A DNA stretch of 64,000 nucleotides, taken from NCBI GenBank assembly GCA_017428625.1, contig JAFRQM010000049.1, positions 1 through 64,000 of the forward strand, given 5' to 3'. Of this stretch, positions 1 to 64,000 are shown piece by piece (within the stretch, counting starts at the first letter, position 1; each line of letters opens with the position of its first letter). The notes beneath the pieces are model-generated. The model was not told the origin of the DNA, did no database searches, and saw only the letters and a list, made by a program, of their open reading frames with translations. This DNA is from Clostridia bacterium (GTDB lineage: Bacteria > Bacillota > Clostridia > Oscillospirales > Acutalibacteraceae). Made by a program: the position numbers and the translations under genes.

Positions 1-12
1 AGGCATAATAAA

Positions 13-134
13 AGGCCGCTTTAGCGGCGGCCTGAAAAACATGTGCGATTGGCGGACTTTTCATACATCTTGAGATGTAGCAGGTAAAAGGCCCTTATAG
101 GGCCTCATCAAACCACCAGTTCAACTGGTGGTTT
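13..134. repeat. Cluster of four hairpins, possible end of a small mobile element
   Basis: Four inverted repeats lie in a row. They are 13-19/27-33 (AGGCCGC/GCGGCCT), 64-70/73-79 (TACATCT/AGATGTA), 89-95/99-105 (AGGCCCT/AGGGCCT) and 110-121/123-134 (AAACCACCAGTT and its complement). The last is followed by a short T-run and could also terminate a gene left of the window. No ORF covers this stretch. Such hairpin-rich subterminal DNA resembles ends of IS200/IS605-type elements, but no transposase is visible here, so the assignment is inference. Confidence 0.45.
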
Positions 135-176
135 TGATTTCTTACAGATTTCGCAAAACCTGTAAAGGCGCAGATC

Positions 177-205
177 TTGACATAAAAATTACCCGTTTGT
201 ATAAT
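177..205 (+). promoter_or_regulatory. Perfect SigA consensus promoter
   Basis: TTGACA (177-182), a 17-bp spacer and TATAAT (200-205) match the housekeeping consensus at all 12 positions. Transcription would start near 212 and read into the flavoenzyme gene at 238. A weak inverted repeat (TTACAG 142-147 / CTGTAA 160-165) lies just upstream. Confidence 0.85.
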
Positions 206-237
206 TTGAATCAGAAAATAAAAAGGGGGAATAACAT

Positions 238-2211
238 TTGAATCCAAAATATCCCAACCTTCTCTCACCGGGTCAGATAGGCAATGTCACACTGCGCAAC
301 AAAACCGTAATGGCGGCTATGGGCATGAGCCAATCCGACAACGGTTTTGTCAACAAGGCTGTTCTCAACCATTATGCCGCAAGGGCAAACGGCGGTGTAG
401 GGGCAATTATTGTTGAGGTTACCTGCGTTGACACTCCGTTAGGGCTCAATACAAACGGAATGCTCGTCATTGATGATGACAAATACATTCCCGGTATGAC
501 TCAACTCGCCGATGTTATTCATAAAGGCGGAGCAAAGGCGTTTTTGCAGATTTCTCATACGGGCAGAGGCGCACGCCGTAAAATAATCGGAGAACAGCCC
601 GTAGGTCCGAGCGCGGTTGCCATGCCCTATTCCTTTATGATGGGGCTTGCCAATGAAACGCCCAGAGCCCTTACTGTTGATGAAATTCACGAAATAGAAG
701 AAAAATACGCTCAGGCGGCTCTCAGAGCAAAAAAAGCGGGTTTTGACGGCGTTGAAATCCACAGCGTCGGCTATTATCTCGGTCAGCAGTTTCTCTCATC
801 AACCGCAAACACACGCACCGATGAATACGGCGGCAGCAGACGTAACCGTGTGCGCTTTCACCTGAATATTATAACACGGATTCGTGAACTGTGCGGCAAT
901 GATTTTGCGGTTATTGTCAAACTCTCCGTTGTGGAGCAGGGGAAGGACGGCGGTATTTCCATCCCGGACGGAATCTACTACAGCAAACAGTTTCAGAAAG
1001 CGGGCGTTGACGCAATAGAGGTCCTTGCAGGCAAGTGGTCAGAAGAATCGGGCAAACGCGAAAAACCCGAGTCCGCATATCCCGACTGTATGGCGGTGCC
1101 CCTGTGCCAGGTTGTCAAAGCGGGTCTTTTACTCACAGCAGGTAAAAAATCGGTCAAACTCATCGGCGGCGGCAGAGCGCAGAACCCCGAAAAAGCCGAA
1201 AAGGCGCTTGCAACGGGGAAGTGCGATTTTATATTCATAGGCCACGCTCTTCTTGCCGAGCCACTTCTCGTCAGACTCATTGATGAAGGCAGAGAAGATG
1301 AAATCAGACCATGCATCGGTTGCGGCCATTGCATAAACAACCAGCTGCAGCACGGAGAAAGAGCAATTTGCTCAGGCAACGCGGTGCTCGCAAGGGGCGA
1401 AAATAATTATACCCTGACTCCGGCTGAAATCAAAAAGAAAGTTGTTGTCATCGGCGGAGGCGTTGCAGGTGTTGAAGCCGCAAGAATAGCCGCTCTAAGA
1501 GGGCATACAGTTGACATTTATGAAGCGTCAGGCGAAACAGGCGGTCAGATTAACCTTGCCTGCAAGCCGCCTTTTAAAGATCATTTCACGCTTCTCAAGC
1601 CCTATCTTGAACGCCAGCTTGAACTGACGGGCGTAAATGTTCACCTCGGCAAACAACTTACAAAAAATGAGGTTCTCGCAATGAATGCCGATGCCGTTGT
1701 CTGCGCGACAGGTTCAAAACCCGTTATGCTCAGAATTGAAGGGTCCGACAGAGCCGTTTTCGCAAAAGATATTTTAGCAGGCGCGCCCGCAGGCAAAAAT
1801 GTTGTTGTCATCGGCGGCGGTTCAACAGGCTGCGAAACAGCCGAATTTCTCGGCAAACAGGGCAAAAAAGTCACCGTTATCGAAATGTCGGAGGTTGTTG
1901 CGGGCAATACCGGCAAAACGGCTCAGACAATTCTTCTCGGCCACCTGAAAGGTTACGGTGTAAAAATTCTGACCGGATGCCGCGCCGAAAAAATAACGCA
2001 AACAGAAGTCGTCTGCAAAAACAAATCGGGCTCCGGGTTTTCAGTTAAAGCCGATACGGTTGTTCTCTCAATCGGCGAGCGTCCCGATTCAACTCTGTTT
2101 GATGAACTCAAAGATATCCACCCCGAAGTTTATAATATAGGCGATTCCAACGGCGGCGAAATACTCCCGAACGCTGTTTATGAAGGCTACACCGTCGGCA
2201 ACAGAATATAA
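238..2211 (+). CDS. NADH:flavin oxidoreductase / 2-enoate reductase family protein
   Basis: Cytoplasmic flavin and iron-sulfur enzyme of the 2,4-dienoyl-CoA reductase / 2-enoate reductase / BaiCD family. These enzymes reduce activated C=C bonds with NAD(P)H through FMN, a [4Fe-4S] cluster and FAD. The order of domains is normal: an old-yellow-enzyme TIM barrel (about 1-345), a cluster motif starting CIGCGHC near residue 357 with a later Cys, then a Rossmann FAD domain (GGGVAG near 404) holding an inserted NAD domain (GGGSTG near 525). At 657 residues it has full family length. The start is TTG at 238 behind AAAAGGGGG. The barrel active-site stretch reads EIHSVGYYLGQQFLS instead of the usual HGAHGYLL-type motif, so the substrate cannot be inferred. 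It is a single gene closed by a terminator. Confidence 0.88.
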   Translation: MNPKYPNLLSPGQIGNVTLRNKTVMAAMGMSQSDNGFVNKAVLNHYAARANGGVGAIIVEVTCVDTPLGLNTNGMLVIDDDKYIPGMTQLADVIHKGGAKAFLQISHTGRGARRKIIGEQPVGPSAVAMPYSFMMGLANETPRALTVDEIHEIEEKYAQAALRAKKAGFDGVEIHSVGYYLGQQFLSSTANTRTDEYGGSRRNRVRFHLNIITRIRELCGNDFAVIVKLSVVEQGKDGGISIPDGIYYSKQFQKAGVDAIEVLAGKWSEESGKREKPESAYPDCMAVPLCQVVKAGLLLTAGKKSVKLIGGGRAQNPEKAEKALATGKCDFIFIGHALLAEPLLVRLIDEGREDEIRPCIGCGHCINNQLQHGERAICSGNAVLARGENNYTLTPAEIKKKVVVIGGGVAGVEAARIAALRGHTVDIYEASGETGGQINLACKPPFKDHFTLLKPYLERQLELTGVNVHLGKQLTKNEVLAMNADAVVCATGSKPVMLRIEGSDRAVFAKDILAGAPAGKNVVVIGGGSTGCETAEFLGKQGKKVTVIEMSEVVAGNTGKTAQTILLGHLKGYGVKILTGCRAEKITQTEVVCKNKSGSGFSVKADTVVLSIGERPDSTLFDELKDIHPEVYNIGDSNGGEILPNAVYEGYTVGNRI

Positions 2212-2227
2212 AAGCAGTTTTCTTTTC

Positions 2228-2260
2228 GGGCATACCGTTTCGGTGTGCTCTGTTTTTGTT
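2228..2260 (+). terminator. Rho-independent terminator after flavoenzyme gene
   Basis: Stem GGGCATACCG (2228-2237), TTT loop and CGGTGTGCTC (2241-2250) with G-U pairs, followed by TGTTTTTGTT. Confidence 0.75.
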
Positions 2261-2280
2261 AAAAAATAATAAACAACCCC

Positions 2281-2309
2281 TTTTCAAATATAAAATAATA
2301 ATGTATAAT
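2281..2309 (+). promoter_or_regulatory. Probable promoter of the fucose operon
   Basis: TTTTCA (2281-2286), 17-bp spacer, TATAAT (2304-2309). A second TATAAT lies at 2315-2320 without a good -35. No regulator gene is adjacent. Confidence 0.5.
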
Positions 2310-2350
2310 TACTATATAATGCTGATTTATGCGGATGAAAGGGGAATTAT

Positions 2351-2773
2351 ATGCTTAAAAACATTTCTCCGGTTCTCTCACCGGAACTTCTCAAAATACT
2401 TATGGAAATGGGTCATGGTGATGAAATTGTCATAGGCGACGGGAATTTTCCGGCGGCTTCAATTGCACAGAGGCTTGTCCGCCTTGACGGTCACGGCGTG
2501 CCCGAAATACTTTCCGCAATACTCGACCTTTTACCGTTAGACACTTATGTTGAGTGCCCGGTTGCTCTTATGGATAACGGCTCCGACGGCGAACACCCTC
2601 CTATCTGGAACGAGTATGAAAACATTGTGAAGGCAAAAGAAGGCGACAAAAAATTTGAACTTGTCGAGCGTTTCGCGTTCTATGAAAGGGCAAAAAAAGC
2701 CTATTGCGTTGTCGCCAGCGGCGAAACGGCAATATACGCAAATATTATTCTCAAAAAAGGTGTTGTTAAATAA
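2351..2773 (+). CDS. fucU: L-fucose mutarotase (RbsD/FucU family)
   Basis: Interconverts the alpha and beta anomers of L-fucose in the cytoplasm so that the isomerase downstream gets its preferred form. The 140-residue length and the N-terminal stretch LKILMEMGHGDEIVIGDGNFPA, with the conserved His and Asp of the RbsD/FucU fold, support the family. FucU rather than RbsD is chosen from length and from the L-fucose isomerase two genes on. The ATG at 2351 follows GAAAGGGG by six bases. It is the first gene of a tight three-gene unit, with only three bases before the kinase gene. Confidence 0.88.
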   Translation: MLKNISPVLSPELLKILMEMGHGDEIVIGDGNFPAASIAQRLVRLDGHGVPEILSAILDLLPLDTYVECPVALMDNGSDGEHPPIWNEYENIVKAKEGDKKFELVERFAFYERAKKAYCVVASGETAIYANIILKKGVVK

Positions 2774-2776
2774 TAT

Positions 2777-4246
2777 ATGAAAAAAAGAGTTCTGGCGTTT
2801 GATTTCGGGGCATCAAGCGGTCGCGCAATTCTCGGCGTGTTTGACGGCGAAAAAATCGAACTCAAAGAAGTTCACCGCTTTTCAAATGACCCTGTTACAG
2901 TTCAAGGCACGGCTTATTGGGATGTTCTGCGTCTTTTCCATGAAATAAAGCAGGGCATTTTAAAGGCAAAAGCCGAAGGCGGTTTTGACAGCATAGGAAT
3001 CGACACCTGGGGCGTTGATTTCGGTTTGCTTGACGGAGAGGGCAGACTTCTCGAAAATCCCGTTCATTACAGAGATCTCCGAACAAAAGGTATGCTTGAA
3101 GAAGCCTTCAAAGTTATTCCTAAAGAGAAGTTTTATTCTCTGACAGGCATTCAGTTTATGGAACTCAACACTGTGTTCCAACTTTATTCCTTAAAACTGC
3201 AAAGACCCGAAATGCTGCAAAGAGCAAAAAGATTACTGTTTATGCCCGACCTTCTTGCATATATGCTCACGGGCGAACAGGTTACCGAGTATTCAATAGC
3301 AACCACATCACAAATGGTTGACATCAACACAAAAAACTGGTGCGATGAGATTTTTGAAAAACTCGGTATTCCCCGCGAACTCGCAGGTGAAATTGTTATG
3401 CCTGGCGAATCAGTCCGCACACTGAGCGACGAAATCTGTGAAGAACTCGGCGTTGAAAAAGCCGAAGTAATAAATATCTGCGGTCATGACACGCAATCGG
3501 CGATTACCGCCGTTCCGAGTGATAAACCCGGCTTCGCGTTTATCAGCAGCGGCACCTGGTCGCTTTTCGGCACTGAACTTGAAAAACCAATCGTCAATGA
3601 AAAATCGCTTTCAATGAATATTACAAATGAGGGCGGCTGCGAAGGTTCAACCGGTTTCCTTAAAAATATAATAGGTCTTTGGCTTATTCAGGAGAGCCGC
3701 CGTCAGTGGGCAAGAGAAGGAACGCAATACAGTTATGCCGAACTTGAACATCTCGCGCTTGAAGCAAAACCGTTCGCTTGCTTTATTGACCCCGATGCGC
3801 CTGAATTTGTTCCTATGGGCAATATTCCGGAGCGTGTCCGAGATTACTGCCGCACAACAGGGCAGTATGTTCCGCAGACCGTCGGCGAAATAATGCGCTG
3901 CATCTATGAGAGCCTCGCTATGAAATATCGCCTGACATTCGATATGCTTAAAGAATGCACGGGCATAAATTATCCCTGTATCCATGTAATCGGCGGCGGC
4001 GTCAAAGACGGTCTTCTGTGTCAGATGACGGCGTCATCCTGCGGCGTTCCTGTCAAGGCGGGTCCCATTGAAGCAACTGTTCTCGGCAACATAGCCGTTC
4101 AGCTTATCGCAGGCGGATGCATAAAAGATGTAGCCGACGCAAGGCACATTATAGCAAACAGCGAATCTCTTAAAATCTATGAGCCGCAAAACCCCGATGA
4201 ATGGGCTTCGGCTTATAAACGCTTTTTAACCGTTATCGGTAAATAA
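2777..4246 (+). CDS. Rhamnulokinase-type FGGY kinase, probably acting on L-fuculose
   Basis: ATP-dependent sugar kinase of the FGGY family. The N-terminal phosphate-binding DFGASSGR motif, the GIDTWGVDFGLLD segment and the HVIGGGVKDGLLCQMTA segment near residue 410 are typical of rhamnulokinase (RhaB), and 489 residues is full length. It sits between fucose mutarotase and fucose isomerase with no rhamnose gene nearby. Its likely job here is phosphorylation of L-fuculose to L-fuculose 1-phosphate. RhaB-like kinases in fucose operons are known from gut bacteria, but the substrate is inferred from context. No aldolase or sugar transporter lies in the unit. Confidence 0.85.
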   Translation: MKKRVLAFDFGASSGRAILGVFDGEKIELKEVHRFSNDPVTVQGTAYWDVLRLFHEIKQGILKAKAEGGFDSIGIDTWGVDFGLLDGEGRLLENPVHYRDLRTKGMLEEAFKVIPKEKFYSLTGIQFMELNTVFQLYSLKLQRPEMLQRAKRLLFMPDLLAYMLTGEQVTEYSIATTSQMVDINTKNWCDEIFEKLGIPRELAGEIVMPGESVRTLSDEICEELGVEKAEVINICGHDTQSAITAVPSDKPGFAFISSGTWSLFGTELEKPIVNEKSLSMNITNEGGCEGSTGFLKNIIGLWLIQESRRQWAREGTQYSYAELEHLALEAKPFACFIDPDAPEFVPMGNIPERVRDYCRTTGQYVPQTVGEIMRCIYESLAMKYRLTFDMLKECTGINYPCIHVIGGGVKDGLLCQMTASSCGVPVKAGPIEATVLGNIAVQLIAGGCIKDVADARHIIANSESLKIYEPQNPDEWASAYKRFLTVIGK

Positions 4247-4272
4247 TTTTTATATGAAAGGATAAATTGATT

Positions 4273-6084
4273 ATGGCAGAAAGCAGACTTATAGGCGATT
4301 ATCCCGTAATCGGCATAAGACGCATTATTGACGCAAGAAGAGGCGCTCTCAAAGTCAGAGAGAGCATCGAAGAACAAACTATGAACATGGCAAAAGCCGC
4401 GGCAAAACTGTTTACCGACAATATCCGTTACTCAAACGGTGAGCCCGTAAAAGTAGTTATTTCGGAGACAAGTATCGGCAGAGTCGCGGAAGCGGCTCAG
4501 GTTGCGGCACAGTTTAAAAAAGAGGGCGTTGACATAACTCTTTCCGTTACACCGTGCTGGTGCTACGGTTCTGAGACAATGGATATGGATCCGTACACAA
4601 TCAAAGGCGTATGGGGCTTTAACGCGACCGAGCGCCCGGGCGCCGTTTATCTCGCGGCTGTTCTCGCGGCTCACGCTCAAAAGGGATTACCGGCTTTCGG
4701 TATATACGGTAAAGATGTTCAGGATGCCGATGATGAAACAATTCCCGAAGATGTTCAGGAAAAACTTCTCCGTTTTGCCCGCGCGGCGGTTGCGGCCGCG
4801 ACAATGAGGGGCAAATCATATCTTCAGATAGGCTCTATTTGTATGGGTATCGCCGGCTCTATTATTAATTCCGAATTTATTGAGGAATACCTCGGTATGC
4901 GCGTTGAATCGGTCGATGAGGTCGAAATCATCCGCCGTATGGAAGAGGGTATCTATGACGAGGCGGAGTTCCGCAAAGCCCTTGCCTGGACTAAGGAACA
5001 CTGCAAAGAAGCATTTGACAAGAACCCCGATTTTTTCCAAAAATCAAGAGAAGAAAAAGATAAAGACTGGGAATTCTCCGTCAAAATGATGTGCATAATC
5101 AAAGACCTTATGAACGGCAACAAAAATCTTCCCGAAGGCAGAGAGGAAGAAACAGTCGGTCATAACGCCATAGCGGCAGGTTTCCAGGGTCAGAGACAGT
5201 GGACCGACCACTATCCCAATGCAGACTTCGCCGAAGCGATGCTCAACTCCTCGTTTGACTGGAACGGTGCAAGAGAGCCCTATATACTCGCAACAGAGAA
5301 CGACACATTAAACGGTCTCGGTATGCTCCTTATGAAGCTTCTCACAAACCGTCCTCAGATGTTTGCAGATGTTCGCACCTACTGGAGCGGCGATTCTGTT
5401 AAAAGAGTTACGGGTTATGATATTGAAGGCAAGGCAAAAGAGGCGGACGGCTTTATTCACCTTATAAACTCCGGCGCCTGCTGCATTGATGCCTGCGGCG
5501 AAGTCAAGGATGAAAACGGCAACGGCATAATCAAAGAATGGTATAAAGTTACTTCCGAAGATCAGAAGCTTATGACCGATGCAACAACATGGGCAATGGC
5601 AGACAGAGGCTATTTCCGCGGCGGCGGATATTCTTCCCGCTTCCTTACAAGAGCGGAAATGCCCGCCACAATGATAAGACTTAACATTGTCAAAGGCCTC
5701 GGCCCCGTAATTCAGATCTGCGAAGGCTGGACTGTAAATCTTCCCGATGAAGTTTCCGACATCCTTTGGAAGAGAACAGACTATACCTGGCCCTGCACAT
5801 GGTTTGCTCCCAGATGCAACGGCGTTGGCGGCGATGCGTTTAATTCGGCCTATGACCTTATGAATAACTGGGGCGCAAATCACGGCGCAATCAGTTACGG
5901 GCACATAGGCGCAGACCTTATTTCGCTTTGTTCGATTCTCCGCATCCCCGTAGCGCTCCACAATATCCCCGATGAAAGGATTTTCAGACCTGCCGTCTGG
6001 AATTCATTCGGCACAAAAGACCGTGAAGGCGCGGATTTCAGAGCGTGTGCCGCTTTCGGTCCCACATACAAAACAATCAGATAA
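4273..6084 (+). CDS. fucI: L-fucose isomerase
   Basis: Converts L-fucose to L-fuculose, a manganese-dependent step. The protein is full length (about 603 residues against about 590 in E. coli). It begins with the family-typical [25 protein letters not shown]-like region and keeps the large N-terminal domains and the C-terminal catalytic domain. I chose ATG 4273 rather than the in-frame TTG at 4267 because GAAAGGA at 4256-4262 then has normal spacing. It is the last gene of the fucose unit, ending just before a strong bidirectional terminator. A long open frame on the opposite strand (5308-5961) is a codon-bias shadow. Confidence 0.93.
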
Positions 6085-6100
6085 ACAAGGCAAAATATTA

Positions 6101-6136
6101 TCAGCCCCGCTTATGAAGAAGCGGGGCTGATTTCAT
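6101..6136. terminator. Bidirectional terminator between fucI and the SCIFF operon
   Basis: A perfect 12-bp stem TCAGCCCCGCTT (6101-6112) / AAGCGGGGCTGA (6119-6130), with T-rich sequence to the right and A-rich sequence to the left, serves both convergent units. Confidence 0.85.
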
Positions 6137-6142
6137 CGCTTT

Positions 6143-7456
6143 TTATACGGTGAAAGTTCCTTTAAGCGTTTTGCCGCCTTTGGCGTAAGGACTGTAAGGC
6201 GTTATTGAAACGGTGTATTCACCCGGGTCAAGTTTGTCAATGTCAACGCTCATCTGCGTTAAATCCGCTCTGACGTAATTTGAAACAACCGTTGTCGCAA
6301 ACACCTCATCGGAACCCTTTTTGACAGTAATCTTATAATCTTCAGTCTCCCAGTATCCCTCTGCGTTCGGGAATACAAGCACAGTGTTGCCGTCGTTATT
6401 CTTTTCTGCGGTAATTTCAGCGCCATCCGGGAACACAGGTGCAGTGTCAAGCGATTTAAGATTACTCCAAGTGTATAGATGAGATGACTTTTTTGCAATA
6501 TCTGTAAGATAATAGTCATTTTTCTCAAAGAAACGATGGCTGACAATGTCATAAAGTTTCAGTCGAACATTTCCGTCCGCATCCGCTTCAACAATCCAAA
6601 AAGCACCTGATTCACCGGGAGCGTCCTCATCGCCCGAAATATAATTCAGGTTGCTCATCAGTGCTGAAAGAGAACCGGTGCCGACAGCGGTAAACGCTCC
6701 CTGCCATATTGTTCTCGGGTCACTGTTTGCGTAGTGGGAATGTCCTGAAAAATCAATTATCTGCGGGTATTTCTCAAACACCGTCCTTACGGTGAAATCT
6801 CCCCAGTTAACGCTCCCGTAAACCGTCGCAAACGGGGCAGGGTGCTGAAAAACAAAAACGGGTTTTTCTTTGTTTTCTTTTGTCGCAGAACTCAGCTCTT
6901 TGTTAAGCCAGTCTTTTTTGCTGTCAAAAGTTTTACCGTCTTCGCTGTATGAACAGGCAATAAAGTGGTAGCCGTTTATAACAAGGTGACGGTCAACATC
7001 CTCGTTTATTAACTGCTTATAATGTTCATAAGCGATTGAAGCGTCATAGTCGCGGTAAGTTATAAATTCGTGATTGCCGAGAACGGCTATAATCTCAGTG
7101 CCGTCTTTAATTTTTTTATTAACTATTTCGTTAAACAACTCATATTCTTCGTCCGAGCCGCTTGTCGCGAAATCGCCGACAACAACAACAGCGTCAAGGT
7201 TTTTGTAATTTTCGCTTTCGGCGTAGGCGTAACTGTCTTCAAAAAGTTGCGCAAGTCTTAAAGCGGCGGGCTGCTGAGGGTCACCGTCAAGGTGAACATC
7301 GCTCGTTACGGCAAATCTGAGAACAGGAGTGAAGTCGTCCGGTGCTTTCGGCGGTTCTTTGTTTATTACAAACGGAACAGCCATAAAACCGAAAACAATT
7401 GAAAAAAAACCTGTTAAAAATTTAAACAAAAACTGACTGAAAAGGTTAGAAATCAT
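6143..7456 (-). CDS. Membrane-anchored calcineurin-like metallophosphoesterase
   Basis: Probable exported two-metal phosphohydrolase with an unknown substrate. The metal-binding blocks are in order: DVHLD, GDF, GNHE, a single His in FQHPAPF, and GHSHY. The N-terminus is hydrophobic (residues about 4-26) and should act as an uncleaved anchor with the catalytic domain outside. About 100 residues at the C-terminus form a beta-rich tail. I start at ATG 7456 because GGAGG lies just before it. A longer ATG at 7471 would bury that site inside the gene. It is the last gene of the SCIFF unit, 21 bases after the rubredoxin gene. Nothing in the sequence shows whether it acts in the SCIFF pathway. Confidence 0.8.
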   Translation of the reverse strand: MISNLFSQFLFKFLTGFFSIVFGFMAVPFVINKEPPKAPDDFTPVLRFAVTSDVHLDGDPQQPAALRLAQLFEDSYAYAESENYKNLDAVVVVGDFATSGSDEEYELFNEIVNKKIKDGTEIIAVLGNHEFITYRDYDASIAYEHYKQLINEDVDRHLVINGYHFIACSYSEDGKTFDSKKDWLNKELSSATKENKEKPVFVFQHPAPFATVYGSVNWGDFTVRTVFEKYPQIIDFSGHSHYANSDPRTIWQGAFTAVGTGSLSALMSNLNYISGDEDAPGESGAFWIVEADADGNVRLKLYDIVSHRFFEKNDYYLTDIAKKSSHLYTWSNLKSLDTAPVFPDGAEITAEKNNDGNTVLVFPNAEGYWETEDYKITVKKGSDEVFATTVVSNYVRADLTQMSVDIDKLDPGEYTVSITPYSPYAKGGKTLKGTFTV

Positions 7457-7477
7457 AATAATTGCCTCCAAAATTAA

Positions 7478-8098
7478 TTATCCGGCATAAACCGGTTCAA
7501 AATCGGCCGCGGGGTGTCCGCAAAGCGGGCAGATAAAATCCTCAGGCAGTTTTTCACCTTCGTAGTAATAACCGCATATTTTGCACTTCCATCCGACAAT
7601 CCTTTTTCCGGTTTCCTGAGCGGAGGGCTTCGGCTTTATCTTTGCGTGGTAATCGGCGTAGGTCAGCGGAGGATTATTGCTTACTTTGAAAGCATCGTCA
7701 ATCTCGGCTATAAACAATGTGTGGCTGCCTAAATCAATGCTGTCAACAACACGGCAGGTAAGCACCGCACAAGCCTGTTCCGTAAGATAAGGCGTGCCGT
7801 TTTTGTCAGTGGGCAGATTTAATCCAGCAAACTTGTCTGTGTCTCTTGCCGAATGCATACCGAATCTTTCAACGAGCTCATAGGTGCAGGCACTGTCAAG
7901 AATACTCAGCGAAAAAAACTTGCTCATCTTTATCATCATACAGGTGATGTTTGAATTAATGCAGGCAATGGCGATTCTGTCAGGCGATGATGCCACCTGC
8001 ATTGCCGTGTTTGTTATGCAGCCGTTGATTTTTTCGCCGTTTTTTGTCGAGAGTAAAAACACGCCGTAAGACAGGCTGAAAAGAGCGGTTTTATCCAT
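7478..8098 (-). CDS. Flavin reductase-rubredoxin fusion (high-molecular-weight rubredoxin)
   Basis: Electron carrier with two modules: an FMN-binding flavin reductase domain (about 1-150) and a C-terminal rubredoxin domain with one iron site. The site has the paired motifs CKICGYYYEG and CPLCGH (about 168-195). Such fusions (Hrb) pass electrons from NAD(P)H to flavodiiron or other oxygen- and NO-detoxifying enzymes in clostridia. No flavodiiron gene is in the window, so the partner is unknown. The MBL protein upstream lacks a flavodoxin domain. A strong GGAGGAG site precedes ATG 8098, and 18 bases separate the gene from the MBL gene. Confidence 0.85.
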   Translation of the reverse strand: MDKTALFSLSYGVFLLSTKNGEKINGCITNTAMQVASSPDRIAIACINSNITCMMIKMSKFFSLSILDSACTYELVERFGMHSARDTDKFAGLNLPTDKNGTPYLTEQACAVLTCRVVDSIDLGSHTLFIAEIDDAFKVSNNPPLTYADYHAKIKPKPSAQETGKRIVGWKCKICGYYYEGEKLPEDFICPLCGHPAADFEPVYAG

Positions 8099-8116
8099 CT
8101 TTATTCTCCTCCTTTT

Positions 8117-8920
8117 TTATATTTCGATAATATCTCCGCATGAAATATAGTGAATATTTTTGTGTCTGTCGCTCAGATATTTAAAAGCCTTTTTGCCCGT
8201 GCAGTGGCAGGTGTAAAATTCAACATCGCCGTAATCATCAAGTAATTCAGACAACTGTTCAAGTTGCCGGACAGAAACGGTTTTTCGGTTAACGGGGTTA
8301 TAAACATGAAAACCGCCTATGCAGTATGCCGGCTTGTTGCCGCAAACACTTTCAAGAATACTTACCACTCCCGAATGACCGCAGCCTGTAATGAGAACAT
8401 CTTTATCAGATCTGATAATCAGATTCTGCTCATGTCTGAAATTATCAGGGCTTTTACCTGCCAGCAGAGCGCTGTTCGCTTCCGAACGAAATCTGTCTTT
8501 AACCTTCGAAACAAACAACTCAATTTCATCATCTATACTGTAATCGCCGTCAAGCAGAACAATATTCGGGTTATTCTTTAATCCTGCATCAAGCCCAATG
8601 TTAATTCTGAAAAACAGCGCCCTTGAATAATGAGGTTCAAATGCGCTCTTTTGTATATAGACTTTTGCCGATTTATTCCTGTTCAGAAACTCTTTCAGAG
8701 CTCCGCCGTGGTCAAAATGACCGTGTGAAATAATAACCGTGTCCACTTTTTTGATGTCAATGTTTTTCTTTTCGGCATTTTTAAAAACCGTATTGTCAGG
8801 GCCTAAATCAAAAAGTATTTTATGGTTCGGTGTTTCTATATAAAATGACAGTCCGTGAACCGCTTTGAAATCTCCGCTTGATATGTTTTCAACCAGGGCG
8901 GTTATTCTCAAATCACTCAT
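8117..8920 (-). CDS. MBL-fold metallo-hydrolase (COG1237-like)
   Basis: Metal-dependent hydrolase of the beta-lactamase superfamily. The HGHFDH metal motif is near residues 66-71 and further ligands are in GCGHSG and CHCTG, a pattern of the COG1237 group that includes the MptA-like pterin enzymes. The substrate is unknown. The gene overlaps the 3' end of the SCIFF maturase gene, so translation is probably coupled. The start is uncertain. ATG 8920 gives an 8-base overlap, and an in-frame TTG at 8932 gives 20. Neither has an ideally spaced ribosome site. Confidence 0.75.
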   Translation of the reverse strand: MSDLRITALVENISSGDFKAVHGLSFYIETPNHKILFDLGPDNTVFKNAEKKNIDIKKVDTVIISHGHFDHGGALKEFLNRNKSAKVYIQKSAFEPHYSRALFFRINIGLDAGLKNNPNIVLLDGDYSIDDEIELFVSKVKDRFRSEANSALLAGKSPDNFRHEQNLIIRSDKDVLITGCGHSGVVSILESVCGNKPAYCIGGFHVYNPVNRKTVSVRQLEQLSELLDDYGDVEFYTCHCTGKKAFKYLSDRHKNIHYISCGDIIEI

Positions 8921-10286
8921 CTTCCTTTGCAACTTCCATCATTATCGCGCATTCCATGCGCTTTTTGAAAAGTTCACATCCGTATTTGTAAACGCCGTTT
9001 ATGCTGCCGGTCGCATGGTATGAGTTAGCGGCGCAGCCGCCCGAACAGTAAAGCCTTGCCCAGCAGTTTTTGCATTCTTCCCGTGAATAAACATTGCAGG
9101 CGGCGAATTGCGAACGGATATTTTCGTTTGTGACGCCTTCAAAAACATTTCCCATAAGGTAGTTCTTATCGCCCACAAACTGGTGGCAGGGGTAAAGGTC
9201 GCCCGACGGCGTTACCGCCATGTATTCCGTGCCCGAACCGCAGCCCGAAATGCGCTTGTAAATGCAGGGGCCGGCTTTTAAATCAATCATATAATGGTAG
9301 AAGGTGAAGCCGTTGCCCGCTTTTCTGCGCTTTATCATTTCTTTTGCGAGAATTTCATATTGTTCAAGCAGAACAGGCAAATCATTTTCGGTCAGAGCAT
9401 AGGGCTCACCGGGTTTGCAAACAACAGGCTCCATTGACAGTTCGGTAAATCCGAGGTCTGCCATATGAAAAATATCATTTGTAAAATCTGTGTTTGCGTG
9501 CGTAAAAGTGCCGCGCATATAATAACCTTTGCCGTTTCTTGCCTCAACAAGTTTTTTGAATTTAGGCAAAATCAAATCGTATGAGCCGCCGCCTGAAGGG
9601 GTCGGGCGTTTTGAGTCGTGTATTTCTTTGCGCCCGTCAAGCGACAGCACAACATTGTGACATTCCCTGTTGCAGAAATCAATCACATCGTCGTCAATCA
9701 GAACGCCGTTTGTGGTGAGAGTGAAACGGAAATTTTTTCCGTGCTCTTTCTCAATACTTCTTGCGTATTCGACAAGTCGTTTGACAACATCGAAATTCAT
9801 CAAAGGTTCGCCGCCGAAAAAGTCAACCTCAAGGTTGGTTCTCGTGCCTGAAGCGGCAACAAGAAAATCGAGAGCTTTTTTGCCAACCTCAAAACTCATA
9901 AGCGCGCTCTTGCCATGATATTTGCCCTGAGCCGCAAAGCAGTATTCACAGTTCAGGTTGCAGGCGTGCGAAACATGAAGGCACAGCGCCTTGACAACAG
10001 GATTGCGCATTTTAAGGTTAAACGCCTGTCCTTCATATATATCCTTTGTAAAAAGCTTCTTTTCATCACTGAGGGTCTGAATGTCATCAAGCAAATCATT
10101 TATTTCTTCACTTGTAACATCGGGCTTGTCTGAATATTTCTGAAGCAATGCTTTTGTTATTTCATCACGTGAATTGTTTTCAAACATTGAAATAGCGTCA
10201 TACGCCACATCATCCACGCTGTGAACGGCGCCCGAAGCCGTGTCTATAACAATGTTGTATCCGTTTAATTTATATTGATGAATCAT
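8913..10286 (-). CDS. SCIFF peptide radical-SAM thioether maturase
   Basis: Radical SAM enzyme that installs sulfur-to-carbon thioether cross-links in the SCIFF precursor peptide, giving a ranthipeptide. The N-terminal ~80 residues form a peptide-recognition domain (RRE-like). The SAM cluster motif is C109-x3-C113-x2-C116, followed by GGEP. The C-terminal SPASM region carries many cysteines (CGSGTEY, CHQF, CKNCWARLYCSGGC) that bind two auxiliary [4Fe-4S] clusters. Length (457) and order match the CteB-type family. The SCIFF peptide gene lies 67 bases upstream with an attenuator between them. Confidence 0.95.
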   Translation of the reverse strand: MIHQYKLNGYNIVIDTASGAVHSVDDVAYDAISMFENNSRDEITKALLQKYSDKPDVTSEEINDLLDDIQTLSDEKKLFTKDIYEGQAFNLKMRNPVVKALCLHVSHACNLNCEYCFAAQGKYHGKSALMSFEVGKKALDFLVAASGTRTNLEVDFFGGEPLMNFDVVKRLVEYARSIEKEHGKNFRFTLTTNGVLIDDDVIDFCNRECHNVVLSLDGRKEIHDSKRPTPSGGGSYDLILPKFKKLVEARNGKGYYMRGTFTHANTDFTNDIFHMADLGFTELSMEPVVCKPGEPYALTENDLPVLLEQYEILAKEMIKRRKAGNGFTFYHYMIDLKAGPCIYKRISGCGSGTEYMAVTPSGDLYPCHQFVGDKNYLMGNVFEGVTNENIRSQFAACNVYSREECKNCWARLYCSGGCAANSYHATGSINGVYKYGCELFKKRMECAIMMEVAKEDE

Positions 10287-10305
10287 ATTGTTCTCCGAGA
10301 GAAAA

Positions 10306-10339
10306 GCCCGCCGACCGTGTTTCCCAACGGCAGACGGGC
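10306..10339 (-). terminator. Attenuator between SCIFF peptide and maturase genes
   Basis: Imperfect GC-rich hairpin (arms about 10325-10339 and 10306-10319) followed on the minus strand by TTTTC. It would let the peptide be made in excess over the enzyme, as expected for a precursor and its maturase. Confidence 0.65.
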
Positions 10340-10353
10340 AAAATCATTTTTAC

Positions 10354-10506
10354 TCAGTTCTTGTTTTCACATTTCTGGTTTGCTACGCCGCAGGAGGTTT
10401 TGCAAGCCGACTGGCAGGAAGTCTGGCATTCGCCGCAACCGCCTTTTACCGCACTTTTTGAAAGGTCGCGGGTTTCAATGGTTTTTATTCTGTTTGTCTT
10501 TTTCAT
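10354..10506 (-). CDS. SCIFF ranthipeptide precursor (six cysteines in forty-five)
   Basis: Fifty-residue ribosomal peptide precursor. The leader contains the family-typical TIETRDLSKSA segment. The core carries six cysteines at 24, 27, 31, 35, 39 and 46 (GGCGEC, TSC, SAC, TSC, QKC), the pattern that gives the family its name. ATG 10506 is preceded by AAGGAG with six to seven bases spacing. The longer open frame to 10554 has no support. The adjacent maturase would cross-link the Cys residues to partner residues between them. SCIFF peptides are near universal in Clostridia, and a signalling role has been proposed for some. Confidence 0.96.
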   Translation of the reverse strand: MKKTNRIKTIETRDLSKSAVKGGCGECQTSCQSACKTSCGVANQKCENKN

Positions 10507-10530
10507 AACGGACTCCTTAATTATAGAATT

Positions 10531-10544
10531 GTGAGTTTTCTCAC
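10531..10544. promoter_or_regulatory. Small inverted repeat in the SCIFF leader
   Basis: GTGAG, TTTT, CTCAC lies between the -10 box and the ribosome site of the SCIFF gene. It could be an operator or an mRNA hairpin. Its function is not shown by sequence. Confidence 0.4.
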
Positions 10545-10558
10545 TGATTAACAAATTT

Positions 10559-10587
10559 ATTATATCACGCCGGGTTTATTATGTCAA
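10559..10587 (-). promoter_or_regulatory. Perfect consensus promoter of the SCIFF gene
   Basis: On the minus strand TTGACA (10587-10582), 17-bp spacer, TATAAT (10564-10559) match SigA consensus fully. This predicts strong expression of the peptide, independent of the decarboxylase operon upstream, which ends at 10588. Confidence 0.85.
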
Positions 10588-11988
10588 TCAAATGCAGACC
10601 TTTACATCTGAAATATTGTCCGTGCCCGCCGTAATGCATTTTGTTCCTGATTCTTCAAGGCTTTTTATGCACTGAATAACATCTTGCGTAAATATTTCTC
10701 CGGGGGCGATTATGGGTATTCCGGGCGGATAAGCATAAATATACTGCATTGATATTCTGCCTTTTGAGCGGTCAAAAGAAATATATTCTCCTTCCGATTT
10801 CATTGCGTCATATAAACTCATTCTGATTTCCGGCGCAGGGTATTTGATGCGTGATAAATCAGAATAGTTATCATTTTTTTCAAGGTTATTGTCTATCCTG
10901 ATAAGCGCGTCTGCAAGGCGTTGCAGAGAATTTTCATCATCGCAAACCGATGTTATGCAAATCACATAACTGCCGTATGCGGCCTCAACCTCGATTTTGT
11001 ATTCATCTCTCAATTCGGCGGCAAGTTCATTGCCCGTTATTCCGGCGTGAATACCCGAAACAACAATTCTGCCCTCGTCATAATCAAAGCAGTTTTCCGC
11101 TGTATTTTTTGTAAAGACTTCAAGCTTTTTCAGTTTTTTTGTTTTTTCATAAAAACGGTCAAGCGCTTTCCTGTATTGCGGAAAGATTTTATCCCTTTCA
11201 TTTTCTGTCAGGTTTACACATCTGTCAATTGAAGCCAGCAGAACATAAGAAGGGGAGGATGTCTCAAAAATATCAAGCGCTGTTTCAATGTCGTTATATA
11301 ATTGTTTTTCCTTTACATACAGAACAGCGGTCTGAGTCAAAGCCGGCATTGTCTTGTGCAGCGATTCCGCAACTGCGTCCGCGCCTTGTGACAGGCTGTC
11401 GGAGGCAAACCCTTCATAATAACCGAGGTGAGCGCCGTGAGCGGAATCAACAAAGAGTTTTGCGCCGTGGCGGTGAACAATACCGCTGATTTCTTTAATG
11501 TCGCTGATAACACCCTCATATGTGGGCGATGTTATAACCACAAGTTTCGTTTCCGGGTTTTCTTTCAGCGCGGTTTCAACGATTTCGGGCGTAATGCTCA
11601 GAAAAAAACCGTTTATATCCGTTTCGGGATATATGTATCGAACATTGAGGTTGCGAATTTCACAGGCGTGGTAAACCGCTTTGTGACAGCCCCGCGCAAT
11701 TACCGCGGTATCTCCGGGCTTCGCAAGCGTGTAAACGGCGGCAAGAATACCGAGCGTTGAGCCGCCCACAAGCGGAAACGCACAGCCGGCATTTCGCAGA
11801 GCCGCGCAACGTCCGGCGAGTTCTTTCAGAATACCCTGTCTGTTATGCAGGTTATCAAAACCGTCAATTTCGGTTATGTCAATTCCGAAAGGCAGAACAT
11901 CGCCAACAGGGCGCCTTTTGTGCCCGGGCATATGCATCGGCAGAACACCGTCTGCGGAGTATTCAAGCAGTTTATCATAAAGTGACAT
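10588..11988 (-). CDS. Orn/Lys/Arg decarboxylase family PLP enzyme
   Basis: Fold-type I PLP-dependent decarboxylase that would release CO2 from arginine, lysine or ornithine to give agmatine, cadaverine or putrescine. Conserved features include MHMPGHKR near 18, DSAHGAHLG (181-189) with the PLP-binding Asp, and the Schiff-base lysine K212 in SLHKTMPALTQ. At 466 residues it is the short Bacillus SpeA/YaaO type rather than the long enterobacterial form. The exact substrate cannot be read from sequence. It follows pflA after only one base and so joins the pfl operon. A polyamine importer (pot) is at the far end of the window. Confidence 0.85.
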   Translation of the reverse strand: MSLYDKLLEYSADGVLPMHMPGHKRRPVGDVLPFGIDITEIDGFDNLHNRQGILKELAGRCAALRNAGCAFPLVGGSTLGILAAVYTLAKPGDTAVIARGCHKAVYHACEIRNLNVRYIYPETDINGFFLSITPEIVETALKENPETKLVVITSPTYEGVISDIKEISGIVHRHGAKLFVDSAHGAHLGYYEGFASDSLSQGADAVAESLHKTMPALTQTAVLYVKEKQLYNDIETALDIFETSSPSYVLLASIDRCVNLTENERDKIFPQYRKALDRFYEKTKKLKKLEVFTKNTAENCFDYDEGRIVVSGIHAGITGNELAAELRDEYKIEVEAAYGSYVICITSVCDDENSLQRLADALIRIDNNLEKNDNYSDLSRIKYPAPEIRMSLYDAMKSEGEYISFDRSKGRISMQYIYAYPPGIPIIAPGEIFTQDVIQCIKSLEESGTKCITAGTDNISDVKVCI

Positions 11989-11989
11989 T

Positions 11990-12715
11990 TTATCCCTCTT
12001 TAACTTTCAGGGTTTCATTGAGATGTTTTTGCAGTTCGTCAAGTTTTTCCGCTTCGAGCGCAGGAGTGCCGGCAAGCGGATTTCTGATTTTCAGGTTGTC
12101 ATACTTGAAAAAACCCATCGTGTGAAATGCAAGCAATTCGTATTTTTCAAACTTCAACCCGTTTTCGGAAACATATCCTGCATATTTCTCAACATCTTCA
12201 TTTGTATCGTTGATTCCGGGCGCAATGACGGTTCTGAGAACAAGCCGTTTGCCTTTTTCGGTGCAGTATCTGCCGAGAGCGAGCGGCTTTTCAATGTCTC
12301 CGCCCGTGTATAGCTTATACTTCCCCGCGTCGTAAAATTTAATGTCGAGAATAATCATATCCGCGTTGTCAACAGCACGTTTTACCCCGTCCGTCAGTTC
12401 AACGCTTCCCGATGTGTCAATGCAGTAACCGATATCCTCATTTTTAAGCAAATCGAACATTTCATTTATAAAAACACTGTTGAGCAACGGCTCACCGCCC
12501 GAAAATGTCACTCCTCCGCCGTTTCTGAAATACGGCTTGAATCTGCGGATTTTATTGAAAACCTCTTCTGCCGTCATCTCATTTCCGGAGCGGAACCAAG
12601 TGTCGGGGTTGTGGCAGTAAGCGCACCTCAGAGGGCAACCCGTGAAAAACACCGCGTAGCGTATTCCCTCACCGTCAAGAGCGGCAAAGGATTCAAAAGA
12701 ATGAATGTCAGCCAT
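11990..12715 (-). CDS. pflA: Pyruvate formate-lyase activating enzyme
   Basis: Radical SAM enzyme that generates the glycyl radical on PflB. The cluster motif C27-x3-C31-x2-C34 lies in TGCPLRCAYCHN, followed by SGGEPLL. Length is about 241 residues against 246 in E. coli. I start at ATG 12715, one base after the pflB stop (TGATATG), which implies translational coupling. The longer frame to 12745 runs into pflB and adds residues without family support. Confidence 0.93.
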   Translation of the reverse strand: MADIHSFESFAALDGEGIRYAVFFTGCPLRCAYCHNPDTWFRSGNEMTAEEVFNKIRRFKPYFRNGGGVTFSGGEPLLNSVFINEMFDLLKNEDIGYCIDTSGSVELTDGVKRAVDNADMIILDIKFYDAGKYKLYTGGDIEKPLALGRYCTEKGKRLVLRTVIAPGINDTNEDVEKYAGYVSENGLKFEKYELLAFHTMGFFKYDNLKIRNPLAGTPALEAEKLDELQKHLNETLKVKEG

Positions 12716-12716
12716 A

Positions 12717-14960
12717 TCACATCGCGTGGTGGAAGGTTCGCGCAATAACCTCCTCCTGCTTGTCTCTCGTCAGTTTGTTAAAGTTGACCGCGTAACCCGA
12801 AACCCTGATTGTCAGCGAAGGGTAAAGCGTCGGGTCGTTCATGGCGGCAACAAGTTTTTCTCTGTTAAGAACATTCACATTAAGGTGGTGGGCATCCTGA
12901 AGAAAATAGCCGTCAAGCATTGCTACAAGGTGTTCGATTCTGTCATCCTCGCTTTTACCAAGAGCGTCGGGAGTAATTGAAAATGTGTTTGAAATGCCGT
13001 CTCTGCAGCAGGCATAATCAAGTTTTGCAACAGAGTTCAGCGACGCAAGCGCTCCTTCGGCGTCTCTGCCGTGCATCGGGTTCGCGCCGGGAGCGAAAGG
13101 TTCGCCCGCTTTGCGCCCGTCCGGCGTTGAGCCTGTTTTTCTGCCATACATAACATTTGATGTGATGGTGAGAATCGAAAGGGTGTGCTTCGCTCCTCTG
13201 TAAGCGGGAGTTTTGCACAGTTCACGGTAGAAATACTCTATAAGGTCCTTGCCGATTAAATCAACTCTGTCATCATCGTTGCCGTATTTCGGGAAATTGC
13301 CTTTTATCTCAAAATCGGTAATAAGACCGCGCTCATCTCTTACAGGGTAAACCTTTGCGTATTTGATTGCCGAAAGCGAGTCAACGGCTACCGAAAAACC
13401 TGAAACGCCGAACGCCATAAGCCTTTCAACATCCGTGTCGTGAAGTGACATCATAAGCCTCTCATAGGCGTATTTGTCGTGCATATAGTGAATGATGTTC
13501 ATTGTGTTCACATAGAGTTTTGCGAGCCATTTCAGATAGTTTTTGTATTCGGTATAAACCTTGTCAAAGTCAAGAACCTCGTCGCCGAAAACAACTCCCT
13601 CAGGCGCTATCTGGTCGCCCGCGATTTCATCTTTTCCGCCGTTGAGGGTCATAAGCAGAATCTTCGCGAGGTTGCATCTCGCACCGAAAAACTGCATCTG
13701 TTTACCCATTTTCATGGCGGAAACACAGCAGGCGATGGCGTAGTCGTCGCCATACATCCTTCTCATAAGGTCATCATTTTCATATTGAATAGAATCGGTG
13801 TCAATACTTACCTTCGCGCAGAATTTCTTGAAGTTTTCAGGCAGTCTCTCCGACCACAGAACCGTAATGTTCGGCTCAGCCGATGAACCGAGATTATAAA
13901 GAGTGTTAAGAACGCGGTAACTTGTTTTTGAAACCATGTGTTTGCCTTCGTTGGTAACGCCCGCAAGGGCAAGTGTAACCCATACCGGGTCGCCTGCAAA
14001 AAGGTCGTTATACTCGGGCGTTCTGAGGTGACGCACAAGGCGGAGTTTGATAACAAGGTCATCTATAAGTTCCTGCGCCTTTTGCTCGGTTAATGTGTCT
14101 TCTTTAATATCTCTTTCAATATATATATCCATAAATTCGGCTATTCTGCCGATGGAGTTTGCGGCGCCGTTCTGCTCTTTGACAGCGCCCAGATAGCCGA
14201 AATAAAGCCACTGAATTGCCTCAAAAGCGTTTGCAGCGGGCTTGGAGATGTCATAGCCGTAAAGCAGGGCGAGTTCTTTGAGCTGATACATAAACTCAAT
14301 CTGTTTCGCGAGATCTTCAAGCAGGTGTATTGTCTCGTCGTCAAGAAATTCCTTTTCGCCGAGTTTATCCTTGTCATATTTCTTTTTCTCAATAAGAAAA
14401 TCCATGCCGTAAAGCGCGATTCTGCGGTAATCGCCTATGATTCTTCCGCGTGCGTAAGCATCGGGCAAACCGGTTAAAATTCCCGCGTGGCGCGCCTTTT
14501 TCATGGTTTCGGTGTAAGCGCGGAATACGCCTGTGTTGTGGGTGGTTCTGTATGTGAACTCATCTTTTATTTTGTCGCTCATCTCATAGCCGTAGGCGTT
14601 GCAAGCCTTTACGGAACTGCGAATGCCGGCAAAGGGCGAAACGCCTCTTTTGAGCGGCTCATCGGTCTGAAGGCCGACAATTATATCGGTGTCCTTGTCA
14701 ACAACATAGCCGGCAGGGTGTGAAAGAATTGTTATAACCTTTGAAGTGTCAACATTGAGAACTCCGCCTTTTTCGTTCTCGGCGATGAGCAGTTCGTGAA
14801 CACGCTCCATTTCTTTTTTTGTTCTTTCCGTAGGACCTTCAAGAAACGATGAATCGCCGTTGTATGCGGTGTAGTTCATTTTGATGAAGTTTGAAACATT
14901 GATGTCGTCACACCATACACCTTTGTTAAAACTTCTCCACGCAATTCTGTTGTCGTTCAT
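12717..14960 (-). CDS. pflB: Formate C-acetyltransferase (pyruvate formate-lyase)
   Basis: Splits pyruvate with CoA into acetyl-CoA and formate using a glycyl radical. The catalytic Cys-Cys pair is in IACCVSAM near residues 410-411, and the radical glycine is in RVSGYAV near residue 722 of 747, matching the known enzyme in order and spacing. ATG 14960 follows AGGAG with good spacing. The 5' neighbour UPF0251 stops inside that ribosome site, so the two are probably coupled. The enzyme is oxygen-sensitive, in line with a strict anaerobe. Confidence 0.96.
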
Positions 14961-14962
14961 AT

Positions 14963-15322
14963 TTATTCTCCTTTCGGGCATCTTCCGCAGGTTTTACAGT
15001 CTTTTTTTCCGCAGTTTCCGCAGCACAGCGAACTGTATGGGCAAAGCGTCACATCTCCGCCGTGAATATTTATTGCCTTGCCGTGAACAATTGAATCGGC
15101 GATTTTGTTTCTCGCGCTTTCATAAATCGAAGCAACAGTCGAGCGGGCAACGCTCATCTGCTTTGCGCATTCTTCCTGCGTGTATTCAAGCGTGTCTATA
15201 AGCCTGAACGCCTCGTATTCATCAAACGCCAGTTCAACCGTATCGGCGTAATCGCCGTAGGGGCGGAAACCAATGTTGTGGGGATATGAACAAATAAATC
15301 TGCTCTTCCGGGGTCTTGCCAT
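14963..15322 (-). CDS. UPF0251 (DUF134) helix-turn-helix protein with Cys-rich tail
   Basis: Predicted DNA-binding protein. It begins MARPRK, has the conserved stretch with EAFRLIDTL, and carries a sigma-70 region 4-like helix-turn-helix at about 48-75 ([17 protein letters not shown]). The last 26 residues hold seven cysteines at 94, 100, 101, 104, 109, 112 and 115, likely to bind a metal or iron-sulfur cluster. It is the first gene of the pfl operon, two bases from pflB, behind a promoter overlapped by a perfect palindrome. A redox-sensing autoregulator of pfl is a natural guess, but this is inference. Confidence 0.85.
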
Positions 15323-15397
15323 ACCTTATCCTCCGAATTTGCGCAAAACCGTAACAAGATATTGTTATCCGGCTGCAAAATTTACTTTTACATATAC

Positions 15398-15425
15398 ATT
15401 ATATATCATTATTGACATATGTCAA
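15398..15425 (-). promoter_or_regulatory. Promoter of the UPF0251-pflBA operon
   Basis: On the minus strand TTGACA (15425-15420), 16-bp spacer, TATAAT (15403-15398). The -35 box lies inside the palindrome at 15409-15428. Confidence 0.78.
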
Positions 15426-15428
15426 TAA
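15409..15428. promoter_or_regulatory. 20-bp perfect palindrome, probable operator of the pfl operon
   Basis: TTATTGACATATGTCAATAA is a perfect dyad covering the -35 region of the pfl promoter. A protein bound here would block RNA polymerase. The core TTGAC-N4-GTCAA also resembles CRP/FNR-family sites. The linked UPF0251 protein is the leading candidate ligand. Confidence 0.75.
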
Positions 15429-15487
15429 CATATTTCACAAAGATTTAATCTGTTATAATTCTGCTTTGTGTAATATGTCCGCACAAC

Positions 15488-15519
15488 AAAAACCTCCGCG
15501 GTTTTCCGCGGAGGTTTTT
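15488..15519 (-). terminator. Terminator after the LCAT-like gene
   Basis: Stem ACCTCCGCGG / CCGCGGAGGT (core arms 15493-15501 and 15506-15514) with TTTT loop, flanked by A and T runs, so it can work in both directions. Confidence 0.85.
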
Positions 15520-15531
15520 ATCAAACTGTTA

Positions 15532-17157
15532 TCAGTGACCCGCTCTCGGCTGAACGCCGAATATTTTTACAAGAACAGTGGTAAACACAAACAAAGGTCT
15601 GAAAATAACCTTAATCTTTCTTATCGGCGTGTTTGCGACTGTTTCGTTGAATTCATCGGATTTGCTTTTGTGAACCGTCGGGTCAAGAGGCACAAGGATT
15701 TTGTTTTCTTCGTCATAATAAAGGAACTGCGGGTATTTTTCATTTGTTTCAACAGTGGAGTTCCCGTCATTCGCTATAGCAAAAACAAGCCCGTTTACCG
15801 CGTCGGGGTTAACCTTGTGGTTTACATTTTTAACAAACCAGGTGGTGTCGGGGAACATACAGGTTGAAGCGTTTATTTTCCGGTCGGGAGAAAGATATTT
15901 TCCGTTGCCTTTTTCCGTTTCGTTTTTAATATACGCGTCGGTGAAATAGGTGTCGTTTCCGCAGCAGGTTGCCCCGATGCTTGCCGTTTCAACTTTAAGA
16001 AGTTGGTCCGACAGTGCGTCGCTGTCCTCAATAAGCGGCACAATTTGCTCGCCGTATTTGACTATTGATGAAATTTTTACGCCGTTTTCTGCTGCCTCTT
16101 CGAGAATATCTTCGGCGCGCGTCATAATATTATAATGGTATTTATCAATCTTTTTAATAAAGTTGGCATATTTTTCTTCTTCGCCTGCAAATACAACTTT
16201 TTTGGCGTCTTCATAGTATTTGTCTTCGCACATAGCCCAGTAGCCGGGGAAAGAGCCGAAACAATGTTTTAAAACTCTGGGTGTAATATAGTCGTAAATA
16301 TGCTGATAAGCGTTTGTGGTAACCCAGCAGAACATATCTAAACCGTATATATCAACAAGAATTTTGAGAATCTGGCGGATAAGGTCGTCCGTCAGCGTGA
16401 TGCTGTCATTGACTTTGTAGTTTATGCCCATATCATACTCATAAACAAAACGCTCCACGGATTCGCCGTTTACGCAAAGGTTGCCGCTGAACGCTTCCCC
16501 TATGGGAGTCATACCGAGCAGGGCGGAGTGGCTCAGAATCATATTGGAAATACGCTCGTCTTTATATAAATCATAATAAAGCACTTCATAACAGGCGCCG
16601 AGGCATCTGCCGTATAGCGCAACTTTTTCGCTGCCGGTAGCCTCAATAACGGTATCAATAAAGTCGTGCAGTCTTTCCATATTTTCATAAGGGTCAAGAC
16701 GCCAGTCGTAATTGAATCCCAGAGAATCCATATTTGCGTTTGGGCTGTTATATCTGCTCCTGAGCGATTCTTTTGAGTAAGCGGTGTATATACTTTCGGA
16801 GCCGTCTGTAGGTTCACCGTTTTCATCAAGCACCATGTCCTTGTATGCGTCAATAAGCAGTTCCGTAATTATATCGCACACTTCGGTCCAGTCCTGTGTG
16901 AACGACGCTCTTATTATTATGTTCGGGTCATCCAGAAAAGCGTGTTTTACTTTTTCAACATCAATGTTTGCCTCAATGCGTTCATAATGGCCGTCATCCT
17001 GCTTTATGCCGAGCGGCGTGTCTTCGCCGTAAATACATATTACCGGTATTCTGCTCGGGTAAGCCCCGGCATTGATTTTTGACAAATATGAAATGAATGG
17101 AGCAGTAAGTGCAAGAATAAGAATCAATGATACCGCTTTCCGTAAAGATTGTTTCAA
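15532..17157 (-). CDS. Exported LCAT-like alpha/beta-hydrolase with Cys at the nucleophile position
   Basis: Probable secreted or membrane-held lipase/acyltransferase-like protein. A signal or anchor helix covers about 8-26. The LCAT-type YDWR motif is at 150-153, and the nucleophile elbow is GRCLG at 183-187, with Cys185 where the usual GxSxG has Ser. A candidate catalytic His is in VKNVNHKVN in the C-terminal third, and the last ~25 residues are hydrophobic and basic, a possible second membrane segment. The start is TTG 17157 behind GGAGGTG. Whether the Cys variant is an active thiol hydrolase or a catalytically changed protein is unknown. The gene is alone between its promoter and terminator. 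Confidence 0.65.
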   Translation of the reverse strand: MKQSLRKAVSLILILALTAPFISYLSKINAGAYPSRIPVICIYGEDTPLGIKQDDGHYERIEANIDVEKVKHAFLDDPNIIIRASFTQDWTEVCDIITELLIDAYKDMVLDENGEPTDGSESIYTAYSKESLRSRYNSPNANMDSLGFNYDWRLDPYENMERLHDFIDTVIEATGSEKVALYGRCLGACYEVLYYDLYKDERISNMILSHSALLGMTPIGEAFSGNLCVNGESVERFVYEYDMGINYKVNDSITLTDDLIRQILKILVDIYGLDMFCWVTTNAYQHIYDYITPRVLKHCFGSFPGYWAMCEDKYYEDAKKVVFAGEEEKYANFIKKIDKYHYNIMTRAEDILEEAAENGVKISSIVKYGEQIVPLIEDSDALSDQLLKVETASIGATCCGNDTYFTDAYIKNETEKGNGKYLSPDRKINASTCMFPDTTWFVKNVNHKVNPDAVNGLVFAIANDGNSTVETNEKYPQFLYYDEENKILVPLDPTVHKSKSDEFNETVANTPIRKIKVIFRPLFVFTTVLVKIFGVQPRAGH

Positions 17158-17184
17158 AACCGAACACCTCCTGTATCTTCTTAT

Positions 17185-17213
17185 ATTTTAAAACAATTAT
17201 TGCTGTAAATCAA
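17185..17213 (-). promoter_or_regulatory. Promoter of the LCAT-like gene
   Basis: On the minus strand TTGATT (17213-17208), 17-bp spacer, TAAAAT (17190-17185). The -35 sits within a small dyad CTGTA...TACAG. Confidence 0.55.
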
Positions 17214-17265
17214 TACAGATTTTCCGATTTTTATCGGGAATCAAAAAAAATACGCTTTCAAAAAC

Positions 17266-17298
17266 AAAACCGTATCTGCAAAAAGCGGATACGGTTTT
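17266..17298 (-). terminator. Terminator after the lipid kinase gene
   Basis: Stem CCGTATCTGC / GCGGATACGG with AAAAA loop and flanking A/T runs. On the minus strand it is followed by GGTTTTGTTTTTG. Confidence 0.8.
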
Positions 17299-17304
17299 AA
17301 ACCT

Positions 17305-18507
17305 TTATTCTTCTTTTTCACTCTGAGCGGGATTATCATTTTCGGCGGATTCTTCCGTTGCTTCGGATTCTTCTTCGGTGTCCTTTTCTTTTCTGATAAA
17401 ACATTTTCTTTTCGTTTTTTCTTCCTGCTGAGTTTCTTCAACGGTTTCTTCGTCAACCACTACGGTTTTCTCAAGTTCGTCAAACGGAACTTCCACAGGC
17501 GCCTCTTCAACTTTATCCCTTCTGAAAAAGCGTCTCTTTTTCTCCTTTTCTTCACGCACAAAAGTCGGTTGAGCCACATCGCCCAGGAACATTTTGTTTT
17601 CGGTTGAGAATATTTCAAGCGCCTTCGGCAGAATGTCAATGTGAACATCCTGAACTTTTCCGCCGAATTCTCCGTCAAGAGTCCAGGGAACAGGCTCGTC
17701 AAAGGTGAATTTTGCGCTCTTGGTTTTGAGATATATCAAAGTGTCTCCGTCATAATCGCGTCTTGCGATTTTTCCGAGCATAGCAAATGCATCGGCAACA
17801 CTTTTGATTTTGCGAACAAGCAGCACTTCAAATACGCCGTCATCAAGTTTAACATCGTCTTCATCAAACTTAAAAATACCCGCAACACTTGTGGAGTTTG
17901 AAACCGCGCCTAAAAAGAAATGGTCGTCAATAACGCCGCCGTCATATTCAAAGCGTGCGTGAATGGGTTTTATATTACGGATGTTATGCCCTAACTTCAG
18001 AACAAAAGAGTTGAACATATATCCGCCGTGACCGAAAAGGTTTTTAAGCACCTGGGGCGTTGTGTATGACATATCCACGCCTGTGCCGAATGAAGCGATA
18101 TAGGTATAAAACTTGTTGTTGAACATACCTATATCATAACCGTTTGTGCGGCCTTCGCAAATCAGGTTGGCGGCTTTGTCAAGGTCGGAAGGTATTCCCA
18201 TTGTGTTCGCGAGGTCATTGGTTGAACCCATCGGAATATAACCGACTTTGATTCTCTTGTCGAGTTTCATAACCCCGTTTATTACTTCGTTAAGTGTGCC
18301 GTCTCCGCCGCAGCAGACTATAATGTCGTGTTCGGGCCCGCATTCCTTGACAATTTCGGTGGCATTGCCGGGACCCGTCGTGTTCCTTACGGTAAACACA
18401 TAGCCGGCAGATGAAAGCCTGTCAACAACGCTCATCGGATTGGCTCTTGTTCTGTTTTTTCCCGATTTGGGGTTAACTATAAGTAATGCTTTTTTTTCTT
18501 CGCTCAT
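17305..18507 (-). CDS. Diacylglycerol kinase family lipid kinase (DagK/YegS-like)
   Basis: Cytoplasmic or membrane-peripheral lipid kinase that phosphorylates diacylglycerol or a related lipid. The NPKSGK start motif, GGDGTLNE at 67-74 and GSTNDLA after it mark the DAGK catalytic domain, which ends near residue 300. The last ~90 residues are an added, very charged tail (runs of Lys/Arg then Glu-rich), not part of the enzyme fold and perhaps disordered. A weak promoter (TTGCAG, 17 bp, TATAAT; -10 at 18538-18543) precedes it. Confidence 0.88.
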   Translation of the reverse strand: MSEEKKALLIVNPKSGKNRTRANPMSVVDRLSSAGYVFTVRNTTGPGNATEIVKECGPEHDIIVCCGGDGTLNEVINGVMKLDKRIKVGYIPMGSTNDLANTMGIPSDLDKAANLICEGRTNGYDIGMFNNKFYTYIASFGTGVDMSYTTPQVLKNLFGHGGYMFNSFVLKLGHNIRNIKPIHARFEYDGGVIDDHFFLGAVSNSTSVAGIFKFDEDDVKLDDGVFEVLLVRKIKSVADAFAMLGKIARRDYDGDTLIYLKTKSAKFTFDEPVPWTLDGEFGGKVQDVHIDILPKALEIFSTENKMFLGDVAQPTFVREEKEKKRRFFRRDKVEEAPVEVPFDELEKTVVVDEETVEETQQEEKTKRKCFIRKEKDTEEESEATEESAENDNPAQSEKEE

Positions 18508-18602
18508 GAATTAAACCTCTGAATATTTTTCCTGAATATTATATATTAATTCCGATTTTTCTGCAACCGCAACATTTTGTGTATTATTTTAATAAAAACA
18601 TC

Positions 18603-18631
18603 TTTACAAACAATATCTGCCGTGATAAAAT
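18603..18631 (+). promoter_or_regulatory. Promoter of the pyrR-uracil permease unit
   Basis: TTTACA (18603-18608), 17-bp spacer, TAAAAT (18626-18631). The predicted transcript starts about ten bases before the PyrR RNA element. Confidence 0.72.
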
Positions 18632-18647
18632 AAATTTCGTTAAAAGT

Positions 18648-18728
18648 CTTTAAGATGGCACAGTGATGCCGGCAAGATTGTTATAAAGCTCTTTTGCGGT
18701 CTTGCCGGTCGGCAGGAGCCGCTTTTTG
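18648..18728 (+). promoter_or_regulatory. PyrR-binding attenuator RNA
   Basis: Leader RNA for pyrimidine control. It has a PyrR-site-like segment CTTTAAG...CAGTGATGCCGGCAAG. An antiterminator can form from CCGGCAAGA (18669-18677) pairing with TCTTGCCGG (18700-18708). A competing terminator stem (18696-18722) is followed by TTTTT. The two structures share 18700-18708, so they exclude each other. UMP-bound PyrR would favour termination. Confidence 0.82.
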
Positions 18729-18746
18729 TTATATCGGGGGATTAAA

Positions 18747-19277
18747 ATGGAGTTTAAATCATATATTATGGACTCTTCCGCCGTAAACCGCTCGCTTACA
18801 AGAATCTCTCATGAGATTGTCGAGCGCAACCCCGGCGAAACTGATTTGAGCATAATCGGCATCAAAAGCAGGGGAACAGCCTTGGCACAGGTTCTCTCCG
18901 AAAAAGTAGGCGCTCTCGGCGTTAATGTTGAAACAGCGTTTCTCGATGTTACCAATTATCGCGATGATCTGGCGCAGAATATAGCCCGCACGGCAAAATC
19001 ATCCGAGCCTGAAATATCTGTAGAAGGCAAAACGGTTATTATGGTTGATGATGTTCTCTACACCGGCCGAACGGCAAGAGCAGCTATGGAGGCAATTATA
19101 GCTATGGGCAGGCCGGCAAAAATTCAGTTGGCTGTTCTTATTGACAGAGGGCACAGAGAACTTCCGGTTGTAGCCGATTATGTAGGCAAAAATGTGCCTA
19201 CCGCCAGAAGTGAAGTCATTGTTGTTAAAATTCCGCCTTATGACGGTGAAACAAGTGTCTCAATCTGGCAGAAATAA
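18747..19277 (+). CDS. pyrR: PyrR bifunctional regulator / uracil phosphoribosyltransferase
   Basis: RNA-binding attenuation protein of pyrimidine operons, which also has uracil phosphoribosyltransferase activity. It is about 176 residues, with the type I PRTase PRPP motif VIMVDDVLYTGRT near residues 94-106 and the family RGHRELP segment. ATG 18747 follows GGGGG. The upstream leader holds a matching attenuator, and the next gene is a uracil permease, so it probably controls its own operon. Confidence 0.95.
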   Translation: MEFKSYIMDSSAVNRSLTRISHEIVERNPGETDLSIIGIKSRGTALAQVLSEKVGALGVNVETAFLDVTNYRDDLAQNIARTAKSSEPEISVEGKTVIMVDDVLYTGRTARAAMEAIIAMGRPAKIQLAVLIDRGHRELPVVADYVGKNVPTARSEVIVVKIPPYDGETSVSIWQK

Positions 19278-19306
19278 CTCAGTATTCTATTTTGGAGGTA
19301 AAATAT

Positions 19307-20707
19307 ATGAAACTCGCTTATGACATCAAAGACAAGCCCAAGGCAGGGCAGCTGGTTATTTTCGCTTTTCAGCAGCTTCTTGCCATACTCGCCGCGACAA
19401 TAGCCGTTCCTTCAATAGTCGGCAACGGAATGTCGCAGTCCGCCGCTCTTTTCGGCGCAGGTGTCGGCACACTCGTTTATCTTCTTTTCACAAAGTGCAA
19501 AAGCCCTGTTTTCCTTGGTTCGTCTTTCGCGTTCATCGGTTCAATGTTTGCCGCATTCGCAGGCGCTTCCTCAATGAATGTCGGTTACCTCGGTTTGATT
19601 TTCGGCGCAATATTCGCCGGCCTTGTTTATGTCGTAATTGCTCTTGTTGTCAAGGCGGCAGGTGTTGCGTGGATCAACAAACTTATGCCCGCCGTTGTTA
19701 TCGGCCCCACTGTAGCGATTATCGGTCTTTCACTCGCCGGCAATGCGGTCGGTGATATGCTCGCATACACAGATGAAGGCTTTGTTATGACTACCAAAGG
19801 CGCCGTAGGCTTCATCTGCGCTCTTGTTACTCTCTTTACTGTTATGATTTGCTCTGTTTTCGGTAAAAAGATGTCCAAACTCATTCCGTTCATCATCGGT
19901 ATTGCCGCAGGCTATCTTGTTGCAACCTGCTTTACTTTAATCGGCAAAGCGGCAGGCAACCCCTCGCTTATGATAGTTGACTGGTCCGCATTCAACGATA
20001 TGCAGTGGGTTCCCTCTTTCACATTCCTCCGCGCTTTCAAAGGTTTCAAATATCTCACAGGGTCATATATCGCAACCGTAGCGGTCGCTTATATTCCCGT
20101 AGCCTTCGTTGTTTTCGCGGAGCATATTGCAGACCACAAAAACCTTTCATCCATAATTGAAAAAGACCTCCTTGAAGATCCCGGTCTCCACAACACTCTT
20201 CTCGGCGACGGCGTAGGCTCAATGGTCGGCGCTTTCTTCGGCGGCTGCCCCAATACCACTTACGGCGAGTCTGTCGGCTGCGTCGCAATTACCGGCAACG
20301 CTTCGGTTGTTACTATTCTCGCGACAGCGGTGCTCGCTATTATCGCATCCTTTGTCGCTCCTTTCGTAACGCTTCTTTCAACAATTCCCTCATGCGTTAT
20401 GGGCGGTGTCTGCGTTACCCTTTACGGTTTTATCGCCGTTTCCGGTCTTAAAATGATTCAGAAAGTTGACCTTGACCAGAACAAAAACCTCTTTGTCGTT
20501 TCCGTAATTCTTATTGCGGGTGTCGGCGGAATGTCAATGAGTTTCGGCAAAGTTACTCTCACTGAAGTTGCCTGCGCTCTTGTTCTCGGCATCGTCGCAA
20601 ACCTCATCCTCTCCCGCAAAAAAGATGACGCTCCCGCAGAGCAAGCTGTTGAAGCATTTACCGAAGAAGCGGTCGAAGAAGTTGTTGAAATCTCAACAGA
20701 AGAGTAA
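19307..20707 (+). CDS. Uracil permease (NCS2 nucleobase:cation symporter)
   Basis: Inner-membrane uracil/proton symporter of the UraA/PyrP group, with many hydrophobic segments over about 440 residues and the conserved AEHIADHKN and GGCPNTTYGE motifs of NCS2 carriers. I use ATG 19307 because GGAGG lies at the proper distance; the open frame begins earlier without support. The C-terminus ends in a Glu-rich cytoplasmic tail. The gene is co-transcribed with pyrR, 29 bases downstream. Confidence 0.92.
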   Translation: MKLAYDIKDKPKAGQLVIFAFQQLLAILAATIAVPSIVGNGMSQSAALFGAGVGTLVYLLFTKCKSPVFLGSSFAFIGSMFAAFAGASSMNVGYLGLIFGAIFAGLVYVVIALVVKAAGVAWINKLMPAVVIGPTVAIIGLSLAGNAVGDMLAYTDEGFVMTTKGAVGFICALVTLFTVMICSVFGKKMSKLIPFIIGIAAGYLVATCFTLIGKAAGNPSLMIVDWSAFNDMQWVPSFTFLRAFKGFKYLTGSYIATVAVAYIPVAFVVFAEHIADHKNLSSIIEKDLLEDPGLHNTLLGDGVGSMVGAFFGGCPNTTYGESVGCVAITGNASVVTILATAVLAIIASFVAPFVTLLSTIPSCVMGGVCVTLYGFIAVSGLKMIQKVDLDQNKNLFVVSVILIAGVGGMSMSFGKVTLTEVACALVLGIVANLILSRKKDDAPAEQAVEAFTEEAVEEVVEISTEE

Positions 20708-20724
20708 TTCTTACAAAAAATTCA

Positions 20725-20748
20725 GGGCGCCTCCGGCGCCCTTTTCGT
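20725..20748 (+). terminator. Terminator after uracil permease
   Basis: GGGCGCC (20725-20731), TCC loop, GGCGCCC (20735-20741), then TTTTCG. Confidence 0.85.
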
Positions 20749-20762
20749 TATAAGGATGTTTT

Positions 20763-22103
20763 ATGAACCTGTTTAATAGTATTGTTCCTTTCCGCGCGGG
20801 CGATGCCCCGGTTTATGATTGCCGTGAAAACTGTTACCTTCGGTTTTATGAAAATGTCACTGAAAGTGAAATCAATGTTTGGCTTACGGAAATTGAAGCA
20901 GACGGTTTTTCAAAACTGTTTACAAATAATCTTTACGGCAATTTGTTTTATACTTTAAAAAAAGACAATCTTACTTTGACCGCATTTTATACCCCCTGTG
21001 ACGCTTCGCTTCGCGTTACGGCGCAAAAAAACGCGGTTCTTCCTCGCTTTGAAAAACCTCTTACCGAAAAACTGTGTGAAACGGCTTTTTACTGTTTTGA
21101 GAACGACCACTCTATGATTGACTGCGGAATGTGTCTGCTTATACAGTGCAGTGATTACAGTTTCTTTGTTGTTGACAGCGGTCATTATTTTCAGGTAAAT
21201 GACAATGACCGTATTCATAAATTTATGCGCGAGCGCACACCGTCGGGGCAAAAAATCGTCATTTCAGGCTGGCTTATAACCCATGCCCATTCAGACCATA
21301 TTTCAAAACTGTTTGATTTTCTCAGATACAACTGCGACGATGTGATTATTGAAGGCTTTTACTCCAACCTTTTGTCTGAAAATTACCCGGGCGAAGACTG
21401 GAACATGGAAGAACTCCTCCTCGCAAAAAAACTGTTTAATACGCTTGACAAACATCCCGCCGATAAAATCAAACTTCATTCGGGTCAGAGGTTTTATATC
21501 CGCAACCTCGAAATTGATGTTCTGCTTACCCACGAGGATATTTATCCGCAAAGAATCACCGATTTCAACGACTGCTCCTGCGTCGTTACAGTCAAAGCGG
21601 AAAACACAAAAATCTTTATTCCGGGCGATGCCTCTTCTCTCGCCTCGGTTAAACTTGAAAACCTTTACGGCGAAAATCTTAAATGCGATATAGCGCAGAT
21701 TTCTCATCACGGGCATTCGGGTTTAAGCGCACGCCTTTATGAAATGCTCGGTGCCGAAGTGGCGGTATTTCCCGTAACCAGAATTAAATTTGACGAGGAA
21801 CATCCGGTTCAGGAGGCAAACCGCCGCGCCGTTGAACTGGCGAATGAATACTTCATCTCATCCGACGGCACAGTGAAAATATCTTTACCTTATCAGAAGG
21901 GCAGCGCTGTTCAGCTTCCCGATGAATCATTTGAAGATTTTGAAAAAATCAAAAGGCTTTGGGGCTATACATACACTCCCGAAAGAAAAAACGAACTCTG
22001 GGAATTATTCATAAAAAACGGCGGCAGTCTCAACGAGACATTCCTGCCGTGCGACAAAGAAGGGTTTATTGAAACAACAAAATGGCTCGAATACTTGAAA
22101 TAA
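20763..22103 (+). CDS. ComEC-like MBL-fold metallo-hydrolase
   Basis: Soluble metallo-beta-lactamase-fold protein of the ComEC/Rec2 C-terminal type. The first ~115 residues are unassigned. The MBL core begins near 120 with VDSGHY, has the metal motif H174-x-H176-x-D178-H179, then FIPGDAS and ISHHGHSG near 305-318. There is no signal peptide and no ComEC membrane part. Related stand-alone proteins may be nucleases or phosphodiesterases, but the substrate is unknown. It overlaps the RNA methyltransferase gene by 22 bases. Confidence 0.75.
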   Translation: MNLFNSIVPFRAGDAPVYDCRENCYLRFYENVTESEINVWLTEIEADGFSKLFTNNLYGNLFYTLKKDNLTLTAFYTPCDASLRVTAQKNAVLPRFEKPLTEKLCETAFYCFENDHSMIDCGMCLLIQCSDYSFFVVDSGHYFQVNDNDRIHKFMRERTPSGQKIVISGWLITHAHSDHISKLFDFLRYNCDDVIIEGFYSNLLSENYPGEDWNMEELLLAKKLFNTLDKHPADKIKLHSGQRFYIRNLEIDVLLTHEDIYPQRITDFNDCSCVVTVKAENTKIFIPGDASSLASVKLENLYGENLKCDIAQISHHGHSGLSARLYEMLGAEVAVFPVTRIKFDEEHPVQEANRRAVELANEYFISSDGTVKISLPYQKGSAVQLPDESFEDFEKIKRLWGYTYTPERKNELWELFIKNGGSLNETFLPCDKEGFIETTKWLEYLK

Positions 22104-22891
22104 AAGATTTTTCTGATTCAAGGCTTGATGTCTATGCCCGGCTTAACGAAAGGCAGTTATTGAACAGAGACAAGCCCGAAGAAGGTGTGTTTATCGCCGA
22201 AAGCCCCAAGGTTATTGACAGAGCGCTTGACGCCGGCTGTGTTCCCGTCACGCTTCTGCTCGAGCCTGCGCATATTGAGGGCGAGGCAAAAGGAATAATT
22301 GAACGCTGCGGCGATGTTCCCGTTTTTACCGCGCCGATGAGTGTTCTTGAACAGATTACGGGATATAAACTGACAAGAGGAGTGCTTTGCTGTATGCGAA
22401 GACCGCCTCTCAGAACCGTCGTCGGTGTGTGTGAAAACGCAACAAGGGTTGCCGTGCTCGAAGATGTTATGAATCCTACAAATGTCGGTGCGATTTTCCG
22501 CTGCGCCGCCGCACTCGGAATGGATGCCGTTCTGCTCACAAAAGCGAGCAGCGACCCTCTTTACAGACGGTCTGTCCGCGTGAGTATGGGCACCGTTTTT
22601 CAGGTGCCGTGGGCATTTCTGGGCGATGACGGAATATCCGAATTGAAAACACTCGGCTTTTCAACGGTTGCCATGGCTCTTGAAAACGACACATTAGGCA
22701 TAAGGGATAAGCGCCTGAACGCCGAAAAGAAGCTTGCCATAGTTCTCGGCACCGAGGGCGAGGGCATAAAACGCTCAACCATTGAAAAATGCGATTATAC
22801 CGTCTGTATTCCCATGCACAACGGCGTTGATTCCCTCAATGTCGCCTCTGCCGCCGCGGTCGCTTTCTTTCAACTCGGCAACAATAACTGA
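22082..22891 (+). CDS. SpoU/TrmH-family RNA 2'-O-methyltransferase
   Basis: SAM-dependent methyltransferase that modifies a ribose 2'-OH in rRNA or tRNA. The three SPOUT knot motifs are NPTNVGAIFRCAAALGMDAV, LGTEGEGI and IPM...VDSLNVASAAAVAFF. An N-terminal ~100-residue substrate-binding domain precedes them, as in TsnR/RlmB-like proteins. The RNA target is not identifiable. The ribosome site before ATG 22082 is weak, and the 22-base overlap with the MBL gene suggests coupling. Confidence 0.88.
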   Translation: MARILEIKDFSDSRLDVYARLNERQLLNRDKPEEGVFIAESPKVIDRALDAGCVPVTLLLEPAHIEGEAKGIIERCGDVPVFTAPMSVLEQITGYKLTRGVLCCMRRPPLRTVVGVCENATRVAVLEDVMNPTNVGAIFRCAAALGMDAVLLTKASSDPLYRRSVRVSMGTVFQVPWAFLGDDGISELKTLGFSTVAMALENDTLGIRDKRLNAEKKLAIVLGTEGEGIKRSTIEKCDYTVCIPMHNGVDSLNVASAAAVAFFQLGNNN

Positions 22892-22900
22892 AAATGATAA

Positions 22901-22932
22901 AAAATACGCCCTGTGGTTTTCCGCAGGGCGTA
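22901..22932 (-). terminator. Terminator after the SPFH gene
   Basis: A 12-bp stem TACGCCCTGTGG / CCGCAGGGCGTA (22905-22916, 22921-22932) with one G-U pair. On the minus strand it is followed by TTTTTTATC. It also lies at the end of the convergent methyltransferase gene. Confidence 0.8.
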
Positions 22933-22947
22933 ATGCATATTATTAGA

Positions 22948-23868
22948 TTATTTAAGCGATTCTTTAATTCCCTGAGCAAGTCCGGCAATTCCCTGAATCT
23001 CGCTCGGAATAATAATCTTTGTTGCCTGACCGTTCGATGCTGTTTCAAACGCTTCAAGGCTCTTGAGTGTGAGGTAACCCTCTTTCGGGCTTGCTTCATT
23101 GATAAGACGGATAGCCTCAGCTTTAGCCTGTTCAATTTTAAGAATGGCTTCCGCTTCGCCTTCCGCTTCTTTGATTTTGGCTTCCTTAACTGCTTCGGCG
23201 CGTAGAATGGCAGCCTGCTTTTCGCCTTCAGCCTCTCTGATTTTGGATTCCTTGTGGCCTTCTGCGTTAAGAACACGGCTTGCTTTTTCGCCTTCAGCTT
23301 TAAGTATGGCTTCACGGCGTTCGCGTTCCGCTTTCATCTGTTTTTCCATCGCGTCCTGAATCTCTCTGGGCGGCAGAATGTTCTTTAACTCAACGCGGTT
23401 GACTTTGATTCCCCACGGGTCTGTCGCTTCATCAAGAATAACGCGGATTTTTGCGTTGATAGTGTCGCGTGATGTGAGCGTGCTGTCAAGTTCAAGTTCG
23501 CCTATGATGTTACGCAGGGTTGTCGCCGCAAGGTTCTCAATGGCGGAAATGGGGTTTTCAACACCGTATGCGTAAAGCTTAGGGTCGGTAATCTGATAAA
23601 AAACAACCGTGTCTATCTGCATGGTAACATTATCTTTTGTAATAACGGGCTGGGGCGGAAAATCCGCAACCTTTTCTTTGAGTGAAACTTTTTTAGCGAT
23701 TTTTTCAATGAACGGAATTTTAACGTGAAGACCTGTGTCCCAGGTGGTGCTGTAAGTTCCGAGACGCTCAATAACATAAGCGGTGGACTGCGAAACTATC
23801 TGAATGTTTGAAATGATGATTGCCGCAACTATAACGGCAAGAACGATGAAAATAATAATTCCGGGCAT
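22948..23868 (-). CDS. SPFH/Band 7 (stomatin-like) membrane protein
   Basis: Membrane scaffold of the stomatin/prohibitin superfamily. One N-terminal transmembrane segment (about 3-22) leads to the SPFH domain (RLGTYSTTWDTGLHVKIPFIEK and onward), then a long Ala/Glu/Lys-rich coiled coil (about 180-250) with repeated KAEGE-type units, and a C-terminal IPSEIQGI segment. It follows the NfeD gene by 48 bases. NfeD and stomatin pairs are widespread and are thought to organise membrane microdomains. Confidence 0.92.
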   Translation of the reverse strand: MPGIIIFIVLAVIVAAIIISNIQIVSQSTAYVIERLGTYSTTWDTGLHVKIPFIEKIAKKVSLKEKVADFPPQPVITKDNVTMQIDTVVFYQITDPKLYAYGVENPISAIENLAATTLRNIIGELELDSTLTSRDTINAKIRVILDEATDPWGIKVNRVELKNILPPREIQDAMEKQMKAERERREAILKAEGEKASRVLNAEGHKESKIREAEGEKQAAILRAEAVKEAKIKEAEGEAEAILKIEQAKAEAIRLINEASPKEGYLTLKSLEAFETASNGQATKIIIPSEIQGIAGLAQGIKESLK

Positions 23869-23916
23869 ATCTTTTCTCCTTTAAATTTTTATTGAATATT
23901 TATTACATGCAGTGAA

Positions 23917-24351
23917 TTACTCAGTCAGGCTCACAATAAGCTTGACGCCTTCGATTTTTTCGACCTTAACCTGTGTGCCTTCGGGAATAACGCTTCCGTC
24001 AACAGAACGCGCCGTCCAGGTTTTGCCGTCCGTTTTCGCCATACCGGTTCCGTCAATGTTGTTGATGGTTTCGGTAACAATTGCCGTCTGACCGATACAT
24101 CGGTCCGCATTGAGACGGGCTTCTTTTGTGTTTGTGATTTTGCGAACAAGAGGCCTCGTTGCAAGAAGTGCCACTATTGAAACAGCAACAAATACAACAA
24201 CCTGTAGTGCGATGGGTCCGTGAGCAAGCGCGGTAACAAGTGCCGCCAGCGCTCCGACTGCAAACCAGATGGTAACAAGCTGTGCCGTAGCCGCTTCAAT
24301 TACAATAAAAACCGCAAGCATGGCAATCCATACAATAATCGGAGTTGTCAT
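23917..24351 (-). CDS. NfeD-family membrane protein
   Basis: Short NfeD: two to three hydrophobic segments (about 5-70) followed by an OB-fold-like domain (about 85-144) with the IGQTAIVTE and GKTWTARS stretches of the family. It lacks the Clp-like protease domain of long NfeD proteins. It partners with the SPFH protein encoded next in the operon. Confidence 0.88.
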   Translation of the reverse strand: MTTPIIVWIAMLAVFIVIEAATAQLVTIWFAVGALAALVTALAHGPIALQVVVFVAVSIVALLATRPLVRKITNTKEARLNADRCIGQTAIVTETINNIDGTGMAKTDGKTWTARSVDGSVIPEGTQVKVEKIEGVKLIVSLTE

Positions 24352-24380
24352 AAAAAAACCTCCTTTGCTGTGTTTTGCAT

Positions 24381-24409
24381 ATTATACCACATTTTCGCCT
24401 TTTTTGCAA
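24381..24409 (-). promoter_or_regulatory. Promoter of the nfeD-SPFH operon
   Basis: On the minus strand TTGCAA (24409-24404), 17-bp spacer, TATAAT (24386-24381). It is divergent from the ROK promoter. Confidence 0.65.
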
Positions 24410-24430
24410 TATATTTCAGAGCGTATCCGC

Positions 24431-24459
24431 TTGTATATTTTCGGATAATACATTATAAT
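24431..24459 (+). promoter_or_regulatory. Promoter of the ROK-SIS unit
   Basis: TTGTAT (24431-24436), 17-bp spacer, TATAAT (24454-24459), 27 bases before the ROK start. Confidence 0.68.
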
Positions 24460-24486
24460 ATTCAAAGAATAAATTTGAGGTGTTCT

Positions 24487-25476
24487 ATGAAATATTTTCT
24501 CGGAATAGATATCGGCGGCACAAAATGCGCCGTTTCCGTAGCCGAAAACAGAAAATCCGATATCATTTCAAAAATCACTTTCGCAACAGAAAACTCACGC
24601 GGCAGAACGGCGGTTATAAATGACATCATTTCATCCGCTGAAAGCGTGCTGCGAAACATCGGCGCTTCCCCGGATGACGTTCTGTCGGCGGGCATATCCT
24701 GCGGCGGTCCGCTTGACAGCAAATCAGGCATTATAATTAGCCCTCCGAATCTCCCCGGCTGGAATAATGTGCCTGTCTGCGATATAATAAATAAAAAGTT
24801 CGGCTTTCCCGTTTTTTTGCAGAATGACGCCAACGCCTGTGCCCTTGCCGAGTGGAAGTTCGGAGCGGGCAGGGGATGTAAGAATATGATTTTTCTGACA
24901 TTCGGCACGGGCATGGGAGCGGGTCTGATTCTTGACGGCAGACTTTACAGCGGAACAAACGACCTCGCAGGCGAAGCCGGTCATATACGGCTTTCTCAAT
25001 GCGGTCCTGTCGGCTACGGCAAAGAAGGCTCTTTTGAGGGCTTCTGTTCCGGCGGCGGAATAGAAAGATTTGCAAAACAGAAAGCAAAAGAAATGCTTGA
25101 ATCAGGCAGAACAAGTCCGCTTATCCGAAACGAATCCGATATACAAAATCTGACCGCAAAAACACTTGCTAAAGCTGCGGAGAAAGGCGATGAATTCAGC
25201 GTTGAAATCTATAAGGAATGCGGCAGCCGTCTGGGCGAAGGCCTTGCCGTTCTTGTGGATATTCTCAACCCCGAATGTATTGTAATCGGCAGCATTTACG
25301 CAAGAAGCGAAAAACTTTTACGCTCTTCAATGCTCAAAACTCTGCAAAAAGAAGCGCTTTTGCAGGCGCTGTCTGTATGCAGAGTAGTTCCCGCCGCTCT
25401 TGGCGAAAATATAGGCGATTACGCGGCGCTCGGCGTTGCCTCGGACGGTTACGAAAGGATGATAACAAGTGCTTGA
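24487..25476 (+). CDS. ROK-family sugar kinase lacking the canonical zinc motif
   Basis: ATP-dependent sugar kinase. The phosphate loop DIGGTK is at 8-13, the catalytic Asp is in NDANACALAE near 112, and FGTGMGAG and GEAGHIRL follow in order. The usual ROK zinc signature CxCGxxGCxE is replaced by QCGPVGYGKEGSFEGFCSGG, so zinc binding as in glucokinase is unlikely. ATG 24487 follows TTGAGGTG, and the open frame extends upstream without support. The 3' end overlaps the SIS isomerase gene by eight bases, which suggests the two act on the same phosphosugar. The sugar is unknown. Confidence 0.85.
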   Translation: MKYFLGIDIGGTKCAVSVAENRKSDIISKITFATENSRGRTAVINDIISSAESVLRNIGASPDDVLSAGISCGGPLDSKSGIIISPPNLPGWNNVPVCDIINKKFGFPVFLQNDANACALAEWKFGAGRGCKNMIFLTFGTGMGAGLILDGRLYSGTNDLAGEAGHIRLSQCGPVGYGKEGSFEGFCSGGGIERFAKQKAKEMLESGRTSPLIRNESDIQNLTAKTLAKAAEKGDEFSVEIYKECGSRLGEGLAVLVDILNPECIVIGSIYARSEKLLRSSMLKTLQKEALLQALSVCRVVPAALGENIGDYAALGVASDGYERMITSA

Positions 25477-26065
25477 TATTCTTGATTCTCTCATACAGTG
25501 TTATCCCGTTTTATCCGCATGCAAAGACGGTATTTTAAGCGCATACAGACTTATTGAAAAATGCTATGTAAGCAACGGCAAACTGTTGGTCTGCGGTAAC
25601 GGCGGCAGTGCGGCTGATGCGGATCATATTGTCGGCGAACTTATGAAGGGTTTTATGGCAGAAAGGCGCCTTGATTCTCAGAGTGAACTTTTTTTACATC
25701 TTCAGGGCGGTTTGCCCGCAATTTCACTGTGCGCTCATTCAGGGCTCATAAGCGCTTTTGCCAATGACTGCGACCCGGAGTATGTGTTTGCCCAGCAGGT
25801 TTATGCCTACTCAAAAAACAGCCCCGACCTGCTTCTTGCTTTAAGCACATCCGGCAACTCAAAAAATGTTGTCAGGGCGGTGCAGACTGCAAATGAAACA
25901 GGAATTGACAGTGTTTCAATAACCGGTAAAAACGAAAGCGAACTTTCAAAAATATCAACTGTCTGCATAAAACTCCCCGAAACAGAAACTTACAAAATAC
26001 AGGAGTTGACGCTTCCTGTCTATCATTGCCTGTGCGCTATGATTGAAAAAAGATTTTTCGGCTGA
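25469..26065 (+). CDS. SIS-domain phosphosugar isomerase (GmhA-like)
   Basis: Sugar isomerase domain protein of about 198 residues, similar in plan to sedoheptulose-7-phosphate isomerase and DiaA. It has GKLLVCGNGGSAADADHIV near 38-56 and LLALSTSGNSKNV near 130. The start is GTG 25469 behind AAAGGATG, overlapping the ROK gene. No heptose pathway genes are nearby, so GmhA activity should not be assumed. Confidence 0.82.
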   Translation: MLDILDSLIQCYPVLSACKDGILSAYRLIEKCYVSNGKLLVCGNGGSAADADHIVGELMKGFMAERRLDSQSELFLHLQGGLPAISLCAHSGLISAFANDCDPEYVFAQQVYAYSKNSPDLLLALSTSGNSKNVVRAVQTANETGIDSVSITGKNESELSKISTVCIKLPETETYKIQELTLPVYHCLCAMIEKRFFG

Positions 26066-26148
26066 TTTTCGCGCTTTTTATTGAATTTTGAAAATCAGTG
26101 TGATAGTATAAAAAAGCAGTTTATTTCATAAAGAAAGGAAATACATAA

Positions 26149-27162
26149 ATGAAACAACTCAAAGTAGGAATTATAGGCGCGGGCAGAATAGGTTCTCTTC
26201 ACGCCAAATCAATTTGCTATAATGTTCCCACCGCAAAGGTAGTGGGTATTACCGATGTTTTTGCCGAGAACGCAAAAAAAGTCGCAGCAGAACTCGGTAT
26301 TGAAAAAGTATATGCCGATTATAAAGAAATGCTCGCTGATCCCGAGGTAGAGGCTGTTCTTGTCTGCTCCTCCACCGACACTCACGCAGATATTGCCATT
26401 GAAGCGGCAAAAGCCGGTAAGCACATTTTCTGCGAAAAACCCGTTGACCTTACGCCCTCAAAAGTTGAGGCTGTTATTGCCGCAGTCAAAGAGGCGGGCG
26501 TAAAACTTCAGGTAGGTTTCAACCGCCGTTTCGACCATAACTTCGCCAACATCCGCTCAATGGTAAACGACGGCAAAATCGGCGATGTTCACATTGTCAA
26601 AATCACATCAAGAGATCCCGAACCGCCTTCAGCGCAGTATGCGGCTGTCAGCGGCGGTATGTTTATTGATATGACAATTCACGATTTCGATATGGCTTGC
26701 TTTATGGCAGGCAGCGAGGTTACCGAAGTTTACGCTAACGCAACCTGCCTTGTTGACCCTGCAATCGGTCAGGCAGGCGATGTTGACACAGCCATTATCA
26801 GCCTTAAATTCGCAAACGGCGCAATCGGTGTTATTGACAATTCCCGCCGCGCCGCCTACGGTTATGACCAGAGAGTCGAAGTTTTCGGCAGCAAAGGCGC
26901 GGCAATGGCTTCAAACGACACACCCACCAATGTTGTTTATATGGGCGCAGACGGCGTTGTTGCCGACAAGCCCCTTTACTTCTTCCTTGAGAGATATATG
27001 CAGTCTTTCAGAGACGAAATGCTTCAGTTTATTGACGCGGTTCTTGAAGACAAACCCGTTCCCGCCACGGGAGTTGACGGCCTTAACGCCATTCTTATTG
27101 CGCTCGCCGCCAAAAAGTCCGTTGCGGAAGGCAGACCTGTTCTTATCAGCGAGATTAAATAA
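26149..27162 (+). CDS. Gfo/Idh/MocA oxidoreductase, inositol 2-dehydrogenase-like
   Basis: NAD-dependent dehydrogenase that would oxidise myo-inositol to scyllo-inosose or a similar polyol. It has the Rossmann motif GIIGAGRIG at 7-15, CEKPVDLT near 96 with the catalytic Lys, and the IolG-like SRDPEPPSAQY plus FIDMTIHDFDMA segment with the catalytic Asp/His. Length 337 matches IolG. No other iol genes are present, so the substrate is moderately certain. It has its own ribosome site AAAGGAA, and a terminator follows. Confidence 0.85.
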   Translation: MKQLKVGIIGAGRIGSLHAKSICYNVPTAKVVGITDVFAENAKKVAAELGIEKVYADYKEMLADPEVEAVLVCSSTDTHADIAIEAAKAGKHIFCEKPVDLTPSKVEAVIAAVKEAGVKLQVGFNRRFDHNFANIRSMVNDGKIGDVHIVKITSRDPEPPSAQYAAVSGGMFIDMTIHDFDMACFMAGSEVTEVYANATCLVDPAIGQAGDVDTAIISLKFANGAIGVIDNSRRAAYGYDQRVEVFGSKGAAMASNDTPTNVVYMGADGVVADKPLYFFLERYMQSFRDEMLQFIDAVLEDKPVPATGVDGLNAILIALAAKKSVAEGRPVLISEIK

Positions 27163-27175
27163 GGTCATTATTGTT

Positions 27176-27210
27176 ATGCGGGATCTCTTCGGGAGGTTCC
27201 GCATTTTTCT
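27176..27210 (+). terminator. Terminator after the inositol dehydrogenase gene
   Basis: Hairpin from ATGCGG (27176) to CCGCAT (27199-27204) with a TTCGG loop and G-U pairs, then TTTTCTTT. Confidence 0.78.
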
Positions 27211-27235
27211 TTATACACATTGTTACTGATTTATC

Positions 27236-27263
27236 TTGTAATTTATAAATAATGTGCTATAAT
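27236..27263 (+). promoter_or_regulatory. Promoter of metG
   Basis: TTGTAA (27236-27241), 16-bp spacer, TATAAT (27258-27263). The short leader shows no T-box. Confidence 0.65.
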
Positions 27264-27297
27264 TTTTAAATATCCGATACTAAACGGAGGCGAAAAA

Positions 27298-29226
27298 ATG
27301 GATAAAAAAACATTTTATATCACAACACCTATTTATTATCCTTCCGACAAACTTCATATAGGTCACACTTACTCAACCGTAGCCGCTGACACAATGGCGC
27401 GCTACAAAAGGCTTCGAGGCTATGACGTGTTTTTCCTTACCGGCACCGATGAACACGGTCAGAAAATCGAAGATATCGCAAAAGCTGCGGGAGTTACTCC
27501 GAAGGAGTATGTCGATAAAATAGTTGACGGCATCAAAAGTCTGTGGAAACTTATGAACATAAGCTATGACAAGTTCATCCGCACAACAGACGATTACCAT
27601 GAAAAAGCAGTTCAGAAAATCTTTAAAAAGATGTATGACAAGGGCGATATTTATAAAGGCTACTATGAAGGTCTTTACTGCAAGCCCTGTGAGTCTTTCT
27701 GGACAGAAACCCAGGCGGTTGACGGCAAATGCCCGGACTGCGGCAGACCGGTTGCAAAAGCTAAAGAAGAGGCTTATTTCTTTAAACTTTCAAACTATTC
27801 CGACAGGCTTGTTGAATATTACAACAGTCATCCCGGATTTATTGAGCCGGACAGCAGAAAAAATGAAATGATTAATAATTTCATAAAGCCCGGTCTTCAG
27901 GATTTGTGCGTGTCGCGCTCATCATTTAAATGGGGTATTCCCGTACCGATTAATGAAGAACATGTAATTTATGTTTGGCTTGACGCTTTGACAAACTATA
28001 TCACCGCGCTCGGTTACGGCAGTGAAGATGATTCCGATTATAAAAAATACTGGCCGGCGGATGTTCAGCTTATAGGTAAAGATATTATAAGATTTCATAC
28101 AATTTACTGGCCCGCTTTTCTTATGAGCATTGAAGAACCGCTCCCCGAAAAAGTTTACGGTCACGGCTGGGTTCTGCTTAAAGACGGAAAAATGAGCAAA
28201 TCCAAGGGTAATGTCGTCGATCCCGTTTTTCTCGCTGACAGATACGGAGTGGACGCGCTGCGTTACTATCTGCTTCGTGAAATAGCTTTCGGTTCTGACG
28301 GCGAGTTCTCAAATGAAAATCTTATAAATCGTATTAATTCAGATTTGGCAAATGACCTTGGCAATCTTGTTTCGCGTACCGTCGCAATGGTTCTCAAATA
28401 TTTTGACGGTGCAATTCCCGTGCAGAGAGAGGCAGGGGAGTTCGATGACGAACTTAAAGTCCTTGCTGCCGAAACCATTGAAAAAGCGGAAAAATCTCTT
28501 GATACTCTCAATTTCTCCGTCGCCCTTACGGATATCTGGAAATTCATTTCAAGAACAAATAAATATGTTGATGAAACACAGCCATGGCTTCTCATTAAGG
28601 ATGAAAGCAAAAAGGCGCGTCTTGCCGAGGTTATGTATAATCTCTGCGAATCAATCCGCATTATTTCCGTTCTTATTTATCCCTTCTTGCCGCAAACTTC
28701 ACCCGAAATCCGCAGGCAATTAGGCATCTCAGGCGGTTTTGACTGGGATGACTGCAAAGAGTTCGGCAAAGAAGCAACATACAAAGTCTGCAAAGGCGAC
28801 ATTATTTTCCCGAGAATAGATATTGAAAAAGAACTTGCGGAACTTGAAAAGAAAAAAGCGGAGAATTCAAATCCTTTAAAAGCCGAAATTGAAGGCGTCG
28901 CAAAAATCGGCATTGACGATTTCGCAAAGGTTGATTTGCGTGTTGCAAAGGTTACCGCCTGTGAACCCATACCGAAGGCAAAAAAACTTCTCAAACTCAC
29001 ACTTGACGACGGCTCAGGCACGCCCAGAACGGTTGCTTCTGGCATTTCCAAATGGTATAAACCGGAAGATTTAACTGGAAAAAGCGTCATAGTCGTTTCC
29101 AACTTAAAGCCCGCCGTTCTCTGCGGAGTTGAAAGTAACGGTATGATTTTAGCTGCCGATGCATCCGATGATGATGTGAGAGTAATCTTTGTTGACGGTG
29201 TTCCCGAAGGTTCAAAAGTCAGATGA
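27298..29226 (+). CDS. metG: Methionyl-tRNA synthetase
   Basis: Charges tRNA-Met. The class I HIGH motif is at 20-23 (HIGH), the zinc knuckle CKPC...CPDC at about 127-145, KMSKS near 298, and a C-terminal tRNA-binding OB domain (about 540-642, DLRVAKV). At 642 residues it is full length and of the form with the fused C-terminal domain. The stop overlaps the tatD start (ATGA). Confidence 0.97.
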   Translation: MDKKTFYITTPIYYPSDKLHIGHTYSTVAADTMARYKRLRGYDVFFLTGTDEHGQKIEDIAKAAGVTPKEYVDKIVDGIKSLWKLMNISYDKFIRTTDDYHEKAVQKIFKKMYDKGDIYKGYYEGLYCKPCESFWTETQAVDGKCPDCGRPVAKAKEEAYFFKLSNYSDRLVEYYNSHPGFIEPDSRKNEMINNFIKPGLQDLCVSRSSFKWGIPVPINEEHVIYVWLDALTNYITALGYGSEDDSDYKKYWPADVQLIGKDIIRFHTIYWPAFLMSIEEPLPEKVYGHGWVLLKDGKMSKSKGNVVDPVFLADRYGVDALRYYLLREIAFGSDGEFSNENLINRINSDLANDLGNLVSRTVAMVLKYFDGAIPVQREAGEFDDELKVLAAETIEKAEKSLDTLNFSVALTDIWKFISRTNKYVDETQPWLLIKDESKKARLAEVMYNLCESIRIISVLIYPFLPQTSPEIRRQLGISGGFDWDDCKEFGKEATYKVCKGDIIFPRIDIEKELAELEKKKAENSNPLKAEIEGVAKIGIDDFAKVDLRVAKVTACEPIPKAKKLLKLTLDDGSGTPRTVASGISKWYKPEDLTGKSVIVVSNLKPAVLCGVESNGMILAADASDDDVRVIFVDGVPEGSKVR

Positions 29227-29993
29227 TTAACGGTATATTCGACAGCCATGCCCACTATGATGACAAGGCGTTTGACGAAGACAGAACAGAGCTTTTTACA
29301 TCTCTTCCTCAAAATGGAATCGCCGCTGTTGTCAACTGCGCGAGCGACCTTGAAAGTTCCCGGACTTCACTTTTTCTCGCCGAAAATTACAGTTTTATCT
29401 ATGCCGCCTGCGGAATGCATCCGCACGAAGCGCAGAAAGCACCGGCTGATTTCATTGAGATTCTTAAGGGATTTCTTGAAAAAGAAAAATGCGTTGCAGT
29501 CGGCGAAATAGGGCTTGATTATCATTACGATTTTTCTCCACACGATATTCAACTCGAAGTTTTCGAAAAACAGCTTATTCTTGCAAATGAGTTTGATATG
29601 CCTGTTGTTATTCACGACAGAGAAGCGCACGAAGACACGCTCAATCTTTTAAAAAAATATAAACCGAAAGGTGTGGTTCACTGCTTTTCGGGCAGCGCCG
29701 AAATGGCAAAAGAAATTCTTAAAATCGGTATGTATATCGGTCTCGGCGGAGCGGTCACCTTCAAAAACGCCAAAAAACCCTGTGAGGTTGCCGCCGTTGT
29801 TCCCGATGACAGGTTGCTTATCGAAACAGACTGCCCCTATATGACTCCCGTTCCGCACAGGGGAGAGCGCAACTCATCCGATTATATCCCTTTTACCGCA
29901 GAAAAACTTGCTTCAATCCGTAATACTGATGCGCAGTCAATTATTGATTTAACCCGACGCAATGCCTGCGAACTGTTCGGCATTTCATTATGA
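29223..29993 (+). CDS. TatD-family metal-dependent hydrolase/DNase
   Basis: Two-metal amidohydrolase-fold enzyme with DNase-type activity in studied members. Motifs are HAHYDD near the N-terminus, CGMHPHEA, GEIGLDYHYD, HDREAHED, HCFSGS and ETDCPY, all in order, over 256 residues. It overlaps metG by four bases. The metG-tatD pair is a conserved arrangement in Firmicutes. Confidence 0.93.
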   Translation: MINGIFDSHAHYDDKAFDEDRTELFTSLPQNGIAAVVNCASDLESSRTSLFLAENYSFIYAACGMHPHEAQKAPADFIEILKGFLEKEKCVAVGEIGLDYHYDFSPHDIQLEVFEKQLILANEFDMPVVIHDREAHEDTLNLLKKYKPKGVVHCFSGSAEMAKEILKIGMYIGLGGAVTFKNAKKPCEVAAVVPDDRLLIETDCPYMTPVPHRGERNSSDYIPFTAEKLASIRNTDAQSIIDLTRRNACELFGISL

Positions 29994-30004
29994 GAGGTGA
30001 AACC

Positions 30005-30439
30005 TTGAAAAAACTTTCAATACTTTTTTTTGTTTTAATGCTTTCGTTTTGCGCCTGCTCCTGCGGCAAAACCGAAAAAACAGCACCCGATATAACCGAA
30101 AAAGAAACGGTCCCCGTTGCCGAAGAAGGCGCAACAGGCATTGAATCGCAGGAAGCGCTGAATCTTAAGAATTATCTGCCCGAATATGAATTTGATGAAA
30201 TTATCGAAGAACATTATGAAGAAGGCAGCAATGATTATTATATCCATGCAAAAGCGACAAAACAGCAGTTTGACGAATATGTTGAACTCTGCAAAGAAGC
30301 CGGATTTACTCATCGAGTGGATGGCGCAGAAGATCCTCTGCTCTATAATGCCTTCGGTGAAAACGGAGCGGAGGTAAGCGTGACTTATTCCGAAAAAACC
30401 TCATCGGTTTTTGTTCTTGTTTATCTGAAAAATATATAA
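30005..30439 (+). CDS. Small lipoprotein of unknown function
   Basis: Exported protein with a basic start, hydrophobic stretch and a cysteine-rich lipobox region (FCACSCG), so a lipid anchor on the outer face of the membrane is likely. The mature part is acidic, with a compact C-terminal domain of about 90 residues containing KATKQQFDEYVELCKEAGF. I do not recognise a named family. The start is TTG 30005 behind GAGGTG; the ATG at 29990 lies inside the end of tatD and ahead of that site. Confidence 0.7.
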   Translation: MKKLSILFFVLMLSFCACSCGKTEKTAPDITEKETVPVAEEGATGIESQEALNLKNYLPEYEFDEIIEEHYEEGSNDYYIHAKATKQQFDEYVELCKEAGFTHRVDGAEDPLLYNAFGENGAEVSVTYSEKTSSVFVLVYLKNI

Positions 30440-30452
30440 CCGAAAAAAAGTA

Positions 30453-30482
30453 AGACCACTGCAGTTGCAGTGGTCTCGTTTT
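30453..30482 (+). terminator. Terminator after the metG-tatD-lipoprotein operon
   Basis: AGACCACTGCA (30453-30463) / TGCAGTGGTCT (30466-30476), then CGTTTTC. The A-run before it lets it also serve the DUF3784 gene from the other side. Confidence 0.85.
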
Positions 30483-30505
30483 CTTGTTATATTAATTGAT
30501 CTTTT

Positions 30506-30838
30506 TTATTTCAGATACTTGTCAAAAGCTTTATGCACATCAAAGTGAACCTGCTTAAGGAACAGAATAAGCCATACAGCAATTGCGGGAATTGCAAGGT
30601 AAGGAGTCAGGAAGAAAGAAAGAACGGCACCTATGAACATAATGCATGACCAGATAAAACATTGGTTTCTCATATCCCGCACAATACGTGCCTTGTCATA
30701 TTTTTCCTGCTCGTCTTTTGACAATGAGTTAAAGCCCGAAACAAGTTTAACGCCTTTTTCTTTCAGAACAGCAAACAGCACTCCGAAAACAGCAAATACG
30801 GCAAACAGAACTAAACAGGCGGCAAAACCCGCATTCAT
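30506..30838 (-). CDS. DUF3784-like small membrane protein
   Basis: 110 residues with one hydrophobic segment at about 5-25, a soluble loop containing GFNSLSKDEQEKYDKARI, and two more hydrophobic segments at about 63-95. The loop motif is that of the DUF3784 family of Firmicute membrane proteins, whose function is unknown. It lies 18 bases after the kinase gene and may share its transcript. Confidence 0.72.
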   Translation of the reverse strand: MNAGFAACLVLFAVFAVFGVLFAVLKEKGVKLVSGFNSLSKDEQEKYDKARIVRDMRNQCFIWSCIMFIGAVLSFFLTPYLAIPAIAVWLILFLKQVHFDVHKAFDKYLK

Positions 30839-30856
30839 ATTATTACCTCCCTTTTA

Positions 30857-33601
30857 TCAGTGCTGATTATTGCACCGTCTGAATGAATAACCGTTTCTTG
30901 CGGCGTAGGAACTCGCCGTTGAGAGCAGGGAATCACCGCAGATTCTTGCAGGCGTGTTTTCAATAATATTTGAGCCTATTGTAGTCACACTTGCGGGAAT
31001 ATGAACATACTGGAGCGATGAGCATCCCGAAAAAGCGTATGAACCTATTGAAACAGCCGAAGACGGAAGAATAACGCCGGTCAGCGAGGAGCATCCGCCG
31101 AATGCACCCTGACCGATGACATTCACCGAATTGGGAATATTGATGCTCTGCAGTGATTTGCATCCGCTGAACGCGTATTCACCTATCGCAGTAACGCTTG
31201 AGGGTATGTCAAACGCCGTGAATCCGCAGCCCGCAAACGCACCTTTCGGAATTGCCGCAATTCCGTATGAGAGAGTGAGCGCTCTGATGTTGCCGCAGTT
31301 CATAAATACATATTCGCCAAGCGATGAAACACCTGCGGGCAAGTCAATCTGCGTCAGAAGAGGGCAGTCCGCAAAAGCGTAATCACCTATTGATGTCAGT
31401 TGCGCGGGCAGGGTAACAATGTTAAGAACCGAGCAGCCTTTAAAGGTATATTGACCGATTGCGGAAACAGAGCAGGTGAGATTTGCGTTTCTCAACTGAG
31501 TGCAGTCCTTGAACGCTCCGTCGCCGATAATTTTCACTTTTTCGGGAATATGAATCGATTTAAGCGAAGTGCAGCCGATAAACGCGTTGCTGCCAATCGC
31601 ATTGACGCTGTCGGGCAGTGTTATGCTTTCAAGCGAGGTGAAACCGGCAAAGGCGCTGTTGCCTATATCGACTATTCCGTCTTCAACAGTAATCATTTTC
31701 ACCGTGTCCGCGTAAGGCGCCCATTCGGGCATGTTGCTCAATACCCAGGTGCCGGTCTTTTCATCGAGGAGCCAGCCGTCCATCCTGCCTTTACCGCTTA
31801 TAATCAGTTCATCATTTTCGGTTAAAATCCAGGTAGCGCTTGAACTGCAGAAACCGCTTGCCACCGAATTGCCGACAGCGGATGTGCTCTCGTCATCAAG
31901 GTTAAAGATGTTGCTTACTGTAACAGGTGTGTCGTCGTCGCCTTCACCGTGAGAAGAACCGCATTCATGGAAGAGTATGGCGGCATTTTCAGCGTATGCT
32001 GCGGCGTCGCATTTTTTTGATTCACTGCAGATATACGCCTTTGCCGAGTCAACAACCGAAACGCCGAAATTCGCAACATTTGCCGGAACATGAAGGTATT
32101 CGAGCGCGTTGCAGTGAGCAAACGAGTATGAGCCGAGAGAGGTTACCGAGTCAGGCAAAACACTGTTTTCAAGCGTTGAACATCCGTAAAACGCGTATGA
32201 ACCTATTGATTTCACCGAAGGTCCGAATTCTATTTTCGCAAGCGACTTGCAGCCGTAAAACGCCCTGCTTCCGATACTGCTTACATTTTCGCCGATTTCC
32301 ACTATTTTTATTTTGTCACGGTCATTAAACCACGGCGTATCGGAATAGTTGCCGTAGTCGTCCATTATTCCTTGGCCGTCAACTTTAAGCGTTCCGCTCG
32401 CATTCAGTTCCCAGGTCAGGTTTTCGCCGCAACTTCCGTTGTCAACCACCTTTGAGCCCCTGAATATATATGTTACAGCCGCTGCAATACCGAGCACGAA
32501 CAAAGCCGCAATAATAAGGGTCGCGACAAGCGGCTTTTTACTATTCTTTTTCTTTGTCTGATTACCGTTGTTTCCGTTGTCCGTTTCCGGTTGCTTATCG
32601 GGCTTGAAGTCTGAATATGTCGGGGGAGAGTCAACTGTAAAATCATAGTCAGGGTTTGTGAGCTGATGATAAAAATCATCAGTGTTTTTTGTTCTCTGAG
32701 AAGAGTCAACTTTAAGCGCTCGAAGAATGGCGTGTTCCGCGTAATCAGGCAGTTCCACCCCCAGTTCCGAAGGCGGAATAAGAGCGTCCTGCGATTCTCT
32801 TTCAAGGCTTTCCTGCGGCACAATTCCCGTAAGCATACGGTAAAATGTTGCGGCGGTCGCATAAACATCGGTCCATGGTCCCTGTTTTGCGTTTGAGGAA
32901 TACTGTTCTTTCGGAGCGTAACCCCGCTTGAGAATAACCGAAAGGCTCTTGCGGTCATCATTAAGAGCCATTCTCGCCGCGCCGAAATCAATAAGCCGGA
33001 CCGTTCCGTCATCGCACAGAAAAATATTGTCGGGTGAGATGTCACGGTGAATAATGCCGCTTTCATGAATCTGATAAAGAGCGTTGAGAATTGGCGCCAT
33101 AATACTGAGAGCCGCTTCAAACGAATAATTGCCGTGAGTTTTCAACTCCTGTTTCAGAGTTTTGCCCTTGAGATATTCCATAACAATGTAAACTGTTCCG
33201 TTGGCCTCAACGCAGTTATAAACATCAACAACACCGTCAATACTGTTGAATCTCGCAAGCGTGTTGCTTTCCGCAACGGTCTTTGTAAGCCCCGCGTGGA
33301 ATTTTTCCTCACTGTCTTTATTGTAGGAGGCAACCGTATTCTGCCCGGGAACGCGGTATGCGAAAACGCCGGGCAAATATTCTTTGACAGCAACTGTTTT
33401 GCCGATTAAACTGTCCCAGGCAATATAAGTTATTCCGAATCCTCCGCTGCCGAGAGCCTTGCCTATAAGATATCTGCCGGCAACCATCGTGCCGGGTTTC
33501 AGGTGGTTGCTGTGAGTTGAAGGCGTGTTCTGATCATATCCGCAATGCGGGCATATACCGCTGTCGGAGCCGAACTCCCTCATGCACCCCATGCATCTCA
33601 T
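30857..33601 (-). CDS. Membrane Ser/Thr protein kinase with BspA-like LRR_5 sensor domain
   Basis: Single-pass receptor kinase of about 914 residues. The N-terminal zinc ribbon is C3, C6, C17, C20. The Hanks-type kinase domain has GSGGFG 51-56, Lys73, Glu111, HRD 185-187, Asn192 and DFG 205-207, so it should be active. A linker leads to one transmembrane helix at 357-380. The outside part holds two blocks of LRR_5 (BspA-type) repeats with IGSYAFYGCSSL-like units, each led by a WELN/WILT stretch. PASTA repeats, usual in Firmicute kinases, are absent. ATG 33601 lies one base after the PP2C stop (TAATATG) behind GGGGG. Ligand binding at the cell surface is inferred. Confidence 0.9.
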   Translation of the reverse strand: MRCMGCMREFGSDSGICPHCGYDQNTPSTHSNHLKPGTMVAGRYLIGKALGSGGFGITYIAWDSLIGKTVAVKEYLPGVFAYRVPGQNTVASYNKDSEEKFHAGLTKTVAESNTLARFNSIDGVVDVYNCVEANGTVYIVMEYLKGKTLKQELKTHGNYSFEAALSIMAPILNALYQIHESGIIHRDISPDNIFLCDDGTVRLIDFGAARMALNDDRKSLSVILKRGYAPKEQYSSNAKQGPWTDVYATAATFYRMLTGIVPQESLERESQDALIPPSELGVELPDYAEHAILRALKVDSSQRTKNTDDFYHQLTNPDYDFTVDSPPTYSDFKPDKQPETDNGNNGNQTKKKNSKKPLVATLIIAALFVLGIAAAVTYIFRGSKVVDNGSCGENLTWELNASGTLKVDGQGIMDDYGNYSDTPWFNDRDKIKIVEIGENVSSIGSRAFYGCKSLAKIEFGPSVKSIGSYAFYGCSTLENSVLPDSVTSLGSYSFAHCNALEYLHVPANVANFGVSVVDSAKAYICSESKKCDAAAYAENAAILFHECGSSHGEGDDDTPVTVSNIFNLDDESTSAVGNSVASGFCSSSATWILTENDELIISGKGRMDGWLLDEKTGTWVLSNMPEWAPYADTVKMITVEDGIVDIGNSAFAGFTSLESITLPDSVNAIGSNAFIGCTSLKSIHIPEKVKIIGDGAFKDCTQLRNANLTCSVSAIGQYTFKGCSVLNIVTLPAQLTSIGDYAFADCPLLTQIDLPAGVSSLGEYVFMNCGNIRALTLSYGIAAIPKGAFAGCGFTAFDIPSSVTAIGEYAFSGCKSLQSINIPNSVNVIGQGAFGGCSSLTGVILPSSAVSIGSYAFSGCSSLQYVHIPASVTTIGSNIIENTPARICGDSLLSTASSYAARNGYSFRRCNNQH

Positions 33602-33602
33602 A

Positions 33603-34340
33603 TTATCTGCCCCCCTTATTATTGATAACGGCAATAGCCGTGTAATTGTCCATTTCTCTGCGTCTGCCTTTGCGCTCAACCTTTTTTACCATTCCGTCAA
33701 GCCATTGTCCGGCGTTGTGCGAATGTTTAAGACATTTTGAGCTGTTTCTCTCGTTTATCAGTTCCCAAAAGCCGTCCGAGCATAACAGAAACGCGTCAAA
33801 ATCATTCAGGTTTTTAACCTCTCCCGTTTCATATTCAGGTTTTTCATCCGATACACCGAAAGCGCGCAGAAGTTTGTTTCTGTCCGGGTGGTTTCTGATT
33901 TCACTTTGTTTTATTTTTCCGGATTTTACAAGCATTTCAGGCACGCTGTGATCGATTGTGCAAAGCACGGCCTCACCGTCGCAAAATCCGTAAAGCCTTG
34001 AATCGCCTATATGAGCCCAACCGCATCTGCCGTCACAGACTACAAGTGAAACAACCGTAGTTTTCATAAGTTCCAGAACAGGGCTTTCGTCCGCAAGTTT
34101 TCTGAATTTTTCCGACGACTCATCAAATGCCGCCGAAAAAAAGCCCGGAATATCTCCGTCAAATTCTTCAAACCTGTCTGAAAAAGTATCCGCAATGCAT
34201 TTTGAGGCGACTTCACCTTTTGCGTGACCGCCGAGACCGTCACATACCGTGAAACAGTAACTGCCGTTTTTTTCTTTTACACTGTATGAGTCCTCGTTAA
34301 TGACTCTGTTGCCGATGCAGGAAATAAATGCAAAGTCCAT
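33603..34340 (-). CDS. PP2C-family Ser/Thr protein phosphatase
   Basis: Metal-dependent phosphatase expected to reverse phosphorylation by the kinase encoded next. The motifs are in order: NEDSY near 16, CDGLGGHAKGEVAS, HIGDSRLY, LCSDGFWE and DNYTAIAV. Its 245 residues match soluble PrpC/Stp proteins. The stop codon is one base from the kinase start, so the pair is translationally coupled. Confidence 0.93.
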   Translation of the reverse strand: MDFAFISCIGNRVINEDSYSVKEKNGSYCFTVCDGLGGHAKGEVASKCIADTFSDRFEEFDGDIPGFFSAAFDESSEKFRKLADESPVLELMKTTVVSLVVCDGRCGWAHIGDSRLYGFCDGEAVLCTIDHSVPEMLVKSGKIKQSEIRNHPDRNKLLRAFGVSDEKPEYETGEVKNLNDFDAFLLCSDGFWELINERNSSKCLKHSHNAGQWLDGMVKKVERKGRRREMDNYTAIAVINNKGGR

Positions 34341-34362
34341 ACTTTGAGCCTTTCACTGATGT

Positions 34363-34391
34363 TTGACAAATTGAATAAAGAGTTATAAAAT
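34363..34391 (+). promoter_or_regulatory. Promoter of the small LRR_5-like protein gene
   Basis: TTGACA (34363-34368), 17-bp spacer, TAAAAT (34386-34391). It lies in the divergent gap between the phosphatase and this gene. Confidence 0.68.
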
Positions 34392-34424
34392 CTAAATATT
34401 CCCCGAAAGGATAACAACCGATTT

Positions 34425-34826
34425 ATGAAAAAAATTCTAATAATAATAATTGCCGTTATTGTTGCGCTGATTGCGGTTCTGGCTGTTGTTTCTGCCGTTT
34501 CGGGCAGAAAGCCTCAGACGGTCATACACTGTTACAAGTTTTCAGCCGCTTATGACTACGCTCGCGATTTCGGTTATGACATCTATATTATTTACGGCGC
34601 CAAACCGCCTGAGTTCAATCAGGATGAAGACCTGTTTGAATATGAAGAAACCGAAGACGGGCTTATGATTAAATCATACAGCGGCGACGGTGTCGAGGTT
34701 TATGTTCCGCAAGAACATAACGGCAGGCAGGTTGTCGGCATTTCAGAAAGTGCGTTTGACAAAGTTAAAGTAAGAGAAATATATATTCCGTTTTCCGTTT
34801 CTCTGATTCAGTGTGTTTTCGGTTAA
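34425..34826 (+). CDS. Small exported protein with one LRR_5-like unit
   Basis: 133 residues. A signal or anchor helix (about 3-25) precedes a soluble part whose C-terminal ~50 residues (VYVPQEHNGRQVVGISESAF...IYIP) look like the start of a BspA-type LRR_5 repeat array. The array stops after one unit, as if truncated or reduced. The gene is divergent from the phosphatase/kinase pair, whose sensor has the same repeat type. It ends tail to tail with the alcohol dehydrogenase gene with a four-base overlap. Function unknown. Confidence 0.6.
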   Translation: MKKILIIIIAVIVALIAVLAVVSAVSGRKPQTVIHCYKFSAAYDYARDFGYDIYIIYGAKPPEFNQDEDLFEYEETEDGLMIKSYSGDGVEVYVPQEHNGRQVVGISESAFDKVKVREIYIPFSVSLIQCVFG

Positions 34827-35926
34827 AGCGACGCGAGAATTTCTTTTGCTTCTTCACGCGTGAGAGAACCGGGTGAAGAAACAAAGTTTTTGGGCACGCT
34901 TTCAGCCCAGCGCTGTGAGTATTCCTCAGCCTGCGCGTCGGTTATCTTAATATCAATACCTGCAAGGTTTGAAACAACTTCAATTATTTCGTCACTTTCC
35001 GCACAGCAAAGAGAACACAGTTTTTCCGCTTTCACAGGTGAAAACTTCTGTGCTCTTTCAAAAAATGCCGGGAAGAAAGCGGCGCAGGCTTTGCCGTGAG
35101 GCACACCGTAATTCTCGGTCAGAACATAACCGAGCGGATGCGGAAAAGCCGTTCCGCAGGTGTTTATGACAAGCCCCGCATATAAAGAACCCTTATATAA
35201 GCAGTCTCTGAGTTTTTCATCGGGGACTGTTTTTGTTTCATACATAACACAAAGCGCGTTGTATATTTCGGGGATGCACTTTTCAGCCCACAGGTCGATA
35301 ATTCCCGTCGCTTTCGGCGTGAAATATCCTTCAACCGCGTGAGCAAAAGCGTCAAGCGCTGTTGAAACTGTAATTTCATAAGGCATGCTGCAAGTGTAGG
35401 TGTAATCGCACAGCGAAACGGCAGGGTAGCAATCCGGGCCGGAAATACTCTTTTTTCTTCCCGTCTCATCGTTTGTAAGAACACTCACACCCGTCACTTC
35501 GCTTCCCGTGCCCGCCGTTGTGCCTATAAGCGCGACTTTTAGCGGAGCGTTGTTATATACTCTTTTATAAATATCCGCAGGAGCAAGGTCCGGATTTGCG
35601 GCGAAAATCGCTATTGCTTTCGCAGAGTCAAGCGCAGAGCCTCCGCCGATTCCCAGAATGAAATCCGCATTGACCTTTCTTGCGATTTTTCCCGCTTCAT
35701 AACAGACGGAGAGCAGGGGATTTGCGCTGATTCTGTCAAAAACAGAATACCCGACACCCACACTCTCAAGAGCGGCTTGTGCATCGCTCAGCGCGCCGCT
35801 TTTTTTCGCCCCGCTTCCGCCTGTTACTATCAGGCAGTTTTTGCCGAACTCTTTAAATACCGAAGCATTTTCCTGCACAGCCGATTTTCCGTAAATAACT
35901 CTTGTCGGCATAAATAAGTTTTCCAT
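34823..35926 (-). CDS. Iron-containing alcohol dehydrogenase
   Basis: Group III NAD(P)-dependent alcohol dehydrogenase of about 367 residues. The nucleotide-binding GIGGGSALDSAKA motif is near 93-105 and TTAGTGSEVT follows. Metal ligands fall in the DAFAHAVE and PHPLGYVL...PHGKA segments. I use ATG 35926, behind GGGGG. The substrate is not identifiable. It may dispose of reducing power as alcohol in fermentation. It stands alone between the LRR_5 and apbE genes. Confidence 0.88.
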   Translation of the reverse strand: MENLFMPTRVIYGKSAVQENASVFKEFGKNCLIVTGGSGAKKSGALSDAQAALESVGVGYSVFDRISANPLLSVCYEAGKIARKVNADFILGIGGGSALDSAKAIAIFAANPDLAPADIYKRVYNNAPLKVALIGTTAGTGSEVTGVSVLTNDETGRKKSISGPDCYPAVSLCDYTYTCSMPYEITVSTALDAFAHAVEGYFTPKATGIIDLWAEKCIPEIYNALCVMYETKTVPDEKLRDCLYKGSLYAGLVINTCGTAFPHPLGYVLTENYGVPHGKACAAFFPAFFERAQKFSPVKAEKLCSLCCAESDEIIEVVSNLAGIDIKITDAQAEEYSQRWAESVPKNFVSSPGSLTREEAKEILASL

Positions 35927-36027
35927 ATCAGAACCCCCGATTAGCAATATTATTTATTATAACATATTATACAAAAATTTACTACTGTTTTTTAACATTT
36001 AAAATGAAAAATCCAAGCCAATATATA

Positions 36028-36056
36028 TTGAAATAATTATTATTTTATTTTATAAT
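36028..36056 (+). promoter_or_regulatory. Promoter of the apbE-rnf operon
   Basis: TTGAAA (36028-36033), 17-bp spacer, TATAAT (36051-36056), in an AT-rich gap. A leader of about 30 bases leads to apbE. No other promoter is clear before the terminator at 43140. Confidence 0.75.
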
Positions 36057-36091
36057 AAACTTTAAAATGGGGTGAAAGGCGGCGAAATGAT

Positions 36092-37111
36092 TTGAACCGT
36101 AAAAAACTGCTTATTTTTGTTGCGGCCGTTATTGTTATTGCCGCCGCTGTTTTTGTCTGCATAAAACCGGTCAAAAACTACATTAACAGCAAAAAAGAAT
36201 ATACCGCGAGCGGTTTTTATATGAACACCTATGTCACCGCAAACATTACCGGCGCCATGAGCGAAGAAACCACGAACATCATTCTCACCAATATAGACAC
36301 TCTTGAAAAACTCTGCCTTTCAAAAACCGTTGAAGGTTCAGATGTTTACAAACTTAACGAAAAAAACTCATACACTGTTTCACAGCCGACTCTTGACGCA
36401 ATTGTTACCGCTCTTGATGTCTGTGAAAAAAGCGGCGGAGCGCTTGACATCGGCATCGGCGGCCTTGTTGATTTATGGAATGTCAATCAGGGTGCTTCAC
36501 GACCGCCTGATGAAAAGCAGATTTCCGCAATCAAGGGCAACAGATATCGCAATATTTCTGTCAGCGGTTCCGAAATATCTCTTTCAGACTCCTCAAAAAT
36601 CGACCTCGGCTCAGTAGGCAAAGGCGCAGCCTGCGACAGCGCAAGGCAGATTGCCGAAATGTCCGGCATAAAAAGGGCGGTTGTCAGTATCGGCGGCAGC
36701 ATAATGCTTTACGGCGAAGGCAGTTTCAGAGTCGGAATCGCAAGCCCTGAAAAAGGCAGTGCGGATTATATTGCGGCAATAAACACCTCAAGCGGATTTG
36801 TTTCCACATCCGGTACCTATGAGCGTTTTTTTGATTACGACGGTGTCAGATATCACCATATTCTTAACCCTGTAACAGGTTATCCGGTTCAGAACGGTCT
36901 TGCAAGTGTAACCGTTGTTTCTGACAGCGGTATTTTAAGCGACGCCCTTTCAACGGCATGCTTTGTTCTCGGAATCGAAGAGGGCAAAAAACTTGCCGCA
37001 CAATACGGCTGTCAGGCAATATTCGTAACAGACGATAAAAAAATATATTCCACAAACGGAATAAAAAATCAGATAGAAATAACCGATAATTCCTATATAT
37101 TGGCGGATTGA
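36092..37111 (+). CDS. apbE: FAD:protein FMN transferase (ApbE)
   Basis: Attaches FMN to threonines in RnfD and RnfG, outside the membrane. It has an N-terminal anchor helix (about 5-25), no lipobox, then the ApbE domain with GGLVDLWN, DLGSVGKGAACD, VSIGGS and DALSTACFVLG. It starts with TTG 36092; the ATG at 36087 is followed at once by a stop. Being first in the rnf operon fits its role in maturing the complex. Confidence 0.92.
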   Translation: MNRKKLLIFVAAVIVIAAAVFVCIKPVKNYINSKKEYTASGFYMNTYVTANITGAMSEETTNIILTNIDTLEKLCLSKTVEGSDVYKLNEKNSYTVSQPTLDAIVTALDVCEKSGGALDIGIGGLVDLWNVNQGASRPPDEKQISAIKGNRYRNISVSGSEISLSDSSKIDLGSVGKGAACDSARQIAEMSGIKRAVVSIGGSIMLYGEGSFRVGIASPEKGSADYIAAINTSSGFVSTSGTYERFFDYDGVRYHHILNPVTGYPVQNGLASVTVVSDSGILSDALSTACFVLGIEEGKKLAAQYGCQAIFVTDDKKIYSTNGIKNQIEITDNSYILAD

Positions 37112-37113
37112 AA

Positions 37114-37488
37114 ATGAACACCCGATTATTAAAAAAAGCGGATATTATAACACTGTCGTTAATTGTTCTCATCTGTATTGCGTCAATTCTGATAATGCGC
37201 TGTTCAGGCGGCAATCTGAACGCCGAAATAATCGTTGACGGCAAAGTGCTTCAGACGGTTGATTTAAACAGCATTGACGCGCCGTTCACCGTAATTACCG
37301 CTACATCACCCGAAACGGAGATAACGGTTGAAAAAGGGGCGGTTTATTTCAGTCGTTCCGGTTGTGAGAATCAGCTTTGCGTCAAAAGCGGCAGGCTCAC
37401 TCAAAAAGGAGCAACGGCAGTATGCCTGCCAGCAAAGGTTGTAATAACCGTTTCGGCAGACAAGTCCGTTGACGCGGTGACTTATTGA
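37114..37488 (+). CDS. NusG domain II-containing membrane protein
   Basis: About 124 residues: one transmembrane segment near the N-terminus (about 11-31) and an outside beta-rich domain of NusG_II type, with a short CENQLC pair and a further Cys in AVCLPA. Such proteins regularly sit between apbE and the Gx transporter in clostridial rnf operons. Their exact role is unknown. ATG 37114 lies two bases after the apbE stop. Confidence 0.78.
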   Translation: MNTRLLKKADIITLSLIVLICIASILIMRCSGGNLNAEIIVDGKVLQTVDLNSIDAPFTVITATSPETEITVEKGAVYFSRSGCENQLCVKSGRLTQKGATAVCLPAKVVITVSADKSVDAVTY

Positions 37489-37490
37489 CT

Positions 37491-38027
37491 ATGAAAAAAG
37501 ATAATACAATCAATATTGCATATAAAACCGCTCTTTGCGCAATACTCTGCGCACAGGCTTTGGCGCTTTCCTGGCTTGAGAACCTTTTGCCCGCTCTTCC
37601 TTATATGCCGCCGGGCGCAAAACCGGGTTTCTCAAACATTGTCACAATGTTTACGGCAGGCTCGCTTGGCATCGGGCAGGCTATGACCGTAACCTTTATA
37701 AAAGCGGGTTTTGCCTTTCTCACAAGAGGGGCAACCGCAGGCGTGATGAGTCTTGCGGGCGGAGCGCTGAGCACATTTGTTATGTGGCTTCTTCTCAGGT
37801 TTTCAAAAGAAAAATCGGGCCTTATCGGTATTTCCGTTGTTTGCGCGGCGGCGCATAATACTGCTCAGCTTGCTGTCGCGGCATTTATAACTGGCACAAA
37901 ATCCGTTTTATATTACGCACCGTTTCTCGGGCTTTACGCTGTTGTTACCGGAACGGTTACAGGCATACTTCTCAAAGCGGTTATGCCCGCTCTCGAAAAG
38001 CAGAAAAATCTGTTTATCAGAAAATGA
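37491..38027 (+). CDS. Gx transporter family / heptaprenyl diphosphate synthase component I-like protein
   Basis: Integral membrane protein of about 178 residues with five or six hydrophobic segments and the conserved LPALPYMPPGAKPGFSNIV stretch of the Hpre_diP_synt_I family (now called Gx transporters). The older name is misleading, since no prenyl synthase motif is present. It is typical for this slot between apbE and rnfC. The function is unproved. Confidence 0.82.
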   Translation: MKKDNTINIAYKTALCAILCAQALALSWLENLLPALPYMPPGAKPGFSNIVTMFTAGSLGIGQAMTVTFIKAGFAFLTRGATAGVMSLAGGALSTFVMWLLLRFSKEKSGLIGISVVCAAAHNTAQLAVAAFITGTKSVLYYAPFLGLYAVVTGTVTGILLKAVMPALEKQKNLFIRK

Positions 38028-38042
38028 TAAGGAGTTGAATAT

Positions 38043-39389
38043 ATGACTTCTGAAAAAAGCAAAGTTATCAAAGCAGTAAAACAAGTCAGGGGAGGCGTCA
38101 GCGTCAGCCATCACAAAAACACGGCTGATTGCGAAGTGGTCAGGATGCCGAACCCCGAAAAGGTGATTCTGCCTATGCAGCAGCATATAGGCGCACCGTG
38201 TGTGCCGACTGTTGCGATAGGTGATAAAGTCGGAATCGGCCAACTTATAGGCGACAGTGACAAATTTGTCTGCGCTCCGATTCACGCTTCAATTTCGGGA
38301 ACCGTTTCGGCAATAGGCAACATAAAACTGCCGAACGGTAATATGACCCAGGCTGTTACAATTGAATCCGACGGTGAAAACCGACTTTGGGAAGGGCTTG
38401 AAAAACCGGAGATAAATACAAAGGAAGATTTCATAAAAGCCGTGCGCGCATCCGGTCTTGTAGGTCTCGGCGGCGCGGGTTTTCCGTCGTTTATAAAACT
38501 CTCTTTCAAACCGGAGCAGAATATTGACACTCTTGTTGTCAACGCCGCGGAGTGCGAGCCGTATATTACGGTTGACTACCGTGAATGTCTTGACAACTCA
38601 TGGGATATTCTTTCAAGCATTGATGTTCTCAGCAGTTATTTCGGCTTTAAAAATGTTGTAATAGCCGTAGAAGACAATAAGCCCGAAGCGTTTAAAGTTC
38701 TGAGCTCCGTCGCAGGAGCGGGCGCATCCAAAAAAAGCAAAGTCTCCCTTATGACTTTAAAGTCGAAATATCCGCAGGGTGCTGAAAAAATGATGGTTCA
38801 GTCTGCAACGGGCAGAAAAGTTCCGCCCGGGAAACTTCCCGCGGATGTCGGTTGTGTTGTTATGAATGTCGGCTCGGTTGCCTTTCTTTCACGCTACCTT
38901 AAAACAGGCAAACCGCTCGTTACTCGCTCGCTTACGGTTGACGGTTCAGCCATCGCAAAACCGATGAATGTCCGCACTCCTGTCGGCACCAATATAGGCG
39001 AGATTATAGATTTCTGCGGCGGATTCAAAGAAGAGCCCTGCAAAATAATTCTCGGCGGTCCCATGATGGGTCAGGCGATTGTTTCAACAAATCATCCTAC
39101 CTGCAAGCAGAATAATGCTATTCTGGCGTTTGCGAAAGATGATACCGTTCTCAAACCCGAACGCGACTGTATAAGATGCGGCAGATGCGCGCAGGTTTGC
39201 CCTATGAGCCTTATGCCCACGCTTATTACACGCTACACAAAAGCCAAGGATGTCGAATCGCTCAGACAGGCGGGAATAAACGTCTGTATGGAGTGCGGTT
39301 CATGCGCTTTCGCCTGCCCGGCAGGCAAGCCCCTTGTTCAGCATATGAGACTCGCTAAAGCTTTGGTAAGGGAGGCTGATAAAAAATGA
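38043..39389 (+). CDS. rnfC: Rnf complex subunit RnfC
   Basis: Peripheral cytoplasmic subunit of the ferredoxin:NAD oxidoreductase, which binds NADH and FMN. It has an N-terminal domain, a GLGGAGFPSF nucleotide-binding loop near 141-150, and two [4Fe-4S] motifs (CIRCGRCAQVCP and CMECGSCAFACP) near the C-terminus. At 448 residues it is full length. AAGGAG precedes ATG 38043, and the stop overlaps rnfD (ATGA). Confidence 0.97.
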   Translation: MTSEKSKVIKAVKQVRGGVSVSHHKNTADCEVVRMPNPEKVILPMQQHIGAPCVPTVAIGDKVGIGQLIGDSDKFVCAPIHASISGTVSAIGNIKLPNGNMTQAVTIESDGENRLWEGLEKPEINTKEDFIKAVRASGLVGLGGAGFPSFIKLSFKPEQNIDTLVVNAAECEPYITVDYRECLDNSWDILSSIDVLSSYFGFKNVVIAVEDNKPEAFKVLSSVAGAGASKKSKVSLMTLKSKYPQGAEKMMVQSATGRKVPPGKLPADVGCVVMNVGSVAFLSRYLKTGKPLVTRSLTVDGSAIAKPMNVRTPVGTNIGEIIDFCGGFKEEPCKIILGGPMMGQAIVSTNHPTCKQNNAILAFAKDDTVLKPERDCIRCGRCAQVCPMSLMPTLITRYTKAKDVESLRQAGINVCMECGSCAFACPAGKPLVQHMRLAKALVREADKK

Positions 39390-40390
39390 TTCCGACAAAA
39401 CCCGCAGAAGAAAAAATGCTGACTGTCAGCGCCTCTCCGCACGTGCGTTCGTCAGCAACATCAGTAAGGCTTATGCTTGATGTGATAATTGCTCTCTGCC
39501 CGGCGCTCATAGCTTCTGTGATTATTTTCGGTCTGCGCGCGCTTGCGGTTACCGTTGTTACGGTTGCCGCCTGTGTTCTGAGCGAATATGTCAGCAGAAA
39601 AATAATGAAGCGCCCCAATACAATCGGAGACCTCAGCGCAATAGTTACGGGTATGCTTCTCGCGTTTAATCTGCCTGCGACAGTCCCGTTCTGGATTGCC
39701 GCTCTCGGCGGTGCGGTTGCTATTGTAGTTGTCAAGCAGATGTTCGGCGGAATAGGTCAGAACTTTGTCAACCCCGCCATTACCGCAAGAATAGTTCTTC
39801 TTGTTTCATTTGCCTCTGCTATGTCAGACTGGCCCGTTCCCCGTCAGGGTATTATGAATTTCGGCGTTGATGCCGTAACGGGAGCAACTCCTCTTGCCGT
39901 TATGGCAGGCAGCGAAGGCGAAATGCCTTCTCTTCTCAATATGCTTCTCGGCATAAGAGGCGGCTGTCTCGGTGAAACCTGCGCCGTTGCCCTTATAATC
40001 GGCGGAATATACCTTGTTGCATGCAAAGTCATTTCCCCCGCAATACCGCTTTCCTTTATCGGAACAGTTGCGGTAATTATGCTGATTGCCGAAAAAGGCA
40101 GCCTCACGGGGCTTGCTTATCAACTTTTGAGCGGCGGTCTTCTTTTAGGCGCAATCTTTATGGCAACCGATTACGCTACAAGCCCCATAAGTTTTAAGGG
40201 CAAAATCGTTTTCGGAATCGGCTGCGGTATCATAACCTGCCTTATCAGAATATTCGGCAGTTATCCCGAAGGCGTGTCTTTCTCAATAATAATAATGAAT
40301 ATACTTGTTCCGCACATTGAAAAACTTACAACGCCCAAGCCCTTCGGCACTCCCAAAAAGGAGAAAAAAGCAAAGGAGGCGCAGGCATGA
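39386..40390 (+). CDS. rnfD: Rnf complex subunit RnfD
   Basis: Membrane subunit with several hydrophobic helices. The flavinylation motif for covalent FMN is DAVTGATPL near residue 165-175, target of ApbE. It overlaps rnfC and rnfG by four bases each. The C-terminal tail is rich in lysine. Confidence 0.96.
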   Translation: MIPTKPAEEKMLTVSASPHVRSSATSVRLMLDVIIALCPALIASVIIFGLRALAVTVVTVAACVLSEYVSRKIMKRPNTIGDLSAIVTGMLLAFNLPATVPFWIAALGGAVAIVVVKQMFGGIGQNFVNPAITARIVLLVSFASAMSDWPVPRQGIMNFGVDAVTGATPLAVMAGSEGEMPSLLNMLLGIRGGCLGETCAVALIIGGIYLVACKVISPAIPLSFIGTVAVIMLIAEKGSLTGLAYQLLSGGLLLGAIFMATDYATSPISFKGKIVFGIGCGIITCLIRIFGSYPEGVSFSIIIMNILVPHIEKLTTPKPFGTPKKEKKAKEAQA

Positions 40391-40968
40391 GTAAAATAAA
40401 AGAATTTGTTATTCCCACCGTTACTCTTTTCGCAATCTGTCTTGTCGCTTCCGTTCTGCTCGGGCTTACTAACAAAGTTACCGCTCCCAGAATCGAACAG
40501 ATAGCATACGAAACCCAGCAAAACGCGATGAAAGAGGTTATGCCTTCCGCCGATTCATTTGATGAAGGCAAAGAACTTACTCTTGAAAACGGAATAACCG
40601 TCGAATACAGCAGTGCGTTTTCATCCGACGGCAGCGCGGTAGGTTATGCGGTTACATCCACCGGCAAGGGTGGCTACGGCGGCGATATCAGACTTATGGT
40701 CGGCGTTGACAAAACAGGCAAAGTTACCAAAGTCAGTGTTCTTGAACAGGAAGAAACCGCAAGCATCGGCGGCAAACTTATGAGTCAGGAATCTTTTCTG
40801 AACAGATTTGTCGGAATATCCGGAATGGCGGCTCTCACAAAAAACGGCGGCAGTGTTGACGCAGTTTCGGGAGCAACCAAAACATCAACCGGGTTGACCG
40901 ACGCCGTAAACAACGCTCTTCTGTGCTGGCAGTTTTTAAATAAAGGGGAGGTGAGCGCAAATGGCTGA
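40387..40968 (+). CDS. rnfG: Rnf complex subunit RnfG
   Basis: Subunit with one N-terminal membrane helix (about 8-28) and an outside FMN-binding domain. The FMN threonine is in VSGATKTSTG near residue 160-168, the second ApbE target. Length 193 is normal. The stop overlaps the rnfE start by eight bases. Confidence 0.95.
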   Translation: MSKIKEFVIPTVTLFAICLVASVLLGLTNKVTAPRIEQIAYETQQNAMKEVMPSADSFDEGKELTLENGITVEYSSAFSSDGSAVGYAVTSTGKGGYGGDIRLMVGVDKTGKVTKVSVLEQEETASIGGKLMSQESFLNRFVGISGMAALTKNGGSVDAVSGATKTSTGLTDAVNNALLCWQFLNKGEVSANG

Positions 40969-41722
40969 AAAGAAATCACTCGGTAAGGAGTTCTCAAAAG
41001 GCATCATTGCCGAAAACCCCGTTTTAAGGCTTGTGCTCGGCACCTGCCCGACGCTCGCCGTTTCTGTTGCGGTTACAAACGCAATAGGTATGGGAATTGC
41101 CGCAACGCTTGTTCTTGTTTGCTCAAATGTAGTTATTTCGGCGTTACGCAAAGTTATCCCTTCAAAAGTCCGAATTCCTGCATATATAGTTGTTATCGCT
41201 TCATTCGTTACAATAGTCCAGTTGTTTGTCAAAGCCTTTGTTCCTGCGCTTGATGACGCGCTCGGCGTGTATCTTCCGCTTATAGTTGTCAACTGCATTA
41301 TTCTCGGCAGAGCCGAAGCCTTTGCGGGTAAAAACCCGGTAGCGGCATCGTTCTTTGACGGGCTCGGGATGGGCATAGGCTTTACGGTCGCATTGATAGT
41401 TATGGCGTCAATCCGTGAATTGCTCGGTGCCGGAACATTTCTTGACGGCATTAGTTCACTAACCGTTCTGTTCGGTTATACGGGCGGATTTGACGGCTTC
41501 AAAAACATTTTAAGTCAGCCTATGGGTATTCTCACCCTCGCTCCCGGCGGATTCTTCGTGTTCGGTGTGGTTATGGCGCTTGCCAACAAACTCGCAGACA
41601 GAAAAGGCAAACCGACAGCTGAACTGAAAGGCTGTGCCAACTGCCCCATGGCTCACAGCTGTTCTCTCATTGATACAGATGAAGCCTGCAAAGAAAACAA
41701 AAAGGAGGAAGCAGCCGTATGA
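40961..41722 (+). CDS. rnfE: Rnf complex subunit RnfE with Cys-rich tail
   Basis: Integral membrane subunit of about six helices, homologous to RnfA, part of the core that carries electrons across the membrane. The last ~30 residues add a soluble tail with GCANCPMAHSC and a further Cys (four cysteines in all), which could bind a metal or cluster. GAGGTG precedes ATG 40961, and the 3' end overlaps rnfA by four bases. Confidence 0.95.
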   Translation: MAEKKSLGKEFSKGIIAENPVLRLVLGTCPTLAVSVAVTNAIGMGIAATLVLVCSNVVISALRKVIPSKVRIPAYIVVIASFVTIVQLFVKAFVPALDDALGVYLPLIVVNCIILGRAEAFAGKNPVAASFFDGLGMGIGFTVALIVMASIRELLGAGTFLDGISSLTVLFGYTGGFDGFKNILSQPMGILTLAPGGFFVFGVVMALANKLADRKGKPTAELKGCANCPMAHSCSLIDTDEACKENKKEEAAV

Positions 41723-42309
41723 AAGCACTCGCAATGATTTTTTTGACAGCCATACTGACTGAGAACTTTATTCTCTGTAAGTTTCTCGGTATCTGCCCCT
41801 TCCTCGGCGTTTCAAAAAAACTCAACACGGCAGTCGGTATGTCCATTGCGGTCATATTTGTTATGGCAATAGCCACAGCCGTAACTTACCCCATAAATCA
41901 GGGCTTGCTTGTCAGATACGATCTTGAGTATCTTCAGACAATAGTGTTTATTCTCGTAATAGCCGCGCTTGTTCAGTTCGTGGAGATTGTTCTCAAAAAA
42001 TTTATTCCTTCACTTTATCAGGCGCTCGGAATTTATCTGCCGTTGATTACCACAAACTGCGCGGTGCTCGGTGTTGTTCTTCTCAATGTTGACAACGGCT
42101 ACGGCTTTGCCCAGTCAATGGTCAATTCCGTAGGCGGCGGAGCGGGCTTTATGGTTGCTATGGTAATGTTTGCCGGCGTGCGTGAAAAACTTGAAGGCTG
42201 CGATATTCCCAAAGCGCTCAAAGGTCTGCCGATAACCCTTATAGCCGCTTCACTTGTTTCCGTTTCATTCCAGGGCTTTACGGGTGTTGTCGAAGGCATT
42301 TTCGGTTAA
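41719..42309 (+). CDS. rnfA: Rnf complex subunit RnfA
   Basis: Integral membrane subunit of 196 residues and about six helices with the ENFILCKFLGICPFLG start and the LITTNCAVLG segment typical of RnfA. The two conserved cysteines at these places hold an iron cluster with RnfE in the known structures. Confidence 0.96.
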   Translation: MKALAMIFLTAILTENFILCKFLGICPFLGVSKKLNTAVGMSIAVIFVMAIATAVTYPINQGLLVRYDLEYLQTIVFILVIAALVQFVEIVLKKFIPSLYQALGIYLPLITTNCAVLGVVLLNVDNGYGFAQSMVNSVGGGAGFMVAMVMFAGVREKLEGCDIPKALKGLPITLIAASLVSVSFQGFTGVVEGIFG

Positions 42310-42324
42310 GAAAGGCGGCGGATT

Positions 42325-43131
42325 ATGAATAGTATTGTTATAGCAGTAATAATTCTTGCCGCAACCGGAGCAGTTTGCGGTCTTGCGCTTGCGATTGCGT
42401 CAAAGGTTTTCGCTGTTCCCGTAGATGAAAAAGCGGAGAAAATCCGTGAATGCCTGCCCGGCGCCAACTGCGGCGCCTGCGGTTTTTCAGGTTGCGACGG
42501 TTATGCCGCCGCCCTCTCCAAAGGTGAAACAACAAATACAGGTCTCTGCAATCCGGGCGGAACGGAAGCCTCTCTTGCCATAGCGGAAATCACAGGTCTC
42601 AAAGCGGGAGAAGTCAAGCCTATGGCAGCCGTTGTGCTTTGTCAGGGCAATAACAGCAACGCGTCTGTAAAACTGAATTATCAGGGCGTTCAGAGTTGTC
42701 AGATGGCGGCGCAACTTTTCGGCGGGCCGAAAGAGTGTATCTACGGCTGTGTAGGTATGGGCGATTGTGTTGCCGCCTGCCCCTATGATGCCATTAAACT
42801 CTGCGACGGTGTCGCAAGAATAAATCCGGCTCAATGCCGTGCCTGCAAAATGTGTGTCAATACCTGCCCTAAGGGTATTATCAAACTTATGCCTCTCAAT
42901 GAAACCAAGGCTGCTGTTCTCTGCAACAATTACGACAAAGGCAATCTCACAATGAAAGAGTGTAAAGCAGGCTGTATCGGTTGTATGAAATGTGTTAAGG
43001 TCTGTGAGTTTGACGCAGTCAAAGTTGAGAATTTCTGTGCTGTGGTTGATTATGAAAAATGTGTCGGCTGCGGCAAGTGCCACGAGGCTTGCCCCAAAGG
43101 CGCAATCGACTTAATCACTCTTCACTCATAA
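42325..43131 (+). CDS. rnfB: Rnf complex subunit RnfB
   Basis: Ferredoxin-binding entry subunit. After an N-terminal membrane helix it has the CGACGFSGCDGYA cluster domain (about 45-80) and four ferredoxin-type [4Fe-4S] motifs (about 138-160, 170-182, 215-228 and 246-258). The order C-D-G-E-A-B is the usual clostridial one. It is the last gene of the operon and is followed at once by a strong terminator. Confidence 0.96.
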   Translation: MNSIVIAVIILAATGAVCGLALAIASKVFAVPVDEKAEKIRECLPGANCGACGFSGCDGYAAALSKGETTNTGLCNPGGTEASLAIAEITGLKAGEVKPMAAVVLCQGNNSNASVKLNYQGVQSCQMAAQLFGGPKECIYGCVGMGDCVAACPYDAIKLCDGVARINPAQCRACKMCVNTCPKGIIKLMPLNETKAAVLCNNYDKGNLTMKECKAGCIGCMKCVKVCEFDAVKVENFCAVVDYEKCVGCGKCHEACPKGAIDLITLHS

Positions 43132-43139
43132 AATTATTT

Positions 43140-43170
43140 GAGCCGACAGTTTTTTTCTGTCGGCTCTTTT
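43140..43170 (+). terminator. Terminator of the rnf operon
   Basis: GAGCCGACAG (43140-43149), T7 loop, CTGTCGGCTC (43157-43166), TTTT. Confidence 0.9.
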
Positions 43171-43180
43171 AAACACTTTA

Positions 43181-43657
43181 TTATTCTTTTATTATTTTCC
43201 ACTTTTCAATCAGTTTTTCAAGGCTGTAAGCCGCGTTGGCAGGTGATGTTGACGGCAGGCATACGGCTTTGATTTTTGTTTTTTCAAGCAGATATTTGTC
43301 ATAATACTTTTCGGCTGTTTTTCCGTTGACAAAAATATTTTTAATATTTGCCGTGCCGAGAATGATGTCAAGGTCATTGGCAACGGCGTTTTTGATTGAC
43401 AAATCCGAACTGCCGTTTATTTCACACTGCGCTATAACATCCCAGAGAGCAATATGGTTTTCAAGCAGAAACCGTTTTTTCTTATCGATTGTTTCGGGCG
43501 CATCACACCCGAAAACAGCGGCCGTGACCTTCCAGAAACGGTTTTGTTTATGACCGTAGAAAAACTCAGATTCCCGCGATTTGACAGACGGAAAACTGCC
43601 GAGAATCAGAGTTTCGCTGTTTTTGTCAAAAACAGGCGGAATGTTGTGAACAACCAT
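43181..43657 (-). CDS. Hypoxanthine-DNA glycosylase (uracil-DNA glycosylase superfamily, HDG type)
   Basis: Base-excision repair enzyme expected to remove hypoxanthine (deaminated adenine) from DNA. It shows ILGSFPSVKSRE near 18-29, the YGHKQNRFWKV stretch and the C-terminal LPSTSPANA motif of the Mug-related HDG group, at 158 residues. It is the last gene of a seven-gene minus-strand unit, four bases after the NpmA-like gene. Confidence 0.82.
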   Translation of the reverse strand: MVVHNIPPVFDKNSETLILGSFPSVKSRESEFFYGHKQNRFWKVTAAVFGCDAPETIDKKKRFLLENHIALWDVIAQCEINGSSDLSIKNAVANDLDIILGTANIKNIFVNGKTAEKYYDKYLLEKTKIKAVCLPSTSPANAAYSLEKLIEKWKIIKE

Positions 43658-43661
43658 CTTA

Positions 43662-44318
43662 TCACCCGGTTGTTCCGGTTATACGGTAGAAATCACGCTT
43701 TCTGCCGAATGCGAGCCGTCTTGCCCATTTTGAATCAAAACTTTTGACATACTCGTTGTCAAACAGTTCAACATTCTGAACCGTCAGACCGTATTGCGAA
43801 AGCCTGTCTTTGTATTCACCGTTGAAATATTCTGTGCTCAGTTCCGGCATATTGCGGGTTTCCATCATATTTTCTTCGCAGTTCGCGCTGTATGTTGTAA
43901 TAAACTCAAACTTCGCTCTCGGTTTAGCCGCTTTTCTGAGGGCAGCAATAAACTCTTCTTCAGGCTTAACTATTCCTTCAAGCAAAACACCCCAGGGGAA
44001 AAGAACAGTTATATAATCGGCAATGCCGTATAGTTCGGGCGGCAGGTTTTCGGCAGTCGATACAACAAGCAAGGTGTTTTCGACTCCGCCTTTTTCCGGC
44101 TTCTTTGCTATTTTGACAGCAGTTTCTTCCATGTTTTCTTTAACAGGGTCAAGCCCGATATAAAATGTTTCTTTGTCATTTTTTGCCTTGCGATAAATGT
44201 TTTTGCCGTCACCCGTTCCTATATCAATGCAAACTTTATCGTATGCGCAAATCAATAATCTGAGTTCATCTTCGCTTATCTCTTTTGCGGTCCTGCCGCG
44301 CAAAACGGTTATTCCCAT
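43662..44318 (-). CDS. NpmA/KamB-like 16S rRNA (adenine-1408-N1) methyltransferase homologue
   Basis: SAM-dependent methyltransferase that closely follows the aminoglycoside-resistance enzyme NpmA. It has IDIGTGDGKNIY (31-42) for SAM, GLDPVKEN (55-62), FPWG with Trp109 and the C-terminal SKWARRLAFGRKR with Trp198. In NpmA the equivalent Trp107 and Trp197 clamp the flipped A1408. NpmA residue numbers here are from memory and not from an alignment program. Length 218 matches. The predicted effect is N1 methylation of 16S A1408 and resistance to many aminoglycosides. It starts in a TAATG overlap with the PDZ lipoprotein gene, so it is expressed with the ABC transporter unit. Whether it is a native housekeeping enzyme or a resistance gene is open. 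Confidence 0.88.
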   Translation of the reverse strand: MGITVLRGRTAKEISEDELRLLICAYDKVCIDIGTGDGKNIYRKAKNDKETFYIGLDPVKENMEETAVKIAKKPEKGGVENTLLVVSTAENLPPELYGIADYITVLFPWGVLLEGIVKPEEEFIAALRKAAKPRAKFEFITTYSANCEENMMETRNMPELSTEYFNGEYKDRLSQYGLTVQNVELFDNEYVKSFDSKWARRLAFGRKRDFYRITGTTG

Positions 44319-44818
44319 TATTGTTCACCGCTTGTTTCTACGCTGCCAACATAATCGGGGAAGGTAACATCAACATCAAAATATTCATTTTCACCGTTGA
44401 TAAGATTCAAACGGAACGCGCTGATTTTTACCGTGTCGCCCGGGTTATGCGATGCAAGAATATCGTAAATATCGTCAAGCGTGTTTGTTTCCCGACCGTC
44501 TATAGCCTGAATAATGTCGCCGGGACGGAATTTCGTTTTGTCAAGCACGCTGTCCTTCGTCATTTTGGAAACATAAACGCCTCTGCATTCGTCAACCCAT
44601 TTGGCAATTCCGCTCTTTCTCATCATATTTTCATCAACAGCCGTTGCGTTTGAAACCCCGAGGTGAACTTTGAGCGGGGCACGGGTAGTTGTTTCTGCCG
44701 TCTGTTCTGTCGTTTCAACCGGAATTTCCGTTCCCGTTTTTGACTTTGAGCAGGCTGGCATTACGAGTATTGTCAGCACAATAAACAAAGAGGCAATAAC
44801 TGCGATTATCTTTTTCAT
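44318..44818 (-). CDS. PDZ-domain lipoprotein
   Basis: Exported lipoprotein: basic start, hydrophobic segment and lipobox VMPAC (Cys23), then a Thr-rich linker and a PDZ-like domain (about 50-155) with GVYVSKMTKDSVLDK and RPGDIIQAIDG. No protease domain is present, so it is probably an adaptor. It follows the DUF4340 gene by nine bases. Confidence 0.8.
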   Translation of the reverse strand: MKKIIAVIASLFIVLTILVMPACSKSKTGTEIPVETTEQTAETTTRAPLKVHLGVSNATAVDENMMRKSGIAKWVDECRGVYVSKMTKDSVLDKTKFRPGDIIQAIDGRETNTLDDIYDILASHNPGDTVKISAFRLNLINGENEYFDVDVTFPDYVGSVETSGEQ

Positions 44819-44827
44819 TTAAGCACC

Positions 44828-45808
44828 TCAATCCTCATTTTCTGCCGGGCTTTCAGTAATGACGGAGTCAACGCTGTCAATTAGCAGCGGTTCAATAACA
44901 GATCCGTTAAGTGTGTATATCATTTCGCCGTCATCAACGCAGGCAAAATAATCGTCTCCGTTTTGCAAACCTATTTTAAGAACAAGTTTGTTTTCAACCG
45001 GTTCTTCACTGTCGCCGTCTTCAAGAGTGTATGTAAATGTGAGCGTGTAAGACGGTTTGTTAAGGCCGTATCCATCATATTCCGCCTTATAATTAACGCA
45101 TTTGTCAAACTGAACCGAACCTGCGGCAATGTGTATTTCTTCTGCCTTGTCATCGGGCACGGTTTTTTCTTCACCGCCGTCTGAAATATTATATCCGTTG
45201 CCTGTTTTGATTATTGAAACTTCTGCTTTTTCACTTGTAATTCCGAGCGAATCAAACTGAGCAAGGTCGGGCAGTTCCTCAACTTCAATAAGCCTGTAAA
45301 CATCATCGGGAAACGATTCCGCAACCCTGAAATCAACCAGATAAACGCTTTTTTCCAGGCTCGAAACAAAATAATTGCCTGACGAATACATATCTTTGTC
45401 ACCGAATGAATATGTAATCTGACTGCCGTCTTCAAGCGTTGCGGTTACTTTCAGGGCAGGGGATTCAAGCCCGTATTCGTCAAGGTCTCCCGGCTCTGCT
45501 GCTACAAGTTTCATAGCGTCAATTGTTTTTAAACTTTCGGCAAGACCATCGGCTGTTGTCTGACTTACAGGGAAAGAACTGTCGGTTGAAAGAATCCATT
45601 TATTCTTTTTTGTCAGGGAACAGATATCTTTACCATCAACGTTCCAAGTCAAAGTATTAACCTCTCCGTCAAATTGAGCGGCGGTTACCGATATTACATC
45701 GTCATCCTCCTCCGGTTCTGCATAATGCCGGCTGACAGCAAAATAGCCCGCAATAACAGCACCGAGGCAGAGAACCAAAATCAATATAAGTTTAAGTGTC
45801 TTTTTCAT
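44828..45808 (-). CDS. DUF4340 membrane-anchored protein
   Basis: One N-terminal membrane helix (about 5-25) and an outside domain of about 290 residues with repeated WxL-like beta units typical of DUF4340. These proteins accompany Gld-type ABC transporters in many phyla. It overlaps the GldG-like gene by one base. The detailed role is unknown. Confidence 0.82.
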   Translation of the reverse strand: MKKTLKLILILVLCLGAVIAGYFAVSRHYAEPEEDDDVISVTAAQFDGEVNTLTWNVDGKDICSLTKKNKWILSTDSSFPVSQTTADGLAESLKTIDAMKLVAAEPGDLDEYGLESPALKVTATLEDGSQITYSFGDKDMYSSGNYFVSSLEKSVYLVDFRVAESFPDDVYRLIEVEELPDLAQFDSLGITSEKAEVSIIKTGNGYNISDGGEEKTVPDDKAEEIHIAAGSVQFDKCVNYKAEYDGYGLNKPSYTLTFTYTLEDGDSEEPVENKLVLKIGLQNGDDYFACVDDGEMIYTLNGSVIEPLLIDSVDSVITESPAENED

Positions 45809-47250
45809 CAGCGCTTTTTTCTTAACACAATAACGGTAATTCCCGCAAGAATAACAAGAGCGGGCACTATACCGACCATAACGGTTTTAAGCACGGATGA
45901 TGTGCTGCTGTTCATGGTCAGAACATCATAACTTACCGATTTTGAAGGGATACTGACTGAATTTTTCGTTTCACACAGCCAGCCGAATGACTTGATAAAC
46001 AGTATTGCGTTTGCTCCCGAAACAGACTGGTTTACAGTAGGATCCATAAACTTGGATGTTGAGTAATAAACCATTTTGCCTTCATTATAAGTCACGGCGG
46101 CGCCGAGTTTGAATGTGCCGTCAACTTCAATGTCGCCTTCCTCTTTTTCGGATGATTGCTTTTCTTCAATGTTTATTGATGAATAAGCCTTTTCACTCGT
46201 TGAAAGAAGCGACTGTGTTTTTATTCCGTCGGGCAGGTCTTCGCTTATTGTGAAGCCCTGGGTCTGCGGAAACATAACATAATAGTTTGTCAGGTCGTTA
46301 GTGATTTCGTGGTTGTCTGTGTGCGGCAGAAGCATATAGTTTATGCTCATCCCGTTATATGAATAGCAGTATTCCTTGTCAAGTTCAACAAGAATTCCTT
46401 TAACAAGCTCTATGCCGTAACCTTTAAGAAATGAAACGAGATTGGGGTATTTCTCAATATCAACCTCATCGGATACCATAAAGATTTTTCCGCCTCCGGC
46501 GGCATAATCATTGAGCGCCTTGACATCCTCTTTTGAAAGGTCAAGAGCGGGGTTGATGATTGCCACGCAGTCTGTGCCTTCGGGAACTCCGCCCTCGGCG
46601 GCAAGTTTCAGCGAACCGATTTCATAGTTTGCGTTTGAAAGCGCAGAACTGAATGTCGAATCAAGGTCTTCCTCACCGTGACCGGTCAGAAAACTTATAA
46701 CCGGCAGATTGTCGCTTGTTACATAATTAATACCGTTGGTAATCATATTTTCAGCGGCAAATGCAGTGGGCTGATATTGATATGTCGCATAGTCAACGGA
46801 ATACTCATACAGGTCGTTGCCCGAAATGATTTTTGACCTTTTATCGCAGGCAACAATTATACTGCCGCTTTCAACATCCTCATCAGTATATTTCGATGTG
46901 AATTTCGGGTTTACAATGGGATCAATGATTTTAACATTGATTTTCGGACTTGCTGAGTCATAACTGTTGAGCAGCGATTTTACCGATGAATCCTCCGAAC
47001 CCGACTCAACCACATAGAAGATGTTGACGTTTTCTTTAAGAGAGTCAACAACGCCTTTTGTTATGTTGCCCACAGAGAATTTACCCGTTGATGATAAATC
47101 AAATGATGTGAACTTAGAGGGAAGTTTCGGAATAATGAGATTAACAACAATTATAATCGCAAGCACCACGGCAATAAGAATGAGTGAAACGCCGCCCGCT
47201 TTGGATGAACGGGATCTGAAAGCGTCTTTTACACCTGCGTTTTTGCTCAT
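45808..47250 (-). CDS. GldG-like ABC transporter auxiliary protein
   Basis: Membrane protein of about 480 residues with a helix near 20-40, a large outside domain of the GldG/ABC_transp_aux type (SFLTGHGEEDLD, AAGGGKIFMVSDEV) and a C-terminal helix ending in RKKR. Together with the ATPase and permease upstream it forms a Gld-type transporter. In Bacteroidetes the homologues serve gliding; here no gliding genes are present and the cargo is unknown. ATG 47250 is behind GGAGG; the open frame begins earlier at a GTG inside the upstream gene. Confidence 0.83.
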   Translation of the reverse strand: MSKNAGVKDAFRSRSSKAGGVSLILIAVVLAIIIVVNLIIPKLPSKFTSFDLSSTGKFSVGNITKGVVDSLKENVNIFYVVESGSEDSSVKSLLNSYDSASPKINVKIIDPIVNPKFTSKYTDEDVESGSIIVACDKRSKIISGNDLYEYSVDYATYQYQPTAFAAENMITNGINYVTSDNLPVISFLTGHGEEDLDSTFSSALSNANYEIGSLKLAAEGGVPEGTDCVAIINPALDLSKEDVKALNDYAAGGGKIFMVSDEVDIEKYPNLVSFLKGYGIELVKGILVELDKEYCYSYNGMSINYMLLPHTDNHEITNDLTNYYVMFPQTQGFTISEDLPDGIKTQSLLSTSEKAYSSINIEEKQSSEKEEGDIEVDGTFKLGAAVTYNEGKMVYYSTSKFMDPTVNQSVSGANAILFIKSFGWLCETKNSVSIPSKSVSYDVLTMNSSTSSVLKTVMVGIVPALVILAGITVIVLRKKR

Positions 47251-48113
47251 TATGCCCACCTCCTTCTTTCAAGAACCTGAACACTCAGAACACAGAAAAG
47301 AATTATTGTGCTGAGATAAAGGGCAATTGTCGAAATGTCAAGCGAACCGTAAACAATGTTGAAATACTGTTCAAACAGTTCGATTTTATTAAGAATTTTC
47401 GGGAGTATTCCTTGAATAAGTTCAGCCTTTATCAGCCTTATCGCGATAAGAACAAGCAATAAAACTATTGAAACGATGTCGGCGAGCACAGCGTTCTTTG
47501 TAACAGCCCATACAATCAGACCCACAACAATTACAAGCAGAACAAGAATAACCGTTGATGCAAAAAGTGTTGAGGGAATGTAATTCGTAAGGTTGTTCAT
47601 AAAGTAGTTAAGCAGAAGAACCGCAAATGAAATTATAGCCGCAATAATCTGATTTTCGGTAAGCAGAGAAATAAACATACATACCGCTGTCAGAGCCGCG
47701 CCGAGCAGGAAGAAGCCGAGCATCGCAGCATAAACAAGCCTGAAATTCACATTACCGAACCGAGAAAGAATAAGCGGATAAATGCCCGTAAAAAAGCAGG
47801 GAATGCCGAGAACGACAAGTGAGGCAAAATATTTACCGAGAACAATTTCACTCATTTTAAGCGGCAGTGAATATAAAAGACGGTCCGTTCCCTGTTTCTT
47901 TTCTTCTGCAAACATTCTCATAGTGAGGATGGGCACAAACAGCATAAGCACAAAAACGGTGTTGCCGTAAACAAACTCAAATGCGGAGTATTGATATGAA
48001 AGGCAGTAGATCATTGTGTAAATGCCCATCATAACAAGCATTACAGCCAGCAGGATATATCCGGTAAACCCCGTGAAATATCCGCGCAGTTCTTTTTTAA
48101 ACACAGCGCCCAT
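47250..48113 (-). CDS. ABC-2 type transporter permease (GldF-like)
   Basis: Integral membrane subunit of 287 residues with about six hydrophobic segments and the MRMFAEEKKQGTDRLLYSLP coupling-helix stretch common to this group. It overlaps both neighbours by one base, so it is made with the ATPase and GldG-like protein. Confidence 0.86.
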   Translation of the reverse strand: MGAVFKKELRGYFTGFTGYILLAVMLVMMGIYTMIYCLSYQYSAFEFVYGNTVFVLMLFVPILTMRMFAEEKKQGTDRLLYSLPLKMSEIVLGKYFASLVVLGIPCFFTGIYPLILSRFGNVNFRLVYAAMLGFFLLGAALTAVCMFISLLTENQIIAAIISFAVLLLNYFMNNLTNYIPSTLFASTVILVLLVIVVGLIVWAVTKNAVLADIVSIVLLLVLIAIRLIKAELIQGILPKILNKIELFEQYFNIVYGSLDISTIALYLSTIILFCVLSVQVLERRRWA

Positions 48114-49183
48114 TATTCATCAGCCTCCTCACTTGAGTTGTTGTTTGTTTCATCAACAATATTGTCGTTTGTCTCATCAACCGCATTTCCGGCATCCTCT
48201 GCAACATTGTATGCGGGGGTTTCCTGAACAGGCGCGCCGCCCGTAAGCATGTGAAGGTTTTCGCTTGTAACTTCAAGGAAGATATCTTCAAGACTTGCTT
48301 TTGAAAGGTTCATTGAAATAACAAGAATGCCGTTGTTCATAAACACTTCCGCCAGTTTTTCGCGTATATCATCGCCGGATGTAATAACAAGTTTTGCGGT
48401 TCCGTCCGTCGCTCCGTCGTCAATTTCAACCTCTTTAACCTCGTCAAGCTGAGCAACTGCGTTTGCTGCGGAATCGGCGTCGCCTTTGATTACAACCTCC
48501 GTTACCGTCGAAGGATTAAAATGACTTATGAGATTTTCAGCCGTGTCAGACGCGACTATTTCGCCGTTTGAAATAATGATTATTTCATCGCATACTTCAC
48601 TTACCTCAGGCAGAATATGGCTGCTGAGAATAACCGTGTGGTTTTCGCCGAGTTCTTTAATAAGGTTGCGTATCTCAACTATCTGCTTAGGGTCAAGGCC
48701 GACAGTGGGCTCGTCAAGAATAACAACATGCGGGTTGCCCAGAATTGCCTGCGCAATGCCAACCCTTTGTTTATAGCCTTTTGAAAGGCTTTTTATCAGT
48801 TTGTTCGCTACATCCGAAATTCCGGTTTTAGCCATTACAGTCGGAATCGCTTCATTGAGTTCCGCCTTTTTCATCCCCTTTGCTCTGCCTACAAATCTGA
48901 GATACTCAAGGGGAGTCATATCTGGGTAGAGCGGGGGTATTTCGGGAAGATAACCGATGCATTTTTTTGCTTTAACCGGTTCTTCAAATATATCGCAGCC
49001 GTTGACGGTAACAGTGCCGGATGTTGCCGCAAGGCAGCCGGTGATTATATTCATTGTTGTTGATTTACCCGCGCCGTTGGGACCTAAAAACCCGTAAATT
49101 CTGCCGTCTTCAATTTTGAAACTGATGGAATCTACCGCAGTGTGATTTCCGTATTTACGCGTAAGATTCTGAACCTCTATCAA
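48113..49183 (-). CDS. ABC transporter ATP-binding protein (GldA-like)
   Basis: Cytoplasmic ATPase that drives the permease next to it. It has Walker A GPNGAGKST (34-42), signature LSKGYKQRV, Walker B VVILDEPTVGLDP and an H-loop. The C-terminal region adds a ~120-residue domain ending in an Asn/Glu-rich acidic tail. I start at TTG 49183, six bases after GGAGGA, since the family sequence begins MIEVQNLTRKYG. It is the first gene of a seven-gene operon. Confidence 0.9.
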   Translation of the reverse strand: MIEVQNLTRKYGNHTAVDSISFKIEDGRIYGFLGPNGAGKSTTMNIITGCLAATSGTVTVNGCDIFEEPVKAKKCIGYLPEIPPLYPDMTPLEYLRFVGRAKGMKKAELNEAIPTVMAKTGISDVANKLIKSLSKGYKQRVGIAQAILGNPHVVILDEPTVGLDPKQIVEIRNLIKELGENHTVILSSHILPEVSEVCDEIIIISNGEIVASDTAENLISHFNPSTVTEVVIKGDADSAANAVAQLDEVKEVEIDDGATDGTAKLVITSGDDIREKLAEVFMNNGILVISMNLSKASLEDIFLEVTSENLHMLTGGAPVQETPAYNVAEDAGNAVDETNDNIVDETNNNSSEEADE

Positions 49184-49222
49184 AACAATTCCTCCAATCG
49201 GTTCAAATTTATTCAATTCTAA

Positions 49223-49251
49223 AATATATCATATAAAAAAAATAATGTAAA
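49223..49251 (-). promoter_or_regulatory. Promoter of the Gld-type transporter/NpmA-like operon
   Basis: On the minus strand TTTACA (49251-49246), 17-bp spacer, TATATT (49228-49223), about 40 bases before the ATPase start. Confidence 0.65.
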
Positions 49252-49300
49252 GATTATAAGTTAATAATAGTTTAACAGAGTGTGAACTTTCAAAAGAAAA

Positions 49301-49322
49301 ATCCGCATCAACAGATGCGGAT
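49301..49322 (-). terminator. Terminator after the metallophosphoesterase gene
   Basis: ATCCGCATC (49301-49309) / GATGCGGAT (49314-49322), with an A-rich stretch to the left that gives a U-run on the minus strand. Confidence 0.78.
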
Positions 49323-49327
49323 AAAAC

Positions 49328-50536
49328 TCATTTTTTCTTTTTCTGCTGTTTCTCACGCAGATTCTTTTCATAAACTTCTTTAAGATACATACTGTTGAAT
49401 CTCTGCGCCAATTCAAATTCGCCGTTGATATGAATAAGAATGGCGGTAACACCGAGAGGCAAATCCTTTTCTTCGCATTTAATCTTTTCATCAAGACCGT
49501 ATGTTTCATATCCGCACGGCTGGTTGTAAACAAGAAAAACACCTTTGTAGTTGACGCAGAAATCATTTACATGGTCATGGCCGCAGAACACAGCCTGTGT
49601 GCTCTCTTTTTCAAGAATTGCGTCAAACATTCCGCTGTTGAAAGGCGAACAACCGACGCTTTCATAAGCCGAGCCGTAAAGAACTTTGCAGTTTTCGGTA
49701 AAACTCCAACCTTCTTCGTCACTGCCGGTTATTGCCTGAGCGTATTCGGGCAGGGGAATATGCATAAATACCATTGACCTGAATTTACCGTATTTCGTTT
49801 TCAGCATATCAATACGGTTTTTATACCAGTCAATCTGGTCTTTTTTGATGAAGTCATAGCCCTGCATATCGGCGGGCACACCGTGGCTTTCTCTGTATTT
49901 GTCAAGAATATCTCTTCCCGAGTCAAACAAAAACAAAGTCTGCTGAATTGAGTTTTCGCCGTTCAGAATGTTGATATAATGGTTGCCGTAACCGAACAGT
50001 TCCTCCGGTCCGTTCTTGACAAGGCAGTGCGGGTAGGTTCTCACGCCTTCGAGCAGCAGGCGCTTGAAAAAGCCTTTGTCTTCTCTTGCTTCGTGGTTTC
50101 CGTAACATATTGTCCAGAAAACCCCGATTTTTTCCATAAGTTTGGCAAACTGTATTGCGTCAACCTGCTGAAACCTCGAAAGAATAATATCTCCGGTAAA
50201 AACAACAAGGTCAGGTCTTGCGTTTGTTATGTGATTTGCGAGCATCTGAAAAGCCTTTTTGCGCAGTTTCGGGTCGTCCCCGAGGTGAAGATCCGTGGTC
50301 GCAATAATTTTGAAATCGTCCCGGACCATTACACCGTATTTATTATATTTTGCAATGGTTACGCTTTCATCGTTCTCGCTTACAACTCGGACATCCGTGT
50401 TTATATGCCCCGGTTTAACAGACATATAAAACATTGACTCAGGGAACATACCGAAGGTGATTTTGTAAAAAACACCGCCTATTGCAAGCCCGATTTTATT
50501 CAGCGTTATGCGTAATTTCATTAAAAACGAATTCAT
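49328..50536 (-). CDS. Calcineurin-like metallophosphoesterase
   Basis: Two-metal phosphoesterase of 402 residues with TTDLHLG, FTGDI, YGNHE, FMHIP and GHDHVND in order. A weakly hydrophobic N-terminus may associate with the membrane, and the C-terminus ends in a Lys-rich tail. It is the third gene of the uridine phosphorylase-HAD unit, so a part in nucleotide or sugar-phosphate turnover is possible. It differs in length and sequence from the anchored phosphoesterase at 6143. Confidence 0.82.
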   Translation of the reverse strand: MNSFLMKLRITLNKIGLAIGGVFYKITFGMFPESMFYMSVKPGHINTDVRVVSENDESVTIAKYNKYGVMVRDDFKIIATTDLHLGDDPKLRKKAFQMLANHITNARPDLVVFTGDIILSRFQQVDAIQFAKLMEKIGVFWTICYGNHEAREDKGFFKRLLLEGVRTYPHCLVKNGPEELFGYGNHYINILNGENSIQQTLFLFDSGRDILDKYRESHGVPADMQGYDFIKKDQIDWYKNRIDMLKTKYGKFRSMVFMHIPLPEYAQAITGSDEEGWSFTENCKVLYGSAYESVGCSPFNSGMFDAILEKESTQAVFCGHDHVNDFCVNYKGVFLVYNQPCGYETYGLDEKIKCEEKDLPLGVTAILIHINGEFELAQRFNSMYLKEVYEKNLREKQQKKKK

Positions 50537-50545
50537 AAATACCTC

Positions 50546-51229
50546 TTAATAAGAATTGTTCAAAAGCATAAGCGCAAGGTTTCCCACATCCTTGCAGATA
50601 TGCGGAGCCTGTGAAACAACATCCGGTTTGCCGCTTTCCACAGCCCAGCCGTCGAAAGTTTTAATCATTTCAAGGTCGTTGTAGTCATCGCCTACAACAG
50701 CGGCGCTGTCGCAAGGGAGGGCAAAATGTTCCAGAACAATATTTACTCCCTGCGCCTTTCCTGTTCCTGCTGCTCCTATATTAACATGCCTGCCGTTTAC
50801 AAACACGGCAAGTTTATCACCGAAAACAGCATCAATATCTTCTTTAACTTCAAGCGCTCTTTCAACACTGTTAAAAGTCGCGTAGTAGTGGTGCTGAGCA
50901 TTGCCGTCTGCACGGGAATAATACTCAGTATCACCATACCCTGAAAAAACCTTTTCGAGTTCAGCGTAAATATCAGGCGAAATAAACCGTTCGGATATAA
51001 CATTTCCTTCTTTGTCGGCTATCATTGAACCGTTATATATTATAAAATAATCAACAGGTAATTTTATTTCTTTGACTTTGTCAAAAAAATCTTCGCCTCT
51101 GCCCGTGACAATTCCGAAATATCTTCCGTCAGCCCGCCATAAATCAATCGCTTCTCTTACGCAAGCCGGAATTTCACCGTTTATAAAAAGCGTTCCGTCA
51201 AAGTCTGTGGCAATAAGGCGTTTATCCAT
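50546..51229 (-). CDS. HAD-superfamily hydrolase (Cof type)
   Basis: Phosphatase of about 227 residues with DFDGTL at 7-12 (nucleophile Asp), a TGR motif, a C2-type cap, and the C-terminal GDDYNDLEM motif. The likely substrate is a small sugar phosphate. I use ATG 51229, which overlaps the uridine phosphorylase gene by eight bases and follows AGGG. The extra 13 residues in the longer frame come from the upstream gene. Confidence 0.87.
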   Translation of the reverse strand: MDKRLIATDFDGTLFINGEIPACVREAIDLWRADGRYFGIVTGRGEDFFDKVKEIKLPVDYFIIYNGSMIADKEGNVISERFISPDIYAELEKVFSGYGDTEYYSRADGNAQHHYYATFNSVERALEVKEDIDAVFGDKLAVFVNGRHVNIGAAGTGKAQGVNIVLEHFALPCDSAAVVGDDYNDLEMIKTFDGWAVESGKPDVVSQAPHICKDVGNLALMLLNNSY

Positions 51230-51992
51230 TTTCCCTGTCCTCTTTAATAAGTCTGCGAAGCGCGGCAACAGCGGTTTTAATTGCTTTTGTCGTGTCGTCT
51301 GTTCTGCCTTCCTGAGGCATACCCTTTCCGGCTATCTCCTGATTCCATACGCAGTGGAATACGGCTCCGGCGCGCAGACGGCGCACTCCTGCCACAACAA
51401 AAAGCGCACCGCTTTCCATTTCGGAAGCAAGGCAGCCGCCTTTTATCCAGGCGCTCCATTTGTTTTTGAGTTCCTGGCTGCATCCCATACTGTCAGGGTC
51501 GTGCTGACCGTAAAAACTGTCCTTTGCCTGAACAACGCCGATATGATGCCTGAATCCGAGTTCTTTTGCGGCGTCGGCGAGCGCTTTTGTTACAAATAAA
51601 TCCGCCACCGCAGGGTATTCTATCGGCATATATTCCTTCGATGTTCCGTCCATCCTGATTGCTCCGTTGGCAATAATTACATCACCCGGCAGAACATTAT
51701 CCTGCATTCCTCCGCAAGTCCCGACACGGATAAATGTGTCAACTCCGATTTTGGCAAGTTCCTCCATACATATCGCCGCCGATGGCGAACCGATGCCAGT
51801 TGAAACTACAAGCACTTTTTCATCGTCAAGCGTGCCGGCGAATGTTCTGAATTCCCTGTTAAACGCAATTTCTTCAGGGTTGTCAAGGTAAGATGCAATC
51901 AACTGTGTTCTTCCGGGGTCTCCGGGAAGAATTGCATATTTTGCCCCGTCTTTTTCGCCGAGCATAATGTGATACTGCAATGAACCGTCCAT
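51222..51992 (-). CDS. udp: Uridine phosphorylase
   Basis: Splits uridine with phosphate into uracil and ribose 1-phosphate, a salvage step. The nucleoside phosphorylase motifs LPGDPGR (22-28), RVGTCGG and EMESGALF are present over 256 residues. It is the first gene of a three-gene unit, with its own promoter facing the aldo/keto reductase. Uracil released here would join the PyrR/uracil permease economy. Confidence 0.92.
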   Translation of the reverse strand: MDGSLQYHIMLGEKDGAKYAILPGDPGRTQLIASYLDNPEEIAFNREFRTFAGTLDDEKVLVVSTGIGSPSAAICMEELAKIGVDTFIRVGTCGGMQDNVLPGDVIIANGAIRMDGTSKEYMPIEYPAVADLFVTKALADAAKELGFRHHIGVVQAKDSFYGQHDPDSMGCSQELKNKWSAWIKGGCLASEMESGALFVVAGVRRLRAGAVFHCVWNQEIAGKGMPQEGRTDDTTKAIKTAVAALRRLIKEDRENG

Positions 51993-52020
51993 ACCGATAC
52001 CTCCGGAAAGTCTTTGATTT

Positions 52021-52049
52021 ATTTTATCACCTTACAGTTAACTTTACAA
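52021..52049 (-). promoter_or_regulatory. Promoter of the uridine phosphorylase unit
   Basis: On the minus strand TTGTAA (52049-52044), 17-bp spacer, TAAAAT (52026-52021). Confidence 0.62.
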
Positions 52050-52067
52050 GTATATTGCTTTTTGTTA

Positions 52068-52096
52068 TTGAATTGATTTTTCCGTTATGATAAAAT
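52068..52096 (+). promoter_or_regulatory. Promoter of the aldo/keto reductase gene
   Basis: TTGAAT (52068-52073), 17-bp spacer, TAAAAT (52091-52096), divergent from the uridine phosphorylase promoter. Confidence 0.58.
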
Positions 52097-52125
52097 ATTT
52101 TTAATATATTTGAAAGGGTGATTTT

Positions 52126-53214
52126 GTGAAACTCGGTTTCGGTCTTATGCGTCTGCCTCGCAAGGGGGTCGGCATAGATATAGCTCAGACAAGCAAAATG
52201 GTGGATATGTTTATTGAAAGCGGCGGCACATATTTTGACACAGCTTATGTTTATCTCGGTTCGGAAGAAGCCGCAAAAAAAGCACTCTGCACAAGATATG
52301 ACCGCAGCTCATACACTCTCGCAACCAAACTCAACGCAAGCATTGCGCTTACTGAAAAAATCGCCCGCGGTCAGATTGAAACAAGTTTAAAAAGAACGGG
52401 CGCGCAGTATTTTGACTATTACCTTCTCCATTCTCTTATGGAGAAAAACTTTAAAAAGTATGACAAGTTCGACCTTTGGAATTTTGCCAAAGAGCAGAAG
52501 AAAGCGGGCTTAATCAAATATTACGGTTTCTCGTTTCACGGCGGACCTCAGTTGCTTGATGAACTTCTGACCGAACACAGCGATGTTGATTTTGTTCAGT
52601 TACAGATTAATTACTGCGATTGGGAGAGTTCGAAAGTCAAAGCCCGCGAAAACTATGAAATTGCAAGAAAACATAATAAGCAGATTGTAATAATGGAACC
52701 TGTCAAAGGCGGAAGACTTGCAGACCCTCCCGAAAATGTTAAAGAGATTTTCAAAAAAGCAAATCCCGACGCATCTTATGCTTCCTGGGCAATCCGATTT
52801 GCCGCTTCGCTTGACGGAGTTCTGTCTGTTCTTTCGGGTATGTCCAATATTGAACAGATGCAGGATAACCTTTCGTTTATGAAGGATTTCAAACCGCTCA
52901 ACTCCGATGAATATGAAGTCATCAGAGAAGCGCAGAAAGCGTTCAACGAAGTCAGGCAGATTCCCTGCACGGCTTGCGAATACTGTAAAAAAGGCTGCCC
53001 TAAACAGATTGATATACCCTCAATTTTCTCGGCGAGAAACGAACAGCTTATATACGGTCAGATTGAAAAAGGTCAGCAAAAGTATGATTCTATAACAGAG
53101 AACTCCGCAAAAGCTTCCGAGTGCATCAAATGCGGTGCCTGCGAAAAAATCTGCCCTCAGAAAATCTCCGTTGTTGAAGAACTCGCGTCATGCGCGGCAA
53201 CATTCGAAAGGTAA
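52126..53214 (+). CDS. Aldo/keto reductase with C-terminal ferredoxin domain
   Basis: Aldo/keto reductase TIM barrel (about 1-270) with FDTAYVYLGSE, an active-site Lys in ATKLN and LLHS, fused to a C-terminal ferredoxin-like region (about 280-362). The fusion carries CTACEYCKKGCPKQ and CIKCGACEKICPQ, enough for two [4Fe-4S] clusters. This fusion is common in anaerobic Firmicutes, and its substrate is not known. The start is GTG 52126 behind GAAAGGG. Confidence 0.9.
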   Translation: MKLGFGLMRLPRKGVGIDIAQTSKMVDMFIESGGTYFDTAYVYLGSEEAAKKALCTRYDRSSYTLATKLNASIALTEKIARGQIETSLKRTGAQYFDYYLLHSLMEKNFKKYDKFDLWNFAKEQKKAGLIKYYGFSFHGGPQLLDELLTEHSDVDFVQLQINYCDWESSKVKARENYEIARKHNKQIVIMEPVKGGRLADPPENVKEIFKKANPDASYASWAIRFAASLDGVLSVLSGMSNIEQMQDNLSFMKDFKPLNSDEYEVIREAQKAFNEVRQIPCTACEYCKKGCPKQIDIPSIFSARNEQLIYGQIEKGQQKYDSITENSAKASECIKCGACEKICPQKISVVEELASCAATFER

Positions 53215-53231
53215 AAATATACAAATAATCA

Positions 53232-53265
53232 GCCCTTGAGTTCGCACTCAAGGGCGTCTTTGTTT
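53232..53265. terminator. Terminator between the aldo/keto reductase and GPH transporter genes
   Basis: GCCCTTGAG (53232-53240), TTCGCA loop, CTCAAGGGC (53247-53255), then GTCTTTGTTTG. It serves the convergent genes; the T-run is imperfect. Confidence 0.7.
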
Positions 53266-53266
53266 G

Positions 53267-54856
53267 CTATTCTTCTTCCGCGAGCATTTCGATCATTTCA
53301 TTAATGCCTTCTTCCAAACCCTCGCTCTTTTTAGCCATAAGCGCGCGTCGCTCATTCAACTCCACATACATTTTTTCGCGCTTTTCACCGACCAGGTCAT
53401 AGAACAGGTACGGTATTACTTTGACTATTCTCGGCAGAATGTTTATTCCGTTAAATAAGAAGAAAACCTTTTGGTAAACTTTTTTGTTGCCCTGAGACCA
53501 TGGCAGCATTTCAATTGTTGTGTCATATCCGGACCACTTAAAAAGAACAATCGTAAGCATCGCGTTAAGCGGAGCGGTTATTTTTGTGATAAGATTTGTC
53601 AGAATATTAATTGTTCCGTCAGGCCTCTCACCTGTTACATATTCGGTGTAGTCGCTTATCTCTCTGCCGATTTCACCTTCAACAACATTTGCGGGCCCGT
53701 TGTTTATGCCGTTTAAACCATAGAAAAAGGCATATATAATAACAACAAGCCATTTTCTGTCAACAAAAGGAATACCGAGCCACATTCCGCAAACGCATAA
53801 AATATCCCACATTCGCAGTGCGATAAGTTCATTCCTGTTATTGTTTTTAAACATTTTTGCAAATTTGGGAATGAAAGTTACCGAAATAGGGTCCATAACA
53901 TTGTATGGCATATAGGCGAGGAATGAGGGAATTGAGCCTCCGAAAATCTCCTGCTGTGTAACAACATCCCAGGAGTAACCGCCGTCGGCCCACCACGAAG
54001 TAGCAAAGTTTGCAATAAAATTGCGAAGCATATATTTGTTTTTGAGAACATAAAAAACAGTTTTTTCTATAGGTGCGGGTCTGGATTGCAAAAGGACCCT
54101 TTCTTTGCAGGTTATCGCCATAGCCATATTGCCCGCAATTCCGATAAAAGCCGAAATCCATCCGAGCAGTGAAAACAGCGATGCAACGGGCAACTGAATA
54201 TAGCCTTTGTTGTTTAACTCCATAAGGGGCAGAAAAATTGCGTAAACAAGCTGAGAACCCCATTCGCCTATATAAGTCTGAAGCAGATTTACCGAAATTC
54301 TGTCTTTCGGGTTCGGAGTCATCAGCACAAGCATATTATTGCGCGGAATATTGTAAACCGTTGAAAATGTTTCTTTCAGAAAAAGCATAACGAAAACAAA
54401 CATTATCTTTTTCGGATCGTTTCCGGATGGACTCTTTAAGAACAGAGCGCCTGAATACATTACCGCGGCGCTTATAAAGTAGGGGATTGCGCCGAAAAGA
54501 ATATACGGTCTTGATTTGCCCCATCTTGTTCTTGTTCTGTCGTATGCTATACCCATCAAAGGGTCGTTGAGAACATCATAAATGCCGATGAGCGCTTTAA
54601 TTGCGGTAACATATACCATATTGATTTTCAGAACATTAACAAAGAATAAAGTCTGATAAACCTCAACGGCATTAAGAACCTTTGAAGCAAACTGAGCAAC
54701 TGCGGGCACAACAAGTTCCTTACCGCCGATTACTCTTGTGTGGAACATCCTGACGGCTATGTCGCTGTATTCACTGAGTTTATCTTTATCAATGCTGGCG
54801 GCGGAATTGTCTTCCGCGCCGAAGAAGGTGCGCGCTATCTTGCTTTCTTCAGCCAT
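53267..54856 (-). CDS. GPH-family MFS transporter
   Basis: Cation-coupled carrier of 529 residues with about twelve hydrophobic segments. The loop GIAYDRTRTRWGKSRPY near 105-120 is the diagnostic GPH (glycoside-pentoside-hexuronide) motif. Both ends carry extra charged soluble stretches, the C-terminal one acidic. The start overlaps the stop of the Ig-like protein gene by one base (TGATG). The substrate is unknown, and no glycosidase is adjacent. Confidence 0.85.
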   Translation of the reverse strand: MAEESKIARTFFGAEDNSAASIDKDKLSEYSDIAVRMFHTRVIGGKELVVPAVAQFASKVLNAVEVYQTLFFVNVLKINMVYVTAIKALIGIYDVLNDPLMGIAYDRTRTRWGKSRPYILFGAIPYFISAAVMYSGALFLKSPSGNDPKKIMFVFVMLFLKETFSTVYNIPRNNMLVLMTPNPKDRISVNLLQTYIGEWGSQLVYAIFLPLMELNNKGYIQLPVASLFSLLGWISAFIGIAGNMAMAITCKERVLLQSRPAPIEKTVFYVLKNKYMLRNFIANFATSWWADGGYSWDVVTQQEIFGGSIPSFLAYMPYNVMDPISVTFIPKFAKMFKNNNRNELIALRMWDILCVCGMWLGIPFVDRKWLVVIIYAFFYGLNGINNGPANVVEGEIGREISDYTEYVTGERPDGTINILTNLITKITAPLNAMLTIVLFKWSGYDTTIEMLPWSQGNKKVYQKVFFLFNGINILPRIVKVIPYLFYDLVGEKREKMYVELNERRALMAKKSEGLEEGINEMIEMLAEEE

Positions 54857-56244
54857 CAGTCTGTCACCTCCACTTTACATGATGAATAAAAGTTACCGTC
54901 ATCGGTTATTACATAAACAGTTGTTTTGCCTTTGCCTGTTGCGGTAACTTTTCCGGATTTGTCTATTACCGCCACTTCTTTATTTTCGGTGAACCAGAAG
55001 CATTTGGTGTTGGTAGTGTCAGACGGGTCAAATTCCGCAACCAGCGTCTGGCTGCTGCCTGTTTTAAGTTTCAGTTTTCCGTGGTTTAGGTCAACTCCCT
55101 CGGCGGGCACACCTACATGAACAAGGCAGCTGTCAGAGTATTCCGCTCCGTTGAAAATGAATTTCGCGGTTATAACGGAGTCTCCGAACTGTTTGTGGGT
55201 TTTTAGATATCCTTCTTCATCAACCGTTACCGTATCTTCATTTGAAGATGTCCACACAACGTCGTATTTCACCGGGTCGTCGCAGGTAAGAGTTGCCTTG
55301 AGAACTTCTGTTGAACCCAACTCTATTGTCTTTTCGTTAACATTGAGTTTAACACCCGGCCAACTGAATGAATATGTCACCGTGTCTTTTGCGCAGTATC
55401 CAACCGAGACATCGTTGAGTTCACTGTATTCATCGCCGAAATTCAGGCTCAGGGTATTATCCGCAAGTGTCTCAAACCTCAGTGTCTCGATTTTGTCTGT
55501 CAAACGGTTTACTTTAATGAACAGATTAGCCTCTTTTATTTCTTTTTCAAGGTATTTGAAAGTGTAATACGAAGTCGCGTTTGCGTTTTCGGCGAAAACA
55601 CTTTCAAGCATCTCTGTTTTGGGAAAAGCGGAATTTCTGAAAGAATCCGAATCCGGTTTTATGTGAAGCGTTATTTCATAATTATCGCTGTATCTGAGTT
55701 CAAGAGAATTCATATTTCCGCACTTCGGGCATTTTTCATTGAAATCCTCATAATTGACACTGTCTGTGCACATTGAACAGCGGTAATACATACGTCTGAA
55801 ATCAACGCTTTCAATATCATTTGCGCTGATTTGAAAACTGTTGCTTAAAAACGGCGCGGCGCTTTCACCGTAATCTGCTGTATTTGATTCATAGGCGGAT
55901 TCAACTTTTTCGTCTATTCCGTCAGCCGCCATTTTTGCCGCCGCGTTCAAACGGCTGTTGTCAAGGCTGTTGATTACTGAATCTTTGTCAATGGAATAAA
56001 TTTCATCGAGTTGCGTGTAAGGCTTTTCTTCAAGCGCTTTCGCAATAACCGAACCGGCGTAAGAAACTATTTCTTCATTAGTTTCGGGAAGTTTTGAAAG
56101 CGGTTCGGCGGGTGTGTATAATTCGCGAACGCCCTCAATGGCAAGAATGTCAGCGGCTCCCATTCCCACGCCGCCTACAAAGAATAAAACCAGGATGACG
56201 ACAACAATTTTATAAATGTGTTTTTTCCATTCAATCTTCTTCAC
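54856..56244 (-). CDS. Exported protein with zinc ribbon and Ig-like (BIG2) domains
   Basis: 462 residues. A basic start and membrane helix (about 10-32) should place the rest outside the cell. A helical part is followed by a zinc ribbon C156, C159, C172, C175 (YRCSMC...KCPKCG), a middle domain, and one or two C-terminal BIG2-type Ig-like domains (about 298-380 and 384-462). GTG 56244 is preferred over ATG 56250 because the GGGAGG site is then eight instead of two bases away. It overlaps the genes on both sides. I know no named family for the whole protein. Confidence 0.68.
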   Translation of the reverse strand: MKKIEWKKHIYKIVVVILVLFFVGGVGMGAADILAIEGVRELYTPAEPLSKLPETNEEIVSYAGSVIAKALEEKPYTQLDEIYSIDKDSVINSLDNSRLNAAAKMAADGIDEKVESAYESNTADYGESAAPFLSNSFQISANDIESVDFRRMYYRCSMCTDSVNYEDFNEKCPKCGNMNSLELRYSDNYEITLHIKPDSDSFRNSAFPKTEMLESVFAENANATSYYTFKYLEKEIKEANLFIKVNRLTDKIETLRFETLADNTLSLNFGDEYSELNDVSVGYCAKDTVTYSFSWPGVKLNVNEKTIELGSTEVLKATLTCDDPVKYDVVWTSSNEDTVTVDEEGYLKTHKQFGDSVITAKFIFNGAEYSDSCLVHVGVPAEGVDLNHGKLKLKTGSSQTLVAEFDPSDTTNTKCFWFTENKEVAVIDKSGKVTATGKGKTTVYVITDDGNFYSSCKVEVTD

Positions 56245-57139
56245 TGTCATCGCCTCCCTCACCGTTAATTTCATTTTCTTTCTTATGGTAGAGTTCCTGC
56301 TGCTGCTTGATTTCCTTGTCAATAAGGCGGGTTTCTTCCGTCTCGACAATGGGTTGGGGGAGGTCGTCAAGATTGATTTCACCGTTTTTTACTTTTTTCG
56401 CGATTTCTTTTCTTTCAATGTCTCCTTCTTTATAAATAATATTAAGACCGTTCTTCAAAATAAGCAGGTTTACAACAAAAACAACAGCAAAAGCAATAAC
56501 GGTAATTACATATCCGAACGAAACATTGCCCGAAAGCAGAACTCCGTCAGCGATATCTGCCGTGTGCGGAAATCTGAAGCACAAAACAGTTGCCGTAATT
56601 GTTGCCGCAATTCCGAGCAGGCTCACAGCACAAATTACCTTCGGCATTTTTCTGATATTGATAATACTCAGAACTGTCAGAAGGAATACCAGCAGCGCAA
56701 ATACAGTAACAACCGCTATTCCGATTATGGCGGCAAACAGAGAAATAAAAGCAAGTCTGTCGGGGCCGCCGCTTTTCATTGCCAAAACATAATCAAGACT
56801 GCCGTCTGAAAAAGCATTGAACAGGCCGAGCGCAGAAAGAGAGAGTTTACCGTCATAAAACGGCTGTGATATATTTGCGCCGGCATAAGGAACAAGCAGG
56901 CTCAAAACAGGCAGAATCATTGTGCAAAGACGGATAACGGCAAGTTTTGAACCGATAAAATTCGCCTTTAGGTGAGCAATTAAAATGCTTATCTTAGCGA
57001 GAGAAAGTTCAGCCTTTTTCGCATCGTGATAAAACTTTTTGTCAAAGTCATAAAATCTTATATTAACCTTGCAATTAGGGCAAAGCTGACCAATGTGGAA
57101 AATCGGGATTTTTTGTTTGCATTTCGGGCATACTGCCAT
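56231..57139 (-). CDS. Zinc-ribbon multi-pass membrane protein of unknown function
   Basis: 302 residues. The N-terminal zinc ribbon is C4, C7, C20, C23 (CPKCKQK...CPNCKVN). About four hydrophobic segments follow (roughly 66-88, 130-165, 170-195 and 205-230), then a charged cytoplasmic tail of ~70 residues rich in Glu and Lys. The ribosome site is weak. First gene of the unit with the Ig-like protein and GPH transporter, so it may regulate or assemble them; this is inferred only from position. Confidence 0.65.
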   Translation of the reverse strand: MAVCPKCKQKIPIFHIGQLCPNCKVNIRFYDFDKKFYHDAKKAELSLAKISILIAHLKANFIGSKLAVIRLCTMILPVLSLLVPYAGANISQPFYDGKLSLSALGLFNAFSDGSLDYVLAMKSGGPDRLAFISLFAAIIGIAVVTVFALLVFLLTVLSIINIRKMPKVICAVSLLGIAATITATVLCFRFPHTADIADGVLLSGNVSFGYVITVIAFAVVFVVNLLILKNGLNIIYKEGDIERKEIAKKVKNGEINLDDLPQPIVETEETRLIDKEIKQQQELYHKKENEINGEGGDDSEED

Positions 57140-57200
57140 CGGATCACTGCTTTCTTAAAATGAAATAAAACCGTCTTTATACGGAAAATCAACATCTTAA

Positions 57201-57229
57201 ATATTATCATAAATTAATATAGTTGTCAA
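57201..57229 (-). promoter_or_regulatory. Possible promoter of the zinc-ribbon/Ig-like/GPH unit
   Basis: On the minus strand TTGACA (57229-57224), 17-bp spacer, TAATAT (57206-57201). The -10 is poor, the -35 perfect. Confidence 0.5.
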
Positions 57230-57288
57230 TTTATACAAAATTAATAAACGATTATGTTATAGGCTGTTTAAAACAACGAAAAACTGCA

Positions 57289-57314
57289 TCTCCGCAGCCA
57301 CGAAGAGGCAGTTT
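57289..57314 (-). terminator. Terminator after the AlkP-LamG gene
   Basis: Imperfect hairpin with outer arms AAACTGC (57291-57297) and GCAGTTT (57308-57314) and A-run to the left, giving a U-run on the minus strand. Confidence 0.6.
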
Positions 57315-57323
57315 GAACTGTTG

Positions 57324-58892
57324 TTATTGTATTCCGTAGTATTCTGATAGTTTTGCAATATCGTCACGGCAGAGAGCTTTATTGAATACAATCAGATCAT
57401 CAAGGTTGAAAATATATCCCTTTTCGCTGTTGCATTTACCCGATGCGTCGTCGCCCACAGTGAAGGGCAGACAGTCAAACGAAACATCTTTGAACCTTCC
57501 GGGAATAACCGCTCTCTTTTTCAATTCGAAGTTATGGTATATTTCAACAGTTCCGTTTTTTCTGTCAACGCTGTAAACTATATGAAGCCAGCCGCTTGCG
57601 ATGTCATAGTGATACGGCATATTTATTTCTGCACGGGAATCCGGTTCACCGTTTTCAATAAAAAGAACGGAGTCGCATTTGTCAAAGCCGAGAGCAAATC
57701 CCGCACCCTGACCTGTCATATCTTTGCCGCCGCAAATAAAACATACTCTGTTGAGCGCTTTGTCAATTTTCAGCCAGACCGCAATGCTGAAACTTTCTTC
57801 GCCGAACTTTAAACTGTCACAGGCAATGGTTCCTGTTGCACCGAGTTCGCCGTAGGCTCCGCGCACACCGTTGCTGTAATATTTCACCTGACCGTTTTGT
57901 GTAAAAACACAGTTGTCTGAAGAATCATTTGTGTTGTTGTCAAAAAACAATGCAAGTTTAATGCTGTCTTTTTCAAAAAAAGAGTAAAGTCCTTCGGCAC
58001 TGTTGATTTCAGGCGTATCACGGCTTTCAATACTGTAATTCTCAATTTCGGCAGGTCTGTTGTAAACAGGCTCTGCGTCATCAAATATATTGAGCGGTAT
58101 CTGTGATGAATAACCGAAAATATCATATTGAGGCACATCCAGACCGAATGCGTGCAGAACTATCGCGCTTATGTCTTTTGTTTGAGCATAAGGTATGTCG
58201 GCATTTAAAACAGTTTTGCCGGCAAGAGCGAGATAAACATATTTTTCTCCGTCAGTGTATCCGCCGTGCCCGTGGTCATATCCGCCGTGGTCTGCAACAA
58301 CAATAAAAAGCGTGTCTTCGATTATTTCGGCTTTTTTGTAAGCGTCATAAACTCTGCCCACACAGCCGTCGGCGGCTGTAATTGAGTCAAGGTGCCCCTT
58401 TGTGCCGTAGCCGTAGTGATGACCGGCGCCGTCAACATCGTCAAACTGAATAAACAGCAGCCGGGGCTTTCGGCTGACGCATTCTTCAATTATTTCCGTC
58501 AGTTTTTCATCGTTGTCGGCTGTGTGCATTTCAACATCCAGACTGTGTTCGATTATTCCGTGATTTATAGGATTCCAGTTGCAGCAGGAGCAAAGAAAAG
58601 CATCCGGAAAAGCATCCCTGACAGTTTTGAAAAACGAGGGCAAATCCGTGTTGGTATATTCTTCCTGACCCACAATTGAGTTAGTCAGACCGTGCACCTC
58701 CGGCTGGGCGCCCAGAAGCATCGCTCCCCAGTTCTGCGCACTTATTGTAGGTGATAAACTTACGGCATAAAACGCTTCTGCACCGCTTTTAAAAATCTTA
58801 TCCATATGCGGTGTGAAGGCGTCCTTGTTAAAGTTTCCCATACCGTCAATGCCCGCAATAACAACGTGCTTGTAAATGTAACTCATATTCAC
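57324..58892 (-). CDS. Alkaline phosphatase-superfamily phosphodiesterase fused to a LamG-like domain
   Basis: 522 residues, no clear signal peptide. The N-terminal two thirds are a type I phosphodiesterase/nucleotide pyrophosphatase-like domain with metal and catalytic residues in GIDGMG (14-19), SPTISAQNWG (nucleophile Thr), FDDVDGAGHHYG and ADHGGYDHGHGG. From about 340 on there is a concanavalin/LamG-like beta-sandwich (FSIAVWLKI, GWLHIVYSVD, FTVGDD). The start is GTG 58892, six bases after AGGAG. It follows the XRE regulator gene by 11 bases. The substrate may be a phosphodiester linked to a glycan, but that is a guess. Confidence 0.82.
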   Translation of the reverse strand: MNMSYIYKHVVIAGIDGMGNFNKDAFTPHMDKIFKSGAEAFYAVSLSPTISAQNWGAMLLGAQPEVHGLTNSIVGQEEYTNTDLPSFFKTVRDAFPDAFLCSCCNWNPINHGIIEHSLDVEMHTADNDEKLTEIIEECVSRKPRLLFIQFDDVDGAGHHYGYGTKGHLDSITAADGCVGRVYDAYKKAEIIEDTLFIVVADHGGYDHGHGGYTDGEKYVYLALAGKTVLNADIPYAQTKDISAIVLHAFGLDVPQYDIFGYSSQIPLNIFDDAEPVYNRPAEIENYSIESRDTPEINSAEGLYSFFEKDSIKLALFFDNNTNDSSDNCVFTQNGQVKYYSNGVRGAYGELGATGTIACDSLKFGEESFSIAVWLKIDKALNRVCFICGGKDMTGQGAGFALGFDKCDSVLFIENGEPDSRAEINMPYHYDIASGWLHIVYSVDRKNGTVEIYHNFELKKRAVIPGRFKDVSFDCLPFTVGDDASGKCNSEKGYIFNLDDLIVFNKALCRDDIAKLSEYYGIQ

Positions 58893-58903
58893 TGCCGTCT
58901 CCT

Positions 58904-59545
58904 TTATTTATTCCTTTTGTTTATCAGCACTCCGAGCACGGTTCCGACAAACGATATCGCCGCACCGATAGGTAACATCGGCAAATCGGGCCATCTGAAA
59001 GTGTGAAATGCTGTCATGTTTGACACACTCAGTGTTGAGTATGGCACAAGCATAAACATTGTTCCGAAAAACAAGGGAAGAATCCATTTGTATCTTCCGA
59101 AAAAAACGCTTTTGCCGATAATCAGCGAAACAATAAATGTTGTTATGGGCATTATAATCCATATAAACATCAGCGAATAGCCCATTGCGTCCGAAGGCTC
59201 CGTGAAAAACCAGAAAACAATTTCAGACAAAGCCCATATAATAAGATACACACTGAAAAGAATGATTTTTGAAAGATTGTTTTTGCTTTTTACAATGTTG
59301 GTGCTGTCATCAAGATAATCCATATACCTCATACCGTCAGTCATATTGCCGTCCTCCTTAAGTAGTTTGTCAAGGCTGACATTGTAAATATCACTCATTC
59401 TGATAACGCTTACAATGTCGGGGTATGATTTTTCGTTTTCCCAGTTTGAAACGGTCTGTCTGCTTACCCCGAGAAGTTCAGCAGCGTATTCCTGTGTCAG
59501 TCCCGCTTCATTTCTTGCCGTTTTGATTTTTAAACCTATATTCAT
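58904..59545 (-). CDS. XRE-family regulator with C-terminal membrane domain
   Basis: 213 residues. The N-terminal Cro/CI helix-turn-helix (about 5-60) reads GLTQEYAAELLGVSRQTVSNWE. From about 90 on there are four hydrophobic segments, so the DNA-binding part would be held at the membrane. The promoter and RBS (AAGGAGG) are good. It probably controls itself and the AlkP-LamG gene 11 bases downstream. Confidence 0.85.
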   Translation of the reverse strand: MNIGLKIKTARNEAGLTQEYAAELLGVSRQTVSNWENEKSYPDIVSVIRMSDIYNVSLDKLLKEDGNMTDGMRYMDYLDDSTNIVKSKNNLSKIILFSVYLIIWALSEIVFWFFTEPSDAMGYSLMFIWIIMPITTFIVSLIIGKSVFFGRYKWILPLFFGTMFMLVPYSTLSVSNMTAFHTFRWPDLPMLPIGAAISFVGTVLGVLINKRNK

Positions 59546-59612
59546 ATTCCGCCTCCTTGTCTGCCGGCTGAGTTAATAATGAATCAAAAGCACCTCAAAG
59601 TCAATCAAATGT

Positions 59613-59641
59613 ATTTTACATCCTGTGTGATTTCTTGTCAA
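59613..59641 (-). promoter_or_regulatory. Promoter of the XRE-AlkP unit
   Basis: On the minus strand TTGACA (59641-59636), 17-bp spacer, TAAAAT (59618-59613). The rest of the gap up to 59773 is very AT-rich, and I see no gene in it. Confidence 0.7.
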
Positions 59642-59773
59642 AAATCTTTTACATTTTCAAAACAATTCAGTTTTTCCTTATAATATATGGTTTTTCAAAA
59701 GAAAAAAAGGACCTCGAGAAAAAGAATACAAATAAATTATTGCTTACTCTTTTATTTTTGTTTATTTGATTTA

Positions 59774-59802
59774 TTTACCGTAAATTATTAATTTGCTATA
59801 AT
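59774..59802 (+). promoter_or_regulatory. Promoter of the E2-domain gene
   Basis: TTTACC (59774-59779), 17-bp spacer, TATAAT (59797-59802). Confidence 0.58.
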
Positions 59803-59834
59803 TAACAACATAAAAATGAAAAAGGAAGATGGTT

Positions 59835-60749
59835 ATGAAGCCTACAAAAACGACATGGTTCGGAATACAGAGAAAAATAATTGCCAAAACCACAACCGAA
59901 AGCTGGCAGACTGTTCCGCATATCGGTTACAGTTATGAACCTGAGGTTTCAAAGTTTATGGCAATGACAAAACAGCTTAACGCCTCCGGTAAATTCTCTC
60001 AGAAAATTACGGTCAACACATTTATGCTCAAAACGATTGCCGAAGGTCTTAAAGCGGCTCCCGCACTCAATGCGAATATTCATTATGACGCAAAAAGCGT
60101 CAAAGGTTATATAACCGAATACGAAGATATCCACGCATCAATGACCTGGGTTCTGCCGAACAACGAGATGATGACTATCAATCTTCATGACATAGGCAGT
60201 AAATCACTGAGTGAACTTAACGAATATATCGCGGATGTTTCACGCAAAATAAACAATACAAATCTCGATGAGGTTATGTATTCAATCTCGTTTGATGACA
60301 CAATGCAGGAACTTAAAAAAGGTCATCTCATCAAAGTTATCCGCAGGCTGACGGGCGCAAAACTTGGTAAACACAAGGTTCAGACTCTTAAAGGGCAGGC
60401 AAAAAAGGATTATTACGCCATACCCGAAACCGACCGCCTCACAAAAGAAGACATCCGACAGGGCACGGTCTGCATTTCAAATATCGGCTCAACCACAAGA
60501 GGCATTCACGGCAGATGCACCATGCTCGCCGTCATTCCTCCCGAAGTTTTTGTTCTTTGTATGAGTTCGGTTCAGAAAACTCCCGTTGTTGTTACCGATG
60601 AGAACGGAGAAGACAAAGTTGTTCCCGGTCTTGTAATGCCTATGGAAATGGTGTTTGACCACAGAGCGGTTGATTTCGATAAAATCGTTCCTTTTCTCAA
60701 CAGACTTGAACAGATATTCAATCATCCCGAAGAAATGCTTGATTGGTAA
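59835..60749 (+). CDS. Stand-alone 2-oxoacid dehydrogenase E2 acyltransferase domain
   Basis: About 304 residues that match only the CAT-like catalytic domain of dihydrolipoyl acyltransferases. No lipoyl domain, no E1-binding domain and no other dehydrogenase gene is nearby. The C-terminal active-site motif is DHRAVDFD, where the usual HHxxxDG-type motif ends in Gly rather than Phe. TVCISNIGSTTRG near 215 is conserved. ATG 59835 fits AAAGGA better than ATG 59829. It may act as a chloramphenicol acetyltransferase-like acyltransferase, but the acceptor is unknown. Confidence 0.78.
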   Translation: MKPTKTTWFGIQRKIIAKTTTESWQTVPHIGYSYEPEVSKFMAMTKQLNASGKFSQKITVNTFMLKTIAEGLKAAPALNANIHYDAKSVKGYITEYEDIHASMTWVLPNNEMMTINLHDIGSKSLSELNEYIADVSRKINNTNLDEVMYSISFDDTMQELKKGHLIKVIRRLTGAKLGKHKVQTLKGQAKKDYYAIPETDRLTKEDIRQGTVCISNIGSTTRGIHGRCTMLAVIPPEVFVLCMSSVQKTPVVVTDENGEDKVVPGLVMPMEMVFDHRAVDFDKIVPFLNRLEQIFNHPEEMLDW

Positions 60750-60766
60750 AAACAGAATAACAATCG

Positions 60767-60800
60767 GCGGGTATCCGTTTTTTACGGATACCCGCATTTT
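60767..60800 (+). terminator. Terminator after the E2-domain gene
   Basis: GCGGGTATCCGT (60767-60778) / ACGGATACCCGC (60784-60795), then ATTTT. Confidence 0.85.
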
Positions 60801-60827
60801 ATGCAGTTTCCGCTGTTTTTCCGCAAA

Positions 60828-60857
60828 AAAACTTGCAGGTCAGCGCCTGCAAGTTTT
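60828..60857 (-). terminator. Terminator of the pot operon
   Basis: AAAACTTGCAGG / CCTGCAAGTTTT (ACTTGCAGG 60831-60839, CCTGCAAGT 60846-60854) with A/T flanks. Confidence 0.82.
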
Positions 60858-60864
60858 ATCAGAA

Positions 60865-62127
60865 TCAATATTTTTCTCTTCTGCGTTTCTGAACAGCCCT
60901 GAAAACAACAAACGCAATCACTGCAAGTAGAAATACGCCTATGCAAATGCCGTATTTGATTGTTTCGGATGTGAAGGCTTCGCCGTTGTCAATGCTTGCC
61001 GATGTGTTTTCGCCGAAGAAAAGAGACCTGTATGAAGAACCTGTTGCGTTATAGTTTTTTACATCGTCCCACAAAGTGCTTTCAAGCGCCAGTATTTTCG
61101 GCGGCAAATTTGTAAACAGCTGAGTTTTGAAAGCGCCCTCTTCAGGGTAAAGAAGTTCGTCCTCATAATATTCATAATCCGGGTTATCATAAACAGCACT
61201 GTTCGGGCTGCCGTAACAGATATATTCCGCGTTCGCAAGAGCAATATCGGGTTCATTTAGAAAATTTAAGTATAACTCAGCCGCAAGTTTGTTTTTTGCG
61301 CCTTTGAGAATACAGGCTGCGTCAACAAAATAGTTTACCCCTTCTTTCGGGTAAACAAAAGCAAGGTCATCATTGTTTTCTTTCATCAGGTAATAGTCGC
61401 CTACATAGTAAGGGGCAAGAGCGGCTTCTCCCGATTCCATTTTAAGAAACACTTCGTCATTGACATAAACCGGGTTGACAGATTTCTGTTCCTTAAGAAG
61501 AGCGGCGGCAACTCGCCAGCCTTCCTCCGTGTCCATATTGTAATCCTGACCCAGAATACTCTGTGCAATGGCAAAAGCGTCACGCGGGTTGTTGAACATG
61601 AGAATGTTGTTTGTGTATCTTTCATCCCATAAGGCGGTCCAACTTTCGGGCGCCTCTTCAACCATTTTCGAATTATAAATCAGACCTACATAACTGACGG
61701 TGTAGGGCACGGAGTATTCGCCTGTCGGGTCATAGTCGAGGTTACGGTATTTTTCGGGAATATATGAAAAATTGGGGATATTGTCAAAATCAATTTTTTC
61801 AAGCATATCTTCCGAAATCATACGCTCAATCATATAATCCGACGGAATGACTACATCGTATGAAACACCGCCGCTTTTAAGTTTGGAATACATTACTTCG
61901 TTGTTGTCGTATGTGTCATAAACAACTTTTATTCCGTATTTTTTGGTAAATTCCGCGTTAACATCAATGGCTCCGTCCGCGCCGTCCGATATATATTCGC
62001 CCCAGTTGTAAACATAGAGCGTTGTTCCCCTGAGTGCTTCAATTTCGCTGTCAGACGCCGCGAAGGCAACACTGAGGGGCAGAAGCATTGTAATTAGCGC
62101 AAAAAAAACGCTGAACAATCTTTTCAT
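60865..62127 (-). CDS. potD: Spermidine/putrescine-binding protein with C-terminal membrane anchor
   Basis: Solute-binding protein of a polyamine ABC importer. A cleavable signal peptide ends near AFA-A at 22-23, with no lipobox. The mature part begins LYVYNWGEYIS, the PotD hallmark, and keeps the SYVGLIYN and YPKEGVNYFVDA segments. Unlike usual Gram-positive PotD, it ends with a hydrophobic helix (about 386-410) and a basic KRRREKY tail, so it is probably anchored by its C-terminus. ATG 62127 follows GGAG. It is the last gene of potABCD. Confidence 0.92.
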   Translation of the reverse strand: MKRLFSVFFALITMLLPLSVAFAASDSEIEALRGTTLYVYNWGEYISDGADGAIDVNAEFTKKYGIKVVYDTYDNNEVMYSKLKSGGVSYDVVIPSDYMIERMISEDMLEKIDFDNIPNFSYIPEKYRNLDYDPTGEYSVPYTVSYVGLIYNSKMVEEAPESWTALWDERYTNNILMFNNPRDAFAIAQSILGQDYNMDTEEGWRVAAALLKEQKSVNPVYVNDEVFLKMESGEAALAPYYVGDYYLMKENNDDLAFVYPKEGVNYFVDAACILKGAKNKLAAELYLNFLNEPDIALANAEYICYGSPNSAVYDNPDYEYYEDELLYPEEGAFKTQLFTNLPPKILALESTLWDDVKNYNATGSSYRSLFFGENTSASIDNGEAFTSETIKYGICIGVFLLAVIAFVVFRAVQKRRREKY

Positions 62128-62146
62128 ATTTACCACTCCGTAAAAG

Positions 62147-62953
62147 TTAATGTCTCTTTCTGCTCTTTTCTTCACTCTTAACCTGCGCAATATTATAGAG
62201 AATAAGCAATATAAGAATACTCACAAATATTATGGCGGAAAGCGCATACATATCCGGCTTGACACGCTTTTTGGTCATTGAGAAAATAACAATAGGCAAT
62301 GTCTGAAAACCGGGACCGCTTGTGAAATAACTTATAATGAAATCGTCAAGTGAGAGTGTGAAAGCCATAATCAGACCGGTGATAATACCGGGAGAGATTG
62401 CCGGCAGAACAACTTTGAAAAACGCCGAACCAGGTTTGCAACCAAGGTCCATGGCAGCTTCCGCAAGGTTTTTGTCTGTCTGCCTGAGTTTCGGCAGAAC
62501 GGTCAGAATAACATAGGGCAGGTTAAAAGTTATATGTGCTATCAGCATTGTGCCGAAACCGAGAACAGCATTTATGCGAAGAATTCTTCCTATAAACACA
62601 AACAGCAGCATCATTGAAACACCCGTTACAATTTCAGGGTTCATCATCGGGATATTTGTAGTTGCCGTAATGGCGGAGCGAAGCGCGCCTTTTCGCAGTT
62701 TTTCAATTCCCACAGACGCCGCTGTGCCGAGCACTGTCGCAATAACAGATGAACAAACGGCAAGCAGCAGAGTATTGTAAAGCGCGTGCAAAGTGGAGCC
62801 GTCGGCAAAAAGTGTTTTATACCACTGCAGCGAAAAGCCGTTAAAAACTATTGTGCTTGTTGATGAGTTGAACGAATAAAGCAGAAGAACGGCGATGGGC
62901 GCGTAAAGAAACATAAAAACGAGCGCCGTGTAGATACGGGAAAGTGTTTTCAT
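62147..62953 (-). CDS. potC: Spermidine/putrescine ABC transporter permease PotC
   Basis: Membrane permease of 268 residues with six hydrophobic segments. The EAA-type coupling loop NLAEAAMDLGCKPGSAFFKVVLP near 165-187 is conserved. Overlaps potB by four bases. Confidence 0.93.
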   Translation of the reverse strand: MKTLSRIYTALVFMFLYAPIAVLLLYSFNSSTSTIVFNGFSLQWYKTLFADGSTLHALYNTLLLAVCSSVIATVLGTAASVGIEKLRKGALRSAITATTNIPMMNPEIVTGVSMMLLFVFIGRILRINAVLGFGTMLIAHITFNLPYVILTVLPKLRQTDKNLAEAAMDLGCKPGSAFFKVVLPAISPGIITGLIMAFTLSLDDFIISYFTSGPGFQTLPIVIFSMTKKRVKPDMYALSAIIFVSILILLILYNIAQVKSEEKSRKRH

Positions 62954-63771
62954 ATCACTATTTCCCCCTCGTCCGAAAACTTGTTCATAAACGCCATACT
63001 GATAAGAATAAGAATCATCAGAACAAGTGAGAGCGCCGCTCCCAGATTGTAGTTGTATGACTGCTGAAACTGTCTTTCAATAACATCGCCGATAAGGTCA
63101 AACGAGCCGCCGCCGAGTTTCTGTGAAATATAAAATGTGCTGACAGAGGGCACAAAAACCATTGTTACTCCGCTTACAATTCCCGGCAGGCTCAGCGGAA
63201 TAATGCACTTGCGTATGACTGTAAGACGGTTTCCGCCGAGGTCCTGACACGCCTCAACCATTGAGTAATCAAGCTTTGCCATAACGGAATAAATAGGCAG
63301 AATCATATAAGGCAGAAAATTGTAAACCATACCCAGAATAACAGCCCCGCCTGTGTTAATCATATGAACGGGGTGAATACCGAGTTTTGTAAGAAAAGTG
63401 TTAATTATTCCCGTGTCCTGCAGAATAGCCATCCAGGAATAGGTTCTTATAAGAAAGCTCATCCACATAGGCAGCATAACAAGCATAACCATTGTGCGCT
63501 GAATCTTATCCGTTTTCTGCGCAATTATGTAAGCCGTCGGGAAGGCGATTATAAGGCAGATGAGAGTTGCTTCAATGCCGAACCAGATGGAACGCAAAAA
63601 TGTCGGCAGATATTTTGAAAGCGCCTGAACATTTTCAAGCGTGAAATCGCCCGCTGATGTTGTAAATGAATAATACACAACAAAAAACAGGGGGGCGATA
63701 ATAAACAGCGCCGCCCATATAATGTAAGGCGAAACCGTCAGTTTTGAGTTTAAAGAAGAGCGGCGGTTCAT
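62950..63771 (-). CDS. potB: Spermidine/putrescine ABC transporter permease PotB
   Basis: Membrane permease of 273 residues with six hydrophobic segments and the coupling loop MVEACQDLGGNRLTVIRK near 180-197. It overlaps potA and potC by four bases each. Confidence 0.93.
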   Translation of the reverse strand: MNRRSSLNSKLTVSPYIIWAALFIIAPLFFVVYYSFTTSAGDFTLENVQALSKYLPTFLRSIWFGIEATLICLIIAFPTAYIIAQKTDKIQRTMVMLVMLPMWMSFLIRTYSWMAILQDTGIINTFLTKLGIHPVHMINTGGAVILGMVYNFLPYMILPIYSVMAKLDYSMVEACQDLGGNRLTVIRKCIIPLSLPGIVSGVTMVFVPSVSTFYISQKLGGGSFDLIGDVIERQFQQSYNYNLGAALSLVLMILILISMAFMNKFSDEGEIVI

Positions 63772-64000
63772 AAATCTTCTTCCTCCCCGCTGTTTTCCTC
63801 ATCTTCAGGCTCTTCGGCGTTTGAAAGTTCTTCATACTCCTCGCTGAATGAACTGTAATCGCCGAACATACCGGAGTATTCCGATTTTTTCATTATGTGT
63901 ATTGCGTCGGGCTCAATATAAAGACCTATGCGGTCGCCCTCCGCCTGATAATCGGTTGACTGAATCATCCATTTGAAACCGCCGATGTCAACAATCATTT
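63768..64000 (-). CDS. potA: PotA ATPase, C-terminal part only (gene runs off the window)
   Basis: Only the last ~77 residues are inside the window: a TOBE-like beta domain (IVDIGGFKWMIQ, GDRIGLYIEPDAIHIM) and a long acidic tail rich in Glu and Asp. The ATPase motifs lie beyond 64000. Assignment to PotA rests on the order A-B-C-D and the overlap with potB. Confidence 0.82.
   Translation of the reverse strand, partial: MIVDIGGFKWMIQSTDYQAEGDRIGLYIEPDAIHIMKKSEYSGMFGDYSSFSEEYEELSNAEEPEDEENSGEEEDL

Follow-up and report, generated by a model that had tools for sequence, protein, structure and literature searches.

A candidate operator for UPF0251/DUF134 proteins upstream of iron-sulfur carrier genes and of a pyruvate formate-lyase operon in clostridia

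Introduction

Regulators of the IscR type are small helix-turn-helix (HTH) proteins with few cysteines that sense Fe-S status and control their own Fe-S-assembly operon, and IscR itself is a member of the Rrf2 family. The site of FNR, another regulator to be considered here, has the form TTGAT-N4-ATCAA. Pyruvate formate-lyase (PFL) and PFL activase are oxygen-sensitive. In Clostridium pasteurianum, PFL was up to eightfold higher under iron limitation and more pyruvate:ferredoxin oxidoreductase (PFOR) was found under iron excess (PMC5395762). In its full form, the MrpORP protein of Desulfovibrio transfers clusters, and its Di-Nase (PF02579-type) domain harbors a [3Fe-4S] cluster (PMC6345978). 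Judging by the titles of cited works, the orp operons of this MrpORP/orange-protein system (PMC6345978, PMC3897727) depend in Desulfovibrio on sigma-54, IHF and a cognate regulator.

A literature search on the DUF134/UPF0251 family, with most subscription journals outside its scope, retrieved neither a function nor a DNA site for the family, and a search of the same scope on the motif, the regulon and pfl regulation retrieved no earlier report of the operator or regulon described below. Here we analyze the window, a stretch of 64,000 nucleotides from the contig JAFRQM010000049.1 of a Clostridia bacterium, which represents one group of gut bacteria in which a DUF134 gene and a palindrome precede the gene for PFL, a key fermentation enzyme.

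Results

The DUF134-pfl-pflA locus

The features of the locus, with window coordinates, are the following.

14963..15322, minus strand: UPF0251/DUF134 gene (PF02001), proposed regulator, 119 amino acids
12717..14960, minus strand: pfl, pyruvate formate-lyase (TIGR01255, above cut-off), ATG at 14960
11990..12715, minus strand: pflA, PFL-activating radical SAM enzyme (TIGR02493, 220.6 bits, just below the cut-off of 231.75), ATG at 12715
15409..15428, no strand assigned: 20-bp palindrome, proposed DUF134 operator, exact sequence TTATTGACATATGTCAATAA, extended consensus GTTATTGACATATGYCAATAAC
15420..15425, minus strand: -35 box TTGACA, within the palindrome, 12/12 match together with the -10 box, spacer of 16
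15398..15403, minus strand: -10 box TATAAT, kept in the footprint of the PFL-linked relatives

The window protein belongs to the UPF0251/DUF134 family, since it matched PF02001 along residues 2-91 with 78.6 bits (cut-off, 27), and the genome of the window encodes one DUF134 copy. Its tail carries exactly seven cysteines (C94, C100, C101, C104, C109, C112 and C115), which agrees with the earlier note on this DNA, where the first gene of the operon had been described as coding for an HTH protein with seven C-terminal cysteines; two further cysteines are C11 and C52. Because only 2 nt separate the DUF134 stop codon from the ATG of pfl, and 1 nt the pfl stop codon from the ATG of pflA, the gene arrangement makes it likely that the three genes form one operon. 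An Orn/Lys/Arg decarboxylase-like gene (10588-11988, minus strand) that may be part of the same operon is located downstream of pflA, and this order was also observed at loci L035, L036 and L040. Farther along the minus strand, a SCIFF maturase gene (8913-10286; TIGR03974, 764 bits) is adjacent to a short cysteine-rich ORF (10354-10554) whose product looks like a SCIFF peptide.

Upstream of DUF134-pfl-pflA, the minus-strand TTGACA and TATAAT hexamers, with their 16-bp spacer, match the sigma-70 consensus promoter at 12 of 12 positions. The TTGACA hexamer (15425-15420) lies inside the palindrome, and the view that the dyad includes the -35 box was thus correct. The dyad TTATTGACATATGTCAATAA occurred a single time in the window when up to 3 mismatches were allowed, and 0 times in 100 shuffles, and its core TTGACATATGTCAA was found as 1 exact copy in the 2.63-Mb genome. 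A perfect inverted repeat, AAAAACCTCCGCGG-TTTT-CCGCGGAGGTTTTT, is present just before the pfl promoter (15488-15519) and is likely the terminator of the gene at 15532-17157 (minus strand).

Association of the palindrome with DUF134 across genomes

A scan of genome contigs provided 80 DUF134 loci, selected for their resemblance to the window protein; they came from numerous clostridia and from a small number of further phyla. Within 350 nt upstream of these loci, TGACATATGTCA was present exactly at 23/80 and with at most 1 mismatch at 39/80, and the reversed TGACATATGTCA used as a control gave 0 hits in the same regions. Among all 12-base palindromes found upstream of the 80 loci, TGACATATGTCA ranked first, with 23 occurrences and a runner-up at 4. 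At many of the remaining loci the site was located ahead of the gene that opens the DUF134 operon.

To avoid the bias of this selection, the test was repeated in genomes drawn from the phylum. For counts across whole genomes the loose 12-base motif TGRCATATGYCA lacked specificity, and the 15-mer TTATTGRCATATGYC and the tandem pattern of sites were used instead. A DUF134 match was obtained in 208 of the 299 genomes drawn from the phylum, and the 15-mer was present in 74 of the 299, 73 of which encode DUF134 (Fisher p=1.5e-12). The tandem pattern occurred in 38 genomes of the sample, all 38 DUF134-positive, and its reversed control gave 1 hit. Among 99 closer relatives, the 15-mer was found in 12 genomes, with DUF134 encoded by 11 of the 12 and placed side by side with the site in 10.

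These independent cross-genome tests strongly support the link between UPF0251 and the palindrome that the earlier note had proposed. Palindromes at genes with no link to UPF0251, which that note had named as evidence against the pairing, were looked for, and the outcome did not contradict it: as indicated above, all but one of the site-bearing genomes of the phylum sample encode the protein, and most target genes of sites without an adjacent UPF0251 gene still belonged to the same set of iron-sulfur carriers. One 93% complete genome, G232, contains two sites, and no DUF134 was found in it even by a sensitive profile; these two sites (L263 and L264) precede DUF5320-NifX-MinD and Mrp genes.

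The palindrome at pfl genes

All 12 distinct PFL-linked DUF134 promoters retained a GTTATTGACATATGTCA-like block with at most small changes, and a TATAAT-like -10 box with the sole exception of L039; the remaining promoter DNA hardly aligned. Among the relatives of the window, the dyad was present at 8/8 DUF134-linked pfl genes, six times exactly and twice with one core change. The other 22 pfl genes inspected in these relatives showed neither an adjacent DUF134 gene (0/22) nor the dyad (0/22), and a palindrome tied to pfl itself was therefore rejected. The pfl operon is not the general target of the palindrome but a special case of one clade, and on this point the interpretation in the earlier note was not supported.

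The pfl genes of the DUF134-linked type were 87-100% identical to that of the window and those of the other type 63-67%, and within the window's genus a genome has either the one type or the other. Since DUF134 and the dyad sit only at the 87-100% type and not at the other 22 genes, DUF134-pfl-pflA looks, from gene order and identity, like a cassette standing in for another pfl, and the two types within the genus suggest replacement by a transferred cassette. A DUF134-pfl cassette whose PFL is 85% identical to that of the window was also observed at L039 (5001-7637), on a contig filed under a Planctomycetota bin (Thermoguttaceae), and it reflects either transfer or a mis-binned contig.

The PFL-linked DUF134 proteins formed one clade with a support of 100/97, albeit in a tree of no more than 125 columns. 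Five cysteines, C11, C52, C94, C101 and C104, were common to the sampled DUF134 group, the conservation of C52 being partly due to selection, as it lies within the stretch used for picking the loci. As would be expected of the ligands of a regulator that senses an Fe-S cluster, C11, C94, C101 and C104 were conserved at 98-100% in 79 members of the site-linked type; distant DUF134 proteins retained these cysteines less often. The PFL clade adds C100, C109 and C112 in all members and C115 in 83%. The Fe-S context of other DUF134 operons is missing in the genome of the window, because no PF02579 protein was found there.

Recognition helix, site and predicted structure

The relation between helix and site was analyzed with DUF134 genes found by profile alone. 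The site was present at 15/19 genes with a recognition helix that terminates in (I/V/M)Y and at 0/33 genes with a helix of the SRPTFFRII type (p=8.6e-10). The window protein, with an exact dyad and a helix of the type (A/S)R(S/T)T...IY, falls into the sub-group that pairs with GACATATGTC. Direct binding predicts such a covariation of helix and site, to which common descent contributes as a confounder. The members of a second DUF134 group (L115-L144) have the helix SRPTF..I(I/L), many of them with a zinc-ribbon-like CxxC...CPxC tail; the GACATATGTC site was absent from this group, and a search for another common palindrome upstream of DUF134 genes with an SR(P/G/Q/A)T helix yielded nothing above noise. 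Taken together, the genomic and helix data indicate that DUF134 very probably binds the inverted repeat GTTATTGACATATGYCAATAAC.

A different regulator, e.g. of the CRP/FNR type, could be envisaged as the binder of the dyad, with DUF134 merely a co-inherited neighbor, because TTGAC-N4-GTCAA resembles the layout of an FNR site and the G232 sites occur without DUF134. However, a search of the window's genome gave three weak matches and no CRP/FNR-type HTH that reached the cut-off of its family, which also speaks against the possibility, raised earlier, that such a regulator alone binds the palindrome; the site has GAC/GTC rather than GAT/ATC and does not qualify as a member of a CRP/FNR regulon. 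Moreover, the co-occurrence of site and DUF134 in 73/74 genomes also held for sites away from the DUF134 gene, the dyad was absent at pfl genes without DUF134, and the site tracked the DUF134 recognition helix. A CRP/FNR-type binder is thus very unlikely.

The AlphaFold2 model of DUF134 had a pLDDT of 82, with the HTH (residues ~33-80) at a pLDDT of ~90 and the cysteine tail at low confidence. Its best PDB matches, which included UPF0122 (1xsv), were mostly -35-binding sigma region 4 domains, with modest scores (highest Z, 6.6; lowest Foldseek E, 0.08), and a sequence search for solved DUF134 structures returned none. The window protein remained below the cut-offs of the Pfam sigma-70 region 4 families (20.2 versus 25.7 bits and 17.9 versus 24.1 bits). 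That the operator half-site equals the -35 consensus suggests that TTGACA recognition may have been kept.

The genes behind the site

A set of 94 independent sites, located by motif alone, was assembled together with the surrounding DNA. Most sites overlie a -35 box, and 75/94 were followed, at a spacing of 16-18 bp, by a -10 box with 5/6 matches or better, as against 0 and 5 sites at the control spacings. Within 1.6 kb downstream of these 75 well-formed sites, genes for DUF5320, NifX-like (PF02579), MinD/Mrp P-loop ATPase, NifU or DUF134 proteins were present in 65/75 cases, the other 10/75 lacking the expected genes; on the opposite side the same gene set was found at 5/75. Several targets were located away from the DUF134 gene, and DUF134-PF02579 domain fusions were detected at L068, L093 and L139. 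By analogy with MrpORP, a protein that transfers clusters and harbors a [3Fe-4S] cluster in its Di-Nase domain, the products of the regulon are best interpreted as Fe-S carriers. A well-formed site with a -10 box was also observed at L304 (~3950, reverse strand), 39 nt before a Fur-family gene, which is a possible link to iron control.

A second tandem copy of the site was located 32-42 bp, mostly 36-39 bp, downstream of the first one, with the -10 box in between. The dyad might in principle be no more than the -35 box of a strong promoter with an accidental symmetry, given the TTGACA within it and the TATAAT behind it. Nevertheless, the half outside TTGACA is kept across genera, positions +13 and +14, which were unused in the search, carried an A in 83% and 93%, respectively, of the 74 sites compared, and the second tandem copies lie off any -35 box. 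The conserved half outside the -35 box and the tandem copies led us to reject a chance symmetry or plain promoter, whose probability is negligible.

Near-consensus promoters and a second copy positioned beyond the -10 box lead us to infer repression, and from this layout DUF134 probably blocks RNA polymerase and thereby acts as the repressor of its own operon. The opposite role, that of an activator replacing or helping sigma at the -35 box, would agree with an HTH like sigma region 4 and a half-site equal to the -35 consensus, but the promoters already are near-consensus (12/12 here and a good -10 box at 75/94 sites), and a tandem copy downstream of the -10 box is a layout typical of repression. 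Activation is therefore quite unlikely.

Discussion

The explanation that we favor as a whole, and regard as rather likely, combines a DUF134 dimer, repression, a regulon of Fe-S carriers and pfl, and sensing by cysteines. UPF0251/DUF134 would be a stand-alone transcription factor, probably dimeric, with a sigma-region-4-like HTH, and GTTATTGACATATGYCAATAAC would in effect consist of two back-to-back TTGACA elements. The operator would overlie the -35 box of near-consensus promoters, with a second copy 32-42 bp downstream in most relatives, and in most clostridia the regulated genes would be those of Fe-S carriers (Mrp/MinD ATPases, NifX-like, DUF5320 and NifU proteins). In the clade of the window, the regulator would have been recruited, apparently once, to the control of pfl-pflA. 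The cysteines C11, C94, C101 and C104, to which the PFL clade adds C100, C109, C112 and, in most members, C115, may hold a metal or an Fe-S cluster, and a metal or Fe-S sensor built on them is plausible from their conservation. Such a cluster or metal would report Fe-S or iron status, and its loss would free the promoter. Points that weigh against this explanation are the G232 sites, the common descent behind the covariation of helix and site, the 10/75 well-formed sites that lack the expected genes, the modest fold scores and low-confidence tail of the model, and the missing PF02579 protein in the genome of the window.

Because the operons encode Fe-S carriers, Fe-S or iron status would be the natural signal. 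When iron is short, PFL would be made in place of the iron-rich pyruvate:ferredoxin oxidoreductase, and iron sparing makes sense for pfl because the PFL of C. pasteurianum rises under iron limitation (PMC5395762). That a metal or Fe-S cluster held by the cysteines is sensed and that PFL serves as an iron-sparing switch is nonetheless a tentative proposal, to which we give somewhat less than even weight. A redox switch was suggested as well, in which an oxygen-labile cluster on DUF134 makes DNA binding oxygen-dependent and PFL is made only when it is able to survive. The conserved cysteines, with four extra ones in the PFL-linked clade, the oxygen sensitivity of PFL and its activase, and hosts that are anaerobes would fit such a switch; however, the main regulon comprises Fe-S carriers rather than oxygen-sensitive enzymes as such, and the PFL of one clostridium responds to iron (PMC5395762), and a redox switch appears rather unlikely. 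The regulon and the iron response of a clostridial PFL point to iron or Fe-S status at least as much as to oxygen, which makes iron sparing no worse an explanation than oxygen sensing. In its fullest form, the proposal would be that DUF134 is a sensor of iron or Fe-S status derived from a -35-recognition domain of sigma, acting as the Mrp/NifX repressor in anaerobes and as an iron-sparing PFL switch in one clade, a reading that is possible but still more tentative.

With these results, a widespread domain of unknown function gains a specific candidate site on DNA and a consistent group of genes, and its role becomes testable. If the proposal is true, the Mrp/NifX Fe-S-carrier genes of anaerobes gain a regulator, where the literature searched names none for clostridia, and the pfl case offers an example of a regulator that moved onto central fermentation, at pfl, with cysteines added.

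As to the described systems, the window protein is a UPF0251/DUF134 (PF02001) member above the curated cut-off that differs by belonging to a PFL-linked clade with additional cysteines. Unlike the Desulfovibrio MrpORP/orange-protein operons, whose control, by the titles of the works mentioned above, is not by DUF134, the carrier operons considered here would be under this regulator. DUF134 may share its predicted HTH fold with sigma region 4 and with stand-alone sigma-4-like HTH proteins such as UPF0122, and its half-site equals the -35 consensus TTGACA, but it differs from sigma region 4 by lacking the other sigma regions and by an inverted-repeat site and a cysteine-rich tail. As a cysteine-bearing HTH regulator of its own Fe-S operon, DUF134 would work like IscR, from which it differs in family, in that its cluster is only putative and in that its genes are Mrp/NifX/DUF5320 and not Isc or Suf. 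An autoregulated HTH protein acting on a -35 box is of a known kind; what is new, within the literature searched, is the operator proposed for DUF134, together with the regulon and the recruitment of this regulator to pfl.

Follow-up and report, generated by a model that had tools for sequence, protein, structure and literature searches.

The locus and its operon

The window, by which we mean the whole 64,000-nucleotide stretch of Clostridia DNA that was analysed, carries a gene for a putative 16S rRNA methyltransferase at positions 43662..44318. In the window's open reading frames, this interval is a minus-strand frame of 218 amino acids, and reading it on the plus strand meets stop codons; the strand given in a preliminary description of this DNA was therefore wrong. 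The gene is the sixth of seven minus-strand genes arranged head to tail, which are listed here in the order of transcription:

48113..49216, minus strand: GldA-like ABC ATPase, which opens the unit (TIGR03522, E 2.9e-97, below cut-off; PF00005)
47250..48113, minus strand: GldF-like ABC permease (TIGR03518, E 1.2e-29, below cut-off)
45808..47259, minus strand: GldG-like ABC auxiliary protein (PF09822, E 1.4e-20; TIGR03521, E 1.3e-12, below cut-off)
44828..45808, minus strand: DUF4340 protein (PF14238, E 6e-32)
44318..44818, minus strand: PDZ-domain lipoprotein (PF13180, E 3.9e-11; lipobox-like VMPAC read in the sequence)
43662..44318, minus strand: NpmA-family 16S rRNA (adenine(1408)-N1)-methyltransferase, 218 aa (PF24675, PDB 3mte, predicted fold)
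43181..43657, minus strand: hypoxanthine/uracil-type DNA glycosylase, which closes the unit (TIGR04274, 138.7 bits, cut-off 80)

The order of the reading frames and the Pfam and NCBIfam matches agree with the seven-gene unit proposed earlier. The label "Gld-type" holds as a family resemblance, but the scores lie below the NCBI cut-offs. The described coupling of the methyltransferase to the PDZ lipoprotein is visible as TAATG around position 44318, where the stop codon of the PDZ gene and the start codon of the methyltransferase overlap; downstream, the glycosylase begins 4 bases past the methyltransferase stop. The GC content of the methyltransferase gene (0.434 vs 0.446 for the window) is host-like. 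In a related genome, G032 (L033:7738-8997), the PDZ gene is replaced by one encoding a 419-aa protein, by eye a membrane-bound M28-type peptidase, and the methyltransferase is still in the operon.

DUF4340 proteins, the mark of this type of ABC operon, occur in 151 of the 197 genomes of the order. Since the operon type is common without the methyltransferase, which is found in only about 1% of genomes, the linkage of the two tells little about function. A general module of ABC transporter and methyltransferase was rejected on these counts: the transporter offers the gene a landing site in the window lineage and is no general partner.

Family assignment and predicted fold

The window protein matches the Pfam NpmA family over its full length (PF24675, E 1.2e-68, 231 bits, cut-off 60) and the NCBIfam NpmA model with similar strength (NF000030, E 3e-71, 239.5 bits). 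The exception-level cut-off of the latter, which defines the allele, is 470 bits. With about half of that score, the window protein is a relative of NpmA and not NpmA itself, and an npmA allele was thus ruled out. Its residues 3-216 match the PDB entry of NpmA, 3mte (E 4e-69), and its identity to plasmid NpmA is 51% over 214 residues.

An AlphaFold2 model was built from the window and locus sequences (pLDDT 91.5). The model has a class I fold with an N-terminal beta hairpin and extended beta5/6 and beta6/7 linkers, and its top PDB match is again NpmA (3MTE, TM 0.95, 1.4 A, whole chain), followed by CacKam, NpmB1, KamB, Kmr, and UncKam. Sequence, key residues, and predicted fold together uphold the original assignment as an NpmA-type A1408 methyltransferase homolog. 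Membership in a defense system was also considered; the only match, to mad2, is weak (E 1e-8), covers part of the methyltransferase fold, and was taken as general methyltransferase resemblance.

Counterparts of the NpmA residues that handle A1408 and SAM

The 218-aa protein contains each of the motifs read earlier: GTGDGKN, GLDPVKEN, FPWG (W109), and WARRLAFGRKR (W198). Residue roles were drawn from studies of the family (PMC12340973, PMC4705659, PMC5109232), according to which W107 and W197 of NpmA stack on the flipped A1408. D30 of NpmA binds SAM and is essential (PMC5109232, PMC4705659), and R207 contacts the A1408 phosphate (PMC4705659). The residue map places the corresponding codons as follows:

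44223..44225, minus strand: codon of D32, equivalent to NpmA D30
43992..43994, minus strand: codon of W109, equivalent to NpmA W107; invariant in 75/75 family members
43725..43727, minus strand: codon of W198, equivalent to NpmA W197; invariant in 74/74 members with this column filled
43695..43697, minus strand: codon of R208, equivalent to NpmA R207

Both tryptophans are thus invariant across the 75 family members wherever the column is filled. Identity to NpmA extends to D30, T33, G34, N38, D55, P56, E88, F105, W107, and L110, as well as to E146, R153, S195, W197, R200, R205, K206, and R207 (NpmA numbering), and to the linker lysines K67, K70, K71, and K74. The window protein accordingly carries both tryptophans with the SAM aspartates D32 and D57, the basic beta2/3 docking surface (K69, K72, K73, K76), R208 and E148 as counterparts of the R207 and E146 that serve base flipping in NpmA, and R155. 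In an alignment with both enzymes, the NpmA-type residues are kept and identity is 51% to NpmA and about 32% to KamB; since the NpmA-type E146/R153 pair is absent from KamB and NpmB1, the window protein is NpmA-type in detail. The preliminary description would have yielded to a closer match in another family that lacks the two tryptophans and the basic C-terminus; NpmA is the best match, and these residues are retained.

Three NpmA positions are changed, namely K66 to V, T109 to V, and L196 to K, the last two of which touch SAM in NpmA. T109V and L196K, together with a weak similarity to the TrmB m7G46 methyltransferases, could be read as signs that the target has shifted to another rRNA or tRNA base or that activity has been lost. 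We regard this as very improbable: all A1408-specific residues are kept (both Trp, F105, E146, R153, R207), NpmA outperforms TrmB by a wide margin as a structural match, and the low pairwise dN/dS of the methyltransferase (0.07-0.16) indicates purifying selection.

Distribution and retention in the genus

The methyltransferase was found in 5 of the 45 genomes of the genus, each time downstream of the GldAFG/DUF4340 genes, and the comparison of operon placement that had been proposed gave the same position in 5/5 carriers with an assembled locus. In a sixth genome, G808, the ABC genes are present and the contig ends inside the DUF4340 gene. G015 was rejected as a carrier, as its ABC genes are divergent (30-39%) and no methyltransferase lies downstream. 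The gene was not found in the 39 other genomes of the genus and is missing from about 99% of genomes of the window's order and class; it is therefore no general housekeeping gene, and the suggestion of a housekeeping role finds no support at the level of the genus.

The carriers are close kin. In RnfB, G029 is 97% identical to the window, G808 95%, G030 90%, and G032 82%, and every other genome of the genus in which RnfB was found reaches at most 77%. No RnfB was found in the fifth carrier, G809, whose metallophosphatase matches that of the window at 89% identity, equal to that of G029 and the highest in the genus. As the carriers are the closest relatives by RnfB, they form one subclade in which the methyltransferase is fixed. 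The earlier description of the gene as native thus stands for this subclade, where it is fixed in the same operon, but not across the genus (5/45). The assemblies of the window genome and ten related genomes contain no 16S rRNA gene.

The branching order of the methyltransferase tree follows the order of the species, between-species dS (1.1-1.4) resembles that of the neighboring genes, and the 17 kb surrounding the gene are collinear with another species (G029/L031). No relatives were found in 72,556 plasmids, 50,697 phages, or viral contigs. A mobile acquired resistance gene was rejected on the grounds of these searches and the collinear chromosome; the same collinearity and the host-like composition support the prior remark that no mobile element lies close by. 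The methyltransferase is an old, vertically kept chromosomal gene and not a fresh acquisition.

These data bear on whether the gene might instead lack a native role, having been horizontally acquired for aminoglycoside resistance and kept because farmed ruminants are under antibiotic selection. Its patchy presence (about 1% of genomes in the order and class) would fit such a history, as would the known resistance genes in the family, the mostly ruminant-gut origin of the named close relatives, where drug exposure is plausible, and the eight direct neighbors of more distant relatives that match MATE efflux models. Against it stand the identical operon position in all carriers, the native composition, and the lack of a mobile element and of plasmid or phage relatives. 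Moreover, a between-species dS as high as that of the neighbors implies that the gene is older than antibiotic use. On balance, acquisition under drug selection appears unlikely.

Kinship with plasmid-borne NpmA

A scan of named genomes in an 84,980-species collection yielded 117 relatives, of which 80 were retained. The nearest are mostly ruminant-gut metagenome-assembled genomes (isolate names RUG, RGIG, Sheep_Rumen, Goat_Cecum, and Roe_deer_Rumen). Plasmid NpmA and 12 chromosomal genes, almost all of which come from Clostridia of the ruminant gut, form one clade that is strongly supported in three trees (100/99; SH-aLRT 99; 100/98). The window gene is one of five genes that make up an ABC-operon group within this clade, and the genes nearest to NpmA are those of Ruminococcus (L034, L035; 55-57% identity). 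One tree favors a position of NpmA inside the chromosomal group (92/83); strict nesting was set aside, as it is not enforced by the AU test of nested vs sister placement (p 0.27). One genome of the window's order, G237, carries a sequence identical to that of the Ruminococcus MAG L036, so the host probably belongs to the order that includes Ruminococcus.

Judging by sequence identity, the chromosomal genes found are too far from NpmA for any of them to be its direct donor. The proposal that the window gene is a source of such resistance genes therefore survives at the level of the clade (100/99), but not for the window gene as the direct source, given 51% identity vs 55-57% for L034 and L035.

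Two other placements were observed in the family. UncKam (PDB 7JLZ, "an uncultured bacterium") groups with L061, a gene of candidate division WWE3 (100/100), and one member, L102, lies on a contig titled Euryarchaeota archaeon.

Neighborhood with rsmI and rsgA

The main new observation is the adjacency to rsmI. Among the chromosomal members of the NpmA clade, those outside the ABC group directly adjoin rsmI or rsgA in 7/7 loci, the identities of these neighbors being confirmed with NCBIfam models: rsmI in L034, L035, L036, L038, and L039, and rsgA in L037 and L040, where the methyltransferase lies beside rsgA and downstream of rpsF-ssb-rpsR. The methyltransferase precedes rsmI in L034 and L035 and comes after it in L036, L038, and L039; two gene orders imply more than one arrangement event. 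The base that RsmI and RsmH methylate, C1402, lies six bases away from A1408 (PMC12406665).

When the flanks of all 80 loci were scanned (1.17 Mb), rsmI was found in four further loci from Actinomycetota, Pseudomonadota, and Myxococcota (L066, L086, L087, L100), beside the methyltransferase or within about 0.5 kb of it, and no other rsmI or rsgA turned up in these flanks. RsmI models matched 8 of the 140 direct neighbors scanned; one of these eight, L087, joined the list after the scan. By a post hoc estimate that assumes genomes of 2000-4000 genes with about one rsmI each, about 0.05 adjacent rsmI would be expected by chance among 80 loci, the observed cases not all being independent. The adjacency needs at least 5 changes on the family tree, several long branches of which are weakly placed. 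The window genome has one rsmI gene, which lies on a different contig (G000:C24), so the rsmI link is missing in this host.

Among the direct neighbors (set A3), the eight that match MATE multidrug efflux models may mark a resistance context in those lineages, and five match TruB (tRNA pseudouridine 55 synthase).

Proposed function and wider meaning

We favor, with a probability of roughly 0.8, the reading that the gene encodes a native, vertically kept m1A1408 enzyme of the NpmA/Kam family and that the host is intrinsically insensitive to aminoglycosides. As a class I SAM-dependent enzyme of this family, the protein would dock on the assembled 30S subunit, A1408 of 16S helix 44 would be flipped out between W109 and W198, and the N1 of the flipped base would then be methylated. 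We infer this activity from family membership and residues. Being native and vertically kept in one lineage of gut Clostridia, the gene would make its host insensitive to most 2-deoxystreptamine aminoglycosides as a consequence of A1408 methylation. We likewise infer this resistance and the physiological reason for which the gene is kept. NpmA lowers the fitness of E. coli (PMC12406665), which makes it unlikely that the gene would be kept without a benefit. In this clade, the enzyme probably modifies the decoding centre or protects against natural drugs, and is less likely to reflect recent clinical selection.

A broader and more tentative idea, to which we give somewhat less than even odds, is that m1A1408 may be a regular native modification of the decoding centre in scattered anaerobic and environmental lineages, introduced by NpmA/Kam enzymes that are linked to rsmI or rsgA or reside in lineage-specific operons, and that clinical NpmA was recruited from there. 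If so, NpmA would be a recruit from the ribosome-modification genes of gut Clostridia and not from an antibiotic producer, which bears both on the origin of mobile npmA and on the everyday role of A1408 methylation outside antibiotic producers. The adjacency to rsmI (C1402) or rsgA opens a native role at the decoding centre to direct test, and gut Clostridia would be marked as a reservoir of genes for pan-aminoglycoside resistance.

Comparison with known systems

With plasmid-borne NpmA from E. coli (PDB 3MTE, 4OX9), the window protein has in common the fold, the A1408-handling residues, and a well-supported clade; unlike plasmid NpmA, the window gene is chromosomal, vertically kept, and situated inside an ABC operon. 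Matches to NCBIfam models or PDB entries put KamB, NpmB1, CacKam, Kmr, UncKam, and WarA in the same family, and they have the same fold. KamB and NpmB1 also have both tryptophans and the SAM aspartates, at an identity of about 32%, and the other A1408 methyltransferases placed in the tree fall outside the clade of NpmA and gut Clostridia.

According to its title, a recent report describes NpmC, an A1408 methyltransferase found in human and animal guts (Matamoros et al., 2025, cited in PMC12340973). As far as the title goes, the habitat is of the same kind as that of the window gene, and the matches include no NpmC model; the window gene may be close to NpmC, and the report may already cover part of the present findings. 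RsmI and RsgA, which act in 30S modification and biogenesis, are unrelated to the window methyltransferase as proteins and are the genomic partners of seven NpmA-clade genes.
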